Origin: Peribacillus loiseleuriae
GTDB lineage: Bacteria; Bacillota; Bacilli; Bacillales; DSM-1321
NCBI RefSeq assembly: GCF_001183985.1
Contig: NZ_LFZW01000001.1
Span: forward strand, 2,181,357-2,245,356
Direction: 5' to 3'
DNA: 64,000 bases
Both the position numbers and the translations under genes were made by a program. Each line of letters opens with the position of its first letter. Position 1 is the first letter of the stretch. The notes below the pieces were generated by a model. That model was not told the origin of the DNA. It did no database searches and was given only the letters and a program-made list of their open reading frames with translations. Below are positions 1 through 64,000 of this stretch, piece by piece.

Positions 1-2
1 TG

Positions 3-290
3 CATTTTCATGATACGAGAGGAATGGCGCTTGCGAATATTGTAAAAGCACTTGATTATGGCATTTCAACCTTTGACTCGTCACTTGGAGGACTAGGAGG
101 GTGCCCATATGCGCCGGGAGCAAGTGGAAATGTAGCTACAGATGATTTGGTTCACATGTTTGAAAAAATGAACATCCATACAGGTGTGAATGAAGGAGCT
201 CTAGTAGATTCAGCTTTGTTTGTTCAAAAAAAAATAAATAAACCACTTCCAAGTCATAGAATGGCTATGTACTCCCATTCGAAAGGATGA
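3..290 (+). CDS. mvaB: Hydroxymethylglutaryl-CoA lyase, C-terminal part
   Basis: Cleaves HMG-CoA to acetyl-CoA and acetoacetate, the last step of leucine degradation, in the cytoplasm. The reading frame is open from the left edge of the window, so the gene is 5'-truncated by the window and not necessarily broken. The visible 95 residues carry the HMG-CoA lyase signature around GLGGCPYAPGASGNVATDD, which contains the catalytic loop cysteine. It ends at TGA and is followed 26 bases later by the enoyl-CoA hydratase gene. Gene order (lyase, hydratase, carboxylase beta chain) matches the yngG-yngF-yngE part of the Bacillus subtilis yng cluster, which supports the call. Confidence 0.93.
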   Translation, partial: HFHDTRGMALANIVKALDYGISTFDSSLGGLGGCPYAPGASGNVATDDLVHMFEKMNIHTGVNEGALVDSALFVQKKINKPLPSHRMAMYSHSKG

Positions 291-316
291 ATAATGATGA
301 GTGACGGTGTTTGTAA

Positions 317-1099
317 ATGTCAAATCTAATTAAAATAGCAAATCAGGAAAACTTCGTAACCGTCGTAACGTTAAATCGACCAGCCACAGCGAATGCATTA
401 TCAGTCAACCTATTGAAAGAGTTTAATCATGTACTAGAGACAGTAACGATTGATCCAACTGTACGCTGTATCATCATAACCGGTACTGGAAATAAGGTTT
501 TTTGTGCCGGAGCCGACTTAAAAGAAAGAATGGAGATGGATGAAGTTCAGGTGAGACGGACAGTCGAATTAATCCGTAATACGATGGATGCTGTTCAAAA
601 TCTACCGGTTCCTGTTATTGCCGCGATAAACGGGGCTGCTTTTGGCGGTGGATTGGAGTTAGCTTTAGCGTGTGATATCAGGCTTGCTTCAACAACAGCG
701 AAAATGGGTTTAACGGAAACATCATTAGGGATCATCCCAGGAGCTGGTGGGACACAGCGTCTACCTCGAATCGTTGGCGTTTCTTTCGCAAAAGAACTTA
801 TATTCACTGCAAGAAGAATTGATGCCGAGGAGGCGCTTAAGTTAGGCATACTTAACAAAATCACCGAAGCTGATCAGCTAATGAACAAAGCGTTGGAACT
901 CGCTGCTGAAATCTCACGAAATGCTCCGCTAAGCCTAAAAGCGGCTAAAAAAGCCATAAATGAAGGAATCGATATGGAAATAGCAAGAGGTTTGGAAATT
1001 GAAAAAAGATGGTATGACACGATTATTGAATCAAAAGACCGCTTGGAAGGACTACAAGCATTCAAGGAAAAAAGACGACCTTTATTTACTGGGAAATGA
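317..1099 (+). CDS. yngF: Enoyl-CoA hydratase, probably methylglutaconyl-CoA hydratase (YngF-like)
   Basis: A 260-residue crotonase-fold protein, normal length for the family. It has the oxyanion-hole segments FCAGADL (about residues 61-67) and AAFGGGLELALACD (about 107-120), and the LGIIPGAGGTQRLPR segment. From its position between HMG-CoA lyase and an acyl-CoA carboxylase beta chain, it most likely hydrates 3-methylglutaconyl-CoA to HMG-CoA in leucine breakdown. The substrate is inferred from context, because sequence alone only gives the crotonase family. The stop overlaps an ATG of the next frame (ATGA), but the next gene more likely starts at 1114. Confidence 0.88.
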   Translation: MSNLIKIANQENFVTVVTLNRPATANALSVNLLKEFNHVLETVTIDPTVRCIIITGTGNKVFCAGADLKERMEMDEVQVRRTVELIRNTMDAVQNLPVPVIAAINGAAFGGGLELALACDIRLASTTAKMGLTETSLGIIPGAGGTQRLPRIVGVSFAKELIFTARRIDAEEALKLGILNKITEADQLMNKALELAAEISRNAPLSLKAAKKAINEGIDMEIARGLEIEKRWYDTIIESKDRLEGLQAFKEKRRPLFTGK

Positions 1100-1113
1100 A
1101 AGGAGCTACATGC

Positions 1114-2643
1114 ATGTCATTAGTAGGTAAGTTACAGCAAGCCACCGAACATATTAAAAAAGGCGGCTCACAAAAATACCATGAGAAAAACATAGAAAAA
1201 GGAAAACTATTTGTTCGTGACAGATTACGCTTACTTTTAGATGACGACATGGAAATCGAAGACGCGTTTTTTGCAAACTGTGAAAGTGATGGACTACCTG
1301 CCGATGGAGTCGTGACTGGAATTGGAAAAATGGATGGCCGAACCGTATGTGTAATGGCCAATGATTCTACTGTTAAAGCTGGCTCATGGGGAGCGCGAAC
1401 GGTTGAAAAAATAATACGTATTCAGGAAACAGCTGAAAAATTAAATGTCCCGCTTCTATATTTAGTCGATTCAGCAGGAGCACGCATTACGGACCAGGTA
1501 GACATGTTTCCGGGAAGACGAGGAGCAGGTCGGATTTTTTACAATCAAGTAAAACTATCGGGGAAAGTCCCGCAAATCTGTTTACTATTTGGCCCTTCTG
1601 CTGCTGGTGGAGCTTATATTCCAGCCTTTTGCGATATTGTTGTGATGGTTGAAGGCAATGCCTCGATGTATCTTGGCTCCCCAAGAATGGCAGAGATGGT
1701 TATTGGCGAAAAAGTGAGTGAGGAAGAAATGGGAGGAGCAAGAATGCATTGCAGTGTTTCCGGCTGTGGCGATGTTCTTGTGAATTCCGAGCAAGAATCG
1801 ATTGCGTTTGCTCGTCGTTATCTGTCTTATTTTCCTGAAAATTATCAACAAAAGCCACCTGTATTCGAAATTCGTCTTCCTGTAGCATCGGAAAAGACAC
1901 TTGAAGAACTAATTCCGGCCAATCAAAATGCCCCATTTAATATGTACGATTTAATTGAACAGATCATTGATGAGGACTCTTTTTGTGAAATCAAGAAACT
2001 GTTTGCTTCAGAACTTATTACAGGGGTGGCAAGAATAGACGGTAAATCAGTGGGTGTGATCGCCAATCAACCAAAAGTAAAGGGTGGAGTGCTGTTCCAT
2101 GATTCTGCTGATAAAGCCACCAAATTTATTACATTATGTGATGCCTTTAATATTCCATTATTATTTTTAGCTGATATTCCGGGCTTTATGATTGGTACTA
2201 AGGTGGAAAGAGCGGGTATTATTCGTCATGGTGCGAAGATGATATCGGCTATGAGTGAAGCGACGGTTCCGAAGATTTCTGTTATTGTTCGAAAGGCGTA
2301 TGGTGCTGGATTATATGCAATGGCAGGTCCAGCTTTCGAGCCAGATTGCTGTTTGGCGTTGCCTAGTGCCTCCATTGCTGTCATGGGTCCGGAAGCTGCT
2401 GTTAATGCAGTTTATGCAAATAAAATACGTGCATTACCTAAAGAGGAACAAACGGCATTTATCGAATTGAAGCGAGAAGAATATCGAAAGGATATTGATA
2501 TATATCGGCTTGCATCAGAAATGATTGTCGATGAAATCGTTCAGCCGAATCAACTCCGATCAGAACTGATTCGCAGGTTTGCCGCATATAGCAGTAAACA
2601 ACTTTCATTCACGGAGAGAAAACATGGGGTATACCCAGTTTAG
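1114..2643 (+). CDS. yngE: Biotin-dependent acyl-CoA carboxylase, carboxyltransferase beta subunit (YngE-like)
   Basis: Carboxyltransferase beta chain of about 509 residues, the usual size for methylcrotonyl- or propionyl-CoA carboxylases. Both halves of the crotonase-like fold are present, with the glycine-rich acyl-CoA pocket GPSAAGGAYIPAF in the N half and DIPGFMIGTKVERAGIIRHGAK in the C half represented by DIPGFMIGTKVERAG. The start at 1114 is preferred over the in-frame ATG at 1096 because AAAGGAG lies at the right distance from 1114, and the ATG at 1096 overlaps the upstream stop. In this cluster the likely substrate is 3-methylcrotonyl-CoA. The biotin-carrying alpha chain is not in the window and would lie upstream. 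Confidence 0.9.
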   Translation: MSLVGKLQQATEHIKKGGSQKYHEKNIEKGKLFVRDRLRLLLDDDMEIEDAFFANCESDGLPADGVVTGIGKMDGRTVCVMANDSTVKAGSWGARTVEKIIRIQETAEKLNVPLLYLVDSAGARITDQVDMFPGRRGAGRIFYNQVKLSGKVPQICLLFGPSAAGGAYIPAFCDIVVMVEGNASMYLGSPRMAEMVIGEKVSEEEMGGARMHCSVSGCGDVLVNSEQESIAFARRYLSYFPENYQQKPPVFEIRLPVASEKTLEELIPANQNAPFNMYDLIEQIIDEDSFCEIKKLFASELITGVARIDGKSVGVIANQPKVKGGVLFHDSADKATKFITLCDAFNIPLLFLADIPGFMIGTKVERAGIIRHGAKMISAMSEATVPKISVIVRKAYGAGLYAMAGPAFEPDCCLALPSASIAVMGPEAAVNAVYANKIRALPKEEQTAFIELKREEYRKDIDIYRLASEMIVDEIVQPNQLRSELIRRFAAYSSKQLSFTERKHGVYPV

Positions 2644-2663
2644 CTATAAGGCCTAATGATAAC

Positions 2664-2775
2664 GTGAGTCTGTCTGAAAAGGGTCTGACCTTGAACGCTG
2701 CATAGATTGTATACCTGTATTATTCTGAATATCGTAGTTGTGGGTCTGACCAAATACTTTTGGGACAGCCCCATT
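2664..2775. repeat. Intergenic repeat with GGGTCTGACC core and IS-like ends
   Basis: About 110 bases between yngE and pncA containing AAGGGTCTGACCT near the left and GGGTCTGACC near the right, ending in CTTTTGGGACAGCCCC. The left arm CTGTCTGAAAAG and the reverse complement of the right arm CTGTCCCAAAAG are near-identical, as expected for terminal inverted repeats of a miniature element. A related block lies at 21046-21150 and a compact hairpin with the same GGTCAGAC core at 24441-24482. No coding capacity was found. Confidence 0.45.
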
Positions 2776-2856
2776 TTTTTGCCTAATTCCAACTCATTAT
2801 TCGTCCAATTTCCGATTGCTGAAGCCTTATAATAAGCATGAATGTGGGTAAAGTTA

Positions 2857-2888
2857 TTGAAAAACAAGTGTAAGGAGTATAGTATAAT
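2857..2888 (+). promoter_or_regulatory. Candidate sigma-A promoter of the NAD salvage genes
   Basis: TTGAAA at 2857-2862 is followed after 17 bases by TAGTAT (2880-2885), overlapping TATAAT (2883-2888). It sits about 30 bases upstream of the pncA start, downstream of the repeat, and is the best promoter-like sequence in this gap. Confidence 0.45.
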
Positions 2889-2917
2889 AATAATTATGTA
2901 TAGTAGGGAGTGAGGGA

Positions 2918-3469
2918 ATGGGAAAAAAAGCCTTAATTAATATTGATTATACAAATGACTTTGTCGTAGATGATGGTGCTTTAACTTGTGGTAAGCCTGG
3001 TCAAGAATTGGAAAGAAGAATTGTAGACATTACAAAAGAGTTTATTAATCAGGGCGATGAGGTCTTTTTTGCCATTGATATCCATGAAAAGGATGACCAA
3101 TATCATCCAGAAACGAATCTATTTCCACCTCACAATATTAGAGGTACAATGGGAAGGGATTTGTTCGGTTCTTTACAAAATATATATGAAGAGAATAAGA
3201 ATAAAGCAAATGTTCATTATATGGATAAAACGAGGTATTCGGCATTTGCCGGAACAGACCTCAGTATCAAATTACGAGAACGCGGTATAACCGATGTGTA
3301 CCTTGTAGGAGTTTGTACGGATATTTGCATACTCCATACTGCTGTAGATGCTTATAACCAAGGCTTTTCAATCTCAATCTACCAAGATGCAGTAGCATCA
3401 TTTGACCAGGCTGGGCATGAATGGGCTTTACGCCACTTTAAAAATTCACTAGGAGCAAATTTGCTCTAA
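2918..3469 (+). CDS. pncA: Nicotinamidase (isochorismatase-like hydrolase)
   Basis: Deamidates nicotinamide to nicotinate, the first step of the Preiss-Handler NAD salvage route. The 183-residue protein shows the family's catalytic triad: Asp10 (INIDYTNDF), Lys104 (DKTRYSAF) and Cys137 in GVCTDICILHT with the preceding cis-peptide region. Metal ligands are seen as Asp54 and His56 (AIDIHEKDD) and His63. It begins at ATG 2918 after AGGGAGTGAGG. The downstream neighbours encode the next enzymes of the same pathway, nicotinate phosphoribosyltransferase and NAD synthetase, which makes the assignment firm. Confidence 0.93.
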   Translation: MGKKALINIDYTNDFVVDDGALTCGKPGQELERRIVDITKEFINQGDEVFFAIDIHEKDDQYHPETNLFPPHNIRGTMGRDLFGSLQNIYEENKNKANVHYMDKTRYSAFAGTDLSIKLRERGITDVYLVGVCTDICILHTAVDAYNQGFSISIYQDAVASFDQAGHEWALRHFKNSLGANLL

Positions 3470-3497
3470 GTAAAAATAAATAGGAATAGAAAACCTA

Positions 3498-3532
3498 CCC
3501 ACATCTTATTTGAGGATAAGTCTGTGGGAATT
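3498..3532 (+). terminator. Weak hairpin after pncA
   Basis: CCCACA and TGTGGG pair around an inner CTTAT/ATAAG stem, followed by AATTTT. The U-tract is short, so this may be only a partial terminator allowing read-through to pncB. Confidence 0.4.
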
Positions 3533-3654
3533 TTGACGATATGGATGATGATATAATTCGTCAAAGAATGTTGGTTGTTCTTAAAAAAGGGGGATTTTCT
3601 CCGTCATTGCAGGGGATAGTACATTTTAACACTGCTTTGCGGGAGGATATTTTT

Positions 3655-5127
3655 ATGGGGAATACATATATGGATGATAGCTATGCACTTCATACAGATC
3701 TATACCAAATCAATATGACACAAACCTATTGGGAAGACAATATTCACAATAAAATGGCCGTGTTTGAAGTTTACTTTCGAAAGCTTCCATTTAACAGTGG
3801 CTACGCAATCTTTGCAGGTCTTGAGAAAATCGTTCATTATATTGAGAATTTTCGTTTCTCACACTCTGATATAGAGTATTTACGAGAGCAAATTGGATAT
3901 GCAGAGGACTATCTTGCTTATTTGGAAAATATGAGGTTTACGGGTCAGATTCGATGTATGAAGGAAGGTGAACTTGTATTTGCTAATGAGCCGATTTTAC
4001 GTGTGGAGGCTCCGCTTGGGCAAGCGCAAATCATTGAAACTGCCATTCTTAATATTATAAATTATCAAACGCTTGTTGCTACTAAGGCCTCACGGATTAA
4101 GCAAGTGATTGGCGAAGAAGCCGCGATGGAATTCGGCACAAGACGGGCTCAAGAAATGGATGCAGCTTTATGGGGAGCAAGAGCTTCTTATTTAGCTGGC
4201 TTTGATTCAACAAGCAATGTGCGAGCAGGGAAGATTTTTGGTATTCCTGTTTCAGGAACACATGCTCATTCCATGATTCAGGCATACAAGGATGAATATA
4301 CCGCCTTTTATAAATATGCCACATCACATAAAGACTGTGTATTTTTAGTTGATACCTATGATACCCTTCGTTCAGGCATCCCTAATGCAATTAAAGTTGC
4401 AAATGAACTTGGCAAACGGATTAACTTTATAGGTATTCGTTTAGACAGCGGTGACCTAGCTTATTTATCAAAAGAAGCACGAAAAATGCTCGATGAAGCA
4501 GGATATCCGAATGCGAAAATCGTTGCTTCTAATGATTTGGATGAATACACAATCATTAACCTGAAGCAACAAGGGGCAAAAATAGACGTTTGGGGTATTG
4601 GAACAAAGCTTATTACAGCGTTTGACCAACCAGCTTTGGGAGCCGTTTATAAAATGGTTTCGATTGAAGGTGAGAGCGGGAATATGATTGATACGATTAA
4701 AATTTCATCGAATCCAGAAAAAGTTTCAACTCCGGGGTTGAAGCGTGTTTATCGAATTATCAATTCTGTAAACTTACATTCAGAAGGCGATTATATCGCT
4801 ATGGAAAACGAGAATCCTCAAACAGAGGAGAAATTAAAGCTTTTTCATCCAGTTCACACATTTTTAAGCAAGTTCGTCACAGACTTCAACGCAGTTGATT
4901 TACACGAAGATATTTTTATCAGTGGTCAACTTGTTTATGAATTGCCTCATATTGAACAAATAAGGGAATTTTCAAAAGGAAATTTATCTGTTCTATGGCC
5001 TGAATATTTACGCGCACTTAATCCTGAGGAATACCCAGTTGATTTAAGTCAAGCCTGCTGGGACAATAAGATGAAGAACATTCAAGAAGCGACAAATAAA
5101 GTAAAAGAAATGCTACGGACTAGATGA
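3655..5127 (+). CDS. pncB: Nicotinate phosphoribosyltransferase
   Basis: Converts nicotinate and PRPP to nicotinate mononucleotide. The start at ATG 3655 gives a 490-residue protein beginning MGNTYMDDSYALHTDLYQ, which matches the usual N-terminus of the long bacterial family. The ATG 38 codons upstream lacks a good ribosome site, whereas GGGAGGA precedes 3655. Recognisable segments include EFGTRRAQEMDAALWGAR, the GTHAHSMIQ loop with the catalytic histidine region, and the PRPP/phosphate-binding IRLDSGDL segment. It forms a run with pncA and nadE, all on the plus strand. Confidence 0.94.
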   Translation: MGNTYMDDSYALHTDLYQINMTQTYWEDNIHNKMAVFEVYFRKLPFNSGYAIFAGLEKIVHYIENFRFSHSDIEYLREQIGYAEDYLAYLENMRFTGQIRCMKEGELVFANEPILRVEAPLGQAQIIETAILNIINYQTLVATKASRIKQVIGEEAAMEFGTRRAQEMDAALWGARASYLAGFDSTSNVRAGKIFGIPVSGTHAHSMIQAYKDEYTAFYKYATSHKDCVFLVDTYDTLRSGIPNAIKVANELGKRINFIGIRLDSGDLAYLSKEARKMLDEAGYPNAKIVASNDLDEYTIINLKQQGAKIDVWGIGTKLITAFDQPALGAVYKMVSIEGESGNMIDTIKISSNPEKVSTPGLKRVYRIINSVNLHSEGDYIAMENENPQTEEKLKLFHPVHTFLSKFVTDFNAVDLHEDIFISGQLVYELPHIEQIREFSKGNLSVLWPEYLRALNPEEYPVDLSQACWDNKMKNIQEATNKVKEMLRTR

Positions 5128-5152
5128 GCTGAGAAGAGAGGTTTAGGAGACT

Positions 5153-5983
5153 ATGCGTCCTTTACAGAAAGAAATTGTGAAAAAATTATTAGTACAACCT
5201 ACGATTGACCCAAAAGAAGAATTCAGAAAAAGTGTCGATTTACTCAAAAGTTATCTCGAAAAATATTCGTTCCTAAAAAGTCTTGTATTAGGCATATCGG
5301 GTGGGCAAGATTCCACTTTATGTGGGTATATTGCCCAAACTGCAGTGAATGAATTGAATGAAGAAGTAGGTAAGGAAGAGTATCAATTTATCGCTGTCAG
5401 CTTGCCATATGGCATTCAAGTAGATGAAGATGACCGTCAATTGGCCTTGCAATTCATTAAGCCAAGTAAGACGGTAACGGTTAATATTAAAGCAGCCGTC
5501 GATGCTTCGGTTAAAGCGGTAGAAGCTGGCACTGGCGAGAAGTTGAACCATTTTCTAAAAGGGAATGTCAAAGCACGTGAAAGAATGAAGGTTCAATACG
5601 ATTTAGCTGGAATTTATAGCGGTGTTGTACTGGGTACAGATCATGCAGCGGAAGCAATAACAGGTTTCTATACAAAGCATGGAGATGGAGCAGCAGACTT
5701 AATTCCCCTTTATCGTTTGAATAAGAGACAGGGAAGAGAAATTCTAAAATATCTGAATGCGGCAGAACGTTTATATGTAAAAATACCAACAGCAGATTTG
5801 GAAGACGATAAACCGCAAATTCCCGATGAAGTGGCTTTAGGGGTTATCTATGATGATATTGATGATTACCTTGAAGGCAAGGAAATCAAAGAAGATGCAG
5901 CTGAAAAAATCGAAGGCTGGTATAAGAAAACAGAACATAAGCGAAACCATGCGATAACGGTTTATGATACGTGGTGGAAATAA
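5153..5983 (+). CDS. nadE: NH3-dependent NAD(+) synthetase
   Basis: Amidates nicotinate adenine dinucleotide to NAD using ATP and ammonia. The 276-residue length matches single-domain, ammonia-using NadE, without the glutaminase domain of longer forms. The ATP-pyrophosphatase P-loop SGGQDST is at residues 49-55, and the adenylate-binding [12 protein letters not shown] and [10 protein letters not shown] segments follow. It starts 25 bases after pncB behind TTTAGGAGA. A strong bidirectional terminator directly follows the stop. This gene closes the pncA-pncB-nadE set. Confidence 0.95.
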
Positions 5984-6031
5984 GAAACAAAAAAATTGCT
6001 CTTGCAACGGCAGGAGCAATTTTTTTGTTTC
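5984..6031. terminator. Strong bidirectional terminator after nadE
   Basis: A long inverted repeat, GAAACAAAAAAATTGCTC paired with its complement around a short loop, with T-tracts on both strands. Confidence 0.9.
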
Positions 6032-6303
6032 TTTGTAGTTATCAAGTAGTGTATTTACATCTGTTGGGTAAGCCTTTTTAGGTCGCATCGTCTGCCGATG
6101 TGGTTGACTTCATCCGAAAAGGCCACAAATGGCTTAGCGGCTCCGAAAGGATTTGGGGGCAGGACTGTGTAAACGTGTCGCTTTTTAGCCGTTCTACAGT
6201 ATGTAAAAAAACGCCTTTTTTTAATACAGCATGACAAATGAATGAGCCAAGCTGTGCGAAATAGCATTAACTATATTAATCACTAAGAAAAGAGGTGAAT
6301 TAA
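6032..6303. other. Gap without a convincing gene
   Basis: About 270 bases with higher local GC (around 6080-6200). There are short antisense open frames but none with a ribosome site or recognisable product. No known RNA family was recognised. A ribosome site for the next small gene (AAGAGGTG) lies at the right end. Confidence 0.4.
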
Positions 6304-6546
6304 ATGTCGGTTAATTTTCCTAGACGCCCTGATGTAGTAACTATACTTTGGCAAAGAAATCTGTTAACACCTTTAGTACCTACAATTGTTGAAGCTACAG
6401 TAATTGGAAGCGCTAAACCCTGCAAATTAAATGCTGGTGAACCTCTCATTCAAGCGGGAATTTGTTTATTGTCTAATAGATTTGTATTGGTATCGCACAT
6501 AGACCTAGGCATATTCGGAATTTCCGAATACGTCCGTCTATTCTAG
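6304..6546 (+). CDS. Small hypothetical protein (80 aa)
   Basis: Starts at ATG 6304 behind AAAGAGGTGAATTAA and ends just before a near-perfect terminator hairpin at 6560-6600, so it looks like a complete small transcription unit. The protein is moderately hydrophobic with the segment TPLVPTIVEATVIGSAKPCKL and two cysteines, and no domain was recognised. It could be a short regulatory or sporulation-associated peptide, but nothing in the sequence shows a function. Confidence that it is translated comes from its ribosome site and terminator. Confidence 0.55.
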   Translation: MSVNFPRRPDVVTILWQRNLLTPLVPTIVEATVIGSAKPCKLNAGEPLIQAGICLLSNRFVLVSHIDLGIFGISEYVRLF

Positions 6547-6559
6547 TAGATAAAAGAGG

Positions 6560-6605
6560 GACAAGGTATTTTAGAGTATACGAATCTAAAATACTTTGTC
6601 TATTT
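6560..6605 (+). terminator. Intrinsic terminator
   Basis: GACAAGGTATTTTAGA pairs with TCTAAAATACTTTGTC across a 9-base loop (one G-U pair), followed by a T/A-rich tail. Confidence 0.8.
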
Positions 6606-6673
6606 ATATAAACAGAATAACCAATTTAAATATGGAAAATATAACTGAATCTGAAGAAAGAGAGGAGAATTTT

Positions 6674-6727
6674 ATGATATCAAAAGGTGATGGCAGTATT
6701 GCGAAAGATTTTAATGAGTTTAATTAA
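6674..6727 (+). CDS. Possible 17-aa peptide
   Basis: ATG 6674 is preceded by AGAGAGGAGAATTTT, an excellent ribosome site, but the frame ends after 17 codons (MISKGDGSIAKDFNEFN). It may be a true micro-peptide or the 5' stump of a gene cut by the adjacent miniature element, which begins 10 bases after the stop. I favour the stump, without proof. Confidence 0.3.
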   Translation: MISKGDGSIAKDFNEFN

Positions 6728-6737
6728 CTGCCTAGAA

Positions 6738-6888
6738 GAGGTTGCTCAAAAAGTCCGGTAAAAAAGCTTGCGAATTGCATCAAAGCTCTGTCTCTTCGGT
6801 CCTCATGTATTACTGCATACGCGAAAGGTTTGAGACGATCGTACCTTGAACTTCTCGGCTCTTTTTATCCTCCTTTTTGAACACGCAC
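6738..6888. mobile_element. MITE-like element, about 150 bp
   Basis: The ends are imperfect terminal inverted repeats: left GAGGTTGCTCAAAAAGTCCG and right, read in reverse, GTGCGTGTTCAAAAAGGAGG, both continuing into a shared TAAAAA-AGC segment. The interior has no coding frame. Size, TIRs and lack of coding capacity fit a miniature inverted-repeat transposable element of a type I recall as common in Bacillus intergenic regions. Boundaries are approximate because no target duplication could be confirmed. Confidence 0.6.
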
Positions 6889-6905
6889 TATAAATCAAAA
6901 TTCAT

Positions 6906-7088
6906 TTAATTTAATGAAATAAATTTTTTTCTCAAATCTTCTTCAGAGACTACAATCTTTCCTCTCATATCTTCAGACTGCAGTACATAGCTTTTTACTC
7001 CAATGAACTCCGATTCGGAAATTACAAAGAATTTAGTGCCTATTTTGTACATAACGTGATAATCTTCAATTAATTTAAACAACTTCAT
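6906..7088 (-). CDS. Small hypothetical protein (60 aa)
   Basis: Begins at ATG 7088 on the minus strand behind TAGGGTGATAAAT. A GTG three codons upstream overlaps that ribosome site and is less likely. The sequence (MKLFKLIEDYHVMYKIGTKFFVISESEF...) is alternating hydrophobic and charged, suggesting a small beta-rich cytoplasmic protein. No family is recognised. It is the first of three short minus-strand genes in this accessory stretch. Confidence 0.5.
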   Translation of the reverse strand: MKLFKLIEDYHVMYKIGTKFFVISESEFIGVKSYVLQSEDMRGKIVVSEEDLRKKFISLN

Positions 7089-7196
7089 ATTTATCACCCT
7101 AAATTAAGCGAGAACCTGTTCTATTAACTTGCTTGATGTGGTTAATTGTTTTTATGATAACTTAAACATACGTCTTACAGAAATGACGACGTCTCG

Positions 7197-7244
7197 AATA
7201 ATAGAGTTAGATGCAAGTATATACTTGCATCTAACTCTATTATT
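7197..7244. terminator. 48-bp perfect palindrome acting as bidirectional terminator
   Basis: Two exact 24-base arms, AATAATAGAGTTAGATGCAAG plus TAT and its full complement, meet with no spacer. It directly abuts the stop of the minus-strand gene at 7245-7436, so termination is the likeliest role, but the perfection and zero nominal loop are unusual. Confidence 0.65.
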
Positions 7245-7436
7245 TTAAATGAAATCATTAATATTCTCATTTACCCAGACATATATAGTATCTCGAACTT
7301 CTGCATCATTTTCTCCAAGTTGTTCAGCAAGTAATTTAATTTCAGATGGTAGATTCTTCATTACTTCATCAATTTGTTGTTCTGATGGACCAGTACCAAG
7401 TACATCCACAAAACAATCATGGATTACATCTCTCAT
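7245..7436 (-). CDS. Small acidic hypothetical protein (63 aa)
   Basis: Starts at 7436 on the minus strand behind AAAGGAGACTAATAAA, a strong ribosome site. The protein (MRDVIHDCFVDVLGTGPSEQQIDEV...) is acidic, predicted mostly helical and without a signal peptide or membrane segment. The layout resembles small immunity-like or phage-accessory proteins, but no family is recognised and this is only an impression. It ends on the 48-bp palindrome. Confidence 0.6.
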   Translation of the reverse strand: MRDVIHDCFVDVLGTGPSEQQIDEVMKNLPSEIKLLAEQLGENDAEVRDTIYVWVNENINDFI

Positions 7437-7466
7437 TTTATTAGTCTCCTTTAATTAATTTTTTCA

Positions 7467-7721
7467 CTAATATCCCCATGCCTTTATTTCTAATCGTTTA
7501 GTTGGGAGTTTTATAATAATATATTTCCTATGCTCTTTGTCTTTAAGATATGAAGGTAAATATCTTTCTACATTGTGATTGTTGGCATAGCAAACAGTCT
7601 CTAATAAACCGTTATCCTTATATTGCACACGATTAGTCTCATAATCTTGCTCTGTAGATTCTTTGAAGTCATGTTCGTTTAGATACTTGCGAACTTGTTC
7701 ATTCGTAAGCAAACTGTGCAT
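7467..7721 (-). CDS. Small hypothetical protein (84 aa)
   Basis: The start at 7721 (MHSLLTNEQVRKYLNEHDF) is chosen because GGAAGGAGACAGT precedes it on the minus strand. A longer frame upstream has no ribosome site. The protein is basic and acidic mixed, with a C-terminal YIIIKLPTKRLEIKAWGY beta-like stretch. No domain is recognised. It lies 30 bases upstream of the 63-aa gene in the same direction, so the two are probably co-transcribed. Confidence 0.55.
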   Translation of the reverse strand: MHSLLTNEQVRKYLNEHDFKESTEQDYETNRVQYKDNGLLETVCYANNHNVERYLPSYLKDKEHRKYIIIKLPTKRLEIKAWGY

Positions 7722-7861
7722 ACTGTCTCCTTCCTTAAATAATAGTATAGATCTTCTCATGGTTCAACTGATTCGAATAAAAACTAAATTGCCCTCAATT
7801 GTACATGAGAATTCTATTTATTATCACAATAACTCCATATACTATAGTTAATCTTATCTCA

Positions 7862-8019
7862 TTATAAGCTAAAAAGTAATCCTACTGGTACTAAGAATAT
7901 AATTACTTCTAACACTAAGTGAAGTGGCTCTGATAATCGAATATTCACTTTGGGTGAGCCAAATACCCCCATACAACGGCAATTTCCATCGGGATTATAA
8001 TACATAGTAACAATGACAT
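7862..8019 (-). pseudogene. Remnant of a YrdB-like (DUF2568) membrane protein gene
   Basis: Read on the minus strand, the translation gives two adjoining pieces: MSLLLCIIIPMEIAVVWG, then in another frame VFGSPKVNIRLSEPLHLVLE and a hydrophobic tail. Together they resemble the C-terminal half of YrdB-family proteins, which have a WG-x-F-x-x-PK-x-x-x-x-L-x-x-P-L-x-LVLE pattern. The frame change falls in a run of five Gs (GTATGGGGGTATT), consistent with a one-base loss. The N-terminal half is absent. The family call is from memory of the motif and is moderate. Confidence 0.5.
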
Positions 8020-8405
8020 CTTTTTATTTAGGAAGGCTTTAGAAAGTAAGAAGGGAAAGTTTATTACTTTAAAAGGGTAGAAAATTGCTTTGTGAAAAAG
8101 ATAGAAAATAAAAGGGAATAATCATCTAGTGTCGAAGGTATTTAAGTGGAATGGGGTGTGAAAAATAGAAAACGTTGAAATAATGAACGTTTTTTCTAAT
8201 GATAAATCAGTTGTAATAAATAGCGAAATACTAGAAGAATAGTGGATACTAAAACGAAAAGTAGAGTAGAATGAAGGAAGGCTTAATAAGACAATCTACT
8301 ACAAGAAAATATTGAGATTACAACTTATGTGGTTATCATTTACTTACATGAATTAGAGTATACTTAAATCTAGAAATACATATAAACTACTTTCAGGAGG
8401 ATCCT
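8020..8405. other. AT-rich gap, no gene seen
   Basis: No open frame with a ribosome site, no strong terminator and no recognised RNA. It probably contains the promoter for the 51-aa gene, and the ribosome site TCAGGAGGATCCT lies at its right end. Confidence 0.4.
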
Positions 8406-8561
8406 ATGAGCGAATATAATGTTACGGTTAAGAATGGTAGTACGATCATTTTATCAGAAGTAATTGCAGCTGAAGATGAAAGAGATGTACTTGGGGCACT
8501 ATTAATAAATAGCGAATTATTCAACCAACCATTTACAGATATTAGAATTTTAGAGCGTTAA
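8406..8561 (+). CDS. Small hypothetical protein (51 aa)
   Basis: ATG 8406 follows TCAGGAGGATCCT, an almost ideal ribosome site, and reads 51 codons (MSEYNVTVKNGSTIILSEV... ending FTDIRILER). The composition is acidic and beta-prone, without a membrane segment. The stop lies just upstream of the damaged SRAP gene, so an original two-gene operon is possible. No family is recognised. Confidence 0.55.
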   Translation: MSEYNVTVKNGSTIILSEVIAAEDERDVLGALLINSELFNQPFTDIRILER

Positions 8562-8615
8562 TTTGTTACCGACAATCTCATCTGCTAGAATCAACCTTAC
8601 TGACCATACAATATT

Positions 8616-9303
8616 ATGTGTGGACACTGACATAGAAGAAATAATTGCCCGTTTTGACATTCAAGCTCCGTTTAATGGAGATTATCAATTCAGTTACAAT
8701 GTAGCTTCTTCACACTCTGTTCTTTCGATAATCAATGATGGTTCTAACAATCGGCTTGGTTATCTTCGCTGGGGCTTAATTCCTTTCTGGGCTAAAGATG
8801 AAAAAATTGGGTACAAAATGATCAAAGCTAGGGCTGAGACTCTCGCTGAGGAACCTAGTTTCAAGAATGCATACAAAAAGAAACGTTGTTTAATACTAGC
8901 TGAATCCTTTTATGAATGGAAAAAGACACCCGAACGTAAAATTCCGATGCGAATTAAACTTAAGAATAGCGCTCCAATTGGAATGGCGGGCTTATGGGAA
9001 ACATGGAAATCACCTGATGGACCAACCATCTACACTTGTTCGGTTATAACTCCTTTTTCAAATGAGTTAATGTCAAATATTCATGATAGGATGCCTGTTA
9101 TTCTTAAACCTGAAGATGAAAAAGTATGGTTAGATCCTTCAATTAACGATACTGATTTTCTACAACAATACTTAAAACCTTTTGATGCAGAACAAATGGA
9201 AGCATTTGAGGTATCACCCGATGTTAACTCGCCTAAGAATAATTCACCTAATCTGATACAACATCAAGAATTTCAGGCTTATGAAATGGTTGTTAGAGGT
9301 TGA
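8616..9303 (+). pseudogene. SOS response-associated peptidase (SRAP/YedK family), N-terminus frameshifted
   Basis: SRAP proteins crosslink to abasic sites in single-stranded DNA through Cys2 of a conserved MCGRF start. Most of the family is intact here: YNVASSHSVL, LRWGLIPFWAKD, KARAETLAEEP, ESFYEWKK and HDRMPVIL, giving the catalytic Glu and His. At 8616 the expected ATG-TGT-GGA (Met-Cys-Gly) is present but runs into TGA after five codons. The rest of the gene is in another frame. Comparing with the expected MCGRFTL start, about 11 bases have been lost after GGA. The open frame that remains from TTG 8563 has no ribosome site and places no Cys at position 2, so the product would be inactive. 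Confidence 0.8.
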
Positions 9304-9356
9304 TATAAATTACAATTTGTAGAGATTGATGATTAATTTTAAAAAAATTAGAGGAA

Positions 9357-9530
9357 GTGACTTTAAAAATAATATTAGAAAAACATGAAATTCAATCTGC
9401 TGTAATTAAATATGTGTAAAAATATCATAATGCTGATGTAAGTAGGGTTAATTTTGAAAACTTAGAGAGATATATAGCTGTGACAAGAGCTGATATTTAA
9501 AACTTCATAGATCGAATAGACACTCAACCA
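9357..9530 (+). pseudogene. Fossil small gene with two in-frame stops
   Basis: A GTG at 9357 just behind GAGGAA opens a frame reading VTLKIILEKHEIQSAVIKYV, stop (9417-9419), KYHNADVSRVNFENLERYIA and on to a second stop (9498-9500), then NFIDRID. The residues across the stops look like one continuous helical protein of about 55 residues in which Gln/Glu-type codons have become TAA. No family is recognised. Confidence 0.4.
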
Positions 9531-9610
9531 AAGTTAGGTGCTTTTTGTATATATATGCAGAAAGGATGGTGAAATTGTTTTTGCGAAAATAGAAGGTGAT
9601 GTTTTCAGAA

Positions 9611-9724
9611 ATGGAGTCTAAAAAATTAGCAGATAGGATTAAACATACTCAAATAGAAAATAGGAATATCTCTCCATTTCCTGCATATGATATAGGAGAT
9701 GTAAGGAATACTATTAATAGTTAA
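9611..9724 (+). CDS. Possible 37-aa peptide
   Basis: ATG 9611 lies behind AGAAGGTGATG at a loose distance and reads 37 codons (MESKKLADRIKHTQIENRNI...). It stops 14 bases before the next start, overlapping that gene's ribosome site. It may be a truncated gene. There is no recognised domain. Confidence 0.3.
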   Translation: MESKKLADRIKHTQIENRNISPFPAYDIGDVRNTINS

Positions 9725-9738
9725 GGGGAGAATCTAGT

Positions 9739-9981
9739 TTGAATCAAATCGTAATCAAAGAAAATATTAAATTCGCAAATATCCACCTGTCCAATCTGCA
9801 TGAAGAAGGAATTATTGAACCTAATCGAAATATAAAGTATCAACAAATAGTAAAAATTAACTATCTCATTCAAAAATATAACTTGCAACCTAATCACAAA
9901 ATTATCAATGAATACTATAGTGATGAAGGAGATCTAGTTAAACGTGTAGAACATTTAGTTGAAGAATACATTCATAATTAA
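9739..9981 (+). CDS. Small hypothetical protein (80 aa)
   Basis: Uses TTG at 9739 behind TAAGGGGAGAATC. No ATG is available near this ribosome site. The protein (MNQIVIKENIKFANIHLSNL...) is rich in Asn, Ile and Glu, probably helical and cytoplasmic. A terminator-like hairpin GCTCACTTTATAGTGGGC followed by TTTTT lies 40 bases after the stop. No family is recognised. Its AT-rich codons match the rest of the accessory region. Confidence 0.5.
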   Translation: MNQIVIKENIKFANIHLSNLHEEGIIEPNRNIKYQQIVKINYLIQKYNLQPNHKIINEYYSDEGDLVKRVEHLVEEYIHN

Positions 9982-10017
9982 ATAGAATAATTACCATATA
10001 GAATTATATTTGAATGT

Positions 10018-10095
10018 AATTTGCTCACTTTATAGTGGGCTTTTTCCATTTAATCTTCCAGTTAATACCATGATATGGTAAAGTACAATGATATT
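10018..10095 (+). repeat. Terminator-promoter spacer, copy 1
   Basis: A GCTCAC...GTGGGC hairpin with T-tract (terminator of the preceding gene) is followed by ATCTTCCA and an AT-rich promoter-like stretch. The same arrangement recurs at 10821-10895 ahead of the next gene, with clear similarity over about 75 bases. Confidence 0.45.
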
Positions 10096-10124
10096 CATCA
10101 CGATAAATTCAAAAGGAGTTTTTT

Positions 10125-10718
10125 ATGAGATTTTTAAATTCCGCAACAGCTGCAATTACTATGGGTATCATTCTATTTTTAACATTTTCAACTTTGGGAG
10201 CGATGTATGATGATTATGTGCTTAAATCAGAACCTGGAGATTTAGATTTCTTAGGATATTTTTTAGACGTAATAATAATCACGCCTATGATTACTGCAAT
10301 TTTAATCTTTGTATTCTATCGTTTTTATATAAAACTAAATGTACGCAGTATCCTGTTTAGTGGTGTTTGTAGTTTGTGGGTGTATCAGTTAGTAGGTCTG
10401 TTAATAAATATGATATCACTATACACACCGATCCATTATATGGAGTATTTTAACATTCTACCAATTAACCTTTTCATTTTAGCGTATCTGTTATTAATGA
10501 GAAAGAGTGCTTGGTTATATATTAATGGATTTTCGATAGGTACAATAATGGGTTTACTTTCGTCATATTGCCTTGTGATTTTATTAAGACATCTCAATAA
10601 CTCCCTCATTTCATACCATTATATGGATGAGGAAGAATTAACGCTATTATTGGTAGCAACATTCCTTGGTGCGTTGATTGGGAATATAATTGAAAAGAAA
10701 AGAACATCAGAACAATAA
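10125..10718 (+). CDS. Hypothetical integral membrane protein (197 aa)
   Basis: ATG 10125 follows AAAAGGAGTTTTTT. The protein has about six hydrophobic segments (roughly residues 8-28, 45-66, 75-98, 108-125, 130-152, 170-188) separated by short loops, and ends in a charged tail KKRTSEQ. No signature motif of a transporter or enzyme family is visible. It is the first of a run of small membrane-protein genes up to 12.4 kb, each with its own spacer, which suggests an accessory cassette and not a metabolic operon. Confidence 0.65.
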   Translation: MRFLNSATAAITMGIILFLTFSTLGAMYDDYVLKSEPGDLDFLGYFLDVIIITPMITAILIFVFYRFYIKLNVRSILFSGVCSLWVYQLVGLLINMISLYTPIHYMEYFNILPINLFILAYLLLMRKSAWLYINGFSIGTIMGLLSSYCLVILLRHLNNSLISYHYMDEEELTLLLVATFLGALIGNIIEKKRTSEQ

Positions 10719-10730
10719 AAACTACGAATT

Positions 10731-10757
10731 GACCATTCCTATTGGGGATGGTTTTTT
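10731..10757 (+). terminator. Intrinsic terminator
   Basis: ACCATTCC pairs with GGGATGGT, followed by TTTTTTA. Confidence 0.75.
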
Positions 10758-10820
10758 ATATCCGCAAGTTCAGTGATTTTCACTTTTATTATTAACGAAT
10801 AAATTTACATATTTAAACGT

Positions 10821-10895
10821 AATCAGCTCACTTAATGTGGTTTTTTTTGTTTTATCTTCCAATTTATATATCATTATAGTAAAATAAGGTAAATT
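10821..10895 (+). repeat. Terminator-promoter spacer, copy 2
   Basis: CAGCTCACTTAATGTGG followed by eight Ts, TTTATCTTCCA and an AT-rich promoter-like segment. It parallels the block at 10018-10095. The hairpin is weaker here than in copy 1. Confidence 0.4.
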
Positions 10896-10919
10896 TATCT
10901 AAGAGAGGATTGATACATT

Positions 10920-11297
10920 CTGACATTCATACAAGGATTCATTATTATCTTAGCTGTATTCATACTTGGAATTGTATTTGAAAAGGTATTAATAAAAAAG
11001 TTCAGTATTCAAAAAGAAAAGGGATGGCTCTATACACACGCTAACAAACAGCATAAATGGGGAGAACGGGCGATCTTGTCTTTCTTTTTTATCGCTCTGA
11101 TGTATCTTGTGTATGTAAATTCAATACATTCATCTTTTTTTACTTTACCACCTTACTTCTTTATTCTATATTCCTACCGTACATTCATGGAATGGAAATA
11201 CCAACGTGGAACTAGGAAATACATATTGACCATTTATACTTTATTATTTATTGAATTAGGTTATTTATGTCTGTATCATCTATTCGGAATAATTTAG
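10920..11297 (+). CDS. DUF4181-like membrane protein with non-canonical start
   Basis: The frame encodes about 125 residues: an N-terminal membrane helix (FIIILAVFILGIVFEKVL), a KQHKWGERAIL segment, two further hydrophobic helices around FRTFMEWKY-like YRTFMEWKYQ, and a last helix. This layout and the HKWGER and FMEWK motifs resemble DUF4181 proteins of Bacillus. No ATG, GTG or TTG exists at the N-terminus. The only options behind the ribosome site GAGAGGA (10903-10909) are ATT 10917 and CTG 10920. A mutated ATG is likely, so the gene may be poorly expressed or dead. The first in-frame ATG (11103) would remove the first helix and the HKWGER motif. Confidence 0.55.
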   Translation: MTFIQGFIIILAVFILGIVFEKVLIKKFSIQKEKGWLYTHANKQHKWGERAILSFFFIALMYLVYVNSIHSSFFTLPPYFFILYSYRTFMEWKYQRGTRKYILTIYTLLFIELGYLCLYHLFGII

Positions 11298-11326
11298 TGC
11301 TACTCACACATAAGGAGCATAGCAAC

Positions 11327-11551
11327 ATGTCATTCGCAGAACTATTCTCACTATCGGAAATATGGGAAATTGCAGGACCATTAATCATAACTGCAATATC
11401 GACACTTGTTACTGGTATAGTCTCAATTATTATACTTAAAAGCATTCCTAAAGGGCTTATAAAAGAGGTTATTCGAATATTCTTGGTGGTTGCTATAGTA
11501 GGTATCACGTTAGGTACATTGTACATATCAGCGGGAATTTGGGGAACATAA
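11327..11551 (+). CDS. Small membrane protein (74 aa)
   Basis: The start at ATG 11327 is chosen for TAAGGAG nine bases upstream. The longer frame from 11267 overlaps the preceding gene and has no ribosome site. The protein has two membrane helices (about residues 16-37 and 46-68, with IIITAISTLVTGIVSIII and IFLVVAIVGITLGTLYI) joined by a short basic loop, a holin-like hairpin topology, though no holin family is recognised. It lies 29 bases after the DUF4181-like gene and is probably in the same unit. Confidence 0.55.
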   Translation: MSFAELFSLSEIWEIAGPLIITAISTLVTGIVSIIILKSIPKGLIKEVIRIFLVVAIVGITLGTLYISAGIWGT

Positions 11552-11713
11552 ATGTAATAAATTAATACAAGATTAAGGAAGATGATTTACAAATAAATAG
11601 AGAGACGGCTTTAAATGTATTTTCAAAATGAAAAATTCTCAGGATTAGAAGACATAAAAGGTTACACTTAATACCAATATTTAATACACTATAATTATCT
11701 AAAACAATGGGAA

Positions 11714-12382
11714 GTGATCAAAATAATTAAGAATAAAAAGTTTTTATACATATCAATCATTCTATATACGTTGCTTTTAATTATTAATTTCCCATTTCCT
11801 AATGAATATCCATTTGGTGAATCGATCATGTCATCCCTGAAAATTCCTATCAAACTCAATAATGGAATACTTATTACGGGAGTAATTACGCTATTCCTGC
11901 TTATAACGAGTATGACCTTTCTAGTAAAATCTTTAGAAAAATATCATAAGAGGTTTATATTATTAGCTATTATAATATCAAACACACTTCCTCCAGTTAT
12001 CATAGAAGTCTATCAAAAAACACTTGCTCATGACATATATGCTATATCCTATAATAGCCAGAGTGGAAGGTGTGAGTACGATACGAAGGAAGACACTATC
12101 TTACAAGGAACATGTAATTTAACTTTTGAAAATAGGAGTAATAAAGATGTAGAATTCTCTATTGAATTCTATGAGAAGTATGACCCAGAAGATTCTGATG
12201 GAACGGTAGAATTAATGAATTACAATGTACCGTATAAAATAAAGGTCAAAGCAAAAAAAATAAAAACAATAACCATTAACTCTGAAGTAGACGTATCCAA
12301 ATTGAAAAACTACATATACAGCGGAACAGCAAATGGAGTAAATATCATCATAAAATCAGGGAACAGACAGAGAAAATTATGA
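11714..12382 (+). CDS. Hypothetical membrane-anchored protein (222 aa) with weak start
   Basis: Three N-terminal hydrophobic segments (about residues 10-28, 50-72, 80-98) are followed by a 120-residue soluble domain with Cys pair GRCEYD...QGTCNL, probably disulphide-forming outside the cell, and beta-rich sequence resembling an immunoglobulin-like fold. The GTG at 11714 sits inside the best ribosome-like sequence GGGAAGTGATC. ATA at 11723 is at the ideal distance and may be a mutated ATG. The start is therefore uncertain. No family is recognised. Confidence 0.5.
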   Translation: MIKIIKNKKFLYISIILYTLLLIINFPFPNEYPFGESIMSSLKIPIKLNNGILITGVITLFLLITSMTFLVKSLEKYHKRFILLAIIISNTLPPVIIEVYQKTLAHDIYAISYNSQSGRCEYDTKEDTILQGTCNLTFENRSNKDVEFSIEFYEKYDPEDSDGTVELMNYNVPYKIKVKAKKIKTITINSEVDVSKLKNYIYSGTANGVNIIIKSGNRQRKL

Positions 12383-12526
12383 GGTGACTAAAAAATACGA
12401 TAAATTAAGTATTTCATCTTTAGATCAGGATTTATAGCTGTGCTTTTTATTGTATCAATTCTAACATTTGCCCTACTTTAAAATGAACGCTTTAAAGGTA
12501 ACATCTATTGTATTGAATATCAAAAA

Positions 12527-12556
12527 CCTCATCTTTAAAAAAAGATGAGGTCTTGT
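12527..12556. terminator. Intrinsic terminator in the gap before the recombinase gene
   Basis: CCTCATCTTT and AAAGATGAGG pair around a short A-rich loop, followed by TCTTGTT. The preceding 140 bases hold a short degenerate hydrophobic frame (KYFIFRSGFIAVLFIVSIL) without a start codon. Confidence 0.65.
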
Positions 12557-12645
12557 TATACGGTAGTATTTAAAAAGTATGTAATTTTTAAATAAACGTT
12601 AATCAACTGTCATCTAACATTAGAAAACATTTGATTAATGATTCG

Positions 12646-12788
12646 CATTACCGACAGACTACACTTATATGGTAACGTTTGTTAATGTTTTACAAATTTA
12701 GTAATGACAAGGGTTTTCGTATGCTCATTTCGTTACCGTTTGACTGTTATTGAATTAAAAGGTACTATTGTGCTATAAAATGGTAACG
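12646..12788. promoter_or_regulatory. Candidate recombination/operator region of the serine recombinase
   Basis: The heptamer GGTAACG occurs three times in 120 bases (12671-12677 plus, 12731-12737 inverted as CGTTACC, 12782-12788 plus), with a related ATTACCGACAG near 12646. Small resolvases normally bind several dyad sub-sites just upstream of their own gene, so these are likely res-like or autoregulatory sites. The last copy overlaps the ribosome site of the gene. Confidence 0.45.
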
Positions 12789-12799
12789 GAGGTAGTTGC

Positions 12800-13384
12800 A
12801 TGAGTAAAAAAGCATACATAAGAGTATCATCTGAAAAGCAGAATACCGCTCGTCAACGCAAGGCATTGAAAGAAGAAGGTTGCAAAGTGTTCTATGAAGA
12901 GAAAATAAGCGGAAATAACACAGAACGACCAGAACTACAACGTATGTTAAGCGAATTAGAAGAGGAAGATGTAGTACTAGTACATGAGATATCTCGTCTA
13001 TCCCGTTCAGTGAAAGACTTGTTAACAATAGTTGAGCAAATTAAGGGAAAAGGTGCTTCTCTCAAGTCACTTAATGAGTCTTGGTTAGACACTACAAGTG
13101 ACAATCCAATGAATGAGTTCCTACTTAATATATTTGGCAGTTTAGCACAATTAGAACGTGGATTAACATTACAGCGGCAGCGAGAAGGTATTGAGATTGC
13201 TAAGAAAGAAGGTAAGTTTAGAGGACGCAAACTAGAAGTAACGGTAGGTGGCAAGAAAGGAGAGAAAGCAACTCAAGCAGTTGAGTGGCATAAGGAAGGT
13301 AAGTCTGTGAGATACATCTGTAAGACATTATCGATAGGTACTGGAACATTCTATCGATTGTTGGAGCGTGAAGGTTTACGATAG
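12800..13384 (+). CDS. Small serine recombinase (resolvase/invertase type)
   Basis: A 194-residue protein of normal resolvase length. The catalytic domain begins KKAYIRVSSEKQ with Ser10 as nucleophile, followed by the EISRLSRS arginine motif (about residues 63-70) and the long E helix around SLAQLERGLTLQRQREG. A C-terminal helix-turn-helix (about 155-192, VRYICKTLSIGTGTFYRLL) binds DNA. It catalyses site-specific recombination at short sites, in plasmids or transposons usually resolution. No transposase of the Tn3 type is nearby, so this is an orphan, perhaps left from a plasmid or transposon integrated here. GGAGGTAG precedes ATG 12800. Confidence 0.88.
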   Translation: MSKKAYIRVSSEKQNTARQRKALKEEGCKVFYEEKISGNNTERPELQRMLSELEEEDVVLVHEISRLSRSVKDLLTIVEQIKGKGASLKSLNESWLDTTSDNPMNEFLLNIFGSLAQLERGLTLQRQREGIEIAKKEGKFRGRKLEVTVGGKKGEKATQAVEWHKEGKSVRYICKTLSIGTGTFYRLLEREGLR

Positions 13385-13527
13385 CAAGAGGACTAATAGA
13401 TTAGCAAAAAAATTGATTTTTTGCACGATAAGGATAGATCAAGCTGCGGAAATATAATAAATTAAAAGAATAGTGATAGTTGATTTATTAATCGTTTTAC
13501 TGTTGTTTAACATCTTCAAAGTAAAAA

Positions 13528-13560
13528 GAAAAAACGACAATCTTAAGATTATCGTTTTTT
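13528..13560. terminator. Bidirectional terminator between convergent genes
   Basis: AAAACGA-C-AATCTT pairs with AAGATT-A-TCGTTTT, with T-tract on the plus strand and A-run/T-run on the minus strand. It serves the recombinase gene and the 43-aa minus-strand gene. Confidence 0.75.
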
Positions 13561-13567
13561 TGTATCT

Positions 13568-13699
13568 TTAGCTACGGAGGCTTGAATCTGCCTCTTTCAC
13601 TGCGTTGTACCAAGCAAACACCATGTTCCCTAAAATTCCACATGTCGCTGAATTTATGGTAAATAGAATTGATTGTGTTAGATTACGTGTGGATTTCAT
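13568..13699 (-). CDS. 43-aa peptide gene
   Basis: On the minus strand, CGGAGGTGATGCGT precedes ATG 13699, giving MKSTRNLTQSILFTINSATC...NAVKEADSSLRS. The central stretch (ILFTINSATCGILGNMVFAWY) is hydrophobic enough to be a single membrane helix. The ribosome site is very strong, and the gene ends on a terminator. Size, topology and strong translation signals are reminiscent of type I toxin peptides or small phage membrane proteins, but no family is recognised and no antitoxin RNA could be demonstrated. Confidence 0.5.
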   Translation of the reverse strand: MKSTRNLTQSILFTINSATCGILGNMVFAWYNAVKEADSSLRS

Positions 13700-14049
13700 A
13701 CGCATCACCTCCGAAAATGTAACAAGAGAAAGCGGTATGAAAAAAATTAGGAATGGGGAAACATAGGTGAAACCTGCGTAACTAAAGATACAAAGTGGTA
13801 AGTCTTTTATGTAATCATATCGTATATTCCATATTATTGTAATATCAAAAGGAAGATTCTTGATCTATTAAGCATTCAAAATGAATGTTTAATAACAGGA
13901 AGTGGGTGAGGGGGGGAATTTCCACATTATATGCCCTTACACCTAGGGGATTAGTACATAGTAGATATATACACACCTCAAGAAAAAAATTATTGTTTCC
14001 AAACGAAGCTAAATGCTCAATTCTTCTGGAAATACATAAACTCTGATGA

Positions 14050-14232
14050 TTAATCTCTCTGCCACTCTTTGTTACAGTCTGGACATTGCCATTTAATAAA
14101 CCTATCAGCTTCAATACTTGTGATACCGATTTTTCTTGTAAAATGAGTTGCGCCATATGCTTTCTGAGATTCTTTTGGGATAGTTTCTCCTTGTAAATTA
14201 GTATTGCAATACGGACAAAAATCATTGCTCAT
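14050..14232 (-). CDS. Small zinc-ribbon protein (60 aa)
   Basis: Begins at ATG 14232 on the minus strand behind AGAAGGAGTGTTTGA. Two Cys pairs, CPYC at residues 6-9 and CPDC at about 50-53, fit a zinc ribbon, with a polar linker of about 40 residues between them. It is cytoplasmic, with no signal or membrane segment. Such small proteins often bind nucleic acids or act as accessory factors, but the role here is unknown. The overlapping longer frame on the same strand is a frame shadow. Confidence 0.6.
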   Translation of the reverse strand: MSNDFCPYCNTNLQGETIPKESQKAYGATHFTRKIGITSIEADRFIKWQCPDCNKEWQRD

Positions 14233-14690
14233 TCAAACACTCCTTCTAGGAAATCCTATACTCTAACTCAAATATAGTATAGATAAGTAAGATGAATTAT
14301 TTTTAACACATGATTCCTGAGTTAAGAAGGAATCTATAACTATTAAATATTGAAGATAAAGCACCTAGTGAATCTAGAGTGTTTGATATCATTGTCTCTA
14401 AAGAAGGTTAGGTTCTTGCGTCATTTAATTCCAAATATTCTAAGGGAACTATTTCTTGAGTTCTTTGCTTTTGCTATTTTTCTAATATCTATTGAAGAGG
14501 TATGCTTTGCAGGGCGTATTGGCTGTGTAGAATGAGATAGAGCATGGTTTCAGCAAAAGTTTTCGCTCTAATTTTTAATAGATTAATTTCTGAACAGAAA
14601 AACAAGGGGAGGTATTTATCACAATATAATAGCCCAAAGAAAGAGGAGTGATAGGGGTGAGGTATAAACACACATCGCATATGAACATGC
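14233..14690. other. Gap with no convincing gene
   Basis: AT-rich. Short frames on both strands lack ribosome sites. The plus strand near 14623-14710 has ATATAAT, a good ribosome site (AGAGGAGTGATAGGG) and a 16-codon GTG-started frame ending at the hairpin below. This could be a leader peptide or the stump of a lost gene. Confidence 0.35.
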
Positions 14691-14691
14691 A

Positions 14692-14730
14692 GCACCTCCT
14701 GGTACAATGAACGTATCAAGAGGTGCTTTT
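14692..14730 (+). terminator. Long hairpin with T-tract
   Basis: GCACCTC-TGGTAC pairs with GTATCA-GAGGTGC around AATGAAC, followed by TTTT. Confidence 0.6.
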
Positions 14731-14930
14731 CACATGTCGCAACAAAAACTTACTTCACTTGTTACCGTTATATTCCGAAAATAAAGTTTCAATTGTAGCC
14801 ACTTCATCAACGGTCTCTTCCAATAGTGCATACATGATCAAAATTAACCAAAAAAATAATCCACTCTTAAGTTGAGGCCAGGAGGATTATTCCTCCTAAT
14901 AGCCGACCCCTAAGTGAGAACCGTCTATTG
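14731..14930. other. Probable insertion-sequence debris
   Basis: Contains an ATG-started 16-codon frame (MSQQKLTSLVTVIFRK), the perfect hairpin AGGAGGATTATTCCTCCT at 14881-14898 and higher-GC sequence unlike the surroundings. The look is that of a nearly erased IS end region, but no transposase homology can be shown. Confidence 0.3.
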
Positions 14931-14934
14931 CTGG

Positions 14935-14968
14935 ACTGAGCATGTTAGCGCGTGCCAGTCTTTTTTTA
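14935..14968 (+). terminator. Intrinsic terminator
   Basis: GACTG-GCATG pairs with CGTGC-CAGTC, followed by eight Ts. Confidence 0.65.
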
Positions 14969-15112
14969 ATTTATATTGTAATTAACTCTATTTTAAACGT
15001 TGATGGAGAAAAAATTATTCATAACAGGGAACTATCTTAATGTGCAATCAGTAACGAAACATCTTCTAGATTAAACTGTTTTCGTTTTTAATTTGAATAA
15101 TCGATGCTTGCC

Positions 15113-15158
15113 CCTCAATGCTTTAATGCACTGAGGGACAGGCACCTTTTTTGGAATG
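15113..15158. terminator. Hairpin downstream of the stalk-domain protein gene
   Basis: CCCTCA-TGC pairs with GCA-TGAGGG and is followed by ACAGGCACCTTTTTT. It lies past the 3' end of the minus-strand gene and has T-runs usable on the plus strand. The phrase GGTGCCTGTCCCTCA read in reverse is one I recall as recurring in Bacillus intergenic regions. Confidence 0.45.
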
Positions 15159-15167
15159 GTTTCGAAA

Positions 15168-16367
15168 CTATTTTGACACACGATGATAAGTTAATTTCTT
15201 AATCTCATCCTTGCCGTCTAATGGACTATTGTAATAAAAATACAACTCGTTCTCATCCATTGACGCTCCAAAGAATCTCAGTTCATCTCCTCGATATGGG
15301 ATATCATTGGTTTTCGCATATTCTAAATCTTTGCCAGATAATAATTTCTCGTGCAGTTCCACGACCAAATTATTTTTTAAGTCAATCAGTGTCAAGAATC
15401 CAGTTTTATTCGGACGGACGATTAAATAATCGGTAGAAGACCCTAAAACTGCGAAGCTTTCATCTTTACCTGTTAACGCAGGGAGATTATATTCTTTCAC
15501 TTTCTCCCCCTCGTTATTGTATATCGATACCATTTTTCCATCAGTCAATAAACTGTGAGTGTCATACAAATTTGTTTTTGGATTGAGGAACTGGTAGTTA
15601 GTATTGTTAGGTTCATAACGCTGGAAATAGCTTGCTTTCTTCTGGTCTATGATTTTATTGTTATGGATAAGAAAATTATATGCATCATATCCAACATGAG
15701 GTTCTCCAAAATTGTCCAAGATCGTAATGATGAAATTATTTCTATCTGTATATTCAACGCTAAATGATAGACTGCCTTTAAAATCGGCATTAATTTTTCC
15801 AACAAGAGTCGGAGATTGTTCAAACGGATGAGCCAAGTAAAACTCTCCAGTCTTTCGGTTCAGCCAAGTGGTGGAATTGACGCCGATCGCTTTAACAAAA
15901 ATATCACTTTTTTGTGCAATGCTTACTGTTTTAGATGCGTTATTCCAATCGACAGTAGCCCCTGTAGATTCTGAAAGAAAACGCAAAGGAATATAAATGC
16001 GGCTATTAACATTTTTAAGCGGTGCCGTCAAATTCACCGTTTTTCCATTAATTTTTGTATTCATCGAACCGTAAGTAAGCTGAACGGTCAGTTTTGGATA
16101 TGTCATTGTTACTGATTTATTGGAAGATTCCCAGAATACAACGGTGCCAAGCAGCTCTCCAATATCCCGTAATGGCAAATAAACAGTACCGTTATTAATA
16201 AAAGGGGCAGATTCCGGCTGAAATGTGTCTCCATTTATATTGATTGTAATGGGATTAGTTTTGGCGAGCGTTGCTGCCTCTGTGCCGGAAATAGGGCTGG
16301 CAAAGGTGATGCCTAGGGCAAAAGCAGTACCAGAAATCAAATGAGATAAGCGTGATTTGAGTAACAT
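15168..16367 (-). CDS. Secreted protein with copper amine oxidase-type stalk domain
   Basis: A 399-residue protein with a signal peptide (basic MLLKSRLSHLIS, then a hydrophobic stretch, cleavage probably after SGTEAA). Residues about 35-155 form the copper amine oxidase N-terminal-like (stalk) domain, with repeated LPLRDIGELLG and IPLRFLSESTGATVDW motifs, a fold found in many surface proteins of Bacillales and unrelated to oxidase activity. The remaining 240 residues look like a beta-rich domain with no identified family. ACAGGAGGCTACAAAC precedes the start. The protein is probably exported and peptidoglycan- or surface-associated. Confidence 0.8.
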   Translation of the reverse strand: MLLKSRLSHLISGTAFALGITFASPISGTEAATLAKTNPITININGDTFQPESAPFINNGTVYLPLRDIGELLGTVVFWESSNKSVTMTYPKLTVQLTYGSMNTKINGKTVNLTAPLKNVNSRIYIPLRFLSESTGATVDWNNASKTVSIAQKSDIFVKAIGVNSTTWLNRKTGEFYLAHPFEQSPTLVGKINADFKGSLSFSVEYTDRNNFIITILDNFGEPHVGYDAYNFLIHNNKIIDQKKASYFQRYEPNNTNYQFLNPKTNLYDTHSLLTDGKMVSIYNNEGEKVKEYNLPALTGKDESFAVLGSSTDYLIVRPNKTGFLTLIDLKNNLVVELHEKLLSGKDLEYAKTNDIPYRGDELRFFGASMDENELYFYYNSPLDGKDEIKKLTYHRVSK

Positions 16368-16500
16368 GTTTGTAGCCTCCTGTTTTTTATAAATTGAACG
16401 ATATACAATTTGGTAATGAATAACTAATTATCAATAATATCACATTATTAATCAATATAACTTTCAAATTACTCATTTAATCAGCAATAATTGTATTTGT

Positions 16501-17004
16501 GTGAAAGGAAACGCCAAAGATGAACCACGCCAACATCGTGTATTACTCCCGAACGTAAAATTATATCCTATGAAGGTAGATAAATACGGAGCATATATAG
16601 GAATGATAGTAGAAATAGAAGGGAAAAAACAACAAATTAATGATTGGAGAAGCAGCGATTCTACACATAAGCCTGTTGTTCAGTATATAGATCTTACAAA
16701 CGATTGGAAAAAGGAAGTAGTTGTATTTTATACAGAAGGAACAGGGACAGGATTGAGTTTAGGGAAAGTTCATATTATAAATCCAACAAACTTTAAAGAA
16801 TTAAAAATTGAATCATTAGATGAAATTATAAAAAAACATATTCAATCTAAAGTAGAGAAATATGATGATCGAGTAGAAGTTAAGGAGGAGGATAATAGAA
16901 CTCCTGAAGAAAGCGAGTTGATTAAACTTCGCAAAGAAATTCAACGCTTACTAATGGAAAATTATATTTTAAAGCAAGCAGCGCTGATAATAGGACGAAA
17001 GTAA
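16501..17004 (+). pseudogene. Chimera: VCBS-like protein fragment fused to IS3 OrfA tail
   Basis: Residues 1 to about 128 (LYPMKVDKYGAYIGMIVEIE, then IDLTNDWKKEVVVFYTEGTG and VHIINPTNFKE) resemble the C-terminal part of secreted VCBS-repeat-like proteins of Bacillus that lack their signal peptide here. From about residue 132 the sequence is the C-terminal coiled coil of an IS3-family OrfA (ELIKLRKEIQRLLMENYILKQAAL). The junction near 16880-16896 keeps the frame open, so a deletion or insertion joined two unrelated genes. There is no ribosome site at the GTG start, and a functional product is unlikely. Confidence 0.65.
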
Positions 17005-17862
17005 ATGTGATTAACAACAATCGTCACAAATGCTCGATATCAGCAATGTGTGACGTCCTACAAATTCCAAGAAGTACTTATTATTGAAACGAAAGAAAGA
17101 TCAGCAGAGGATGACATTACTTCAGATGTAATTGATGTATTTCAGGCAAGCCGTCAAAATTACGGGACACGTAAAATTAAGGTAGAACTAAAAAAACGTG
17201 ATCTCATCGTTTCTAGACGAAGAATTGGACGCATCATGCAAGAACAGGGTCTGGTCTCTGCTTACACCCTAGCTCAATTTAAGCCTCATACGAAATCATG
17301 TAATGAATCAGAACAGAAGAATGAACTAAACCGTGAGTTCAACCAAGAGGAAGAAATGACAGTGATTGTAAGCGATTTGACGTACGTAAGAGTCCATCAA
17401 AAATGGTATTACGTATGTGTATTTGTCGACCTCTTTAATCGAGAAATCGTGGGCTTCAGTACAGGCCCAAACAAAGGTGCATTACTGGTTTATCGTGCAT
17501 TTGCCTCCATTAAGGTCGACCTGCGTAAAATACAGCTCTTTCATACGGATCGTGGAAATGAGTTTAAAAATAAGCTAATTGACGATGCTTTAGAGACATT
17601 TCATATTCAACGATCTTTGAGTATGAAAGGCTGCCCTTATGATAATGCGATAGCAGAAGCAACCTATAAAATAATAAAAACAGAGTTCGTAAAAGGAAAT
17701 TATTTTGAAAATATAGACCAACTAAAGTTGGAGCTAAATGATTACGTTCATTGGTTTAATCACATCCTAATTAATGGAACACTCGGATATTTAAGCCCTA
17801 TTGAATACAAAGTAAAATACTTTAAATTAATTGCCTAGTTTATACACACCATCAAATAATTA
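16880..17862 (+). mobile_element. IS3-family element remnant
   Basis: It comprises the last ~35 codons of orfA and a complete but frameshifted orfB. The orfA front and left terminal repeat are missing. The right limit is placed just before the truncated recombinase frame that begins at 17863. Flanking genes on both sides are truncated, indicating that insertion was accompanied by deletion. Confidence 0.7.
17007..17838 (+). pseudogene. IS3-family transposase OrfB, frameshifted
   Basis: The OrfB N-terminus is read from GTG 17007 (VINNNRHKCSISAMCDVLQI, PRSTYY) and ends at TGA near 17085. The rest continues in another frame as ETKERSAEDDITS, with an HTH_21-like region (QNYGTRKIKVELKK) and an integrase catalytic core with the DDE residues in SDLTYV, FHTDRGNEF and AIAEATYKIIKTE. 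One extra T in the STYY-E junction explains the shift. Apart from this the transposase is full length (about 275 residues), so inactivation appears recent. Confidence 0.8.
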
Positions 17863-18069
17863 ATAATTGCTACTCAGGAAGGTAAGAATCTTGCAAAGCA
17901 GCGAGATGATTTCCGAGAGGGAAGACCGAGAAAATATATAAAGCCGCAAGTACAACATGCCTTACAATTGTTTAAGCACCATACATACAAAGAAGTTGAA
18001 GCAATGACTGGAATAAAGAAGCGAACACTTATTAATAGAAAAAATGAACTAGAAGCAAAGCAATTGTAA
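17863..18069 (+). pseudogene. C-terminal fragment of a second serine recombinase
   Basis: The frame reads IATQEGKNLAKQRDDFREGR, PRKYIKPQVQHALQLFKHHT and a closing helix-turn-helix (YKEVEAMTGIKKRTLINRKN). This is the typical end of a resolvase/invertase protein: the post-E-helix linker, the GRPRKY segment and the HTH. The catalytic domain is missing, with the break at the IS3 right end. It is distinct in sequence from the intact recombinase at 12800-13384. Confidence 0.7.
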
Positions 18070-18261
18070 GGAACTTCCTAAGTTATGAGGAGTTTCAGAA
18101 AATTTAATTGTTAAAAATACATTTATCAAGGATATCTAGGGAACTGCCCGATCACTAAATATCTCAAAAGACTATCCAAGGTGAACTTTGCACAAATGGA
18201 TTAAGTGAAGAACATGCGATTGAATTGCTGAAAGGGTGCTACAAGAACAAGTGCAATAGTT

Positions 18262-18300
18262 GCAAAAAGACAGCGAGTAAGACACAAGCTGTCTTTTTGC
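18262..18300. terminator. Bidirectional terminator
   Basis: GCAAAAAGACAGC pairs exactly with GCTGTCTTTTTGC across 13 bases. It marks the right end of the accessory region before the minus-strand DUF3900-like gene. Confidence 0.8.
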
Positions 18301-18416
18301 TTTATAATTTGAAGGTGTAGGTAATTTTAGGAAACCCTTATTAACATGTTATAGAGCACAAAATCGATCACAAAAACTACCCGAAACCCCTACAAACCCC
18401 TTAATCTCTACTCCGT

Positions 18417-19478
18417 CTATTCCTTCTGCCTAATCCTCTCTAAAATCGCCATCACATCATCAGGCTTATGAAATTCAATCGGTGACACGCCTTTTTCAAA
18501 CACAATGGACTCTGCATCCACAAGCAACACATACCGACCATTAATTTTCCCTAAATGGACATTCTCCCCGAAATCAGAAAGCAAGCCTTTCACAGAAGTA
18601 TTGCCAAGCGTCATTCGCATTTCTGCATCCGGTGTATGTTCAACAATTTGTGCTGTGGCTTCAATCACTTGATGAGTATCGAGACGCTCTTGAATCTCGC
18701 GTTTTTCACTTGCTTCCCAAACTTCCATCGCCTGTTCAAATTGTTGCAGTTCTTCGCTATTATCAGCGAATGTTTCATGGACATGCTCCTGCACCATATT
18801 CATGACTTGTGCTTTCATAATTTCAGGCATGGATTCACCATAATCAACGAATTTCAAGAAATCTTCAAAGTAGCGGGCATGGGAAGCTTGGTGAATTTTT
18901 AGTTCGCCAGGTTCAACCATGCCTTCTTCTGGCATGTAGGGATATTGGATGGATTTCATATTTTTCGTTGTGATGGCCATTTCTACGTTTCGAATTAAAG
19001 TTGCTTCGTCCGAGATGGAAGCGACTTTAGGTTCAAAATCGCATTTAAGCAGGAAAACGAATGGTTCATCAAAATACTTTGTTAATTTTGCACTTGCAAT
19101 GAGGAAAACCCCACCACGAACTGCACTTGTGTCTAAATATGCGCTGACAAATTGCTCATTTTCTTCATGAAATTGTTCCTTTGAGTCCGCAAAACGAACA
19201 CGATTGAATAAATTATAGTTCGGATTAGAGTCTAACTCATGACCTTCCTCGACGATAAAAAAGCCAATTTTAGTTGGAACTTGTTCGGCTTTTGGATGCC
19301 GATCTACTTTACGCTTGCTAATTTTCATTAATTCCCCATCAAGAAAATCCTTGAGTGAGCTTTCTTCATATTCTTCTTCGTCCAATGTTTGGAAATGCTT
19401 ATATCGTTTGTCCGTCTGATCACCTTTTCCCTCGACAGATATAACGTAAAAGGATAAATATTGTATTGAAAAATCCAT
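18417..19478 (-). CDS. DUF3900-like conserved protein
   Basis: A 353-residue soluble, acidic protein starting MDFSIQYLSFYVISVEGKGD. The ATG at 19478 is preferred over the GTG three codons upstream because AGGTGAGTGCA spaces well to it. Motifs such as RKVDRHPKAEQVPTKIGFFI, ELDSNPNYNLFNRVRF, YLDTSAVRGGVFLIA and MAITTKNMKSIQYPYMPEEG match my memory of the DUF3900 family of Bacillus. No enzymatic motif is visible and its role is unknown. It is probably cytoplasmic. Confidence 0.6.
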   Translation of the reverse strand: MDFSIQYLSFYVISVEGKGDQTDKRYKHFQTLDEEEYEESSLKDFLDGELMKISKRKVDRHPKAEQVPTKIGFFIVEEGHELDSNPNYNLFNRVRFADSKEQFHEENEQFVSAYLDTSAVRGGVFLIASAKLTKYFDEPFVFLLKCDFEPKVASISDEATLIRNVEMAITTKNMKSIQYPYMPEEGMVEPGELKIHQASHARYFEDFLKFVDYGESMPEIMKAQVMNMVQEHVHETFADNSEELQQFEQAMEVWEASEKREIQERLDTHQVIEATAQIVEHTPDAEMRMTLGNTSVKGLLSDFGENVHLGKINGRYVLLVDAESIVFEKGVSPIEFHKPDDVMAILERIRQKE

Positions 19479-19642
19479 TGCACTCACCTATTTTCTTTAT
19501 TTCATGCTTAATTAGTATAAGAATGCGTGCTTGTTCCGTCAATGGGCAGGCTTTAGTTTTTGATAGAACAGGGATGTTCAATCATTAAGAAAAAGTAATC
19601 ATAAGTTGGAATGACAGCGGGTGTTAAATTTACCACTGTTGT

Positions 19643-19669
19643 TAAAGTTTTAAGATTATTACCGATATA
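19643..19669 (+). promoter_or_regulatory. Candidate sigma-D promoter of hemAT
   Basis: TAAA at 19643 followed after 15 bases by CCGATAT (19662) matches the sigma-D pattern TAAA-N15-GCCGATAA closely. It lies 40 bases before the HemAT start, as expected for a chemotaxis gene. Confidence 0.65.
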
Positions 19670-19709
19670 TAGTTAAACGCTTTAATACAGTTTTGAGGAG
19701 CTAAGATTA

Positions 19710-21011
19710 ATGAAATCATTTATTAAGAGAAACAAAAAAAAGCATGAGGAAAACTTGTACGATCAATATGAAGAGGTCGTTGAGATTAATGTTAAAAACT
19801 ATCAGGATGTTCTAATTCAAATGGACATGATTCAACTAACGAAAAGAGATTTATGTATTGCGCGTTCAATTCAGCCAGTGGTTAAAGAAAATTTAGAAGA
19901 GATTGTTGGTAATTTTTATCTAAATTTAGAAAAACAACCGGGACTGGTGAGAATTATTCAAGATAATAGTTCAGTTGAACGATTGAAAAAAACATTGTTC
20001 CGGCATATATATGAAATGTTTAGTGGACAAATTAATGATGAATACATAAAGCAGAGAAATATTATTGCACATGTACATGTTAGAATTGGATTGCAACCAA
20101 AATGGTATATGTGTGCATTTCAAGATTTACAAAAATCATTAATTGATTTGGTTACGCCAATTGCAGAAACTATTGAAGAGTACCGTGAAATCGTTCTTGC
20201 AATCACTAAATTATTAAACCTAGAACAACAGATTGTTTTGGAAGCTTATGAATTGGAAAGTGAAGAGATTCGTAACCAAGTTGAAACGGAAAAACAGGTT
20301 ATTAAAACAACTATTCAAGCTAATACTCGGGACTTAGCGGCAGTCAGTGAAGAAACGAATGCTGCTACACATGAAATTCAGAATAAAATAAATGAAATTC
20401 AATCTTTAACAGAGGTAGGCTCCAATATTGCAATTGATACAGTTCAAAAGTCAAAAGAAGGAGTAACTCTTTTGAAAAATGTTGAAACGTTGATGGTCAG
20501 CTCTCAAGAAGCCATGAATAAATTTTCTAACCAGATGGAGCATTTAACCAATACTTCTCTTAAAATTAATGGAGTTGTTACAATGGTTACACAAATCGCT
20601 GACCAAACAAATTTATTGGCGTTGAATGCTGCAATCGAGGCAGCCAGAGCTGGTGAAAATGGAAAAGGATTTGCTGTTGTAGCGGGAGAAGTAAGGAAGC
20701 TTGCTGAAAATACGAAGAAATCAGTATCTGAGGTTTCGTTGTTAATTAGTGGAATTCAATCTTATACAGAGGAGATGAGCTCCTTTATATACTCGGTCAA
20801 GGATGATATGAAAAATGCAAAGGAATATTCTGTAGAAACGACGGTATTTTTTAATCAAATTCTATCTTCTATGGAAAAAGTAATGAAACAAAACGTGAAT
20901 ATAGCTAGTGAAATGACCGATTTTACAGAAATCTTTCAAAGTCTTAGCTCTGGGTTTGATAAAGTAGCCATTTCTTCAGATGAATTAAGTCGATTAATGA
21001 CAAATTTATAA
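19710..21011 (+). CDS. hemAT: Heme-based aerotactic transducer HemAT
   Basis: Oxygen receptor that signals through CheA/CheW to the flagellar motor. The 433-residue protein has an N-terminal protoglobin sensor (about residues 30-185) and a C-terminal methyl-accepting signalling domain with the conserved hairpin tip ([19 protein letters not shown]). The proximal heme ligand His123 (HVHVRIGL) and distal Tyr70 fall at exactly the positions known in B. subtilis HemAT. No transmembrane segment is present, so it is a soluble receptor. GAGGAGCTAAGATTA precedes the start. Confidence 0.96.
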
Positions 21012-21045
21012 GCTGAAAACTAAGGAATCTGAATCGAAAGATAAA

Positions 21046-21150
21046 TGAGGATGTCTCATAAGGGTCTGACCTCGCAATCTAAATCGGTATGTAGTGTTCC
21101 GTACACTAATCTTGTACAGTATTTAGTTATTTCGGGGTCTGGCCCTTTGA
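21046..21150. repeat. Intergenic repeat, second copy of the GGGTCTGACC family
   Basis: Begins GGATGTCTCATAAGGGTCTG and ends GGGGTCTGGCCC. It shares the 12-mer AGGGTCTGACCT and general size with the block at 2664-2775. The interior is diverged, and short antisense frames across it are not credible genes. Confidence 0.4.
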
Positions 21151-21537
21151 TTTCGAATATTGATATTTTGGAAATTTCCTCGTTATAATATATGGAAATT
21201 CTGTAATTAATTGAATTAAAGAATTGAGAAGAAAAGCTGAATATGGATATTCGATATAAAACTGGAGTTTTCAATAAACTTCAGCTTGCATCTATAAATA
21301 GATTATTTCATTGTCAATCTCGCCAGAATATATATATTATGTTTCTATTCTCAAATAAGATAGTAAGAACGGTTTATTATAATTAAGGGATACTTTGAGA
21401 AAAAATGGACAAAAAAAAGAATCGAGAAAAGAACAAGTAAATCATCATTAAATCGTTTTTTATGTTCAGTTAAACGTATACCTTTTTGTTTTTAATTAGC
21501 TAACGGTATGTTGCTTTAGTTTATATAAATAAAAACC

Positions 21538-21566
21538 TTGTCTCATGTTCGTAAAAATGGTATAGT
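21538..21566 (+). promoter_or_regulatory. Strong sigma-A-type promoter of a candidate small RNA
   Basis: TTGTCT (21538-21543), 17-base spacer, TATAGT (21561-21566). Transcription would start near 21573. Confidence 0.6.
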
Positions 21567-21572
21567 AATAAA

Positions 21573-21686
21573 GCGATGAGCTAATTTGCATAAGACGAGG
21601 AACATGCTTTACGCACGTTAGGGATGTGGCCCAACGGTTTCTCGCCGCAAACGCATCAAAGACGCCTGCTTTGCAGGCGTCTTTTT
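21573..21686 (+). ncRNA. Candidate standalone small RNA (about 114 nt)
   Basis: A promoter-like sequence directly upstream and an excellent intrinsic terminator (AAAGACGCCTGC paired with GCAGGCGTCTTT, then TTTTT, ending 21686) bracket a GC-rich, structured segment in an AT-rich gap. Internal helices include AACATGC/GCACGTT and GATGTG/CGCATC enclosing CCCAACGGTTTCTCGCCG. There is no plus-strand gene downstream, because tatA is convergent, so a cis-riboswitch is unlikely. No known RNA family was recognised. Confidence 0.5.
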
Positions 21687-21802
21687 CAATGCAATAAATA
21701 TAACTAAGTTGTCCCAAAACCAAGTAATTAGATTATGCATGTGAGTTTTCGGTACTATTAATTGTGCATAGTGTGTAAAATAACTATTATTAGATATCAC
21801 GT

Positions 21803-22009
21803 TTATTTTTTTGAATCTTCTTTTGCGATTTTAATGTCTTCTTTTACATCTTCTTTAATATCATCTGTTAATTCTTTTGTCGCTTTTTTAAATTCTCGCA
21901 GTGAATTTCCGACGGCTCGTCCAATTTCAGGAAGCTTACTAGGGCCAAAGACGATAAGTGCTAATATAAGGATGAGAATTAAACCTGGCACTCCAATATT
22001 GGATAACAT
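21803..22009 (-). CDS. tatA: Twin-arginine translocase subunit TatA
   Basis: A 68-residue protein: short N-terminus, one membrane helix ([20 protein letters not shown]), the conserved hinge [14 protein letters not shown], an amphipathic helix, and an acidic/basic tail. This is the hallmark TatA/E layout of the pore-forming Tat component. The start at 22009 follows AGAGGAGTGAAAAT. A longer upstream frame has no ribosome site. No tatC is adjacent, so this is a solitary tatA, as also occurs in Bacillus genomes with several TatA proteins. Confidence 0.93.
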
Positions 22010-22299
22010 ATTTTCACTCCTCTTGTGTAGGTATCTATTATTATAGACTTTTATCAAGCGTTTGCAAGGTGGATAATATATTGTAAATAAGAGAAAGACC
22101 TTTGATAATACGACTAATGAAAAGCTGAAATGAATTGTATTTTTCTCAATCATTTAGGCTTGCAATCTTTGTTCATTTCAGATAGTATACTAATACAAGC
22201 TGCGTTGTACGTATTGATAATTAAGTTTTAACCTTTAAGCTGTAATAGGGAGTTTTATATCAAAACAAGAATGTCAGGCCTTTTTCATTGACTGAGGAC

Positions 22300-22432
22300 A
22301 TACAGGACTGTTTTTGCAAACACCCACTTTGAGGAGTGGTGGTTTAAAACTTTATTACTGAGCTTACGGCAATGGCGGCTACCTAATTTTTAGGGACAAA
22401 ACCAGTTCTTTATTGAACTGGTTTTTTTTAAT
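22300..22432 (+). other. Structured intergenic segment with terminator
   Basis: A GC-richer stretch (CACCCACTTTGAGGAGTGGTG and GGCAATGGCGGCTACC motifs) ends in the terminator AACCAGTTC...GAACTGGTT plus eight Ts (22406-22432). It could be a small RNA or a leader whose gene has been lost. The next gene is convergent. No riboswitch family was recognised. Confidence 0.4.
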
Positions 22433-22694
22433 ATTCCAAAAGAAATCTCCCGCATCCAAGGATTAAACTTTTGGGTTAGGGAGCCTTCTACATATATGGC
22501 TTAAGATTTCTGCTAGACTCCATGTCTTAGGAAACAGCTGAATTACATGGTTCTAATCAATTCTAAGGATTCAATATAGTTTTTTTACTCCGCTTAATAC
22601 ATTGTCTTTATTCGTTTAATCTTCTCAGCAACATTTTAATCTTTTGGTAAGAGAACAGATGTGTTCTTGCAAAAAGATCTCATTTGAATGAAAA
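22433..22694. other. Gap, nothing recognised
   Basis: No frame with a ribosome site and no strong hairpin. Confidence 0.3.
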
Positions 22695-23498
22695 TTATAA
22701 CAATACTTTTAGCAGTTCTTGATTAAATTTGTCTTTTTCATCATAAAAAAGGCCATGTCCACTATTTTCAAAAGGAATGAGTTTAGACTGTGGGATATTC
22801 TTGTGCATCACCTGAGCTAATTCAAACGGGCATACTTGATCTTTCTTTCCATGAAGAATAGTAGTTGGAATCCTGATTGCAGCTAAGTCGTTTCTTAAAT
22901 CTTCATCACGCAAGGATTCAGCAGCCTTAATTGTCCCATGACCAGATGCTTCAAAACCAAGTGTTAAAAACCAGTCGTTAAATTCACGACTGATTTTACT
23001 TGCAAAAAATATCTTGCCGAATTCAGCAAGCATCTTCGGCCGATCTTGATAAGCTTGGCTAATAATTGAATTTACTGCCTAAACAGGCATCCCATATGGA
23101 AAGTTACTCCTTTGAACAAATGAAGGGACCGCAGCGCCTGCAAGGATTAATTGGCTAATATTGTGCCCGGCGTGTCTTGACAGATAGCGGGTTGCAATGG
23201 AACCACCTATTGAAAAGGCAACTAAAGTCAGATTAGTTAATTTTAACGTGTCAATAATCCTGCGGATATCATCAGCCATTTCGTTATATGAATATGAGCT
23301 AAAGGGACGGTCTGACTTTCCAAATCCACGCAAGTCAGGCGCGATACAGCGAATGCCATAAGCGGGAAAAATGTCTAATTGATATTCGTGCATTTTATGA
23401 TTGACAGGCCAACCATGAATAAATAAGACTGGTTTACCATTTCCAATATCCTCTACAAAAAGATTTACGTTGTTATCAGTATTAATATAATAGGCCAT
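22695..23498 (-). pseudogene. Alpha/beta hydrolase interrupted by an in-frame amber codon
   Basis: Both parts lie in one frame and together make a 267-residue hydrolase of the chloroperoxidase/YisY type. The N part has the oxyanion-hole HGWP motif, DLRGFGKSDRP and the nucleophile elbow AFSIGGS. The C part has the acid in KDQVCPFE and the catalytic histidine in SGHGLFYDEKD. A TAG at 23079-23081, between GMPV and AVNSIISQAY, separates them. All catalytic residues are otherwise present, so the mutation is probably recent. Suppression or read-through is possible but there is no sign of it. The start at 23498 has GGAGGATGTTTTA upstream. Confidence 0.8.
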
Positions 23499-23686
23499 TA
23501 AAACATCCTCCGATTCACCAGTATATGGATCAAATGATGAAAATAATGATAAGATAGTCTAGTTATATAAAATGCATTAAATGATTTATCTCTGAATTAT
23601 CTGGCTGAATAAAAAGATAATTGCGGAAATAGACAAGGTGATATAAAGGAATAATTATTTTATTCAGAATTTTAACGCATTATTTC

Positions 23687-23715
23687 TTGACATTTGGTAA
23701 TCACAACTATAGAGT
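23687..23715 (+). promoter_or_regulatory. Candidate promoter of the S-box leader
   Basis: TTGACA (23687-23692), 17 bases, TAGAGT (23710-23715), placed about 30 bases before the riboswitch. Confidence 0.55.
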
Positions 23716-23744
23716 AATAGTTAATTAAAACTAAATATGTAACT

Positions 23745-23897
23745 TTCTTATCCAGAGAGGTGGAGGGACTGGCCCTTTGATACCTCAGCAACAGACTTAT
23801 TGTACTGTGCTAATTCCAGAAGCGAAAAGCTTGAAGATAAGAAGAGTGAATAGCCGTGGTGCTAAAACCTCTTCTTATTTTAAGAAGAGGTTTTTTT
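23745..23897 (+). promoter_or_regulatory. SAM riboswitch (S-box) with terminator
   Basis: Contains the conserved S-box elements in order: CTTATCCAGAGAGGTGGAGG, GGGACTGGCCC, GATACCTCAGCAAC, and GTGCTAATTCCAG, closed by GATAAG pairing with the first strand. It is followed by a strong terminator (AACCTCTTCTTA paired with its complement, then seven Ts, ending 23897). Binding of S-adenosylmethionine should favour termination. The regulated genes are most likely yitJ-metH, about 600 bases downstream. Confidence 0.95.
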
Positions 23898-24440
23898 ATG
23901 TAAAGATAATAAAGTTTTTTCAATAAGTTCTGATGTCTAACCTAGATCGGCATAAGTTATGCATGAGATTGAGCAAGGCGCTTATGTTTTTCTTATTAGC
24001 AAACTGAAAAACGGCAAAAGATCGTAGAAGGAGGAAACTTCCGACTGAAGGAGAAAGAATATTAGGAATATAATTTATTTTGAATGAATTAAAGAGATTA
24101 ATTAAAAAAGAGTAGGGGGAATCGTACATTCGATCCTGATTCACTATACTTTTTAGCAATTTATTGGATGTATCGGCTACTTTTACATCTTTCTTACAAA
24201 AGAGGTATTTACAGAAAATAATGTACTGATTTTTCGAACCGCGTTCAGGATTATATCCATTTGTTATATACCAATTAAATTATGTTCCAACAACGTAATG
24301 GAATGAAAGGAATAACGCCATCTTTAGAACTTGATTCTTTCACCTAAAATAGGAAAAAATAAAATGAGAAGCTGGATATCTATAAAAATTTCTTCAGTAA
24401 AATGTTTTTTCGTTTTCTTATATTTTTCAATGATAACAGC
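23898..24440. other. Long gap between the S-box and yitJ
   Basis: No plus-strand gene with a start and ribosome site was found. A 79-codon antisense frame at 23920-24159 has no ribosome site and no recognised homology. The stretch may be a leader of unusual length or the scar of a deleted gene. Confidence 0.4.
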
Positions 24441-24482
24441 GAGGGCGTCCTAAAAAGGTCAGACTCTTTTTAAGACGCCCTC
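24441..24482. repeat. Perfect hairpin just upstream of yitJ
   Basis: GAGGGCGTC pairs with GACGCCCTC, with an inner TAAAAA/TTTTTA stem around GGTCAGACTC. The core GGTCAGAC is the complement of the GTCTGACC repeat core at 2664 and 21046, so this may be a deletion derivative of that family. It lies immediately before the yitJ ribosome site and could influence translation. Confidence 0.5.
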
Positions 24483-24497
24483 AGGAAGGGGGTATTT

Positions 24498-26348
24498 ATG
24501 GATTTTCGTCAAGAATTGAAGAACAGAATATTAGTTGGAGAAGGAGCAATGGGGACATTATTGTATTCCCACGGCATTGACCTTTGTTATGAAGAATTGA
24601 ATATCACAAATCCAAATCAAATTGAAACGATTCATCAGGCATATTTGAATGCGGGAGCAGATATTATTCAATCAAATACATATGGTGCTAATTTTCATAA
24701 ATTAAAAAGGTATGGATTGGAGGATCAAGTAAGTCAAATCAATCGTAAAGGAATTGTAATTGCTAAAAAGGTGGCTGCACAGGGAAATGCATTTGTGTTC
24801 GGTACGATAGGTGCATTAAGGAGTATACGTAAATCAGATTTAAGCTTGGAGGAAATCAAACGTATTTTTCGGGAGCAGTTATATAGTCTCTTGCTTGAAG
24901 CACCAGATGGACTATTGCTTGAAACGTTTTACGATTTGGAAGAATTGGAGACAGTACTTCAGATTGCACGTCAGGAAACAGATTTACCAATCATCTCAAA
25001 CGTCTCACTTCATGAACTTGGAAATCTACAAAACGGAATGTCGTTAAACGAGGCATTTCAAAGACTGGAGCAGTTAGGAACAGATGTAGTTGGCGTCAAC
25101 TGTCGTCTTGGTCCACATCATATGATTCGTGCATTGGAATCCGTTTCATTACCAAAACAAGCGGCACTTGCCGTTTACCCGAATGCTAGTTTACCAGATT
25201 ATGTCGATGGAAGACTTGTATATGATGCAGTACCTGAATATTTTGCTTCTTCCGCACTTGAGCTTAGAGAGCAGGGAGCATCTATTATTGGTGGCTGCTG
25301 CGGCACGACACCTGTCCATATCGAAGCAATAAAAAATGCGGTACGTTTGCTAGCGCCAGTTCAGGATAAAGAAATAAAAGTAAGAAACATCGAGATTATC
25401 GAAGTGAGAAATTCTGATGAAGGGGTAGCATTCCATGAAAAAGCGAAAGTGGAAAGAACGATTTTAGTAGAATTGGATCCACCGAAAAAATTAGGGATTG
25501 AAACTTTTATGAATGGTGCACTTGCCTTAAAGAAAGCGGGTGTAGATTCTGTTACAATGGCTGACAATTCGCTCGCCTCACCGCGAGTTTCCAATGTAGC
25601 ATTAGGTACACTTTTAAAAACGCAACATGAAATGAAGCCGCTTCTTCATATAACATGCCGTGACCGTAATTTAATTGGTCTACAATCACACTTAATGGGA
25701 TTGCAAACGCTTGGTCTAAATGAGATTTTAGTGGTAACAGGTGATCCATCTAAAATTGGTGATTTTCCAGGTGCGACATCTGTATATGATTTATCATCAT
25801 TAGATTTAATTAGTCTTGTCAAACAATTTAATGAAGGACTTTCTTATTCTGGGCAAAGTTTAGGTCAAAAAACGAATTTTAAAGTTGCTGCTGCTTTTAA
25901 TCCAAATGTCAAATATCTCGATAAAGCAGTCAAGCGGGTTGAAAAGAAGATTGTTTGTGGGGCCGATTCCTTCTTAACGCAACCGATTTATTCCGTCAAA
26001 CAACTTGAGGATGTATACGAAGCAACGCAGCATTTAGACACACCTATTTTTCTTGGTATTATGCCATTAACAAGTTCTAGAAATGCTGAATTTATCCATA
26101 ACGAGGTGCCAGGTATCGTATTGCCAGAAGAGGTTCGCCGAGCAATGGCTTCTGCAGGCAATGATCCGATTAAAGGCAAGAATGAAGGAGTGGCTATAGC
26201 AAAGGAATTGGTGGATGCTGCCATGGATAAGTTCAAAGGAATCTATTTAATTACCCCGTTTTTATATTATGAAATGACGGCAGAATTAACGAAACATATT
26301 AGAAAAGTAGATAGTAGGCAAACTTCGGAGGTGGGAGCATATGAGTAA
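24498..26348 (+). CDS. yitJ: Bifunctional homocysteine S-methyltransferase / methylenetetrahydrofolate reductase
   Basis: A 616-residue fusion. Residues about 1-290 form the homocysteine S-methyltransferase barrel with the zinc cysteines in [10 protein letters not shown] and GGCCGTTP. Residues about 320-605 form the FAD-dependent 5,10-methylenetetrahydrofolate reductase ([32 protein letters not shown]). It supplies methyl groups for methionine from folate. GAAGGGGGTATTT precedes ATG 24498. The stop overlaps the metH start by 8 bases, indicating translational coupling. Regulation by the upstream S-box is inferred. Confidence 0.94.
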
Positions 26349-29300
26349 ACGGTTGATACAGAAACAAATGAATCGGAAAATTTTATTATTGGATGGCGCG
26401 ATGGGGACGATGTTACAAGCTGAGAATTTGAGCGCAGAGGATTTTGGTGGCGAGCAATATGAAGGATGTAACGAATATTTAACGATAACTCGTCCTGATA
26501 TCATTCGTTCCATTCATGAAAAATACTTGGAGGCCGGTGCAGACATCATTGAAACAAATACATTTGGTGCAACAAATATTGTGCTTGATGAGTATGATGT
26601 AGGTTATTTGGCATATAAACTAAACAAAGAATCTGCTGAAATTGCTAAGGCAGCTTGTGAAAAATATACGAGCGAAGAATGGCCTAGGTTCGTGGCAGGA
26701 GCTATGGGACCAACGACAAAAACCTTGTCTGTAACTGGTGGGACTACGTTTGAAACATTGACTGCTTCTTATGAAGAACAGGCATTAGGACTACTTGATG
26801 GTGGTGTGGATTTACTTTTAGTCGAAACATGTCAAGATATGTTAAATGTGAAGGCAGCCTTTTCAGGAATCAAAGGGGCGTTTGCTAAATTTGGTCGGGA
26901 AATCCCAATCATGATTTCTGGCACAATTGAACCGATGGGAACGACACTTGCCGGTCAGTCGATAGAAGCATTTTATCTTTCATGTGAACATATGAATCCT
27001 CTCGCGGTCGGATTGAATTGTGCGACTGGGCCAGAGTTCATGATTGACCATATTAGAACATTGGCGAATTTATCAAATAGAGCAGTTAGTTGTTATCCTA
27101 ATGCGGGCCTCCCGGATGAGGAAGGGCATTATCACGAATCACCGAAATCTTTAGCAGAAAAAATGAAACAGTTCGCTGAAAAAGGATGGGTTAACATCAT
27201 TGGTGGTTGCTGTGGTACGACACCTGAGCATATTGTTGAATTGGTAAAAGTGCTTGAATTGATTGAGCCACGAACTATTGAAAATAATACACACGGTCAT
27301 GCAATATCAGGAATCGAGCCCCTTATCTATGATGATTCAATGCGTCCGTTATTTGTCGGAGAGCGGACGAACGTTATCGGATCACGTAAATTCAAGGAAT
27401 TGATCAGAGAAAAGAAATTTGAACAAGCGGCAGAAATTGCCCGTGCCCAAGTAAAAAAAGGAGCTCATGTTATTGATATTTGTCTGGCAGATCCTGATGA
27501 CGATGAATTAGGGAATATAAAAGAGTTCGTTACTGAAGTGGTTAAGAAAATCAAGGTACCACTTGTGATCGATACGACGGATGAAGCTGTCTTGGAGGAA
27601 GCGTTAAAAAGATCGCAAGGGAAAGCAATTATAAACTCCATTAACCTAGAGGATGGAGAAGAACGCTTTGAAAAGATTGTGCCACTCATTCATCAATATG
27701 GAGCTGCCGTTGTTGTTGGTACAATCGATGAAGAAGGTATGGCGGTTACAGCGGAAAGAAAGCTTGAAATTGCCAGGCGTTCTGTAGATCTACTTGTCAA
27801 TAAATATGGTTTGTCAAAAAGTGATTTGATTTTCGATCCGCTCGTTTTTCCAGTTGGGACAGGGGATGAGCAATATATCGGATCTGCTCTTGAAACGGTA
27901 AAAGGTATTCAGGCAATCAAAGAAACATTTCCGGAATGTTTGCTGATTCTTGGGATATCTAACGTTTCATTCGGTCTACCACCAAGGGGAAGGGAAATAC
28001 TCAATGCCGTTTTCCTATATCACTGTACGAAGGCGGGGCTGGATTACGCGATTGTCAATACGGAAAAACTAGAACGTTTTGCTTCGATACCGGAAGAAGA
28101 GGTCAAACTGGCTGAAGCTCTATTGTTCGATACATCATCAGAATCATTAGCCATTTTTACAGAATTTTATCGAGGTAAAAAAGCGGAAAAAAAAGAAAAT
28201 ACCGCAATTCTTCCTCTAGATGAACGATTGGCCAATTATATCATCGAAGGAACGAAAGAAGGCTTAATTGCTGATCTAAATAAGGCGCTTGATCGTGGAG
28301 ATGATCCGCTTGGAATTATCAATGGACCGTTAATGGATGGGATGGGGGAAGTAGGCCGTCTGTTTAATGATAACCAGTTAATCGTTGCTGAAGTTTTACA
28401 AAGTGCTGAAGCTATGAAAGCGGCTGTTACATATCTTGAACCGCTAATGGAAAATGCAGAAGACAGTGCTAAAAAAGGAAAAGTGTTACTAGCAACTGTC
28501 AAAGGGGATGTACATGATATTGGAAAGAACTTAGTAGACATTATTCTTTCCAATAACGGCTATGAAGTAATCGATCTTGGGATAAAAGTATCTTCACAGC
28601 AAATCATTGAAGAGGTTCGCAAGCATAATCCGACGGTTATTGGACTTTCTGGCCTGTTAGTCAAATCAGCCCAGCAAATGGTCCTCACAGCGCAGGATTT
28701 AAAACAAACAGGAATCGATATACCTATTCTAGTGGGTGGTGCCGCATTATCACGTAAATTTACAGATTTCAAAATTTCGCCAGAGTACGATGGACCTGTT
28801 TTGTATTCAAAAGATGCAATGGACGGGCTTGCAGTCGCAAATATTTTACATGACGATCGTAAAAAAACAGCGTATCTAAGAGAATTAAGTGAAAAACGTG
28901 AGACAGCAAGGGAAAATGCAGCGATTGTGGCTACGATGGAAAAACCGGTACGAAAAAAGGTAGAAGTAAAACCAATGTCTATTGTTCCTGTCAAAAAGCC
29001 TATTGATCAAATACGCCATGTATTGAAGGACTATCCGATAGATGTTGTTCAACCATACATAAACAGGCAAATGTTAATTGGTCACCATCTTGGTTTGAAA
29101 GGAAAAGTGGCTGAACTAGTGAAGCAGGGAAATGAGCGGGCGATTGAACTTAATGATCTTGTTGATGAATTAATCGATTTCTTGAAGTTGGACGATGAAT
29201 ACGGTATAAATGGTATTTATCAGTTCTTTCCTGCACAAAGCGAAGGAAATAAGGTCAAGATATATAATCCTGACAACCACAAAGAAATATTGGAAGAATT

Positions 29301-29790
29301 CGATTTTCCTCGTCAGGAAAGTAGCCCTTATTTATGTCTTGCCGATTATGTAAAACCTGTTTTGTCAGGTGAAATGGATTATGTCGGTTTCTTTCTTGTT
29401 TCGGCAGGCAAGGGAATTAGAAAATGGGCAGAAAAGTGGAAGCAGGAGGGTGACTTTTTAAAAAGCCATGCGATACAATCGCTTGCCCTTGAAACGGCAG
29501 AAGGATTTGCTGAAAGAATGCATCATTTGATGAGGGATGCGCAAGGAATTAGTGATCCGATAGATATGACTATGAAAGAGCGTTTTGCAGCAAAATATGC
29601 AGGTCAACGTTTTTCATTCGGATATCCTGCATGCCCTAATCTTGAAGACCAGGAAAAGCTTTTCCGTCTCTTAAAACCACAAGATATTGGGGTAGAATTG
29701 ACTGAAGGTTTTATGATGGCACCAGAAGCTTCCGTCTCAGCAATCGTTTTTGCACACCCTGAAGCACGATATTTTAATGTAGATAGGTAA
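26341..29790 (+). CDS. metH: Cobalamin-dependent methionine synthase
   Basis: An 1149-residue enzyme transferring the methyl group of 5-methyltetrahydrofolate to homocysteine through methylcobalamin. All four modules are present: homocysteine-binding barrel with zinc ligands in GLNCATGP and [10 protein letters not shown] (residues 1 to about 315), pterin-binding domain (about 340-600, [12 protein letters not shown]), cobalamin cap and B12-binding domain with the DVHDIGKN motif and axial ligand His725, and the C-terminal AdoMet-binding reactivation domain (about 900-1149, with the ending [11 protein letters not shown] region). It starts within the end of yitJ. The ribosome site GGAGGTGGGAGC is inside yitJ. 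Confidence 0.96.
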
Positions 29791-29821
29791 CCGATAGTAA
29801 ACTATAATTTTTTTATCCTGC

Positions 29822-29955
29822 TTTTACGGGCAATAAAACCTCCACCTCAACTCTTAGAAAAAACCTAGAAGTGTAGGTGGGGGACAATTGCCCGTTAAAG
29901 ACCGATTGGTTCAGCTAACAATCAGTAGGGGGAAGAAATCCCTTAACTGATTGAG
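29822..29955 (+). repeat. Double-hairpin repeat, copy A
   Basis: Module 1 is a long hairpin: ACGGGCAAT (29826-29834) pairs with ATTGCCCGT (29887-29895), and inside it CCTCCACCT pairs with AGGTGGGGG. Module 2 is a second hairpin CAATCAGT-GGGGG / CCC-ACTGATTG followed by AG. Copies B, C and D (33821, 37889, 39531) share this architecture. It lies 30 bases after metH and may also act as its terminator. Confidence 0.7.
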
Positions 29956-30049
29956 CAGAGAAGTATTCTAACTAGAGTTTTGTATAGTGAGATAGAGAAT
30001 TCTAAATGTACTTCAAAGTAGCATATCTATTTACAAATACAGGTAGGCT

Positions 30050-30099
30050 AATATAATAAGCTGTGAACATATTAATATAAGTTCACAGCTTATTATATT
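30050..30099. terminator. Long palindromic hairpin
   Basis: AATATAATAAGCTGTGAAC pairs exactly with its complement around a 12-base loop. It has no clear adjacent gene and acts as a bidirectional terminator, or as a protein-binding site. Confidence 0.55.
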
Positions 30100-30298
30100 G
30101 TTCATTGATAAATCGATAATTAATGGAAAAGTATCGAAATGCAGATCGAGGAGGTAAGCCGAAAATTTTTTGCGTTAATCTACGCTTAAGCAGTTTATCG
30201 ACTGTTACGATGACACCCAACAATCATGAAAAAGGTGCCTTGTTAAGTGCCTTTTTAAAATATCAATTGTGAGATAAACATGAAAGTAAGGGGATAAA

Positions 30299-30379
30299 AT
30301 GAATAAAACAGCAATACTGCAACTATCACTAGCTATGGCAATATTCGTCATCTATCTGCAAGTATCGTTTCTTTTATGA
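30299..30379 (+). CDS. 26-aa hydrophobic peptide
   Basis: ATG 30299 behind GTAAGGGGATAAA opens a 26-codon frame (MNKTAILQLSLAMAIFVIYL plus six) that is a single membrane helix. Its TGA overlaps the ATG of the next frame (ATGA), a classical coupling arrangement. Alternatively the two frames are one frameshifted 80-residue membrane protein. Confidence 0.45.
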   Translation: MNKTAILQLSLAMAIFVIYLQVSFLL

Positions 30380-30549
30380 TTTTTGTAGATCTTACTGTGG
30401 CTATTCTCTTGAACATTTTGCTTGTTGGCTTTCGTTCAGTATGGTTCCAATGGCTGGGTATAATCTTGATTTTTAGTGGATTATTCTACACGCTAAAAGT
30501 TCCTAAACCCTCCGTTGATCAAAATAAAAAAACTATTTTAGAAAACTAA
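30376..30549 (+). CDS. 57-aa two-helix membrane protein
   Basis: Begins at ATG 30376, sharing ATGA with the upstream stop, and encodes MIFVDLTVAILLNILLVGFR and a second helix (WFQWLGIILIFSGLFYTLKV), ending in a hydrophilic tail. No ribosome site of its own is visible, which supports coupling or a frameshift. No family is recognised. Confidence 0.45.
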   Translation: MIFVDLTVAILLNILLVGFRSVWFQWLGIILIFSGLFYTLKVPKPSVDQNKKTILEN

Positions 30550-31135
30550 GCAGATAGAAGATGACTTTTTTAAGTTTAGGCATAGTTAATAATAGTCATA
30601 GTTATACAGTTAATTGTTTTATCTATCCAGTAAAAACCAATTTGGAGCATCTTTTGTTGCAAAAGAACTAATTTTAAATGACTTTAAAGTTTCTCATTTT
30701 GAGTAGAGTAATAAAGAATACATAGAAGTAGAGAACTATATATACATCGATTGAATAAATGGGTGAAAAGTAGTAATTTTCAGCTGATTAATGATATAAT
30801 TCAATAGTTAATAGTGTGAATATGGGAGGGTGCCATACAGTTGTTTCATTTAATAAAAGTAATAGTAACCTTAAGAAAGTATTAATATATTAGGAGAAAA
30901 ACCAATAATAATTCACAAGATGAAATTTGGAAAGCGATTGTTTTTGAACTCTAATCAATCAAATAAAGACCAACTTTTTGAGTTGAAATAGTTCGAAGAT
31001 ATTAAAACCCAATAGAGTTTTTTTGAATTTAATTACTCCTATAAAATAGCTATACCATAACTGTAATAAAAGATATACTGTAATAATTAATCTGTGTTTT
31101 ATATCATTTTGAATATATTAAAAAGGGTGGTAAGT
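30550..31135. other. AT-rich gap upstream of the ketoacyl-synthase homologue
   Basis: Nearly 600 bases with short frames only. No known RNA or repeat was recognised. The ribosome site AAAGGGTGGTAAGT closes it. Several TATAAT-like boxes exist, but none has a clear -35 partner. Confidence 0.4.
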
Positions 31136-32335
31136 ATGAAAGGTAAAATAGTTGTAACTGGATATGGGGTAAAAGCCCCAAACACAAATGATATAGCGGA
31201 ATACATAGATAATTTAAAAAATGGGATTTGCTGTTTAGAAACTGTAACAGATCTTTCACCAAATGGAGAAACAACTATTATCGGGCATTTAAAGGGGGGA
31301 TTAGAAGAATTTGAGTCAAATAAAAGGTTTAAACGATTACCAAGAGCTACTTTGCTCGGGATTGCATCAGGAAAAGAAGCTTTAAAGCAAGCTAAGCTTT
31401 CGGATTTAACCGATAAAAAGGTTGGGATCTTCTTTGGAATTTCTGTTGGGGCAATTGGGGAGAAACTATTTCACGATTCGATTATTCATGTAAATGAAAA
31501 TAATTATAGGAATGTGCCCATAACATTTTCTCATTTTTCAAATTATCATAGCATTACTGCTGAAATCGCTCATAATTTATCAATAAAGGGGATAACAAAA
31601 ACGATAACCACTGGTTGTACATCTAGCTTAGAAGCCATCCAAGACGCAATGCTTTACCTGAAAAGTGGTATTATAGATGTAGCTGTAGTTGGAGGTGCCG
31701 ATAGTTTAGTGAATAAAATGGCATGTTTTGGTTTTGCCAAAACAAAGTCTATCCCAATAAATCAAACACTAGATGTAGGTGCAGTACCCTTCAATCAAAA
31801 TAGTAAGGGGTTCGCTATTTCTGAAGGTTCTGGCGTAATTATTCTGGAAAGAGAAGAAGACGCACAAAAGCGGGACATAGAAATCTTAGGTGAAATTGAA
31901 AATATAGTATCAAATAATGATGGTGTACATATCTATTCTGTAGAAGAATCGGGCGAACAAATGATTAGCGCTTTAAAAGAAGTTGTTGGAGGGAGAAGAC
32001 CAGATTATATTAATAGTCAGGCATTAGGAATTCAACTGAATGATAGAATTGAAGAACAGTGCTCAAAAAGATTATTTAACCACAACGTTCCTTATACTTC
32101 AATCAAAAGTATGATTGGTAATCCATACGGAGCTATTGGGATTTTACAGGTGATCTCGTCTTTAATTAGTATAAATCACGGATTTATACCTCCGACCATT
32201 CGAACTAATAAAGATGGGTATGAAGAAATGAATATTGTAACAGAAACTGAGCATCAAGAGGTAAATGAAGTAGCGATAACGAACCATGGTCATGGGGGGA
32301 ACAATGCCTGTGCATATATAAAGAGACATAAATAG
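31136..32335 (+). CDS. Beta-ketoacyl synthase homologue lacking both catalytic histidines
   Basis: A 399-residue thiolase-fold protein of the FabF/KAS II family. The start at 31136 is preferred because AAAGGGTGGTAAGT precedes it. The active-site cysteine is kept as Cys161 (ITTGCTSSLEA), and the conserved Lys324 (SIKSMIG) and C-terminal GHGGNNA loop are present. However, the two histidines of the Cys-His-His triad are replaced: INAHGTST is here INSQALGI (Gln295), and MIGHPLG is MIGNPYG (Asn329). Condensation activity in the usual way is therefore doubtful. It may bind or transfer acyl groups, or act as a decarboxylase-like or sensor protein. It is followed 15 bases later by a sensor histidine kinase gene on the same strand. 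Confidence 0.85.
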   Translation: MKGKIVVTGYGVKAPNTNDIAEYIDNLKNGICCLETVTDLSPNGETTIIGHLKGGLEEFESNKRFKRLPRATLLGIASGKEALKQAKLSDLTDKKVGIFFGISVGAIGEKLFHDSIIHVNENNYRNVPITFSHFSNYHSITAEIAHNLSIKGITKTITTGCTSSLEAIQDAMLYLKSGIIDVAVVGGADSLVNKMACFGFAKTKSIPINQTLDVGAVPFNQNSKGFAISEGSGVIILEREEDAQKRDIEILGEIENIVSNNDGVHIYSVEESGEQMISALKEVVGGRRPDYINSQALGIQLNDRIEEQCSKRLFNHNVPYTSIKSMIGNPYGAIGILQVISSLISINHGFIPPTIRTNKDGYEEMNIVTETEHQEVNEVAITNHGHGGNNACAYIKRHK

Positions 32336-32350
32336 AGTGGTGGGTTTGAA

Positions 32351-33790
32351 ATGATCATCTCGTTTTTGATCGTTATTATAGGCATAATCCCTTTAGTTTT
32401 AGCAATTTCTGTATTAAAAATTTATAAAGGTTCTGAATTATCATATGCCTTATTGTTTTATATGCTATCCATTAGTTTTTGGCAAATAGATATTGCGGTA
32501 TTATATTTGAAAGGGGTCATTTCCGAAGAACTTATTCTCTGGCTATTCAAATTTTTCAGAGCCGGTCCAACATTTATGATACCCTTAGTGTTTTATTTAT
32601 CCTATGTTACTGTAAAAAAACATTCGGCATATATTAAAGATAACCAATTTTATCGTCCTTTAGTATCAATATTTAATCGAAAAGTATTGGTTTTATTAGT
32701 GGTATGGAGTACCTTTGTTTTTATAGTGAATTTAACAGATTATGGGATAATTGGATTGAAAGAAGTTCAGATTAGAAATATGCATGGTTCTTTTTATTTT
32801 CCAGAGTATGGACCGCTGCAATCTTTATATGTATTTCACACAGCAAGTTTTGTAATTTTTATCGTTTTTTCTTATTTTATTTCTAAATATATTCAAAATA
32901 TCTATTTAAAAGGGTTCTTAGGCACTTTTTCTTTCTGCTCGTTTTTGCTGTTTCTTTCAGGCTTATTAAACTTTGTACCTGGAACAGGAGCATTGTATAG
33001 TAGCTTTGGCGTTATTATTTTTTCTGTCATCATAATCTTCTCTTTTGTAAAAATGAATACAATGATGACTATCAGTTACAACCAATTATTGGAGCGTCAA
33101 AAGAAATTGGATTATACTGGTAATTTAACTGCGAGTTTAGTTCATGAAGTGAAAAATTCACTACAAATTATTAAAGGCTATTCAAAATTGATGAGTGAGC
33201 TAACCTCATTACCAGATCAAGGTAAACATATGAATGAAATGATTCAAATTGCTGCAGACCAGCTTCACGAATTAACACTAAATTACACTAAATATATAAA
33301 ATATAAATCGATTGAATTTAAAATGTTTGATCTTAATGAAATAATAGATCAAGCAATCGAATTATCAAAAGAAGTACTCACAGAAAATTCTGTAGAAATT
33401 TCTTTTGAGAAAAAATATAAAACTTTAAAAGCTTATGTAAATGATACTTACATAAAACAAGTGTTTGTGAATTTAATTAAAAATAGTTTGGAAGCTATAC
33501 CGCACGATAGAAAGGTAAGAAGAATCGTTTTGTCTACGCTTGTTGAGGGTGATAGAATCATTATCGATATTGTTGATACTGGAAAAGGTGTGCCTTTAGA
33601 AAATTGGGAAGCAATTTTTGATCCATTTATCTCTTTTAAAAAAGAAGGATTAGGCCTAGGGCTACCATTTATTAAGAAAATCATTTTTGAACATCGTGGC
33701 GATATAAAAATTGTCGATAGTAGCCATAATGGGACACATTTCCAAATTATATTACCCCAATATGTATTCAGTGACTTTTATACTCACTGA
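32351..33790 (+). CDS. 7TM sensor histidine kinase
   Basis: A 479-residue membrane kinase. Residues 1 to about 235 carry seven hydrophobic helices of the HisKA-7TM type. The dimerisation/phosphoacceptor domain has His265 in ASLVHEVKNSLQ, and the ATPase domain has the N box (NLIKNSLEAIPHD), G1 (DTGKGVP) and G2 (GLGLGLPF) boxes. The HEVKN motif is of the NtrB/KinA-like group. No response regulator gene is adjacent, so it is an orphan kinase that might feed a phosphorelay or a distant regulator. The start has GGTGGGTTTGAA upstream. Close linkage to the ketoacyl-synthase homologue suggests one functional unit, possibly responding to a lipid signal, which is inference only. Confidence 0.9.
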   Translation: MIISFLIVIIGIIPLVLAISVLKIYKGSELSYALLFYMLSISFWQIDIAVLYLKGVISEELILWLFKFFRAGPTFMIPLVFYLSYVTVKKHSAYIKDNQFYRPLVSIFNRKVLVLLVVWSTFVFIVNLTDYGIIGLKEVQIRNMHGSFYFPEYGPLQSLYVFHTASFVIFIVFSYFISKYIQNIYLKGFLGTFSFCSFLLFLSGLLNFVPGTGALYSSFGVIIFSVIIIFSFVKMNTMMTISYNQLLERQKKLDYTGNLTASLVHEVKNSLQIIKGYSKLMSELTSLPDQGKHMNEMIQIAADQLHELTLNYTKYIKYKSIEFKMFDLNEIIDQAIELSKEVLTENSVEISFEKKYKTLKAYVNDTYIKQVFVNLIKNSLEAIPHDRKVRRIVLSTLVEGDRIIIDIVDTGKGVPLENWEAIFDPFISFKKEGLGLGLPFIKKIIFEHRGDIKIVDSSHNGTHFQIILPQYVFSDFYTH

Positions 33791-33820
33791 GTGAATCTTC
33801 TATTAGTGGAATTTTCTTTC

Positions 33821-33895
33821 ATCCCCAACCTAACTACTTTCTTTCTCGTAAGCTATAGGTGGGGGTCTTACTGCTCGTTCGTTAAGCGGGGATAA
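33821..33895 (+). repeat. Double-hairpin repeat, copy B (partial)
   Basis: Contains CCCCAACCT and AGGTGGGGG arms and the following CTTACTGCTCGTTCGTTAAG, corresponding to module 1 of the family, but the outer arm and module 2 are missing. Confidence 0.55.
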
Positions 33896-33937
33896 ACAAG
33901 AAATAATAACTTGGATATAATATAAATTAATTATAGG

Positions 33938-33968
33938 AAAGCACCTGGAATTGGGTGCTTTTTATTTT
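33938..33968 (+). terminator. Intrinsic terminator
   Basis: AAAGCACC pairs with GGGTGCTTT, followed by TTTATTTTT. Confidence 0.75.
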
Positions 33969-34181
33969 TCCGTAAAAGTGTAATCGCAATTAATACAAGT
34001 AGCAAACGACAGTATATATATTTACTGCTTGACATGGAACAATGTAGTGAATCATGACTTGAAAAAATGTCTGATTATCTTCTTAAGTCGAACAGTATAC
34101 TGTCTCAACATGAATTTTAATTGCCAACAACATATCGAGGTATATATATCCAGTAAAATGAATAGTAAAGAGTAAAAGGGG

Positions 34182-34346
34182 ATGATTTCAATAACTATGA
34201 TTGTTTGGATCGTTCTATCGTGTTTACTTTTATTTATTATCATTGAAACAGGAATATCTCTTTGGTTAAACAATTGGTCATTTGAATTTCGGTTATCTAA
34301 ATTAAAAGGGTTCACTATAAAAAAGTATATAAAGATTAAGCAATGA
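34182..34346 (+). CDS. Small membrane protein (54 aa, or 49 from the second ATG)
   Basis: A frame from ATG 34182 (or ATG 34197) encodes one strongly hydrophobic helix (IVWIVLSCLLLFIIIETGIS) followed by a basic amphipathic tail (SKLKGFTIKKYIKIKQ). AAAAGGGG lies immediately before the first ATG and about 14 bases before the second, so neither spacing is ideal. No family is recognised. The topology resembles small regulatory membrane peptides. Confidence 0.4.
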   Translation: MISITMIVWIVLSCLLLFIIIETGISLWLNNWSFEFRLSKLKGFTIKKYIKIKQ

Positions 34347-34610
34347 TAGCTGGGTGCTGATTCAATTATGATATTGTCGGTACCCCAAATCTTTCTTGTG
34401 AAATTCTGGTTTTGCTAGTTAGCGGAGCTTATTGCCCTAGCCAGTTTCAATTAGATTTATAAAATAATGAGGTGCTCTGTTAGTTGACGGGATTTAAGTT
34501 CTGCTGATACTGACGTTCTAGTTTGGCTACAGTATTAGATATCGAGATAAAAATGGTCAATCAAGAATAAAACAGGCTGATAATATAATGCGAGGTGCGT
34601 TAGTTCAACA

Positions 34611-34639
34611 AAAAGGAGCTATAAGCAGCTCTTTTTTTC
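34611..34639 (+). terminator. Intrinsic terminator
   Basis: GAGCT pairs with AGCTC around ATAAGC, preceded by AAAAGG and followed by seven Ts. Confidence 0.6.
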
Positions 34640-34973
34640 TGATTGAATGGGGTAATTTAATCAGATGCCCCCTCTGATTATGTAATTATTCCAATAAGCC
34701 AGTACCTTATTTGGTCAGGAAATAGGGAAACGGTAAATGTAGCATTTAAAATCTATAAAACTATAGTATTTTGCTTAGTAAATTAAAAGTTCAATTGAGA
34801 CAAAGGTTTATAGCGAATGCTTGTCCCCTTACATAGAATAAGGAAATGCTGTAATCATTGCTAGATTCAGCTGTCCTAAACGAGTAATAAGTGCAGGTTC
34901 TCCAACATCTATCAGCTGAAAAGGAGATGCCACCGCTTGTTGTATAGGATTAAATCAAAGGGAGAAGATACCG
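34640..34973. other. Leader region of the intracellular protease gene
   Basis: No gene or recognised RNA. It ends with the ribosome site AAGGGAGAAG before the TTG start of the protease. Confidence 0.35.
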
Positions 34974-35957
34974 TTGCCAAATGTTCAATTAATCCCCTTC
35001 CGTGTAGAAAGAATTACAGAAAACACTGTGGAAGTTCCACGAGGGATAAGAATGATTCGTGCGCGCTCGATTTGGAGAGAAGGATATAAGGGTGAGAACA
35101 TTGTAGTAGCCGTAATCGATACAGGATGCCAGCCAGATCACCCTGATTTAATTAATCAAATTGTTGGAGGATACAATTTCACAGGCGATTATAATGGTAA
35201 TCCTGGCAATTTTGCCGATAATAACGGACATGGGACTCATGTCTGCGGAATTATTGCAGCAGCAGAAAATGGATTTGGAGTAGTTGGTGCAGCGCCTAAA
35301 GCAAAGTTACTAGTACTTAAAGCTTTAACTGGATCAGGAGAAGGGACAACAGACAACATTTCATCAGCTATTCAATACGCTATCAATTGGACTGGCCCTA
35401 GAGGTGAAAAAGTACGGGTTATCAATATGTCATTAGGGGGACCGAGTGATGAGGCAGCCTTACATTTATCGATTAAAAACGCAGTTCAAGCTAATATAAT
35501 GGTCGTGTGTGCTGCAGGAAATGAAGGGGATGGAATTGCCGATACAATCGAGAACAGCTATCCTGCTGCTTACCCGGAAGTTGTAGCGGTAGGTTCAGTT
35601 AACCAGCGCGGACGCATATCCAGATTTAGTAATTCTAATGGTGCAGTGGATTTAGTAGCCCCAGGAGAACAAGTTGTATCAACCTTTCCTGGTAACCAAT
35701 TTGCCGTCTTATCGGGTACATCAATGGCTGCTCCACATGTATCAGGGGCTGTTGCACTTTTAATAGACAAATTTGAAACAATTCTTGGGCATGAATTAAC
35801 AGAGTTAGACGAATATAATAAACTCTTAAATCATACTATTTCACTAGGAAGTCCAGAGGCTCAAGAAGGACATGGGATGCTAAAACTAAATCACCAGAAA
35901 GTAGAAAAATTAAAAAAACTCTTAAGAGGGGGTAGCTTTCGCATAGAAAACAGGTAA
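34974..35957 (+). CDS. Intracellular subtilisin-like serine protease (ISP)
   Basis: A 327-residue S8 protease without signal peptide. The N-terminus carries the LIPF variant of the LIPY motif that marks the inhibitory propeptide of intracellular subtilisins. Catalytic Asp49 (VIDTG), His86 (HGTHV) and Ser250 (GTSMAAPH), with oxyanion Asn183, fall at the same positions as in B. subtilis IspA. The start is TTG 34974 behind AAGGGAGAAG. The enzyme probably degrades cytoplasmic proteins in stationary phase. Confidence 0.93.
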   Translation: MPNVQLIPFRVERITENTVEVPRGIRMIRARSIWREGYKGENIVVAVIDTGCQPDHPDLINQIVGGYNFTGDYNGNPGNFADNNGHGTHVCGIIAAAENGFGVVGAAPKAKLLVLKALTGSGEGTTDNISSAIQYAINWTGPRGEKVRVINMSLGGPSDEAALHLSIKNAVQANIMVVCAAGNEGDGIADTIENSYPAAYPEVVAVGSVNQRGRISRFSNSNGAVDLVAPGEQVVSTFPGNQFAVLSGTSMAAPHVSGAVALLIDKFETILGHELTELDEYNKLLNHTISLGSPEAQEGHGMLKLNHQKVEKLKKLLRGGSFRIENR

Positions 35958-36158
35958 AAATATTAACATCATTCTTATCGTGTATATACAGGGAAAAGAA
36001 TTCGCTTACAATGAGATGTACCCATCAGGTAGAGGATGCTCGTGGATATTAAACGAATTTAAATCGCAACGACCAATTGAGACAATTACGAAATAGAAAT
36101 TGTAATATTTAGAATATTTTGTTATATTTAAAAAGAAAATTAAATAAGCGAATTAATA

Positions 36159-36285
36159 GGTGTAGATAAAGGTTTTTTAATTATCTACTTAAAAGGTACA
36201 TCGGTTAGAGTCCGACGCTGCCCCGCAGCTGTATTTGGGAGTGATTCGAAAGCGGTGATTATGAGTCTGTAGGCTTTGTCCACTT
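36159..36285 (+). promoter_or_regulatory. Cobalamin (B12) riboswitch
   Basis: The order of conserved elements fits the cobalamin aptamer: AGGTGTAGATAA with its pairing partner TTATCTAC, AAAAGG, the core GGTTAGAGTCCG, GCTGCCCCGCAGCTGTA (consensus GCnGCCCCGCnACTGT), and a 3' closing segment GAGTCTGTAGGCTTTGTCC (consensus GAGCCAGGAGACCTGCC) that is more diverged. The downstream terminator at 36366-36407 offers an expression platform. It precedes the methylcitrate-cycle genes. Confidence 0.85.
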
Positions 36286-36365
36286 AATAGTACATCAATT
36301 CCCTACGTGGATAGGGGGTGTTAATCGCAGATTAGCTAGCATGAAAATTTATAAATGAATGATTA

Positions 36366-36407
36366 TGTTATTTAAGCATTCTATTTAGAGAAGTAACAGT
36401 TTTTTTA
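36366..36407 (+). terminator. Terminator, probable expression platform of the B12 riboswitch
   Basis: TGTTATTT pairs with AAGTAACA (one G-U), followed by GTTTTTTTA. It lies 80 bases past the aptamer and before any coding frame. A second short hairpin CCCTA/TAGGG sits at 36301-36316. Confidence 0.6.
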
Positions 36408-36492
36408 TGTTTAGCTGCTGTTCCCCAAAAAAAGTGGCATGGTTGCTATTCAAAATTGTTCGCAATCAAGTAAAAGTAGAACAATCCCTTAG

Positions 36493-36684
36493 GTGCAGTA
36501 TACTATTACATCATTTGTAATTTCGAACAATCTAGATAATGAGAAAATTAGTACACTACAAGATAGTCATACAAAATTAAAAAATGAAATAGTATTACAA
36601 AGTATAGACCAAGAAGAAAAGAAGCTCCCTTTGCAAAATATTGATAACGCTTTCTTTATCTTGCATCAATACCTATTCGGATAG
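36493..36684 (+). CDS. Small hypothetical protein ahead of prpC (63 aa)
   Basis: A GTG-started frame ending 10 bases before prpC, in register with good coding composition (VQYTITSFVISNNLDNEKIS... ending ILHQYLFG). The ribosome site is weak (CCCTTAG). It could be a genuine short gene under the riboswitch, a leader, or the C-terminal remnant of a larger lost gene. The abundance of charged residues and lack of stops argue for present or recent coding. No family is recognised. Confidence 0.4.
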   Translation: MQYTITSFVISNNLDNEKISTLQDSHTKLKNEIVLQSIDQEEKKLPLQNIDNAFFILHQYLFG

Positions 36685-36694
36685 GAGGAGTAAA

Positions 36695-37831
36695 ATGACT
36701 ACACAAGGAAATTATTCTCCTGGACTGGATGGAATTATAGCAGCTGAAACAAAGCTGTCTTTCCTAGATACAGTTCATAGTGAAATTGTCATCCAAGGAT
36801 ATGACCTTATTAAATTATCTGAAAGTCACGATTATTTAGATATTGTACATTTACTACTTCACGATCGATTCCCAACGTCAGAAGAAAAAGCAATACAAGA
36901 AAAAACGTTGCAGGATGAATATGTTGTCCCAGAAGATATTTTAGAGATATTGAAACTATTACCAAAGAAAACACATCCAATGGATGGGCTAAGGACGGGC
37001 ATTTCTGCCTTAGCTGGCTTTGATCCTCACATTAATGATCGTTCATCCACAGTAAACAAGAAACGCGCTTACACATTATTAGGGAAAGTGCCTAATATCG
37101 TAGCAAATAGCTACAGAGTGCTTAATAAACAAGAAGTTGTTTCTCCGAATAAAGATTTATCATATAGCGCCAATTTCTATTACATGATTACCGGAAAGGA
37201 GCCATCTGCAGTAGAGGAAAAAATATTTGACCAATCTTTAGTATTGTATAGCGAACATGAGATGCCGAATTCTACTTTTACAGCTAGAGTTATTGCTTCG
37301 ACACAGTCTGATTTGTATGGTGCTTTAACAGGAGCAGTAGCTTCATTGAAAGGTAGTTTACATGGAGGAGCGAATGAAGCTGTTATGTACATGCTTTTAG
37401 AAGCTGGTACAGTTGAAAAGTTTGAGCAGTTACTTAAACAGAAATTAGTCAACAAAGAAAAGATTATGGGATTTGGTCATCGCGTTTATATGAAGAAAAT
37501 GGATCCAAGAGCGCTCATCATGAAAAAAGCATTAAAACAGCTTTGCGATGCTAAGGGAGACGACTTACTTTATAAAATGTGTGAAGCTGGTGAAGTTGTT
37601 ATGGAAAGAGAAAAAGGGCTTTATCCAAATTTAGATTACTATGCAGCACCTGTTTACTACATGCTAGGTCTGCCAATTGAAATATATACACCGATTTTCT
37701 TTAGTGCTAGAACAGTAGGTTTATGTGCTCATGTCGTTGAGCAACATGCAAACAATCGACTTTTCCGACCTCGAGTCAATTATATTGGCGTGCGTCATAA
37801 TCACAACGTTTTATCTAACTTAAAACCGTAA
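36695..37831 (+). CDS. prpC: 2-methylcitrate synthase
   Basis: Condenses propionyl-CoA with oxaloacetate. A 378-residue citrate synthase-fold protein starting MTTQGNYSPGLDGIIAAE. ATG 36695 has ATAGGAGGAGTAAA upstream, and the frame extends further back without a ribosome site. Active-site segments are GSLHGGANEAVM and MGFGHRVYMKKMDPRA, with FSARTVGLCAHVVEQ near the end. Sequence alone does not separate citrate from methylcitrate synthase. The adjacent prpD and prpB genes decide it, as in mmgD-mmgE-yqiQ of B. subtilis. Confidence 0.88.
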   Translation: MTTQGNYSPGLDGIIAAETKLSFLDTVHSEIVIQGYDLIKLSESHDYLDIVHLLLHDRFPTSEEKAIQEKTLQDEYVVPEDILEILKLLPKKTHPMDGLRTGISALAGFDPHINDRSSTVNKKRAYTLLGKVPNIVANSYRVLNKQEVVSPNKDLSYSANFYYMITGKEPSAVEEKIFDQSLVLYSEHEMPNSTFTARVIASTQSDLYGALTGAVASLKGSLHGGANEAVMYMLLEAGTVEKFEQLLKQKLVNKEKIMGFGHRVYMKKMDPRALIMKKALKQLCDAKGDDLLYKMCEAGEVVMEREKGLYPNLDYYAAPVYYMLGLPIEIYTPIFFSARTVGLCAHVVEQHANNRLFRPRVNYIGVRHNHNVLSNLKP

Positions 37832-37888
37832 GATATTAGCTCGCCGGATGGCCGTTAATCAGAACGTCCATCCTAATAATAAAGTGAA

Positions 37889-38046
37889 AATTCAATCATT
37901 CGAGGGGGTTCCTTCATCCCCCAATGATTGTTAGTCCCGTTCTAGTGTCGCTATATCTCACCAATCAGGCTTTTACGGGCAAGTTATCCACTACGCTTTT
38001 TCGATATTCCTCTAAGCCTTAAGGTGGTGGTCATACTGCCCATTAA
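37889..38046 (-). repeat. Double-hairpin repeat, copy C (inverted)
   Basis: Read on the minus strand it gives module 1 (ATGGGCAGTATG...ACTTGCCCGTAAAAGC) followed by GGGACTAACAATCATTGGGG and the second hairpin, the same order as copies A and D on the plus strand. It occupies most of the prpC-prpD spacer. Confidence 0.65.
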
Positions 38047-38085
38047 TGCGGAATAAACAATTATTAATAGAAAGGGAATGAAATA

Positions 38086-39531
38086 ATGTTGGAAATAAAT
38101 GGAATTGATCAAACGCAAACAGATGTGTTATTAGCAGACATTGCAGATTACGTATTAAACAAAGAGATTACTAGTACAGAGGCATTTGAAACGGCTCGCT
38201 ATGTCCTACTTGATACACTTGGCTGTGGTATTTTAGCACTTCGATATCCAGAATGCACGAAATTATTAGGGCCGGTTGTTCCTGGTACAGTTGTTCCAAA
38301 TGGTACTCGTGTTCCAGGTACCTCATATGTACTAGACCCAGTTAAAGGCGCATTTAATATTGGCTGCATGATTCGTTGGTTAGACTATAACGATACATGG
38401 TTAGCGGCAGAATGGGGACACCCATCTGATAACTTGGGAGGTATTTTAGCCATAACTGATTACTTAAGTCGTGTGAATATTGCTGAAGGGAGAGAAGCGT
38501 TAACTGTAAAAGATGTTCTTGAAATGATGATTAAAGCACATGAGATACAAGGTGTATTAGCATTAGAAAATAGTTTGAATCGGGTTGGACTAGACCATGT
38601 TTTATTTGTAAAAATAGCGACAACTGCAGTCGTTACAAAAGCGCTAGGTGGAACTAGAGAAGAAATTATCCATGCCTTATCCAACGCATGGATTGATAAT
38701 TCAAGCTTGCGTACATATCGTCATACTCCCAATACGGGATCACGTAAATCATGGGCAGCTGGTGATGCTACAAGCCGTGCTGTGCACTTAGCGATGATGG
38801 CAGTTAAAGGAGAGATGGGATATCCAACAGCCCTTTCAGCACCAGGCTGGGGCTTCCAAGATGTATTATTCAATAAGCAAGAATTGAGACTTGCCCGTCC
38901 ACTAGATTCATATGTAATGGAAAATGTGTTATTTAAAGTATCTTTCCCGGCTGAATTCCATGCGCAAACAGCTGCAGAATGTGCAGTAAAATTGCATGCT
39001 GAAGTAAAAAATCGTCTTGATGAAATTGATCAAGTCAAAATTACGACACATGAATCAGCTATTCGAATTATTGACAAAGAAGGACCATTGAACAATCCTG
39101 CAGATCGTGATCACTGTATTCAATATATTACGGCTATTGGGTTAATTTATGGTGATATAACAGCTGACCATTATGAAGATGAAGCTGCAGATGATGTAAG
39201 AATTGATCAATTACGAAATAAGATGGTCGTTGTAGAAAACAAACAATACACGGTTGATTATCTTGATCCGAACAAGCGATCAATCGCCAATGCCGTTCAA
39301 ATATTTTATAAAGACGGATCAGTTTCAGATGTTGTGGAATGCGAATACCCGCTTGGACATCGTTTTAGAAGAGAAGAAGCGTTTCCGAAAATTATCAAGA
39401 AATTTACAAGCAACCTTAGTACTCACTATTCATCTAAGCAACAAAATCAAATTCAAAAAGCTTGTTTAGATTCCAATACATTAACAAACTTAAAAGTAAA
39501 TGAATTTGTAGATTTATTTATCTCGCATTAA
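38086..39531 (+). CDS. prpD: 2-methylcitrate dehydratase
   Basis: A 481-residue MmgE/PrpD-family protein converting 2-methylcitrate to methylaconitate. Family motifs include [57 protein letters not shown] and [17 protein letters not shown] 38086 follows AAAGGGAATGAAATA. It is separated from prpC by repeat C and from prpB by repeat D, so the operon has been invaded by two copies of the same element in opposite orientation without apparent damage to the coding sequence. Confidence 0.93.
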
Positions 39532-39646
39532 CGAGTAATAACCCCCACCTCAAGGTTTAGGGAAATCGAGGAAGCGTAGGTGAGGGATAACTGCCCATAG
39601 AACGGGACTAACAATCAGTGGGGGATGAAGCCCCCACTGATTGAAG
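39531..39646 (+). repeat. Double-hairpin repeat, copy D
   Basis: Module 1 has CCCCCACCT and AGGTGAGGG arms and ends TAACTGCCCAT. Module 2 is a perfect hairpin, CAATCAGTGGGGG and CCCCCACTGATTG, followed by AAG. Best-preserved second hairpin of the family. It begins at the prpD stop. Confidence 0.7.
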
Positions 39647-39677
39647 TTTCACTATATAATCTAAGGGGGAAGTTCAA

Positions 39678-40586
39678 ATGGCTTGGATCGTAAATCAACA
39701 ATCAACACAAGCAGATTTAGCAAACCGTTTTCGGAAATTAATAGAAGCACCTGGGATTTTACAAATTCCAGGTGCTCACGATGCGATGGCGGGACTTGTA
39801 GCTAAAAAAACAGGTTTCAAAGCTCTTTATTTATCTGGAGCTGCGTACACAGCAAGCCGTGGTTTGCCCGATTTAGGCATTGTGTCATCAGATGAAGTAG
39901 CACGACGAGCTAGGGATATTGTTCGAGCTACAGATTTACCCATACTTGTAGACATCGATACAGGTTTTGGTGGTGTACTGAATGTGGCACGGACTGCTAG
40001 AGAAATGCAGGAAGTAGGTGTAGCTGCTGTTCAAATAGAAGATCAAGATCTTCCAAAGAAATGCGGTCACTTAAATGGGAAAAAGCTTGTATCGAAACAA
40101 GAAATGATGCAAAAAATTAAAATGATTAAACAGGTTGCACCTTCAATGTTCGTAGTGGCACGTACTGATGCAAGAGCTGTAGAGGGAGTAGCAGCAGCAA
40201 TCGAGAGAGTAACTGCTTATATTGAAGCAGGAGCGGATGCTATATTTCCTGAAGCACTCCAATCGGAAGAGGAGTTCCGTCAGTTTGCAAAGCAAATTAA
40301 TGTGCCTTTACTAGCGAATATGACAGAGTTTGGTAAGACACCTTATTATACAGCCGAAGAATTTCAGGAAATGGGCTATCAGATGGTAATTTATCCTGTT
40401 ACTTCACTTCGCGTTGCAGCCAAAGCATATGAGCGAGTATTTGAACAAATTAAGCAGGACGGCACACAGAAAGGCGCATTACAGAATATGCAAACTCGTA
40501 GCGAGTTGTACGAAACGATTGCTTATCATAACTTTGAAGACCTAGATCAAGACATTTCCAAAACCGTCTTAACGAAAGAACAATAG
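39678..40586 (+). CDS. prpB: 2-methylisocitrate lyase
   Basis: Cleaves 2-methylisocitrate to pyruvate and succinate, completing propionate oxidation. The 302-residue length and motifs fit PrpB: IPGAHDAMAGLVAKKTGF, GLPDLGIVSSDEVA, VDIDTGFGG (metal binding), the catalytic loop KKCGHLNGKKLV and ARTDARAVEGV. ATG 39678 follows AAGGGGGAAG. A hairpin terminator lies about 75 bases downstream. Confidence 0.95.
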   Translation: MAWIVNQQSTQADLANRFRKLIEAPGILQIPGAHDAMAGLVAKKTGFKALYLSGAAYTASRGLPDLGIVSSDEVARRARDIVRATDLPILVDIDTGFGGVLNVARTAREMQEVGVAAVQIEDQDLPKKCGHLNGKKLVSKQEMMQKIKMIKQVAPSMFVVARTDARAVEGVAAAIERVTAYIEAGADAIFPEALQSEEEFRQFAKQINVPLLANMTEFGKTPYYTAEEFQEMGYQMVIYPVTSLRVAAKAYERVFEQIKQDGTQKGALQNMQTRSELYETIAYHNFEDLDQDISKTVLTKEQ

Positions 40587-40661
40587 GGGTGTATACCCTT
40601 AATCCAAAAAGAAATTAAAAACTTACAATTTAAGAATGGAATAGATTTTACTTAGAGGTTT

Positions 40662-40715
40662 TATAACTATCAAGAGAAATTGAGTTCGCTTGATAGTTAT
40701 TGTTTGTTTTTGCAT
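40662..40715 (+). terminator. Terminator after prpB
   Basis: ATAACTATCAAG pairs with CTTGATAGTTAT around 14 bases, followed by TGTTTGTTTTTG. Confidence 0.7.
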
Positions 40716-40834
40716 TTCTGTTTTGTCGTTCTCAGTTAGTTTGTATATGAAAAAATCGACATAGGAAGCATTGAATTGCAATTTTAGAACGATTAAAAAA
40801 ACGGTCACGCTTGTTGATATATTATATGTAATAA

Positions 40835-40864
40835 AGAACGGCAGCGATACTTTGCTGCCGTTCT
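40835..40864. terminator. Terminator of the minus-strand tandem-domain gene
   Basis: AGAACGGCAGC pairs exactly with GCTGCCGTTCT across eight bases. It is usable in both directions. Confidence 0.75.
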
Positions 40865-40869
40865 AATTT

Positions 40870-41328
40870 CTAATTTTGTTCTTTACTATCTTTTGTTTGT
40901 TTCGCTATTTTTTCATGTATTTCTGATTCAATTGCCTGCACATGATCATCTTCAAGCTTTTGCATAGGCTGAGGATGGAACCATTGAATTTCTCCTTCGT
41001 GAACAAAGCCTTTATATTCCTCACCTTGCACTTGTAAAGTGAATTGCTGGCGTTCGTGTAGCCTGTCTTCGAATGCTTGCATTATTTCAAAGTCTTTAAT
41101 TCCGCTAGAAATGCCGTATTGACTCATTAATTCATATATGGTATTTTCAATAATTTCCACTTGACCTTCACCAATCATTTGTTTTGGATGAGGATGAAGC
41201 CATTGAATCTCATCCTTATGAAAATGACCTTTAAACACATCACCTTGAATCTTAAAGGTGAATGCATGACGCTGATATACGCGGTCCTCAAACACTGTTT
41301 CTACTTCAAAATCTTTAAATTCAGACAT
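40870..41328 (-). CDS. Protein with two tandem YheE-like (DUF5342) domains
   Basis: A 152-residue soluble protein made of two similar halves. Half 1 has DFEVETVFEDRVYQRHAF, KGHFHKDEIQWLHPHP and IIENTIYELM. Half 2 has DFEIMQAFEDRLHERQQF, KGFVHEGEIQWFHPQP and AIESEIHEKI. Each half is the size of the YheE protein of Bacillus, and the EIQW-HP motif fits that family as I remember it, so an internal duplication of a DUF5342-type domain is likely. Function is unknown. The start at 41328 follows AAGGAGGCTAAGT. Confidence 0.6.
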   Translation of the reverse strand: MSEFKDFEVETVFEDRVYQRHAFTFKIQGDVFKGHFHKDEIQWLHPHPKQMIGEGQVEIIENTIYELMSQYGISSGIKDFEIMQAFEDRLHERQQFTLQVQGEEYKGFVHEGEIQWFHPQPMQKLEDDHVQAIESEIHEKIAKQTKDSKEQN

Positions 41329-41850
41329 ACTTAGCCTCCTTAAGAAAGTTTCTAAATAGGTATGTTTCCTAGCTTATACTAAATACCCTAGTCTTTCAAG
41401 AAAAGGGAGCTAATTACCAAAAAATAGAGTAATATTTCACTAATATGATAATCCTGTGATATTTGGTAATATTGTTTAATTAGGTTGGGATAGTGTGCTA
41501 GAATTTATGAAATAAAGTTTTGTAAAGTAAGCATTTACATGGTGAATACCATTTGCATGGTTTTGCTAAATTCAGGTAGAGAAAGTCCCCCGCTTGTTCG
41601 CTTTATACAAAGATACATATTATTCCATTGGAATTAAGAGTAATAAGATTTGTTGTACAAGAGTAACTTATTGAGTTCTTAAAACAAATGAGGAAAAAGA
41701 GATTTATTAGGAGATAAAACCTGAGAATCATTTAGAGAAAATCCGTAGATTATTAAAATGAAATCGTGTACTCTGTAAAAGTATGTTTTGCAGCAATTAT
41801 TTTTATACATACCCATATGGAAAATTGAACAGGAAAGAGGAAATGGAAGA
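41329..41850. other. Gap with no gene seen
   Basis: AT-rich. No regulator gene precedes the MFS transporter, although such exporters are often linked to a TetR or MarR repressor. No strong hairpin was found. The ribosome site AGAGGAAATGGAAG is at the right end. Confidence 0.35.
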
Positions 41851-43290
41851 ATGGAAACACCAAGTTATAAGCAGTCTACGATTGTAGCCCTTCTGCTTGC
41901 AGGAGCATTTATTGCAATATTGAATCAAACACTTATGATTACAGCCATACCGCCGATTATGAAAGAAATGCATGTTACGGCGAATAGCGCCCAGTGGTTA
42001 ACGACCGTTTTTATGTTGGTGAATGGGATTATGATCCCGATCAGTGCCTTTTTATTGGAGCGCTTTTCAACGAGGCAGCTCTTTATATCTGCGATGAGTG
42101 TTTTCGCGTTCGGAACAATTGTCGCGGGTGTCGCACCTAACTTTGAGATGCTTTTACTTGGAAGAGTGATTCAATCAAGCGGTGCCGGTGTTATGCTTCC
42201 GCTCATGCAAACGGTATTTTTAATGATTTTTCCAGTTAATAAGCGTGGAGCAGCAATGGGTTTAGTCGGACTCGTCATGTCCTTTGCACCGGCGATTGGT
42301 CCAGCCTTGTCAGGATGGGTAACCTCTCATTATTCCTGGAGGCTCTTATTTTTCATAATACTACCGATTGCCCTTGTTGATATCTTAGTTGCGTTTTTTG
42401 CAATGAAAAATGTGACAGAGGTAACTAAACCGAAAGTGGATGTCCTGTCGATTATTTTATCTTCTTTCGGGTTCGGAGGATTGCTTTATGGATTTACATG
42501 CGCTGGAAATAATGGCTGGCTAGCAACAAGTACGCTCGTCACACTAGGGTTAGGAGCGTTTGCACTTGTGTTGTTTATAACAAGGCAATTAAGATTGGAA
42601 CATCCAATGCTTGAGTTCCGGGTGTTTAAGAATTCAATTTTTCCGCTAACCGTGCTCGTTGGAATGATTACCTTTATGGGATTAATCGGGTCAGAGACGA
42701 TCATCCCACTATTTATGCAAAATATGAGGGATTTTACAGCATTTGAAGCTGGTCTAGCCCTTTTACCCGGAGCGCTAATTACCGGTTTGATGTCACCTAT
42801 TACAGGAAGAATTTTTGATAAAATCGGTGCAAGATGGCTAGCGCTTACGGGCTTAACGATTATTACAGCGTCTTCGTTTGCCTTATCGAATTTAAGTCCC
42901 TCTACATCCTTTACATTTATCACAATTATGTACGGGATTCGAATGTTTGGTTTATCGATGGTAATGATGCCGGTCGCAACGGCAGGATTAAACCAACTGC
43001 CGAAACGGTTGATTGCTCATGGAGCAGCCATGGACAATACCATGAAAATGATTGCAGCGTCGGTCGGTACCGCTATTCTTGTCACTGTAATGACTTCAAC
43101 GGCTGAAACAGCCCAACAACGTCCGGAAATCTCTAATCCAGATATGTATGGGGCAAATGTTGCGTTTATCGTCATCTCGATTCTCTCGTTAGTAGGCGTA
43201 ATGATTTCTTTTTTCATAAAAAACAAGAAGTCACCGGAAGAAGTAATAAAGAAAAAACAAGTGGGGAATGGCAGTGTAAATGAGCAGTAA
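41851..43290 (+). CDS. DHA2-family MFS multidrug exporter (EmrB/QacA/LmrB type)
   Basis: A 479-residue, 14-helix proton-coupled drug efflux protein. ATG 41851 (METPSYKQSTIVALLLAG) is chosen because AGAGGAAATGGAAG precedes it, and the upstream ATG has no ribosome site. Family features are the motif D-like NQTLMITAIPPIMKEMHVTA, the motif A-like region with LLGRVIQSSGAGVMLPLMQT and the proline/glycine-rich motif C segment FAPAIGPALSGWV. LmrB-like exporters confer lincosamide or other drug resistance, but the substrate cannot be deduced here. Confidence 0.85.
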   Translation: METPSYKQSTIVALLLAGAFIAILNQTLMITAIPPIMKEMHVTANSAQWLTTVFMLVNGIMIPISAFLLERFSTRQLFISAMSVFAFGTIVAGVAPNFEMLLLGRVIQSSGAGVMLPLMQTVFLMIFPVNKRGAAMGLVGLVMSFAPAIGPALSGWVTSHYSWRLLFFIILPIALVDILVAFFAMKNVTEVTKPKVDVLSIILSSFGFGGLLYGFTCAGNNGWLATSTLVTLGLGAFALVLFITRQLRLEHPMLEFRVFKNSIFPLTVLVGMITFMGLIGSETIIPLFMQNMRDFTAFEAGLALLPGALITGLMSPITGRIFDKIGARWLALTGLTIITASSFALSNLSPSTSFTFITIMYGIRMFGLSMVMMPVATAGLNQLPKRLIAHGAAMDNTMKMIAASVGTAILVTVMTSTAETAQQRPEISNPDMYGANVAFIVISILSLVGVMISFFIKNKKSPEEVIKKKQVGNGSVNEQ

Positions 43291-43695
43291 TACCAAATGT
43301 GCGTGCCTTCCATAAATCGAAGATGAAAAATACCATTCGTTGCATCCTCACTATTAATAAATATCGAATAACAATAGTCTAGAGAAATCTGTGCTATCTA
43401 AGGATGTTCCAAAAGGGTTTAAACAGGTACTAGTCAAGGGAGTCTTCCTCCAGTCTGAGAGTTTGTTTGGTCAATTACTCATTTCGACATTTGGGGAGGT
43501 ACTCCTTTTTTAAGTCTTTAAAAGCCTTGAGTCCGTACGGCTCAGATTTATGAAATTCAATCAAAAAAAAAGAGATCTTCCTTTTGAAGACCCCCGGTTA
43601 AAACGAATACTAAATGTTTTTTCACAATTAAACTTTCCTATAAGTTAAGTGGTGTACGTATGAAACAATAATACTAAAATTGATACTTGGTTAAC
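43291..43695. other. Gap between convergent transporter genes
   Basis: Contains a weak hairpin around 43570-43600 (GATCTTC/GAAGACC with A-run before it). No gene and no recognised RNA. Confidence 0.35.
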
Positions 43696-45294
43696 TTATT
43701 TAGCTATACTATGAGCAATCAGCATAACTATAATTCCTGCACCTATTGCTACATACGGCCAAATACCGGCCCTCTTTTCAGCACTAGCACCATCAGCACC
43801 ATCCAACATTCCTTCCTGAAATTTACCTTTGTCAGTTATATAATGTCTATAGACAAACAATGGAATGACAATCCCCGCACTAATTAAACCGGCCCAAAGA
43901 GTGCCTGGCCCCCAAATATCAGCACCGAATCCTAAGAATGTAATATTAACAAATGCAAATACTACATTTGTTATTAAAAGCCAATTTGGCGCTTTAAATG
44001 GTCGAGACCATTTTGGTCGATCAAGTCGATGAATCCATCCAGAATTAAGATTAAGGAAATTAAATAGCAAGTAATTTACATTTGATATTGCAAGGACAAA
44101 TGTGTAATCTGACAACGTGAGTAAGAAAATATTTAATATGATACCCGCCCACATAGATCGAGTAGGTGCTCCGTTTTTATTAACCTTTGATAAAGATTTT
44201 GGTAACCATCCATCTACAGAGGCCTGATATAGTGTACGGGACGCTCCACCCATTGAGGTCATAATAGCTAATAATAGGGATAGGATTAACAATAGTAAAA
44301 TAATAACCCCTATGACTACTCCGCCCCCTACCATAATAGCCATAGCACCGCCAACTCCTTCACCACTAACGACTGCAGGATCTAGTAAACCCTTAAGTCC
44401 TAGCGCATTTTGAAAGGAGAATGGAACAATTGTAAACATGAAGAAACACAATAAACCAGCGGATATTATTGCTTTAAATGTGTCCTTTTTAGGGTCTTTA
44501 AATTCACTCGTATAACAAATTGCAGTTTCAAAAGCATAAGTTGACCAAGCGGCTAGAAACATTCCACCAAACAATAATTGAAATCCAGCCATATCCCAAG
44601 ATCCTGAAAGCGGATTCATTGGTAATAGATTTTTTAACTCAATCCCGTTAGTAAATAGTGGAATAACTCCGACTAAAATTAATGGTAAAAGTGCGATAAT
44701 TGCTACTATCTTTTGAAAACGCGCTGCCTTTAGAACACCTAAATTTTGTATACCAAACAATGCGAAAAGAAACAGAACAGCAACAATGAAACCACCATTA
44801 ATACGCATTGTAAGATCTGGCCTAATCCATTCTAAATTTAATAGTGTAAATTCCCAGGTAGTAATGGCTGATCCAGCAAAAAAGTTATTTAAAACATAGG
44901 ATGCAGCTAGCGATGTTCCAAGAGCTAGTACAGGGGTCCATGCTAGCCAGTTACACCATACCGATATTGCAGCGGCGAATTTTGAATACCTTACCCAAGC
45001 CATTGCTCCGTATACAGATGCCCCTCCTGACTTATTAGGAAACAACCCGGCAATCTCAGCATATGTAAATGCCTGGAGAAACCCCATAGAAATTGATAAT
45101 GTCCAAACTAACCAGGAGATATTCCCGACAGTGGCTGCGATAGATCCAATTGAAAATAATAACAGTGCTGGTACTCCACTTGAAAACCAAAAAGCATCCT
45201 TCCAAGTTAATGTTCTTTGCAATGCAGATTGGGATCCTGGTGGTGGACTTGGACTTTGTAAGACTTTAGCAGAACTTGATTTACTAGAACTCAT
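43696..45294 (-). CDS. APC-family amino acid permease
   Basis: A 532-residue transporter with 12-14 hydrophobic helices and a cytoplasmic Ser/Pro-rich N-terminus. The first helix region (SSGVPALLLFSIGSIAATVG) and FTYAEIAGLFPNKSGGASVY are characteristic of the amino acid-polyamine-organocation superfamily. The ATG at 45294 is used with GGAGGTAATTTGTTT upstream. A TTG two codons earlier is possible. Substrate is unknown. An 11-bp inverted repeat about 120 bases upstream may be an operator. Confidence 0.85.
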   Translation of the reverse strand: MSSSKSSSAKVLQSPSPPPGSQSALQRTLTWKDAFWFSSGVPALLLFSIGSIAATVGNISWLVWTLSISMGFLQAFTYAEIAGLFPNKSGGASVYGAMAWVRYSKFAAAISVWCNWLAWTPVLALGTSLAASYVLNNFFAGSAITTWEFTLLNLEWIRPDLTMRINGGFIVAVLFLFALFGIQNLGVLKAARFQKIVAIIALLPLILVGVIPLFTNGIELKNLLPMNPLSGSWDMAGFQLLFGGMFLAAWSTYAFETAICYTSEFKDPKKDTFKAIISAGLLCFFMFTIVPFSFQNALGLKGLLDPAVVSGEGVGGAMAIMVGGGVVIGVIILLLLILSLLLAIMTSMGGASRTLYQASVDGWLPKSLSKVNKNGAPTRSMWAGIILNIFLLTLSDYTFVLAISNVNYLLFNFLNLNSGWIHRLDRPKWSRPFKAPNWLLITNVVFAFVNITFLGFGADIWGPGTLWAGLISAGIVIPLFVYRHYITDKGKFQEGMLDGADGASAEKRAGIWPYVAIGAGIIVMLIAHSIAK

Positions 45295-45412
45295 AAACAA
45301 ATTACCTCCTTAAAAAAATAATAGATTTTCATAATATTAGCGTATATATCCTTAATGGAATACACCACTTTCCCGAATGTTGGGAAAATTCTAAATTTTT
45401 TAATGAGTAAAT

Positions 45413-45446
45413 AGATATCGTGTGTTAATTGAAAAACACGATATCT
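45413..45446. promoter_or_regulatory. Perfect inverted repeat upstream of the APC permease
   Basis: AGATATCGTGT and ACACGATATCT are separated by 12 bases. The dyad of this size and spacing resembles a repressor operator, and a smaller dyad TTCCC/GGGAA lies nearby at about 45370-45386. There is no poly-T, so termination is less likely. Confidence 0.45.
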
Positions 45447-45846
45447 AAATTTGAACAAAAAATAAACGTTCATAGGAAATGAGAAAATGTAAATTTAGAT
45501 TAATGTTATTGAGTTTATTGATAAGGGAGGTATCGGTCGTGGGAATTTGAGAGATATTTAGTTTATCTCAACGGGTTAAAGGCATTCTGGTTATACAGAA
45601 CGATAGTTAGTTTTGAGTAAAATTCAAATAGATTTTGAGATAGATGTAACTTATGTAGATAAAATACTAACCAAGATTAATAAGCAGCTTGTAAAATGGA
45701 GTAGATAATAATGTCCATCAAGGAATCTTATGTAGTTTTATATACAGAAAAGAAAACAAAGAGGCTTACACCAGAATATTTACTCTGGAACTGGTAGTGG
45801 CTCCACTTGCTTGGTTGCTCGACGTCCGATTCTAAATACTATAGAG
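45447..45846. other. Gap with degenerate frames only
   Basis: No frame with a ribosome site. A lysine/isoleucine-rich frame around 45615-45710 on the plus strand looks like old coding sequence but is broken and unrecognised. Confidence 0.3.
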
Positions 45847-45847
45847 A

Positions 45848-45883
45848 AAGGATGGCGAAAATAATACCATCCTTATTTTTTAT
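45848..45883. terminator. Terminator at the end of the DUF3298 gene
   Basis: AAGGATGG pairs with CCATCCTT around 12 bases, with T-rich flanks. It overlaps the last codons of the minus-strand gene. Confidence 0.55.
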
Positions 45884-46587
45884 TTATAGATGGAGGTAGG
45901 AATTACGATCACTGGCTGTCCAGAAGAATAGGGTGCTACTTCATACGATTGAAAAATCAGGGCGATTCCACCATCAACAAAATAAAATGCATGATCTTTC
46001 GTGACCTGAAAGGCGTTTAATGTATCGTTGTCAGTAAAAAATACATCTGGATGCATTTTGATATACTCTTTGGCATAAGTTGTTATCTTCGCATAAATGG
46101 ATTCTTTTGTAATGATGTCATCAAGTCTATACTGTTTGCCGTTATCTGTATTGAAATTATAAGTCGTGACTATTGTATTTCCGTGTGCCCCACCAGAAAA
46201 TTGATAATCATTCATCAAAATACTTATTTTATGATCTTTATTATACAATACCTTGTAAATTGAATTATATTCATATTGACACGCAGAGGGCGCTTCATTA
46301 CAGAGCGGTTCACCTTGGATTTTTTTCATGGACTCTTTTAATTTTTGATAATCATTATGTGAATTTTGAATATGTTTTTCTAACATAGCATTTATTTTTT
46401 TTTGAGCGGATTTATTCTTTAAATCGGTTACCTGAGGATAGGTTAAAAATTTTATTCCATTATATGTGTGTGTTATAACTTTAATAGGAGAATTGGCATA
46501 AGATTTTGCTGAAGGTAATGCGAAGAAATTCATTAGGAAAAAAATAATCATTAACACTAAAGCTCTAAGAACGAATGGATTTCTCAT
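45880..46587 (-). CDS. Secreted DUF4163/DUF3298 protein (PdaC/RsiV-like extracellular domain)
   Basis: A 235-residue exported protein with signal sequence MRNPFVLRALVLMIIFFLMN through SYANS. The mature part shows the DUF4163-like N half (ITHTYNGIKFLTYPQVTDLK, YEYNSIYKVLYNKDHKISIL) and the DUF3298 C half with the SGGAHGNT motif, FNTDNGKQYRLDDIIT and FQSYEVAPYSSGQPVIVIP. This domain pair is found in the peptidoglycan deacetylase PdaC and the anti-sigma factor RsiV, where it binds cell-wall ligands or lysozyme. No catalytic domain is present here. Start follows TTGGAGGAATTCT. Confidence 0.85.
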   Translation of the reverse strand: MRNPFVLRALVLMIIFFLMNFFALPSAKSYANSPIKVITHTYNGIKFLTYPQVTDLKNKSAQKKINAMLEKHIQNSHNDYQKLKESMKKIQGEPLCNEAPSACQYEYNSIYKVLYNKDHKISILMNDYQFSGGAHGNTIVTTYNFNTDNGKQYRLDDIITKESIYAKITTYAKEYIKMHPDVFFTDNDTLNAFQVTKDHAFYFVDGGIALIFQSYEVAPYSSGQPVIVIPTSIYK

Positions 46588-46679
46588 AGAATTCCTCCAA
46601 TAATCTAGTTTGTGTTATTTGGATTAGTATTCTAAAAGTGGGCAGTCTTTATCCAAGAAAGAGTAGATAAAGATAATTT

Positions 46680-46958
46680 CTAGCGCGTAAAAAACTCACC
46701 ATTAAACAAATTATAAGATTCATCATCAGATGCTTCAGCATCATGTATAATGGGTTCGGAATATTGTCCTTTTCTTCGACGATTCAAATCTGTAAATTCT
46801 GTTTCAAGAAATTCTGCTTGTTGATGTGAAAGTTTAATTATGACCTCATTATTGTTTTCATCTGCAGCTTTAAAAAGAACGTAACTATCGACGGAATCAC
46901 GCAAAGTCACATTGCTAAGTGTTATGTTCATATTAATAAGTTCGTATCTGGCTTTCAT
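46680..46958 (-). CDS. Hypothetical protein (92 aa)
   Basis: ATG 46958 on the minus strand has ATCGGAGGATTCTTTTAACT upstream. The soluble protein has a beta-rich N half (YELINMNITLSNVTLRDSVD) and a charged C half rich in Asp/Glu (HDAEASDDESYNLF). No family is recognised. It stands alone between the DUF3298 gene and the divergent SDR gene. Confidence 0.6.
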   Translation of the reverse strand: MKARYELINMNITLSNVTLRDSVDSYVLFKAADENNNEVIIKLSHQQAEFLETEFTDLNRRRKGQYSEPIIHDAEASDDESYNLFNGEFFTR

Positions 46959-47176
46959 AGTTAAAAGAATCCTCCGATTGCATGTAAATAGTAGATGTCA
47001 ATTATAATTTACTTTATGATAGATAAATATACAATTGATCTACTTTCGAAAATTGTTGAATATGGAAATAATGAAAATAAAATCTAATTTTAACGGATAG
47101 ATTGTAAATTTTTTTGTATTGCTATGATACTATTAACACGAATCAATTGTTAAGTGAACCGGAAGGGAGGAATTCG

Positions 47177-48022
47177 ATGCTAAACAAAATTGCAATTGTA
47201 ACTGGTTCATCAAGTGGGTTTGGATTATTAACATCATTAGAACTGGGGAAGAGAGGGTTTCAAGTAATTGCTACGATGAGGAATACGGAGAAAAAGGCGG
47301 AATTAATAGAACGGTCGGAATTGGTTGGAATTGCTGATCGGATTGAAATCTTTGAACTGGATGTTACCTCTGAAACCTCGATACAGCGGTTGAAAATCTG
47401 TATTGAAAGGTATGGGAGAGTAGATGTATTAGTGAATAATGCTGGGTATGCCGGTGCTGGATTCGTGGAAGAAATTCCGATTGACGAATATAGACAACAA
47501 TTTGAAACAAATGTCTTTGGTGTAATTGCTGTAACACAGACTGTTCTTCCTTACATGAGAAAGCAAAAAAATGGAAAAATCATTACAATAAGTAGCGTTA
47601 GTGGTAAAATAGGTTTCCCAGGATTATCCCCCTATGTTTCTTCGAAGTTCGCTATAGAAGGCTGGAGTGAATGTCTTCGTCTTGAGTTGAAGCCATTTGG
47701 AATAGACGTTTCCCTCATTGAACCAGGCTCCTATAAAACCAACATTTGGACAAATGGAAAGCACATAACAGAAAAATCTCTACATAAAAATTCCCCATAT
47801 CATGAATATCTCGTGAAAATGGAAAACTATCTTAATCATAGCGAAAGCTCATATGGCAATCCAAAAGAAATAGCCGATAAGGTTGCGAAGCTATCGACAA
47901 GTAGAGCAATGCAATTCCGTCATAGGATTGGAAGAGGCGTTACATTAGGAATTTCACTAAAAAGCATGCTTCCATGGAGAGTTTGGGAGAGGATGATTTT
48001 AACGCGTTTGGATAAGTACTAA
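47177..48022 (+). CDS. Short-chain dehydrogenase/reductase
   Basis: A 281-residue classical SDR. The nucleotide-binding TGSSSGFG motif (residues about 9-16), NNAGYAGAG, and the catalytic Ser and Tyr-x-x-x-Lys (ISSVSGKIGFPGLSPYVSSK) are intact. ATG 47177 is preferred over the longer frame since GGAAGGGAGGAATTCG precedes it. Cofactor is probably NADP or NAD. The substrate cannot be told. The following methyltransferase gene begins 53 bases later but need not be functionally linked. Confidence 0.88.
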   Translation: MLNKIAIVTGSSSGFGLLTSLELGKRGFQVIATMRNTEKKAELIERSELVGIADRIEIFELDVTSETSIQRLKICIERYGRVDVLVNNAGYAGAGFVEEIPIDEYRQQFETNVFGVIAVTQTVLPYMRKQKNGKIITISSVSGKIGFPGLSPYVSSKFAIEGWSECLRLELKPFGIDVSLIEPGSYKTNIWTNGKHITEKSLHKNSPYHEYLVKMENYLNHSESSYGNPKEIADKVAKLSTSRAMQFRHRIGRGVTLGISLKSMLPWRVWERMILTRLDKY

Positions 48023-48075
48023 TAGGGTTTCTTTTTCTAGGAGACCAAAAATGACCAAAATAGGGTGGGAACAGA

Positions 48076-49029
48076 TTGGATAATCATAAGCAAATACCAG
48101 CTTTTATATACACGTATGCTTGTCGAATGGATGAGCGCGCACTTTGCCAAATGGAGATGCGGTCTTTCTTTGGTATTGAGACGAAAACGAATATTTTGAA
48201 AACAGATATTAAAGTCGATCCGAGCCGAAGTCCTTTTATAAAAGAAAGAATTGACGTCATTTTTGAAGGAGATGACCTATCAGAAATCCTAGAGCAGGTT
48301 CAATCTATTGAATTGCATGAATCGACATTCAAAGTGAATTTTGTAAAAATTAATGACCTTGATAAATCAGAAAAAATTGAATATCAGGATCGGCGTAAGA
48401 TAGAACGAGAATTAGGTTTACGAATCAATGGAGAGTTCGATTTCGATCAACCTGATTATGAGTATGGCATAGTGACCAAGGCTGGGCGTTGGTACTTTGG
48501 AAACTATCGTAAAAGTGAGTCCATTTGGTTTCATCATCAAAAAAAGCCTCATGAATATTCGACTGCTCTCAGTACACGTGTAGCAAGAGCTGTCGCTAAT
48601 ATTGCGGTACCGAATCCTGATGGGGTTCAAGTGATAGATCCATGCTGTGGGATTGGGACCGTATTGGTTGAGGCGCTTTCCATGGGAATTGATATTGTCG
48701 GGCGCGATATAAATCCACATATTATAGATGGAATAAACGGAAATATTGCCTATTTCGGTTTTGAAGGAGATGTTTCGTGTGGTCCAATTTCCGAAGTATC
48801 AGAGAATTATGATGTAGCCATTATCGATATGCCGTACAATTTGTTTACACATACTTCACCTGAGAATCAGCTATCTATTCTTAAGCATGCCCGCCGTATT
48901 GCTAGTAAAGTAGTCGTGATATCGATTGAAACAATTGATCAGATGATTAAAGACACTGGATTTGAGATTACAGATCGATGTATAGCGAAAAAAGGATTAT
49001 TTTCAAGACAAATCCTTGTTTGTGAATAA
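48076..49029 (+). CDS. TRM11-family SAM-dependent (RNA) methyltransferase
   Basis: A 317-residue protein with an N-terminal THUMP-like region and a C-terminal Rossmann methyltransferase. Motif I is DPCCGIGTVLVEA (about residues 193-205) and the catalytic motif IV is DMPYN (about 255-259), as in guanine-N2 methyltransferases of the TRM11/RlmL type. The target, tRNA or rRNA, cannot be decided from sequence. The start is TTG 48076 behind TAGGGTGGGAACAGA. Confidence 0.8.
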   Translation: MDNHKQIPAFIYTYACRMDERALCQMEMRSFFGIETKTNILKTDIKVDPSRSPFIKERIDVIFEGDDLSEILEQVQSIELHESTFKVNFVKINDLDKSEKIEYQDRRKIERELGLRINGEFDFDQPDYEYGIVTKAGRWYFGNYRKSESIWFHHQKKPHEYSTALSTRVARAVANIAVPNPDGVQVIDPCCGIGTVLVEALSMGIDIVGRDINPHIIDGINGNIAYFGFEGDVSCGPISEVSENYDVAIIDMPYNLFTHTSPENQLSILKHARRIASKVVVISIETIDQMIKDTGFEITDRCIAKKGLFSRQILVCE

Positions 49030-49731
49030 TAGTTGAGTCATTATCCGAAATGGATCGACGCGTAATATGGATTGATGGACAGAGTAATTAATGATTTTAT
49101 TCATTTGATAGGGTAAAACTAATTTGATTAGGCTGCCCTATCATACGTAATAAAAGGTATGTAGAGTCCGAGTCAAACTCTTTTGAGGCAAGCTATCTCT
49201 TCTTAACATCCTTATTGTTCAATTTCTGTTGAATTGGATTATATGAATATAAATTGTGTTAACTAGGTTAAATCTACTTCAAAAATAGGCTTTATTTTTT
49301 CATCTATCTTTATTTTTCTAAAACCGTTAAACGATGAAATTCAATTATATGACAAGTTAGAAAAAGCGTAGGAAAACCTTGCATTTGATATTGTATAAAT
49401 AGATTTTATGGAATATAATGGTATAAATAGAGTGGAATTGAAGGGGGGTATATTGATCTTCTAACTAATTTCATTATATTTATCGAAAGACCTTACTTAT
49501 CTATTTTTTCAGGAATTAAATTCAGAACATTTCAAATCATTAATTTAATTAATTATTTGATTAGAAGGGGGGTATTTACTCAACGGTTCTCGCTTGTATG
49601 TATGTAATTAAAAAGTCTTGGATTCATGGTTTAACAAATCCATAAGCAATGGCAATTTCTTCTTTACATAATTAGTTTGTTCAGTACAATTTTGTACCCA
49701 ACTTATTATTTTTAGAAAGGATCGTGGAACT
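49030..49731. other. 700-base gap with no gene
   Basis: AT-rich. The motif GAAGGGGGGTAT occurs twice (about 49440 and 49564), each looking like a ribosome site but with no frame behind it. No RNA family was recognised. It probably contains the former promoter of the symporter gene. Confidence 0.4.
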
Positions 49732-50863
49732 ATGACTGATTTTATAACCAAATTAAGTGATATTATTTGGGGACCGCCACTGTTGATTTTGTTAGTAGGA
49801 ACTGGTGTTTATTTAACGTTTCGTATTTCTTTCCTTCAATTTAGTAAACTTCCATATGCATTAAAGCTCGCTTTTTCAAAGAATCAAGACCATTCTTCAG
49901 AAGGAGACATCTCTCACTTTCAATCATTAATGACCGCTTTGGCTGCTACAATAGGTACTGGTAATATTGCTGGTGTTGCTACTGCTGTTGTTTTAGGCGG
50001 ACCAGGTGCGGTATTTTGGATGTGGATTCCTGCACTTGTTGGAATGGCAACTAAGTATGCTGAAGCGATTCTTGCCGTCAAATACCGGACAGTTGGCAAG
50101 CGTGGCGAAATGGCTGGAGGGCCGATGTATTATATTGAAAGAGGTTTAGGATGGAAATGGCTGGCTGTCCTTTTTGCTCTTTTTGGTGCCATCGGCCTTT
50201 GCCTTTGGGATCGGAAGTACTGTTCAATCCAATTCTGTGGCTGCTGCAGGCGCTATTGGCGCAGTGATACGTTATGGTGTAGCACGGGGAGTATTCTCAA
50301 ATGAAGCGGGTATGGGATCTGCTCCAATTGCAGCTGCAGCAGCTAAGACGGATCATCCAGGACGTCAGGCTCTAATTTCAATGACTGGAACATTTCTTGA
50401 TACGATTGTCGTGTGTTCGATAACTGGTATAACGTTAGTAATGGGAGGTTTATATTCGGATAGTAAATTATCTGGTGCTGCTTTAACGACCAAAACATTT
50501 GATCAAATGCTTCCAGGCGTAGGTGGCTGGATTGTTACAATTGGCATTATCTTTTTTGCTTATTCCACTGTGTTAGGATGGGCATACTATGGTGAAAAAT
50601 GTTTTGAATATTTATTTGGAATCCGCTCAATTATATGGTACAGGATTTGTTACACTTTATCTGTCGTTGTTGGTGCTGGTATGAGTCTCGGATTGGTATG
50701 GACCATTGCTGATGTCTTTAATGGATTAATGGCGATTCCGAACTTAATTGCTCTTGTTGCTTTAGCGGGAGTTGTCGTTGCGGAAACTAAAGATTTTAAT
50801 AAAATATTGGCACAGGAAAAAAGAGAGAAAAAGAAAAATATTGATATCACACATTCCACATAA
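49732..50863 (+). pseudogene. Sodium:alanine symporter (AGCS/AlsT family), deleted and frameshifted
   Basis: The N part ([51 protein letters not shown]) and the C part ([20 protein letters not shown], then TKTFDQMLPGVGGWIV) are both typical AGCS sequences but lie in different frames. The shift occurs at GCCATCGGCCTTTGCCTTTG (about 50189-50208). In addition, the stretch normally between QSNSV and the [12 protein letters not shown] motif, around 90 residues in intact family members, is missing: QSNSV runs directly into [13 protein letters not shown]. The gene is therefore dead as a transporter. It would be about 470 residues if complete. Confidence 0.88.
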
Positions 50864-50876
50864 TTTTGAGGGATTT

Positions 50877-50923
50877 GAACAAAGAAGCTATCAGAAGGTG
50901 TCCTTTTGGTAGCTTTTTTGTTC
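50877..50923 (+). terminator. Terminator of the symporter locus
   Basis: GAACAAAGAAGCTA pairs with TAGCTTTTTTGTTC, with inner AGAAGG/CCTTTT pairing. The long arms have T-runs on both strands. Confidence 0.8.
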
Positions 50924-51150
50924 AAGTATACGATTACTTTGTTTTAACAAATTGGTAAGTGTTTTCGTATTAAGAATTATTGTTTGAAGATTTGTCCATA
51001 TATTTGAGATTAATTTAATTAATAAATATGCCAATAAACTTTTGTTTTCATATTTAGAAAGTGTGGTGAATGTGAATAAGTCTATAAAGTAGTCATGTGA
51101 TAAAAGAAATCAATTCATGTTATAGGGTGACATCTAGATGGATATCACAG

Positions 51151-52479
51151 TTAAATCACATTTTCTTTAGGCCTTGTTAACCAAACAGTAATCCCAACTT
51201 TTTTACAGATCGTTACATAATGCATCATGGTTAGTAAAATGGCTCCTGTGTTCATGCCTAAAATCACACCGGTCATATTCAAAGAGGCTTGGGATCCTAA
51301 TAGATACATCAGCATAAATGAGATGATATGGGACCATACCGTATGGATGAAAGCGTCTTTCACTAATCCTAACCCAATTAAATAAGCCTGCATCGGGATG
51401 ATGAAGAAGTGGAATAAGAAATAAGGCCATAAAAGTTTTAAGTAGACCGCTGCTGTAGTAGAAGAAAAAAAGAGTGATGTTAATGGTTCTGAAAATACGT
51501 ACATAATGAAGACAGCGGGTAGTCCGTAAAAGAGAGTCAAAGACATGGATTTTTGTAATAAATTTCTTAATTTCTGGTAGTCTTGTTTGGCATAAGCATC
51601 TGATACATTCGGAATGAGCATAATCATCAATGAATGAGCAATAAAAGCAGGGAAAAAGCCAATTGTCATAGCGACTCCCATCAGCATCCCAAAATGTTCA
51701 GTCGCCATAACTGCACCAAAACCAGCTGATAGTAGAGCTGAGTGAATTAAAAAAGGCTGGATGGCATTGGTAATGGCGTGAAAAATACGAAGACCCACGG
51801 TCGGAACGGATACAGCAAGCAGTTTATAACGTGCATGTTTACCTGAAATCGTGGTATTTGAAACTTTTCTCATCGTTTGCATTTGGATGATAAATAAGCT
51901 AATTAAATAGAGAAACACAATGAATTCACTGGCAATTAATATAATTAGCGCACTTAGTAGAGATTTTTCTTGGTCAAATTGTAGATAATGAAAGATAAGC
52001 AAGAGCAATAGGAATTGAAAGCCCTTTTTAAGAAAGTTTGAAAAGGCGATTTTCCCCATTTCTTGAACACCCATAAAATACCCTCTTGCGATTGTTGAAA
52101 AAGCAGCAATCGGGATTAACCCAATTAATAGCCATTTTACATATGGATGAAAATTATTCAAAACATTCGAAAAGGATACGACGATTAATGTTAAAAGAAG
52201 CGTAATCAGTATCGCATATCCAGCTAATTTAAGTGCATGCTGCACTAAACTATAATGAAGTTTTGGTCTATTCTCAGCGACAAATTTCGAGATGGAAACC
52301 TGTAACTCGAAGCCAGAAATAATATAAACCAAGAAAATGATTGGCAATATAGACATATAAAGACCCATACCTTCTTCACGAAGTTCTCTAGCTAGGATCA
52401 TATTGACAAAAAACTCAATACACTCCCCGAAAAATGCTGCAACAATCAATATAATGGTCCCTTTGTAAAAAGATTTCAT
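51151..52479 (-). CDS. YkvU/SpoVB-like polysaccharide or lipid flippase
   Basis: A 442-residue membrane protein with about 12 helices of the MOP (MATE/MurJ/SpoVB) superfamily. The start MKSFYKGTIILIVAAFFGEC and the LARELREEGMGLYMSILPII segment correspond to the first two helices of SpoVB-type proteins. Its length is nearer YkvU (about 445) than SpoVB (about 518). Such proteins flip lipid-linked oligosaccharides, in sporulation cortex formation for SpoVB. The substrate here is not known. No sporulation promoter was identified. Confidence 0.75.
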   Translation of the reverse strand: MKSFYKGTIILIVAAFFGECIEFFVNMILARELREEGMGLYMSILPIIFLVYIISGFELQVSISKFVAENRPKLHYSLVQHALKLAGYAILITLLLTLIVVSFSNVLNNFHPYVKWLLIGLIPIAAFSTIARGYFMGVQEMGKIAFSNFLKKGFQFLLLLLIFHYLQFDQEKSLLSALIILIASEFIVFLYLISLFIIQMQTMRKVSNTTISGKHARYKLLAVSVPTVGLRIFHAITNAIQPFLIHSALLSAGFGAVMATEHFGMLMGVAMTIGFFPAFIAHSLMIMLIPNVSDAYAKQDYQKLRNLLQKSMSLTLFYGLPAVFIMYVFSEPLTSLFFSSTTAAVYLKLLWPYFLFHFFIIPMQAYLIGLGLVKDAFIHTVWSHIISFMLMYLLGSQASLNMTGVILGMNTGAILLTMMHYVTICKKVGITVWLTRPKENVI

Positions 52480-52703
52480 GCTGACTCACTCCCAATAGGT
52501 CTTTGTATAATAAAGATATGAGACAGGCTTTGGATTATTCGTAAGTCAAAAAGAAGAATGAATGATAAAGTGGAAATCATGTAAATTATACCTATAGCAA
52601 CAGCGGTTACGCCGTACAAGAAGTTATGAAGTGCAGTAATCGTAATGATAAGATTAATGCTATACTTGGGATAGATTTGATATCTAAAAGGAGTGGAAAT
52701 CCC

Positions 52704-52895
52704 ATGAAGTACATGAAATCGCAAATGAAACAGCTAATCAAAGACAATGAAGAATTACAAAAGCGCCTAAAAGAGTTGATGGAAGAACATGAACTTGAGA
52801 AAAACTTTGCCCTTAGAGCTTTATACCATTCAGAAGTTGCTGAAGGAGGAAAGTATCAGTTAGCATACCAAAAACTTGACTTGCCCAAAGAGTAG
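52704..52895 (+). CDS. Small coiled-coil protein (63 aa)
   Basis: ATG 52704 has AAAAGGAGTGGAAATCCC upstream. The longer frame from 52626 lacks a ribosome site. The protein is highly charged with a heptad-like helix (QMKQLIKDNEELQKRLKELM) followed by a short tail, probably cytoplasmic. No family is recognised. Confidence 0.6.
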   Translation: MKYMKSQMKQLIKDNEELQKRLKELMEEHELEKNFALRALYHSEVAEGGKYQLAYQKLDLPKE

Positions 52896-53141
52896 GTCAT
52901 TTTTAAAAATTCGTATTTAAGTCTATTTGCGGAAAAATAACAAGCTCATTTATATTCATTACGATGAAAAGTACCATTAATAGTGGAAGCATTTATTAAC
53001 CTTTATTGGTGGATAGTTCGATTATTTAATTTGGGATATAACGGGTTTCCAGTAGCATTAAAATATGGACAAACTTAAGCTGCCAAATAACAATGTCACC
53101 TCGATGAAAATATAAAATAAAAAGCAGAGGGAATTGAACTG

Positions 53142-53188
53142 CCCCGTAAATGTTAGACATTACACTAACATTTACGGGGTGTTTTTTA
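53142..53188. terminator. Strong terminator
   Basis: CCCCGTAAATGTTAG pairs exactly with CTAACATTTACGGGG across eight bases, then TGTTTTTTA. It separates the small coiled-coil gene from convergent gltC. Confidence 0.85.
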
Positions 53189-53245
53189 TGGCTTGAATGA
53201 GTTTGGTTTCTCTTGGCTTGTGATTAGATGAAACTTTTGACTAAC

Positions 53246-54148
53246 CTATCGATAATGCTCCAACAAAGAGAAGAACTCTTTAACAAACTGATAAAAGACT
53301 TGTTCAGTTGGTGCCAAGCTTCTATTTTTAGAAGTGATAATTCCTACGGTTCTTTGCACTTGAGGTGTATCAATCGGTATTTTCACAGTGAAGCGAGGTG
53401 TTGTTTCATAAAGTGTCCCATCTGGTAAAATGCTCATGCCTATACCTGCGGAAACGAGGCCTTTTATCGCATCCATATCTTCTCCCTCCGCAATAATGTT
53501 TGGCGCAAAACCTGCTTGTAGGCAAGCTTCTACCGCTATTTTTTGAAGAACATACCCTTTGGGGAATAATACGAAGTCATCATTTCGCAATTCGCTAAGG
53601 GATAAGCTCTTTTTCTCTGCTAAAGGATGACTGTCAGGTACTAAAGCGGAAAAACTTTCAGAAAATAAAATATCAGCTTTAATATCTGGCTCATTTGTAG
53701 GGACAGGCCCAAGTAAAGCTAACCCGATATCTCCATTTTTTACAGAATCTATTAACAATGCATAAGATCCTTGACGAAGGTGATAGGAAACATTCTGATA
53801 TTTTGCTTTAAAAGCGGAAATAACCGTTGGTAGCGTATGATTTGCTAAGCTTGTTGGATAGCCGATTTTTATCGTCCCGTTTTCCGGATCTAAGTACTCG
53901 TCAACCTTCTCTTTCGCGTAATCAACGGCCTTAATGGCTGTTTTAGCATGAATTAAAAAAATTTTTCCGATTTGAGTGAGTTTAACATTTCTACCGACGC
54001 GCTCAAATAAACTCACACCAAGTTCTGCTTCAAGTTTAGAAATTTGTAAACTAATTGCAGATTGCGCTACATGTAGATGATCTGCAGCGGCTGTTACATG
54101 CTCCCGTTCAGCAACTTCGATGAAATAGATTAATTGACGCAGTTCCAT
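53246..54148 (-). CDS. gltC: LysR-family regulator GltC
   Basis: A 300-residue LysR-type protein: N-terminal winged helix (MELRQLIYFIEVAEREHVTA, then ADHLHVAQSAISLQISKLE) and a periplasmic-binding-protein-like effector domain. It is divergent from gltA-gltB, the arrangement of the B. subtilis glutamate synthase locus, where GltC activates gltAB when 2-oxoglutarate is high and glutamate low. Start follows AAAGGAGGGAAAGCA. Assignment rests on family plus context. Confidence 0.92.
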   Translation of the reverse strand: MELRQLIYFIEVAEREHVTAAADHLHVAQSAISLQISKLEAELGVSLFERVGRNVKLTQIGKIFLIHAKTAIKAVDYAKEKVDEYLDPENGTIKIGYPTSLANHTLPTVISAFKAKYQNVSYHLRQGSYALLIDSVKNGDIGLALLGPVPTNEPDIKADILFSESFSALVPDSHPLAEKKSLSLSELRNDDFVLFPKGYVLQKIAVEACLQAGFAPNIIAEGEDMDAIKGLVSAGIGMSILPDGTLYETTPRFTVKIPIDTPQVQRTVGIITSKNRSLAPTEQVFYQFVKEFFSLLEHYR

Positions 54149-54179
54149 TGCTTTCCCTCCTTTATTCCTTTTCGAGATT

Positions 54180-54209
54180 GTTTATATCTAAATGATATAT
54201 TATTTAAAT
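54180..54209. promoter_or_regulatory. Candidate GltC box 1 (gltC side)
   Basis: GTTTATATCTAAATGATATA continuing TTATTTAAAT contains the dyad ATATC-TAAAT-GATAT. It lies 31 bases upstream of the gltC start. Confidence 0.5.
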
Positions 54210-54407
54210 CGATTTGGATACATAGAATATTGCGTGAATTTAAAATTTTTTAGAAATTAGAAGGCATCTAATGTTCTTCTTAAACAGTAAATTTGTTTAA
54301 AATTAAGAATAAATTTTTTACTAATTTTAATTATGTAAAAATAGATGAAAGTAGATATTAGGATGCATGGAACACTGCATTTTTATTAATTATATAAAAT
54401 CGATATA

Positions 54408-54437
54408 GTTTACATCTAAATGATATATTGTTTATAT
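54408..54437. promoter_or_regulatory. Candidate GltC box 2 (gltA side)
   Basis: GTTTACATCTAAATGATATA continuing TTGTTTATAT repeats box 1 with only a few changes, 228 bases away and about 65 bases before the gltA start. The dyad ATC-TAAAT-GAT is kept. Confidence 0.55.
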
Positions 54438-54499
54438 TGATTAGGGAAATTACAATAAAAAACAAAGGTGCCGGTATAAAAGAAACGAGGAAGATAATT

Positions 54500-57400
54500 A
54501 TGACTTATAATCAACTACCAAAAGCGCAAGGTCTCTACCGTCCTGAATTTGAACATGACGCATGCGGAATTGGCTTATACGCTCATATAAAAGGAAATGC
54601 AACCCATGATATCGTGAAAAAGGGACTGCAGATGCTTTGTCAATTAGATCATCGTGGTGGACAGGGAAGTGATCCGCAGACAGGGGATGGCGCTGGATTA
54701 ATGGTGCAAATTCCAGATGAATTTTTCCGGCAAGTTTGCTTAAACTTTCATTTGCCTGAAAAAGGGCGTTATGGGGTAGGAATGATCTTTTTTTCAAATG
54801 ATCAGACGGAGCAAATAAAGATTGAGGCGCAAATAAACGAATTAATAAAACGAGAGGGACAAACGGTTCTTGGTTGGAGAACTGTGCCTGTTGATGTCGG
54901 AATAATCGGGAAAGTTGGTATGGAAACATGCCCAACGATTCGCCAGGTTTTTATCGGAGCAAATAGAGATATCCAAGATGATTTAGCATTTGAACGCAAA
55001 TTATTTATAATTAGAAAACAAGCCGAACAATGGGCGAAAGAACATGAGTATCGTATTTACTTTGCTAGCCTTTCAAGTAGAACGATTGTTTACAAAGGAT
55101 TGCTAACACCCAAACAAGTGGATGCTTTTTACCTAGACTTACAGAACGACTCTTTTGTTTCTGCTTTCGCTCTCGTACATTCCCGATTTAGTACGAATAC
55201 TTTTCCGAGCTGGGAAAGGGCGCATCCGAATAGATACCTTATCCATAATGGAGAAATTAACACGCTACGGGGGAATATTAACTGGATGAAAGCTCGTGAA
55301 CAAAAGCTTGTTTCTGAAGCATTTGGAGAAGATTTATCGAAAGTGCTCCCGATTATTGATATAAATGGTAGTGATTCATCAATATTAGATAATGCTTTGG
55401 AATTCTTTGTGCTAGCAGGTAGGAAACCTGCTCATGCAGCGATGATGCTAATTCCCGAACCTTGGACAAATAACCCGCATTTGTCGAAAGAAAAGAGAGC
55501 ATTTTATGAATATCATAGCTGTTTGATGGAACCATGGGATGGACCGACAGCCATTTCTTTTACGGATGGGAAACAAATTGGGGCTGTTTTAGATAGAAAT
55601 GGTTTACGCCCGGCACGTTATTATGTGACAAAAGATGATTATATTATTTTCTCATCGGAAGTTGGTGTCATCAACGTTGAACCAGAAAATGTATTGTATA
55701 AGGAACGTTTGAGCCCAGGGAAAATGCTTTTACTTGACCTAGAACAAGGACGCATAGTTTCCGATGAGGAAGTAAAATCGGAAATGGCAGGGGCTTATCC
55801 GTATCAAGAATGGTTGGATGAACATCTTGTTCAATTAGATAATATGGAAAGAGAAGAAGATGAAGTCGCGGATTTGCTTTCGCGTCAAAAAGCGTTTGGT
55901 TATACGTATGAGGAAGTCAAAAAATATTTACTGCCAATGGTCAGAGAGGGAAAAGATCCGCTGAGTTCCATGGGGAATGATAGTCCACTAGCCGTTTTAT
56001 CGGATTTTCCGCAATCCCTTTTTAATTATTTTAAGCAATCGTTTGCCCAAGTGACCAATCCGCCGATTGATTCGATTCGTGAGCAATTTGTTACTTCAAC
56101 GATGACATTGTTGGGAGGAGAAGGGGATTTACTTCATCCAAATGAAGGAAATTGCCGTAGGATTCAGCTTGAAACGCCTATTATAACGAATAGTCAACTG
56201 AAGCAATTAAAAGCGAATCATCACTTTAAGAGTACCCAAATTCATATTTTATTTACAGAATATTTGGAAAATGAACTCGAGCGAATGTTCCTAGAAGCAG
56301 AACAAGCGATTGATCAAGGAGCAAGTTTCCTGATTTTATCAGACCGACATATGAGCAAAGAAAAAACAGCTATTCCTTCTTTATTAGCAGTAAGCGCCCT
56401 GCATCAGTATCTTGTCCAAAAAGGAAATCGCACGAAAGTAAGCATAATCGTTGAAGCCGGAGATGTAAGAGAAGTTCACCATTTTGCTGCACTTATTGGA
56501 TATGGTGCGGATGGGATCAACCCATATCTTACTTATGCCACTTATAAAGAAGCAATCTTAGATGGAAGCTTATCTGTCTGCTATCAAGAAGCAGTTAAAA
56601 GGTACGGCAAATGTATTACCGATGGTGTCGTTAAAGTTATGTCAAAAATGGGTATTTCGACGGTACAGAGCTATCGTGGTGCACAAATTTTCGAAGCGGT
56701 AGGCATTGGTTCAAGCGTTATCGACCGTTACTTTAGTGGAACGGCTTCACAAATTGGCGGGATTGACTTAGCAACGATAGCGGAAGAGGCTAGGATTCGT
56801 CACAAGAAGGCATTCGTTGATTCGAAGGATGATACGTTAGAGTCAGGAAGCGATTTTCAATGGAGAAAAAACGGTGAACATCATGCCTTTAATCCAAAGA
56901 CAATTCATACCCTGCAATGGGCTACCCGCAAAGGTGATTATGAATTGTATAAACAATATTCATATATGGCAAATGAGGAAAGGATTGGATTCTTACGCAA
57001 TTTATTTTCATTTGATCCGTCTCGCCAAGCCGTAGCAATTGAGGATGTGGAATCTGTTGACTCGATCGTCCGTCGATTTAAAACCGGTGCGATGTCCTTT
57101 GGTTCTTTAAGTAAAGAAGCGCACGAAACATTAGCAATTGCGATGAATCGGTTAGGTGGGAAAAGCAACAGTGGTGAAGGCGGAGAACATCCAAATCGTT
57201 ATATCATAGACGAAAATGGCGACAATCGTCGAAGTAGCATTAAGCAAATTGCCTCAGGTCGCTTTGGTGTGAAAAGCCATTATTTGGTCAATGCAGATGA
57301 ATTGCAAATTAAAATGGCACAAGGAGCGAAACCAGGTGAAGGAGGACAGCTTCCTGGTAATAAAGTGTATCCATGGGTTGCGGAAGTCCGGGGTTCTACA

Positions 57401-59047
57401 CCAGGTGTTGGACTCATTTCTCCGCCGCCACATCATGATATTTACTCCATTGAAGATTTAGCACAGTTGATCCACGATTTGAAAAACGCCAATCGTGACG
57501 CAAGAATCAGCGTGAAGCTAGTATCAAAAGCAGGCGTTGGAACCATTGCAGCTGGTGTAGCCAAGGGCGCTGCAGATGTTATCGTTATCAGTGGGTACGA
57601 AGGCGGAACTGGAGCATCACCTAAAACTAGCATTAAACATACCGGATTACCCTGGGAACTTGGACTTGCAGAAGCACATCAAACATTAATGCTGAATGGC
57701 TTACGCGAGAGAGTCATTTTAGAAACAGACGGAAAGCTCATGACCGGAAAAGATGTCGTCATGGCCGCGATATTAGGGGCAGAAGAATTTGGTTTTGCGA
57801 CAGCTCCACTTGTTGTTCTAGGTTGTGTCATGATGCGTGCTTGTCATTTGGATACTTGTCCTGTCGGGGTCGCGACACAAAACCCAGAGCTTCGTGCAAG
57901 ATTTACCGGGAATCCAAATCATATTGTAAACTTTATGCGTTTTATTGCCGAGGAGGTTCGTGAACTTATGGCAGAACTTGGATTTGAAACGGTTGAGGAA
58001 ATGGTTGGTCGTACAGATGTCTTACAAGTAAGTGAGCGAGCAAAAAATCATTGGAAAGCAAAACAATTGGACTTATCCACGCTGTTATATCAGCCTGAAG
58101 GAATTCGTACGTTTCAAACACCCCAAAACCATAAGATTAATGAATCACTAGATATTCAAGTCATTTTGCCAAGCGTTCTCCCAGCTTTAGAAGATCAGAT
58201 ACCGGTGGATATCACGCTTCCGATTACAAATGTCAACCGTGTTGTTGGAACCATCGTTGGTAGTGAAGTTTCAAAACGATATGGAGAAGAAGGATTACAT
58301 GAAGATACAATCACGCTTCGTTTTACAGGATCAGCCGGGCAAAGTTTCGGTGCCTTTATTCCGAATGGATTGAGTCTTCATTTAACTGGTGATGCGAATG
58401 ACTATCTCGGAAAAGGACTATCTGGTGGAAAACTGATTGTGAAGGCACCTTATGAAGCTCAGCTTGTAGCGTCAGAGAATGTAATTGCCGGAAATGTTGC
58501 CTTAATTGGTGCAACTAGCGGTGAAGCCTATATCAACGGTCGCGTTGGAGAACGTTTTGCGGTTCGTAATAGTGGTGTAAATGTCGTAGTGGAGGGAATT
58601 GGCGACCACGGCTGTGAATATATGACTGGTGGATGTGCTGTTATTTTAGGGAATGTTGGGAAAAACTTTGCGGCAGGTATGTCAGGAGGAATCGCTTACG
58701 TTCTTGCTGATGATCGTGATGAGTTTACGGCACTATGCAATCAAGAGATGGTTGAACTTTGTGCAATAGATGATCGACACGATGTTGCTATATTGTGGGA
58801 AATGATTCTTAGTCATTATATTTACACAGGTAGTATGAAAGCATGTAATATTCTTGAGAATTGGGATGAGGTCGCCGAGAAATTCGTAAAAGTCATTCCA
58901 AAAGACTATAAGCGGATGTTGGTAAGTATTCAAGAACAAAAGCAAACTGGTTTAACAGACGAACAAGCGGTAATGGCTGCATTTCAGGCAAACACTGGAC
59001 GAGAAAAAAGAAAATCTATTCAAACATTTGAAACAATGATGAAATAA
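54500..59047 (+). CDS. gltA: Glutamate synthase large subunit
   Basis: A 1515-residue NADPH-GOGAT alpha chain. ATG 54500 (MTYNQLPKAQGLYRPEFEHD) has ACGAGGAAGATAATT upstream. A longer frame lacks a ribosome site. The N-terminal glutaminase begins with Cys22 after a 21-residue propeptide (DACGIGLYAH). The FMN-binding synthase domain follows (GEGGEHPNR, VISGYEGGTGASP, and the 3Fe-4S cysteines in VVLGCVMMRACHLDTCPVGV). The C-terminal beta-helix domain (GATSGEAYINGRVGERFAVR) completes the subunit. It transfers glutamine amide nitrogen to 2-oxoglutarate, paired with gltB 16 bases downstream. Confidence 0.97.
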   Translation: MTYNQLPKAQGLYRPEFEHDACGIGLYAHIKGNATHDIVKKGLQMLCQLDHRGGQGSDPQTGDGAGLMVQIPDEFFRQVCLNFHLPEKGRYGVGMIFFSNDQTEQIKIEAQINELIKREGQTVLGWRTVPVDVGIIGKVGMETCPTIRQVFIGANRDIQDDLAFERKLFIIRKQAEQWAKEHEYRIYFASLSSRTIVYKGLLTPKQVDAFYLDLQNDSFVSAFALVHSRFSTNTFPSWERAHPNRYLIHNGEINTLRGNINWMKAREQKLVSEAFGEDLSKVLPIIDINGSDSSILDNALEFFVLAGRKPAHAAMMLIPEPWTNNPHLSKEKRAFYEYHSCLMEPWDGPTAISFTDGKQIGAVLDRNGLRPARYYVTKDDYIIFSSEVGVINVEPENVLYKERLSPGKMLLLDLEQGRIVSDEEVKSEMAGAYPYQEWLDEHLVQLDNMEREEDEVADLLSRQKAFGYTYEEVKKYLLPMVREGKDPLSSMGNDSPLAVLSDFPQSLFNYFKQSFAQVTNPPIDSIREQFVTSTMTLLGGEGDLLHPNEGNCRRIQLETPIITNSQLKQLKANHHFKSTQIHILFTEYLENELERMFLEAEQAIDQGASFLILSDRHMSKEKTAIPSLLAVSALHQYLVQKGNRTKVSIIVEAGDVREVHHFAALIGYGADGINPYLTYATYKEAILDGSLSVCYQEAVKRYGKCITDGVVKVMSKMGISTVQSYRGAQIFEAVGIGSSVIDRYFSGTASQIGGIDLATIAEEARIRHKKAFVDSKDDTLESGSDFQWRKNGEHHAFNPKTIHTLQWATRKGDYELYKQYSYMANEERIGFLRNLFSFDPSRQAVAIEDVESVDSIVRRFKTGAMSFGSLSKEAHETLAIAMNRLGGKSNSGEGGEHPNRYIIDENGDNRRSSIKQIASGRFGVKSHYLVNADELQIKMAQGAKPGEGGQLPGNKVYPWVAEVRGSTPGVGLISPPPHHDIYSIEDLAQLIHDLKNANRDARISVKLVSKAGVGTIAAGVAKGAADVIVISGYEGGTGASPKTSIKHTGLPWELGLAEAHQTLMLNGLRERVILETDGKLMTGKDVVMAAILGAEEFGFATAPLVVLGCVMMRACHLDTCPVGVATQNPELRARFTGNPNHIVNFMRFIAEEVRELMAELGFETVEEMVGRTDVLQVSERAKNHWKAKQLDLSTLLYQPEGIRTFQTPQNHKINESLDIQVILPSVLPALEDQIPVDITLPITNVNRVVGTIVGSEVSKRYGEEGLHEDTITLRFTGSAGQSFGAFIPNGLSLHLTGDANDYLGKGLSGGKLIVKAPYEAQLVASENVIAGNVALIGATSGEAYINGRVGERFAVRNSGVNVVVEGIGDHGCEYMTGGCAVILGNVGKNFAAGMSGGIAYVLADDRDEFTALCNQEMVELCAIDDRHDVAILWEMILSHYIYTGSMKACNILENWDEVAEKFVKVIPKDYKRMLVSIQEQKQTGLTDEQAVMAAFQANTGREKRKSIQTFETMMK

Positions 59048-59063
59048 GAAAGGAGAGAGGAAC

Positions 59064-60545
59064 ATGGGAAAAGCAACAGGATTTATGGAATATACTCGTC
59101 AAAATCCACAGGATAGAGATCCACTTGCGCGTGTAAGCGACTGGAAAGAGTATTCATCCCCTTTCTCTGATAAGCTGTTAAGTCAGCAAAGGGCGCGGTG
59201 CATGGACTGTGCCACTCCTTTCTGCCATATGGGTTCAGAAATACAAGGGATGACAACCGGGTGTCCAATTCACAATTTAATCCCAGAGTGGAATGATTTA
59301 GTTTATCGTGAGCGATGGAAGGAAGCGTTAGATCGGTTGCTTAAAACGAATAATTTCCCAGAATTCACAGGTCGTGTTTGTCCAGCTCCTTGTGAAGGGT
59401 CTTGTACAGTAGCCATTTCTGATCCAGCGGTCACAATTAAAAGTATTGAGCGAACCATTGTTGAAAAGGGATTTGCAAATGGCTGGATAACACCGCGTAT
59501 TCCAGAAAAACGGACAGGGAAGAAAATCGCTATTATCGGCTCAGGCCCTGCTGGTTTAGCAAGTGCGGATCAACTGAATCAAGCAGGCCACAATGTAACC
59601 GTCTATGAACGGTCAGACCGTGCAGGAGGATTATTAATATACGGTATTCCAAACATGAAGCTTGAAAAAGACATTGTCGTGCGCCGCATCCAATTACTAA
59701 CTAAAGAAGGCATCGACTTTGTCACAAATACGGAAGTTGGCAAAGATATCTCAACCGAAGAACTTCAAAACCAATTTGATGCCGTTATCCTTTGTACGGG
59801 GGCTCAAAAACAGCGTGATCTAATGCTTGAGGGCAGGGAAGTGAAAGGAATTCATTTCGCAATGGATTACTTAACAACCACTACGAAAAGTTTACTAGAT
59901 TCCAATTTTGAGGACGGCCAGTTCATTGATACAAAAGGCAAGGATGTAATCGTAATCGGAGGTGGAGATACAGGAGCTGACTGTGTCGCTACTGCAATCC
60001 GCCAAAATTGTCGTAGTGTCGTGCAATTTGGCAAGCACCCAAAATTACCAACATCTCGTACGTCCGAAAATATGTGGCCAGCCTATCCGAACGTCTTTAC
60101 ACTCGAATATGCGTATGAAGAAGCTGAAGCAAAATTTGGTGATGATCCCCGTGAATATTCTATCCAGACGAAGAAAATTGTCACGGATGAAAAAGAACAT
60201 GTAAAAGAGCTGCATACCATTCAAATGAAAAAAATAAAGGATGAATATGGAAAATACTACTATAAAGAAATTCCAGGATCCGAAAAAATCTGGCCCTCAC
60301 AATTGGTCTTTATCGCAATCGGGTTTGAAGGAACAGAACAGCCGTTATTAGCTCAGTTTGATGTAGCAACAACGAATCAAAAAATCGCCGCTGCCTATGG
60401 CGATTACAAAACAAATATCGAAGGAATCTTCGCGGCTGGTGATGCTAGAAGGGGGCAAAGTCTCATTGTATGGGCGATTAACGAAGGCCGTGAAGTTGCA
60501 CGTGAAGTAGACTGTTATTTGATGGGAAGTTCGGTATTACCTTAA
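59064..60545 (+). CDS. gltB: Glutamate synthase small subunit
   Basis: A 493-residue NADPH-dependent beta chain. The N-terminal iron-sulphur cysteines lie in RARCMDCATPFCHMG and GCPIHN and further in RVCPAPCEGSC. The FAD site is IIGSGPAGLASADQL (about residues 157-171) and the NADPH site VIGGGDTGADCVA (about 296-308), and the C-terminal GDARRGQSLIVWAI completes the family pattern. Electrons from NADPH pass to the large subunit. ATG 59064 follows AAGGAGAGAGGAAC. A strong terminator follows. Confidence 0.97.
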   Translation: MGKATGFMEYTRQNPQDRDPLARVSDWKEYSSPFSDKLLSQQRARCMDCATPFCHMGSEIQGMTTGCPIHNLIPEWNDLVYRERWKEALDRLLKTNNFPEFTGRVCPAPCEGSCTVAISDPAVTIKSIERTIVEKGFANGWITPRIPEKRTGKKIAIIGSGPAGLASADQLNQAGHNVTVYERSDRAGGLLIYGIPNMKLEKDIVVRRIQLLTKEGIDFVTNTEVGKDISTEELQNQFDAVILCTGAQKQRDLMLEGREVKGIHFAMDYLTTTTKSLLDSNFEDGQFIDTKGKDVIVIGGGDTGADCVATAIRQNCRSVVQFGKHPKLPTSRTSENMWPAYPNVFTLEYAYEEAEAKFGDDPREYSIQTKKIVTDEKEHVKELHTIQMKKIKDEYGKYYYKEIPGSEKIWPSQLVFIAIGFEGTEQPLLAQFDVATTNQKIAAAYGDYKTNIEGIFAAGDARRGQSLIVWAINEGREVAREVDCYLMGSSVLP

Positions 60546-60557
60546 GTTTTTTCATGA

Positions 60558-60597
60558 TAAAAACCCGATTCCAATGAATGTGGAATCGGGTTTTTAA
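60558..60597. terminator. Terminator after gltB
   Basis: AAAAACCCGATTCCA pairs exactly with TGGAATCGGGTTTTT around ATGAATG. Confidence 0.92.
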
Positions 60598-60770
60598 ATA
60601 CATACCACCGAGAATAAGACTACAATCTGTTTCTTTAAGTAAAAAAAGTATTACATTGAGACTAGAAAAATATTTACTTCTCTTAATGATTTGGTTAAAC
60701 CTAAAAGTAATTTATAAGAAATTTTATTAAGCAAATTTATTTTAAGAAGATAGTGCTTAAGGAGGATAAT

Positions 60771-62231
60771 ATGAAAGTAACGGATGTACTTGTCCAATGT
60801 TTAGAAATGGAAGGTTATCGAGTAAGGTGGGAGTATGTTTATCAACGCTTGGACCCGGTGCTACTAATTTGTTGACAGGTATAGCAAGTGCGAAACTAGA
60901 TCATTCACCAGTAGTGGTTATAACGGGACAGACTGCTTTTGAAAGACAACATAAAGAATCCCATCAGTATTTGGATATGGCAAAAGTATTTGAACCTGTA
61001 ACAAAATGGAGTATTCAAATAAAAGATTCACAAAGAATTCCTGAAATGATCTGAAAAGCCTTTAGAGTCGAAAGGATGGAGAAACCAGGACCAGTAGCAA
61101 TAGAATTACCGGAGAACTTAGCAGGACAAATGATTTCAAGTAGACCCTTACCGGCTACTCCCCTTCCAGCATGTATCCCTGCAATAGATTCGATACATGC
61201 TGCAATATCACTTATTCAATAATATAAGAAACCTCTCGTTATTATAGGTAACGGGGTGATTAGACAAGAAGCCGTAGCTGAACTTCATACCTTTATTGAA
61301 GCTCTTCAAGCACCGTTGATTCATAGCTTTATGGCAAAAGGGGTTTTACCTCAACATCACCCACTTAATTACTTCACGTTTGGGTTTAATGAAAAAGCTG
61401 AAGTTTTAGCTGGCATCAAGGAAGCGGACCTACTTATTGTCATTGGATTTGATTTCGTGGAAAAGTTACCTAAAGAATGGAATGAAAAGAAACTGCCGAT
61501 ATTACATCTGAATGCAACACCCGCCGAAATGGATGAGTATTATCCGGTGCAAGTAGAATTAGTCGGTAACATCAAGCAAACCATCAGGACCTTGAATCAA
61601 CTCGATATCCCATCTAAATCATGGGTACCTTTCGGAAATCTTCAAGAAAAAAGCAAGCAATCTTATCAAATTGAAGAGATACCGAAAGATCTTAATTCCT
61701 TACCTTTAAGTATAGAAAATATCCTTCATATAATCGAAAAGCTCTCTTCAGAGAATACTATTGTGATTTCTGATGTGGGCGCCCATAAAGTATCGGTTGC
61801 TCGCACTTTCCAGCCTAAACATCCGAATAGGCTTATTATATCAAATGGGTTAGCTTCGATGGGAATTGCCATACCAGGTTCGATAGGTGCAAAATTAGCT
61901 TGTCCAGATGCCATCGTTATTTGTTTAACTGGGGATGGAGGAGCATTAATGAATTTTTCGGAAATAGAGACAGCCAAGCGCCTAGGACTTTCTTTCATTA
62001 TTATTGTTTTAAATGATTCGATTTTGAAATTGGAACAGGAGACGATGAATAAAATGTTTGGAAAAAGTTATGGAGTAACATTTCAAAACCCGGATTTTGT
62101 CCAGTTGGCAACTAGCTTTGGAGTCAATGGAAGACGAGTGAATCATGGTAATTGAATTTGAAAACATGTTGAAAGAGGTATTAAGATCTTCAAATGAGCT
62201 TGTAATAATTGACTTTGCTTTACAAATCTAA
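60771..62231 (+). pseudogene. Thiamine pyrophosphate enzyme (acetolactate synthase-like), multiply broken
   Basis: The ATG at 60771, behind AAGGAGGATAAT, reads MKVTDVLVQCLEMEGYRVRW, then the family sequence resumes in another frame (LSTLGPGATNLLTGIASAKL), with about 70 expected residues missing. Two in-frame stops follow (TGA 61052-61054, TAA 61220-61222). The rest (PVVVITGQTAFE, VISDVGAHKVS, the TPP/Mg site GDGGALMNFSEIETAKRLGL) is well preserved up to a C-terminal frameshift near 62140. The tail EFENMLKEVLRSSNELVIID in the third frame ends at 62231. It is related to acetolactate synthase/AlsS-type decarboxylases. No active enzyme can be made. Confidence 0.85.
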
Positions 62232-62315
62232 TACGTGATTTCTTTTCGATACGATTGAATGAGGACTACTCTCCTTTGAATATATAGAAATAGAGATTTT
62301 TTTAGGGGGGATACC

Positions 62316-63641
62316 GTGGAACGTCCTGATAAAATAGTTCGAATTACAAAACCGGAAGATATACTGGTACCATCAGGCTATAAGATTGAAGTATTTGCTG
62401 AAAAACTTATGACACCCATTAATTTAACATTTACAGATCAAGGGGAAATGCTCATCGCAGATGCTGGAATAGGTTCAGGGAATGGTAAAGTGTTAATGCT
62501 CACCTCAACCGGAATCAGGGTAATTGCTGAGGGATTTAAACCTCCACTTACAGGGATTACGTATTACAAGGGAAACATCTATGTCGCTCACCGAGGGTTT
62601 ATTACAATCATACAGTCAGATGGAACGAAGAAGGATATTATTGCAGGATTACCTAGCCTAGGGGATCATCATAACAACCGTGTGGTATTCGGCCCTGATG
62701 GCAAGATGTATTACGGGCAAGGAACAGCGACTAACTCCGGTGTTGTTGGAGAAGATAATAGCAGGTGGGTGAAACAATATCCGTACTTTCATGATTATCC
62801 AGGTGCTTACATTCCATTAGTCGGACAAAACTTTGAAACAAAAAATGTGTTATCTGATTTTTCAAGTGAACAAGCGTGGACAGGGGCATATTCTCCTTTT
62901 GGTGTCCCATCTTATCGAGGGGAATATGTAAAAGGGATAGTGAAGGCGAGTGGCAGTATTATGAGAGCCAATCCAGATGGTACCCAACTTGAATTAGTTG
63001 CCTGGGGACTAAGGAATCCATTTCGAATAAAGTTTGATCGACAAAACCGCCTATTTTGCGGAAATCATGGAATTGATGTCCGAGGAAGTCGCCCTGTCGA
63101 TCAATCACCGGATGAGTTTCAATGGATCAGACAAGGAATGTGGTATGGATGGCCCGATTATACAGGGGGGCAACCTGTGACAAATCCCATTTTTAAACCA
63201 GAAGGACAGCCGCAACCAACCTTTTTGCTTGGACAGCACCCTATGCAGCCACCCAAACCTGTCGCTACATTTGCTCCGCATTCGGCTATTATGGGGTTTG
63301 ATTTTAACTATGATCCTTCTTACGGTCCCATTGGAGAGGCATTTATTGCTGAGTTTGGAAGTGAGGCGCCAGATACGACAGGCGGAAAACCTGCACCAAG
63401 AGTCGGTCACCGTGTTTCTCGAATTCACCCTGAAACAGGAGAAATCTCGCCGTTTGCTATCAATAAGACTGGGCTTAGTGCAATTGCAACAGGAGGTGGT
63501 GGCTTGGAAAGGCCAATAGATGTTACGTTTGGAAAACACAATGAAATGTTTATTACCGACTTTGGAATCTTTAAACCACCTGGAAGTACTAAACTTCTTA
63601 TTCCTAACACAGGTGTAATTTGGAAAGTTACGAAGATATAA
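62316..63641 (+). CDS. PQQ-type sugar (glucose/sorbosone) dehydrogenase family protein
   Basis: A 441-residue beta-propeller protein of the soluble glucose dehydrogenase type. Repeats such as VVFGPDGKMYYGQGTATNSG, GLRNPFRIKFDRQNRLFCG and GWPDYTGGQPVT match the family, with the LRNPFRIKFD signature common to PQQ-dependent sugar dehydrogenases. No signal peptide is visible, which is unusual for this group. Cofactor and substrate are not shown by sequence. The start is GTG 62316 behind AGGGGGGATACC. The 3' end overlaps the convergent gene by 14 bases. Confidence 0.8.
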   Translation: MERPDKIVRITKPEDILVPSGYKIEVFAEKLMTPINLTFTDQGEMLIADAGIGSGNGKVLMLTSTGIRVIAEGFKPPLTGITYYKGNIYVAHRGFITIIQSDGTKKDIIAGLPSLGDHHNNRVVFGPDGKMYYGQGTATNSGVVGEDNSRWVKQYPYFHDYPGAYIPLVGQNFETKNVLSDFSSEQAWTGAYSPFGVPSYRGEYVKGIVKASGSIMRANPDGTQLELVAWGLRNPFRIKFDRQNRLFCGNHGIDVRGSRPVDQSPDEFQWIRQGMWYGWPDYTGGQPVTNPIFKPEGQPQPTFLLGQHPMQPPKPVATFAPHSAIMGFDFNYDPSYGPIGEAFIAEFGSEAPDTTGGKPAPRVGHRVSRIHPETGEISPFAINKTGLSAIATGGGGLERPIDVTFGKHNEMFITDFGIFKPPGSTKLLIPNTGVIWKVTKI

Positions 63642-64000
63642 TTGCTTTTACTCTTTTAAAAATGGCTAGGCTAATTTCAACCCAAGTCCAATTATAGAAG
63701 TTTGAAAATAAAAAGATAAAACCAAGCGTAAGGAAAGAGAAATTATGGGTAACAGTAGGACCTAGTACCGGGAATTTGAAACCGTATAATAAAATGCTAA
63801 TTCCAACCGTTAATAGCGTGGCACCACTAACCATGATACTTATCCTATTATTAAAAATGAAAAAAGCAGCCCCAGTGCCAATCCCTAACAAACCTGTTGT
63901 AAAGGGGAAAATAATGAGTTCGCTTGGCTGAAGAGTGAGTAGTAATACAGTAGTCAGCATATAGGAAATACAACCAAGTGGAATAGAAAGCATGGAGCAA
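63628..64000 (-). CDS. Hypothetical membrane protein, possibly cut by the window end
   Basis: The visible part has four hydrophobic helices (around SYMLTTVLLLTLQPSELIIF, LLGIGTGAAFFIF, GATLLTVGISILLYGF, FLTLGFIFLFSNFYNW). An ATG at 63993 is not preceded by a clear ribosome site and the frame stays open to the edge, so the true start may lie beyond the window. No family is recognised. Confidence 0.55.
   Translation of the reverse strand, partial: CSMLSIPLGCISYMLTTVLLLTLQPSELIIFPFTTGLLGIGTGAAFFIFNNRISIMVSGATLLTVGISILLYGFKFPVLGPTVTHNFSFLTLGFIFLFSNFYNWTWVEISLAIFKRVKAIISS

Follow-up and report, generated by a model that had tools for sequence, protein, structure and literature searches.

A cobalamin riboswitch remnant upstream of the methylcitrate cycle genes in a Peribacillus lineage that lacks methylmalonyl-CoA mutase

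The methylcitrate cycle genes of Peribacillus loiseleuriae are preceded by a leader that resembles a cobalamin riboswitch, which raises the question of whether B12 controls propionate oxidation in this organism. In the window (the whole 64,000-nucleotide stretch of DNA that was analysed), the genes follow the aptamer sequence on the forward strand, as an earlier note on this DNA had stated: prpC (36695–37831), encoding a citrate/2-methylcitrate synthase, prpD (38086–39531), encoding 2-methylcitrate dehydratase (TIGR02330, 884.1 bits; cut-off 458), and prpB (39678–40586), encoding methylisocitrate lyase (TIGR02317, 435.8 bits; cut-off 354.4). PrpC scores 707.5 bits with NF009004, over the cut-off, and 408.3 bits with TIGR01800 (cut-off 421.3), and its putative specificity for methylcitrate comes from the operon context. 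The PrpC, PrpD and PrpB families thus stand in a row, as in a methylcitrate cycle operon.

The Rfam covariance model RF00174, the check proposed in the earlier note, reaches its gathering cut-off of 31.5 bits in the leader, with a match of 32.9 bits at 36152–36292 (E 1.3e-4). Model R1, derived from the aptamers of intact prp leaders, gives 83.6 bits (E 4e-18) in a search of the window and 69 of the 80 named loci (the 11 excluded are mostly MAGs of other phyla). The leader is also homologous at the DNA level to intact riboswitches that occupy the orthologous position in four genomes, the leading 152 nt of the query being 84–86% identical.

The aptamer sequence (36141–36297, forward strand) is, on these comparisons, a decayed cobalamin (AdoCbl-type) riboswitch. 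Both motifs quoted in the earlier note are present (36203–36214 and 36217–36233), but the conserved core that they were taken to represent is not intact. One of them, GCTGCCCCGCAGCTGTA, carries two substitutions at positions invariant across 20 intact copies. The element CCACTG, which we take to be the B12 box, is found in 20/20 intact prp copies and is deleted in the window copy, where about 43 nt (44 alignment columns), comprising this box and the following helix, are gone at 36250–36252 in the alignment with L005, L006, L007 and L036. The core segment that is presumably J6/3 reads AG-CAGGAGACCTGCC in the intact prp copies and GAGTCTGTAGGCTTTGTCC in the window; its remnant at 36263–36274 is GAGTCTGTAGGC, compared with AAGCCAGGAGAC in L006 and L007. 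P4, P5 and P13/L13 are largely kept; in the P13/L13 hairpin (36301–36318; L13 CGTGGA) 4/5 of the L5 kissing pairs defined from intact leaders are, by eye, still possible. Of the 69 positions invariant in the 20 intact copies, the window retains 46 and its sister species, P. huizhouensis, 52, while 11 intact prp leaders of the order sample retain 64–69 (one of the 11, G294, is L018 and belongs to the defining set). The genome's other three cobalamin aptamers keep 60, 60 and 50 of these positions, so the count alone is no proof of loss of function, and a working riboswitch in the window was rejected on the core lesions. A riboswitch annotation barely above threshold can thus be a pseudo-element.

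The expression platform is also damaged. The downstream terminator described in the earlier note is not a proper one: in the ruined intrinsic terminator (36395–36426, forward strand) the 5' arm AACAG is kept, the T-run is shifted into the loop and CCCC replaces the relatives' T-tract, and with this 3' T-tract lost the copy has no terminator-type platform. The sole terminator-like structure seen is a weak AT-rich hairpin ahead of T7 (36367–36397, forward strand; −2.1 kcal/mol). A terminator-like hairpin persists in the leaders of P. huizhouensis and, by eye, of Lentibacillus populi. Upstream of the aptamer is a promoter-like block (36100–36128, forward strand; TTGTAA, 17-nt spacer, TATATT preceded by TG), identified in a consensus scan in which such sites were as frequent in shuffled sequence; by eye, a similar block is in the same place in the aligned leaders. 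An independent promoter between 36410 and 36695 was rejected, as the scan gave no forward-strand site there and the conserved block is upstream of the aptamer. A cre-like site, TGATAACGCTTTCT (36642–36655, forward strand; 53 nt before the prpC start), is a possible CcpA site by what we take to be the cre consensus, and similar sites at a similar distance are found in some relatives.

In relatives, 30 distinct intact cobalamin riboswitches were found before prp operons in Bacillales, 20 at the named loci and 12 in the order sample (searched within ~4 kb upstream of prpD), with 2 shared; the two samples overlap (L018 is G294, L036 is G011 and L027 is G142, among others). The element precedes prpC or, in three loci, prpD, and scores 103–130 bits with RF00174, compared with 32.9 for the window. 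The intact leaders have the core, kissing loop, terminator and antiterminator of such a riboswitch. In 29 of them (alignment A3, made without G439 (L141), whose best hairpin is different, and L116, which is the same as L018), 98% of the pairs of the terminator, P13, kissing loop and antiterminator are formed, with double changes, and 99.3% of the cells of the L5–L13 kissing loop are paired, a support judged against shuffles that leave the kinship among leaders in place. Judged on sequence and covariation, the placing of an intact cobalamin riboswitch ahead of prp genes is genuine and common across Bacillales, and propionate metabolism is an added likely target of this class. The proposal of B12 riboswitch control of prp fits the relatives and very probably not the window strain.

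The prp leaders belong to the same aptamer family as the cobalamin riboswitches of metE and nrdAB and would follow the same logic, in which a B12-free enzyme is off when B12 is present; in Bacillus methanolicus, such elements have been predicted for metE, for nrdAB and for genes of cobalamin transport and biosynthesis (PMC4342826). They differ in that the target is a whole pathway, with methylmalonyl-CoA mutase (MCM) as its B12-dependent counterpart, and the window element differs in being decayed. The repressing corrinoid riboswitch of Priestia megaterium metE (PMC10653944) has a kissing loop, P13 and a terminator with an alternative antiterminator, all of which recur in the intact prp leaders. 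The downstream gene differs, and function was measured for metE and is predicted for prp. Literature searches on the switch and on the pathway found no riboswitch-controlled prp operon in the texts within reach, which comprised neither supplements nor most subscription papers. Nine P. megaterium cobalamin riboswitches have been tested (PMC9600662), and one of the nine may be a prp leader. In a large survey of RNA regulons (PMC3766115), the words prp, methylcitrate and propion do not occur in the main text.

The intact prp leader is most likely a transcriptional OFF switch, a ligand response and sign that we infer from its parts. With B12 bound, the L5–L13 kissing loop would hold P13, which would withhold the antiterminator strand (TGTTAAG) and allow the terminator AACAACTTC-GAAGTTGTT-T7 to form. 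Without B12 the antiterminator would form and the methylcitrate cycle would be made, often together with a YvfG-like small protein. Such a switch would suit cells in which the B12-dependent MCM is a second route for propionyl-CoA, and the cell's choice between the methylmalonyl and methylcitrate routes becomes testable with one reporter.

The earlier note had proposed a search for MCM as a test of this logic, and the outcome is divided: relatives with an intact switch have the enzyme and the window genome does not. Among 35 of the 36 genus genomes (G008, 87% complete, was excluded), MutA/MutB are absent only in the window genome (G000) and P. huizhouensis (G010), and in neither genome does the syntenic site contain meaB-mutB-mutA. 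All 30 distinct intact prp riboswitch loci are in genomes with MCM; for the named loci, the PF01642 search covered genomes carrying 55 of the 69. In the order sample the intact riboswitch is found in 12/12 cases in MCM-bearing genomes and in 0/45 MCM-lacking genomes (within ~4 kb upstream of prpD), and 14 MCM-bearing genomes have prpD without the riboswitch. The count of MutA/MutB only gives 8/12 vs 6/59 (p 1e-4), and stratification by family leaves three contrasts, all agreeing (p 0.125); a strong association is seen only between lineages. Further riboswitch remnants are present in the MCM-lacking L. populi and MAG Bu78. In Sporosarcina limicola (L034) the copy has decayed although the genome has MutA and MutB, and riboswitch decay therefore does not need loss of MCM.

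Mutases of 558–570 aa in four riboswitch-bearing genomes (G091, G242, G381 and G439) were considered as non-MCM and this was rejected, as they carry RQYAGFG and the conserved Arg (EYIARGTY), compared with RQYAGFS and EYMVRNTY in MutB; we take these letters to mark MCM rather than isobutyryl-CoA mutase. G404 has no RQYAGF match and was still counted as MCM-bearing; it has no riboswitch, so this count works against a link with MCM loss. The epimerase family search did not separate the genomes, and the window genome keeps an epimerase over the cut-off, with an MmdA-like carboxyltransferase beside its gene. The other three cobalamin riboswitches of the window genome (61–122 bits) precede metE, btuF-like and btuC-like genes, and B12 sensing as such thus appears to be kept. 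With the prp switch reduced to a decayed remnant and MCM missing from the genome, B12 control of prp has very probably been lost in the window strain.

The window strain and P. huizhouensis form one lineage. Their aptamers share 67% identity in an alignment with 45 gap columns, while those of two intact Peribacillus are 98% identical; the promoter block has 38/41 aligned positions identical and 7 gap columns, and the prp genes show a dS of 0.29–0.32 (0.38–0.53 between the two intact Peribacillus) and a dN/dS of 0.075–0.14. By these sequence measures the aptamer of this lineage diverges far faster than the promoter and coding sequence. The reading we hold with considerable confidence is that the switch decayed after the loss of MCM, when B12 repression of the remaining route became useless or harmful. 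The common ancestor would have lost meaB-mutB-mutA, so that of the two routes methylcitrate alone remained; decay of the aptamer, terminator and small gene would have followed, at first partly shared and later independent in each species, with the promoter and prp genes retained. We infer this cause and order from the present distribution, and prp transcription would now proceed whether or not B12 is present, perhaps with CcpA control still in place. The locus would then be a natural experiment, in which a B12-dependent enzyme is absent and its B12-free substitute has also lost the B12 switch.

Several other explanations of the leader were weighed. A chance likeness to a cobalamin aptamer, suggested by an Rfam score near threshold, is refuted by the E value with R1, which together with the Rfam score over its cut-off shows that the resemblance is not accidental, and by the homology to intact elements in the orthologous position; its probability is negligible. 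It is scarcely credible that the riboswitch is in truth intact and that errors of assembly produced the deletion and the other lesions: although the window strain is represented by one assembly, the locus lies inside a 5.1-Mb contig, the lesions, substitutions included, extend across the whole leader, and the copy of the sister species, from a separate assembly, is also decayed and shares at least one of the changes. The leader could also be a working, strongly divergent riboswitch, with a trimmed aptamer or a new ligand. The loss of the B12 box, J6/3 core and terminator T-tract argues against this, as do the different lesions of the sister species, which reveal no common new form, and the rapid evolution of the aptamer; we consider it very unlikely despite the Rfam threshold still being exceeded, the largely kept P4, P5 and P13/L13 with their possible kissing pairs, and the conserved promoter block.

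The decay might, finally, be unrelated to the loss of MCM, the switch having given way, for example, to control by CcpA, with the deletion of MCM a coincidence. The decayed copy of S. limicola, the cre-like site retained before prpC and the restriction of the window event to one lineage are in keeping with this. However, the confinement of intact prp riboswitches to MCM-bearing genomes, with none in the 45 MCM-lacking genomes of the order sample, and the remnants in separate MCM-lacking genomes make coincidence unlikely, and decay following the loss of MCM is preferred.

The earlier note had also suggested that a 63-aa frame in the leader may be part of the system. The frame (36493–36684, forward strand) is homologous to a YvfG-like small gene that lies between the riboswitch and the prp genes in most relatives with an intact switch, but is itself a decayed copy: tblastn and profile A2 (E 4.7e-9) find it, TAG and TAA interrupt the stretch that the profile matches, and its start region and ribosome-binding site are gone. 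Searches of Pfam and NCBIfam did not place the small protein convincingly in any family, and PF09628 (YvfG) had no match at E<=1 either in the window frame or in five of the small proteins from relatives, its gathering score of 25 not being reached. Like YvfG (PDB 2gsv, 2js1), the small protein is predicted to have three helices; its model matches 2gsv (TM 0.80, E 0.15) and its profile finds 2gsv at E 8.7e-5. It differs from YvfG in this lack of a PF09628 match and in its position behind a cobalamin riboswitch, where it is probably controlled by B12. In G015 and G028, both without prpD, the small gene is kept behind the riboswitch without prp genes. In many Bacillales the riboswitch, small protein and prpCDB may, speculatively, be one module that reroutes propionyl-CoA at B12 scarcity, in which the protein, made only without B12, would act directly on a branch enzyme, for example by holding back the idle MCM route, so that RNA and protein would switch the pathway jointly and the module would collapse on loss of MCM. 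Two YvfG-type genome hits (L226 and L232) adjoin a gene that reads as rpoN-like.

The prpC, prpD and prpB genes of the window, in a genome of 5.43 Mb, are all intact, each matching its expected family. The earlier note had placed before them a cobalamin riboswitch with a conserved core and a downstream terminator, and a covariance search against the Rfam cobalamin models did return a match to RF00174 upstream of prpC (36152-36292), which at 32.9 bits is just above the cut-off of 31.5. The prp leaders of five relatives in the genus score 107-119 bits, that of P. huizhouensis, the closest relative, only 35.6. Alignment with the relatives revealed that about 43 nt (44 alignment columns) are deleted from the window aptamer, the B12 box being lost thereby, that J6/3 is rewritten and that the terminator has lost its T-tract; GCTGCCCCGCAGCTGTA, quoted as part of the core, carries two substitutions at positions otherwise invariant in the intact prp copies. 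The assignment to the riboswitch family stands, while the conserved core and the terminator do not. Judged from its sequence, the element is a real cobalamin riboswitch that has decayed, and the genome is without the B12-dependent alternative.

The P. huizhouensis aptamer is without the large deletion; its L5 region is ruined and J6/3 has changes of its own. It shares at least one J6/3 change (GGAG to GTAG) with the window copy, so decay probably started before the two lineages diverged. The window keeps 46 and P. huizhouensis 52 of the 69 columns unchanged across 20 intact prp aptamers; 11 intact prp leaders from an even draw of Bacillales genomes (the order sample) keep 64-69, although one of these, G294, is the L018 locus and thus helped to define the set. 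The count alone is no proof of lost function, because aptamers of other genes also fall short (60, 60 and 50 columns in P. loiseleuriae, 59-68 for four in relatives); which positions were lost tells more.

Between the window and P. huizhouensis, where synonymous distances are 0.29-0.32, the aptamers are identical at 104 of 155 positions and 45 alignment columns are gaps, as against 192 of 196 positions and two gap columns for two intact Peribacillus leaders (L006 and L007) at distances of 0.38-0.53. The promoter block is identical at 38 of 41 positions (seven gap columns) in the former pair, and dN/dS of prpC, prpD and prpB is 0.129, 0.075 and 0.140. The operon and its promoter are constrained, the aptamer unconstrained. 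The cell still keeps B12 sensing, since P. loiseleuriae has three other cobalamin riboswitches (RF00174, 122, 102 and 61 bits), which precede metE, a btuF-like gene (across an intervening frame) and a btuC-like gene. At metE (locus L001, 1501-1901), SAM and cobalamin riboswitches stand in tandem. A yitJ-like gene and metH, named from reading, lie behind a SAM riboswitch at 23745-29790 of the window; the B12-dependent MetH is retained there, near prp.

Intact riboswitches precede prp in 20 of the 69 prpD loci examined (of 80 found) in named genomes, as judged by Rfam and by R1, a model built from intact prp-leader aptamers. The order sample comprises 397 genomes, and 71 of these encode PrpD (E 1e-100); an intact element is present in 12 of the 71, G011 included, spread over 8 of the 21 families holding PrpD. 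The distinct intact loci number 30, two being common to both sets, and prpC follows in 27 (tblastn); in L021, L025 and L063, PrpC was not found within 1.9 kb and prpD comes next. In an alignment of 29 intact leaders, the terminator, P13 and kissing loop are paired in 98.2% of cells, with five pairs changed on both sides, and the antiterminator (TGTTAAG/CTTAACA) in 98.0%, with three; 0 and 1 of 500 shuffles, which do not keep relatedness, matched these values. The kissing loop of L021, L025 and L063 has a C-G to U-A change. One strand is used by both antiterminator and terminator, and the antiterminator start adjoins P13, as described for the P. megaterium metE switch, which was measured to be repressing (PMC10653944); by this likeness, B12 likely represses the intact prp switches. 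No riboswitch-controlled prp operon was found in the literature searched, including passages of PMC4342826, PMC3766115, PMC9600662, PMC10653944, PMC11575231, PMC11071462, PMC11287211, PMC6167967, PMC2864759, PMC2700814 and PMC12713380, and as far as these searches reach prp is an unreported target for the apparently working riboswitch of the relatives.

Several leaders have further features. In Anoxybacillus rupiensis (L044, 3483-4329) the region before prp holds two oppositely oriented cobalamin riboswitches, separated by about 460 nt, and in L025 (5018-5608) a frame with repeated PKSGKYCPRSE-like units is inserted between riboswitch and prpD. Four genomes of the genus have a second, intact cobalamin riboswitch of 112-121 bits (L096, 1542-3149; L098, L099, L100), followed in L096 by an acyl-CoA dehydrogenase-like frame (NF058590, 526 bits, below the cut-off of 600) and in L098 and L099, by reading, by a similar one.

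A search with PF01642 for methylmalonyl-CoA mutase (MCM), proposed in the earlier note, found MutA/MutB together with an IcmF-type mutase in 33 of 35 genomes of the genus; only P. loiseleuriae and P. huizhouensis have the IcmF-type mutase alone. In relatives (L204, L205), meaB-mutB-mutA lie behind apparent ABC-transporter genes; in P. loiseleuriae and P. huizhouensis (L202, L203) the three are missing, TetR- and MFS-like genes come next, and epimerase and MmdA-like genes are retained (mutB, mutA and meaB were named by NCBIfam in L205 only, all other names at this site being from reading). Of the 54 named genomes to which PF01642 was applied, all 20 with an intact riboswitch have MutA/MutB; the 34 without comprise 5 with MutA/MutB, 7 with a 551-571-aa mutase in its place and 22 with neither. 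All 12 riboswitch-bearing genomes of the order sample have MCM (8 MutA/MutB; 4 a 558-570-aa type with the MCM-like RQYAGFG) as against 14 of the 59 without a riboswitch, 45 lacking it (Fisher p 7.5e-7, uncorrected for phylogeny); counting MutA/MutB alone gives 8/12 against 6/59 (p 1e-4, likewise uncorrected). Within families there are only three contrasts, all agreeing (p 0.125). The proposed logic, by which B12 diverts propionyl-CoA from methylcitrate to MCM, fits every genome found with an intact prp riboswitch; in the window the switch is decayed, and the genome lacks MCM.

Remnants occur in other prp leaders: in L. populi (RF00174 32.1 bits, 57 of the 69 columns), whose genome has an IcmF-type mutase only; in MAG Bu78 (R1 22.3 bits, 46 columns), with no mutase match; and in C. 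gottheilii, a promoter-side match only (E 0.26), again with no mutase match. That of S. limicola (R1 25.8 bits, 36 columns) stands alongside MutA/MutB, which contradicts a strict rule of decay only without MCM.

The 63-aa frame in the window leader, considered earlier as a possible part of the switch, is a homologue of a small gene of 66-91 aa in the leaders of relatives, which starts with TTG, ATG or GTG, mostly behind a clear RBS; the window copy has lost its start region and RBS and has stops inside the matched stretch. The gene is present in 21 of 30 intact leaders, G439 adding a weak match that contains a stop, and eight (L006-L011, L014, L037) gave no tblastn match at E 0.01. Its dN/dS is 0.22-0.42 (nine pairs). 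Eleven of the 12 strongest profile matches in the order search lie in prp leaders, ten of the 12 (all except G011 and G242) having entered the profile; the remaining match, in G015, whose genome lacks prpD, follows a cobalamin riboswitch. Pfam and NCBIfam gave weak sub-threshold matches only. The profile matches YvfG (2gsv, E 8.7e-5), and a fold model (pLDDT 89) superposes on 2gsv with TM 0.80 (E 0.15). One weaker genome match proved to be YvfG when tested (PF09628, 150.8 bits), another (G326) had no PF09628 match, and several more were YvfG-like by eye. The title of PDB 9a4s names a FER-YVFG model. In L091 and L092 (G028, G015), cobalamin riboswitch and YvfG-like gene occur with no prp genes beside them, both genomes being without PrpD, and in Bacillus massiliglaciei (L036, 4509-5912) the small frame continues in frame into prpC, fusion-like.

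Elsewhere in the window, two overlapping frames at 49732-50863 read like fragments of a single sodium:amino-acid carrier gene that may be frameshifted, and a frame pair at 16501-17838 reads like an IS3-type transposase.
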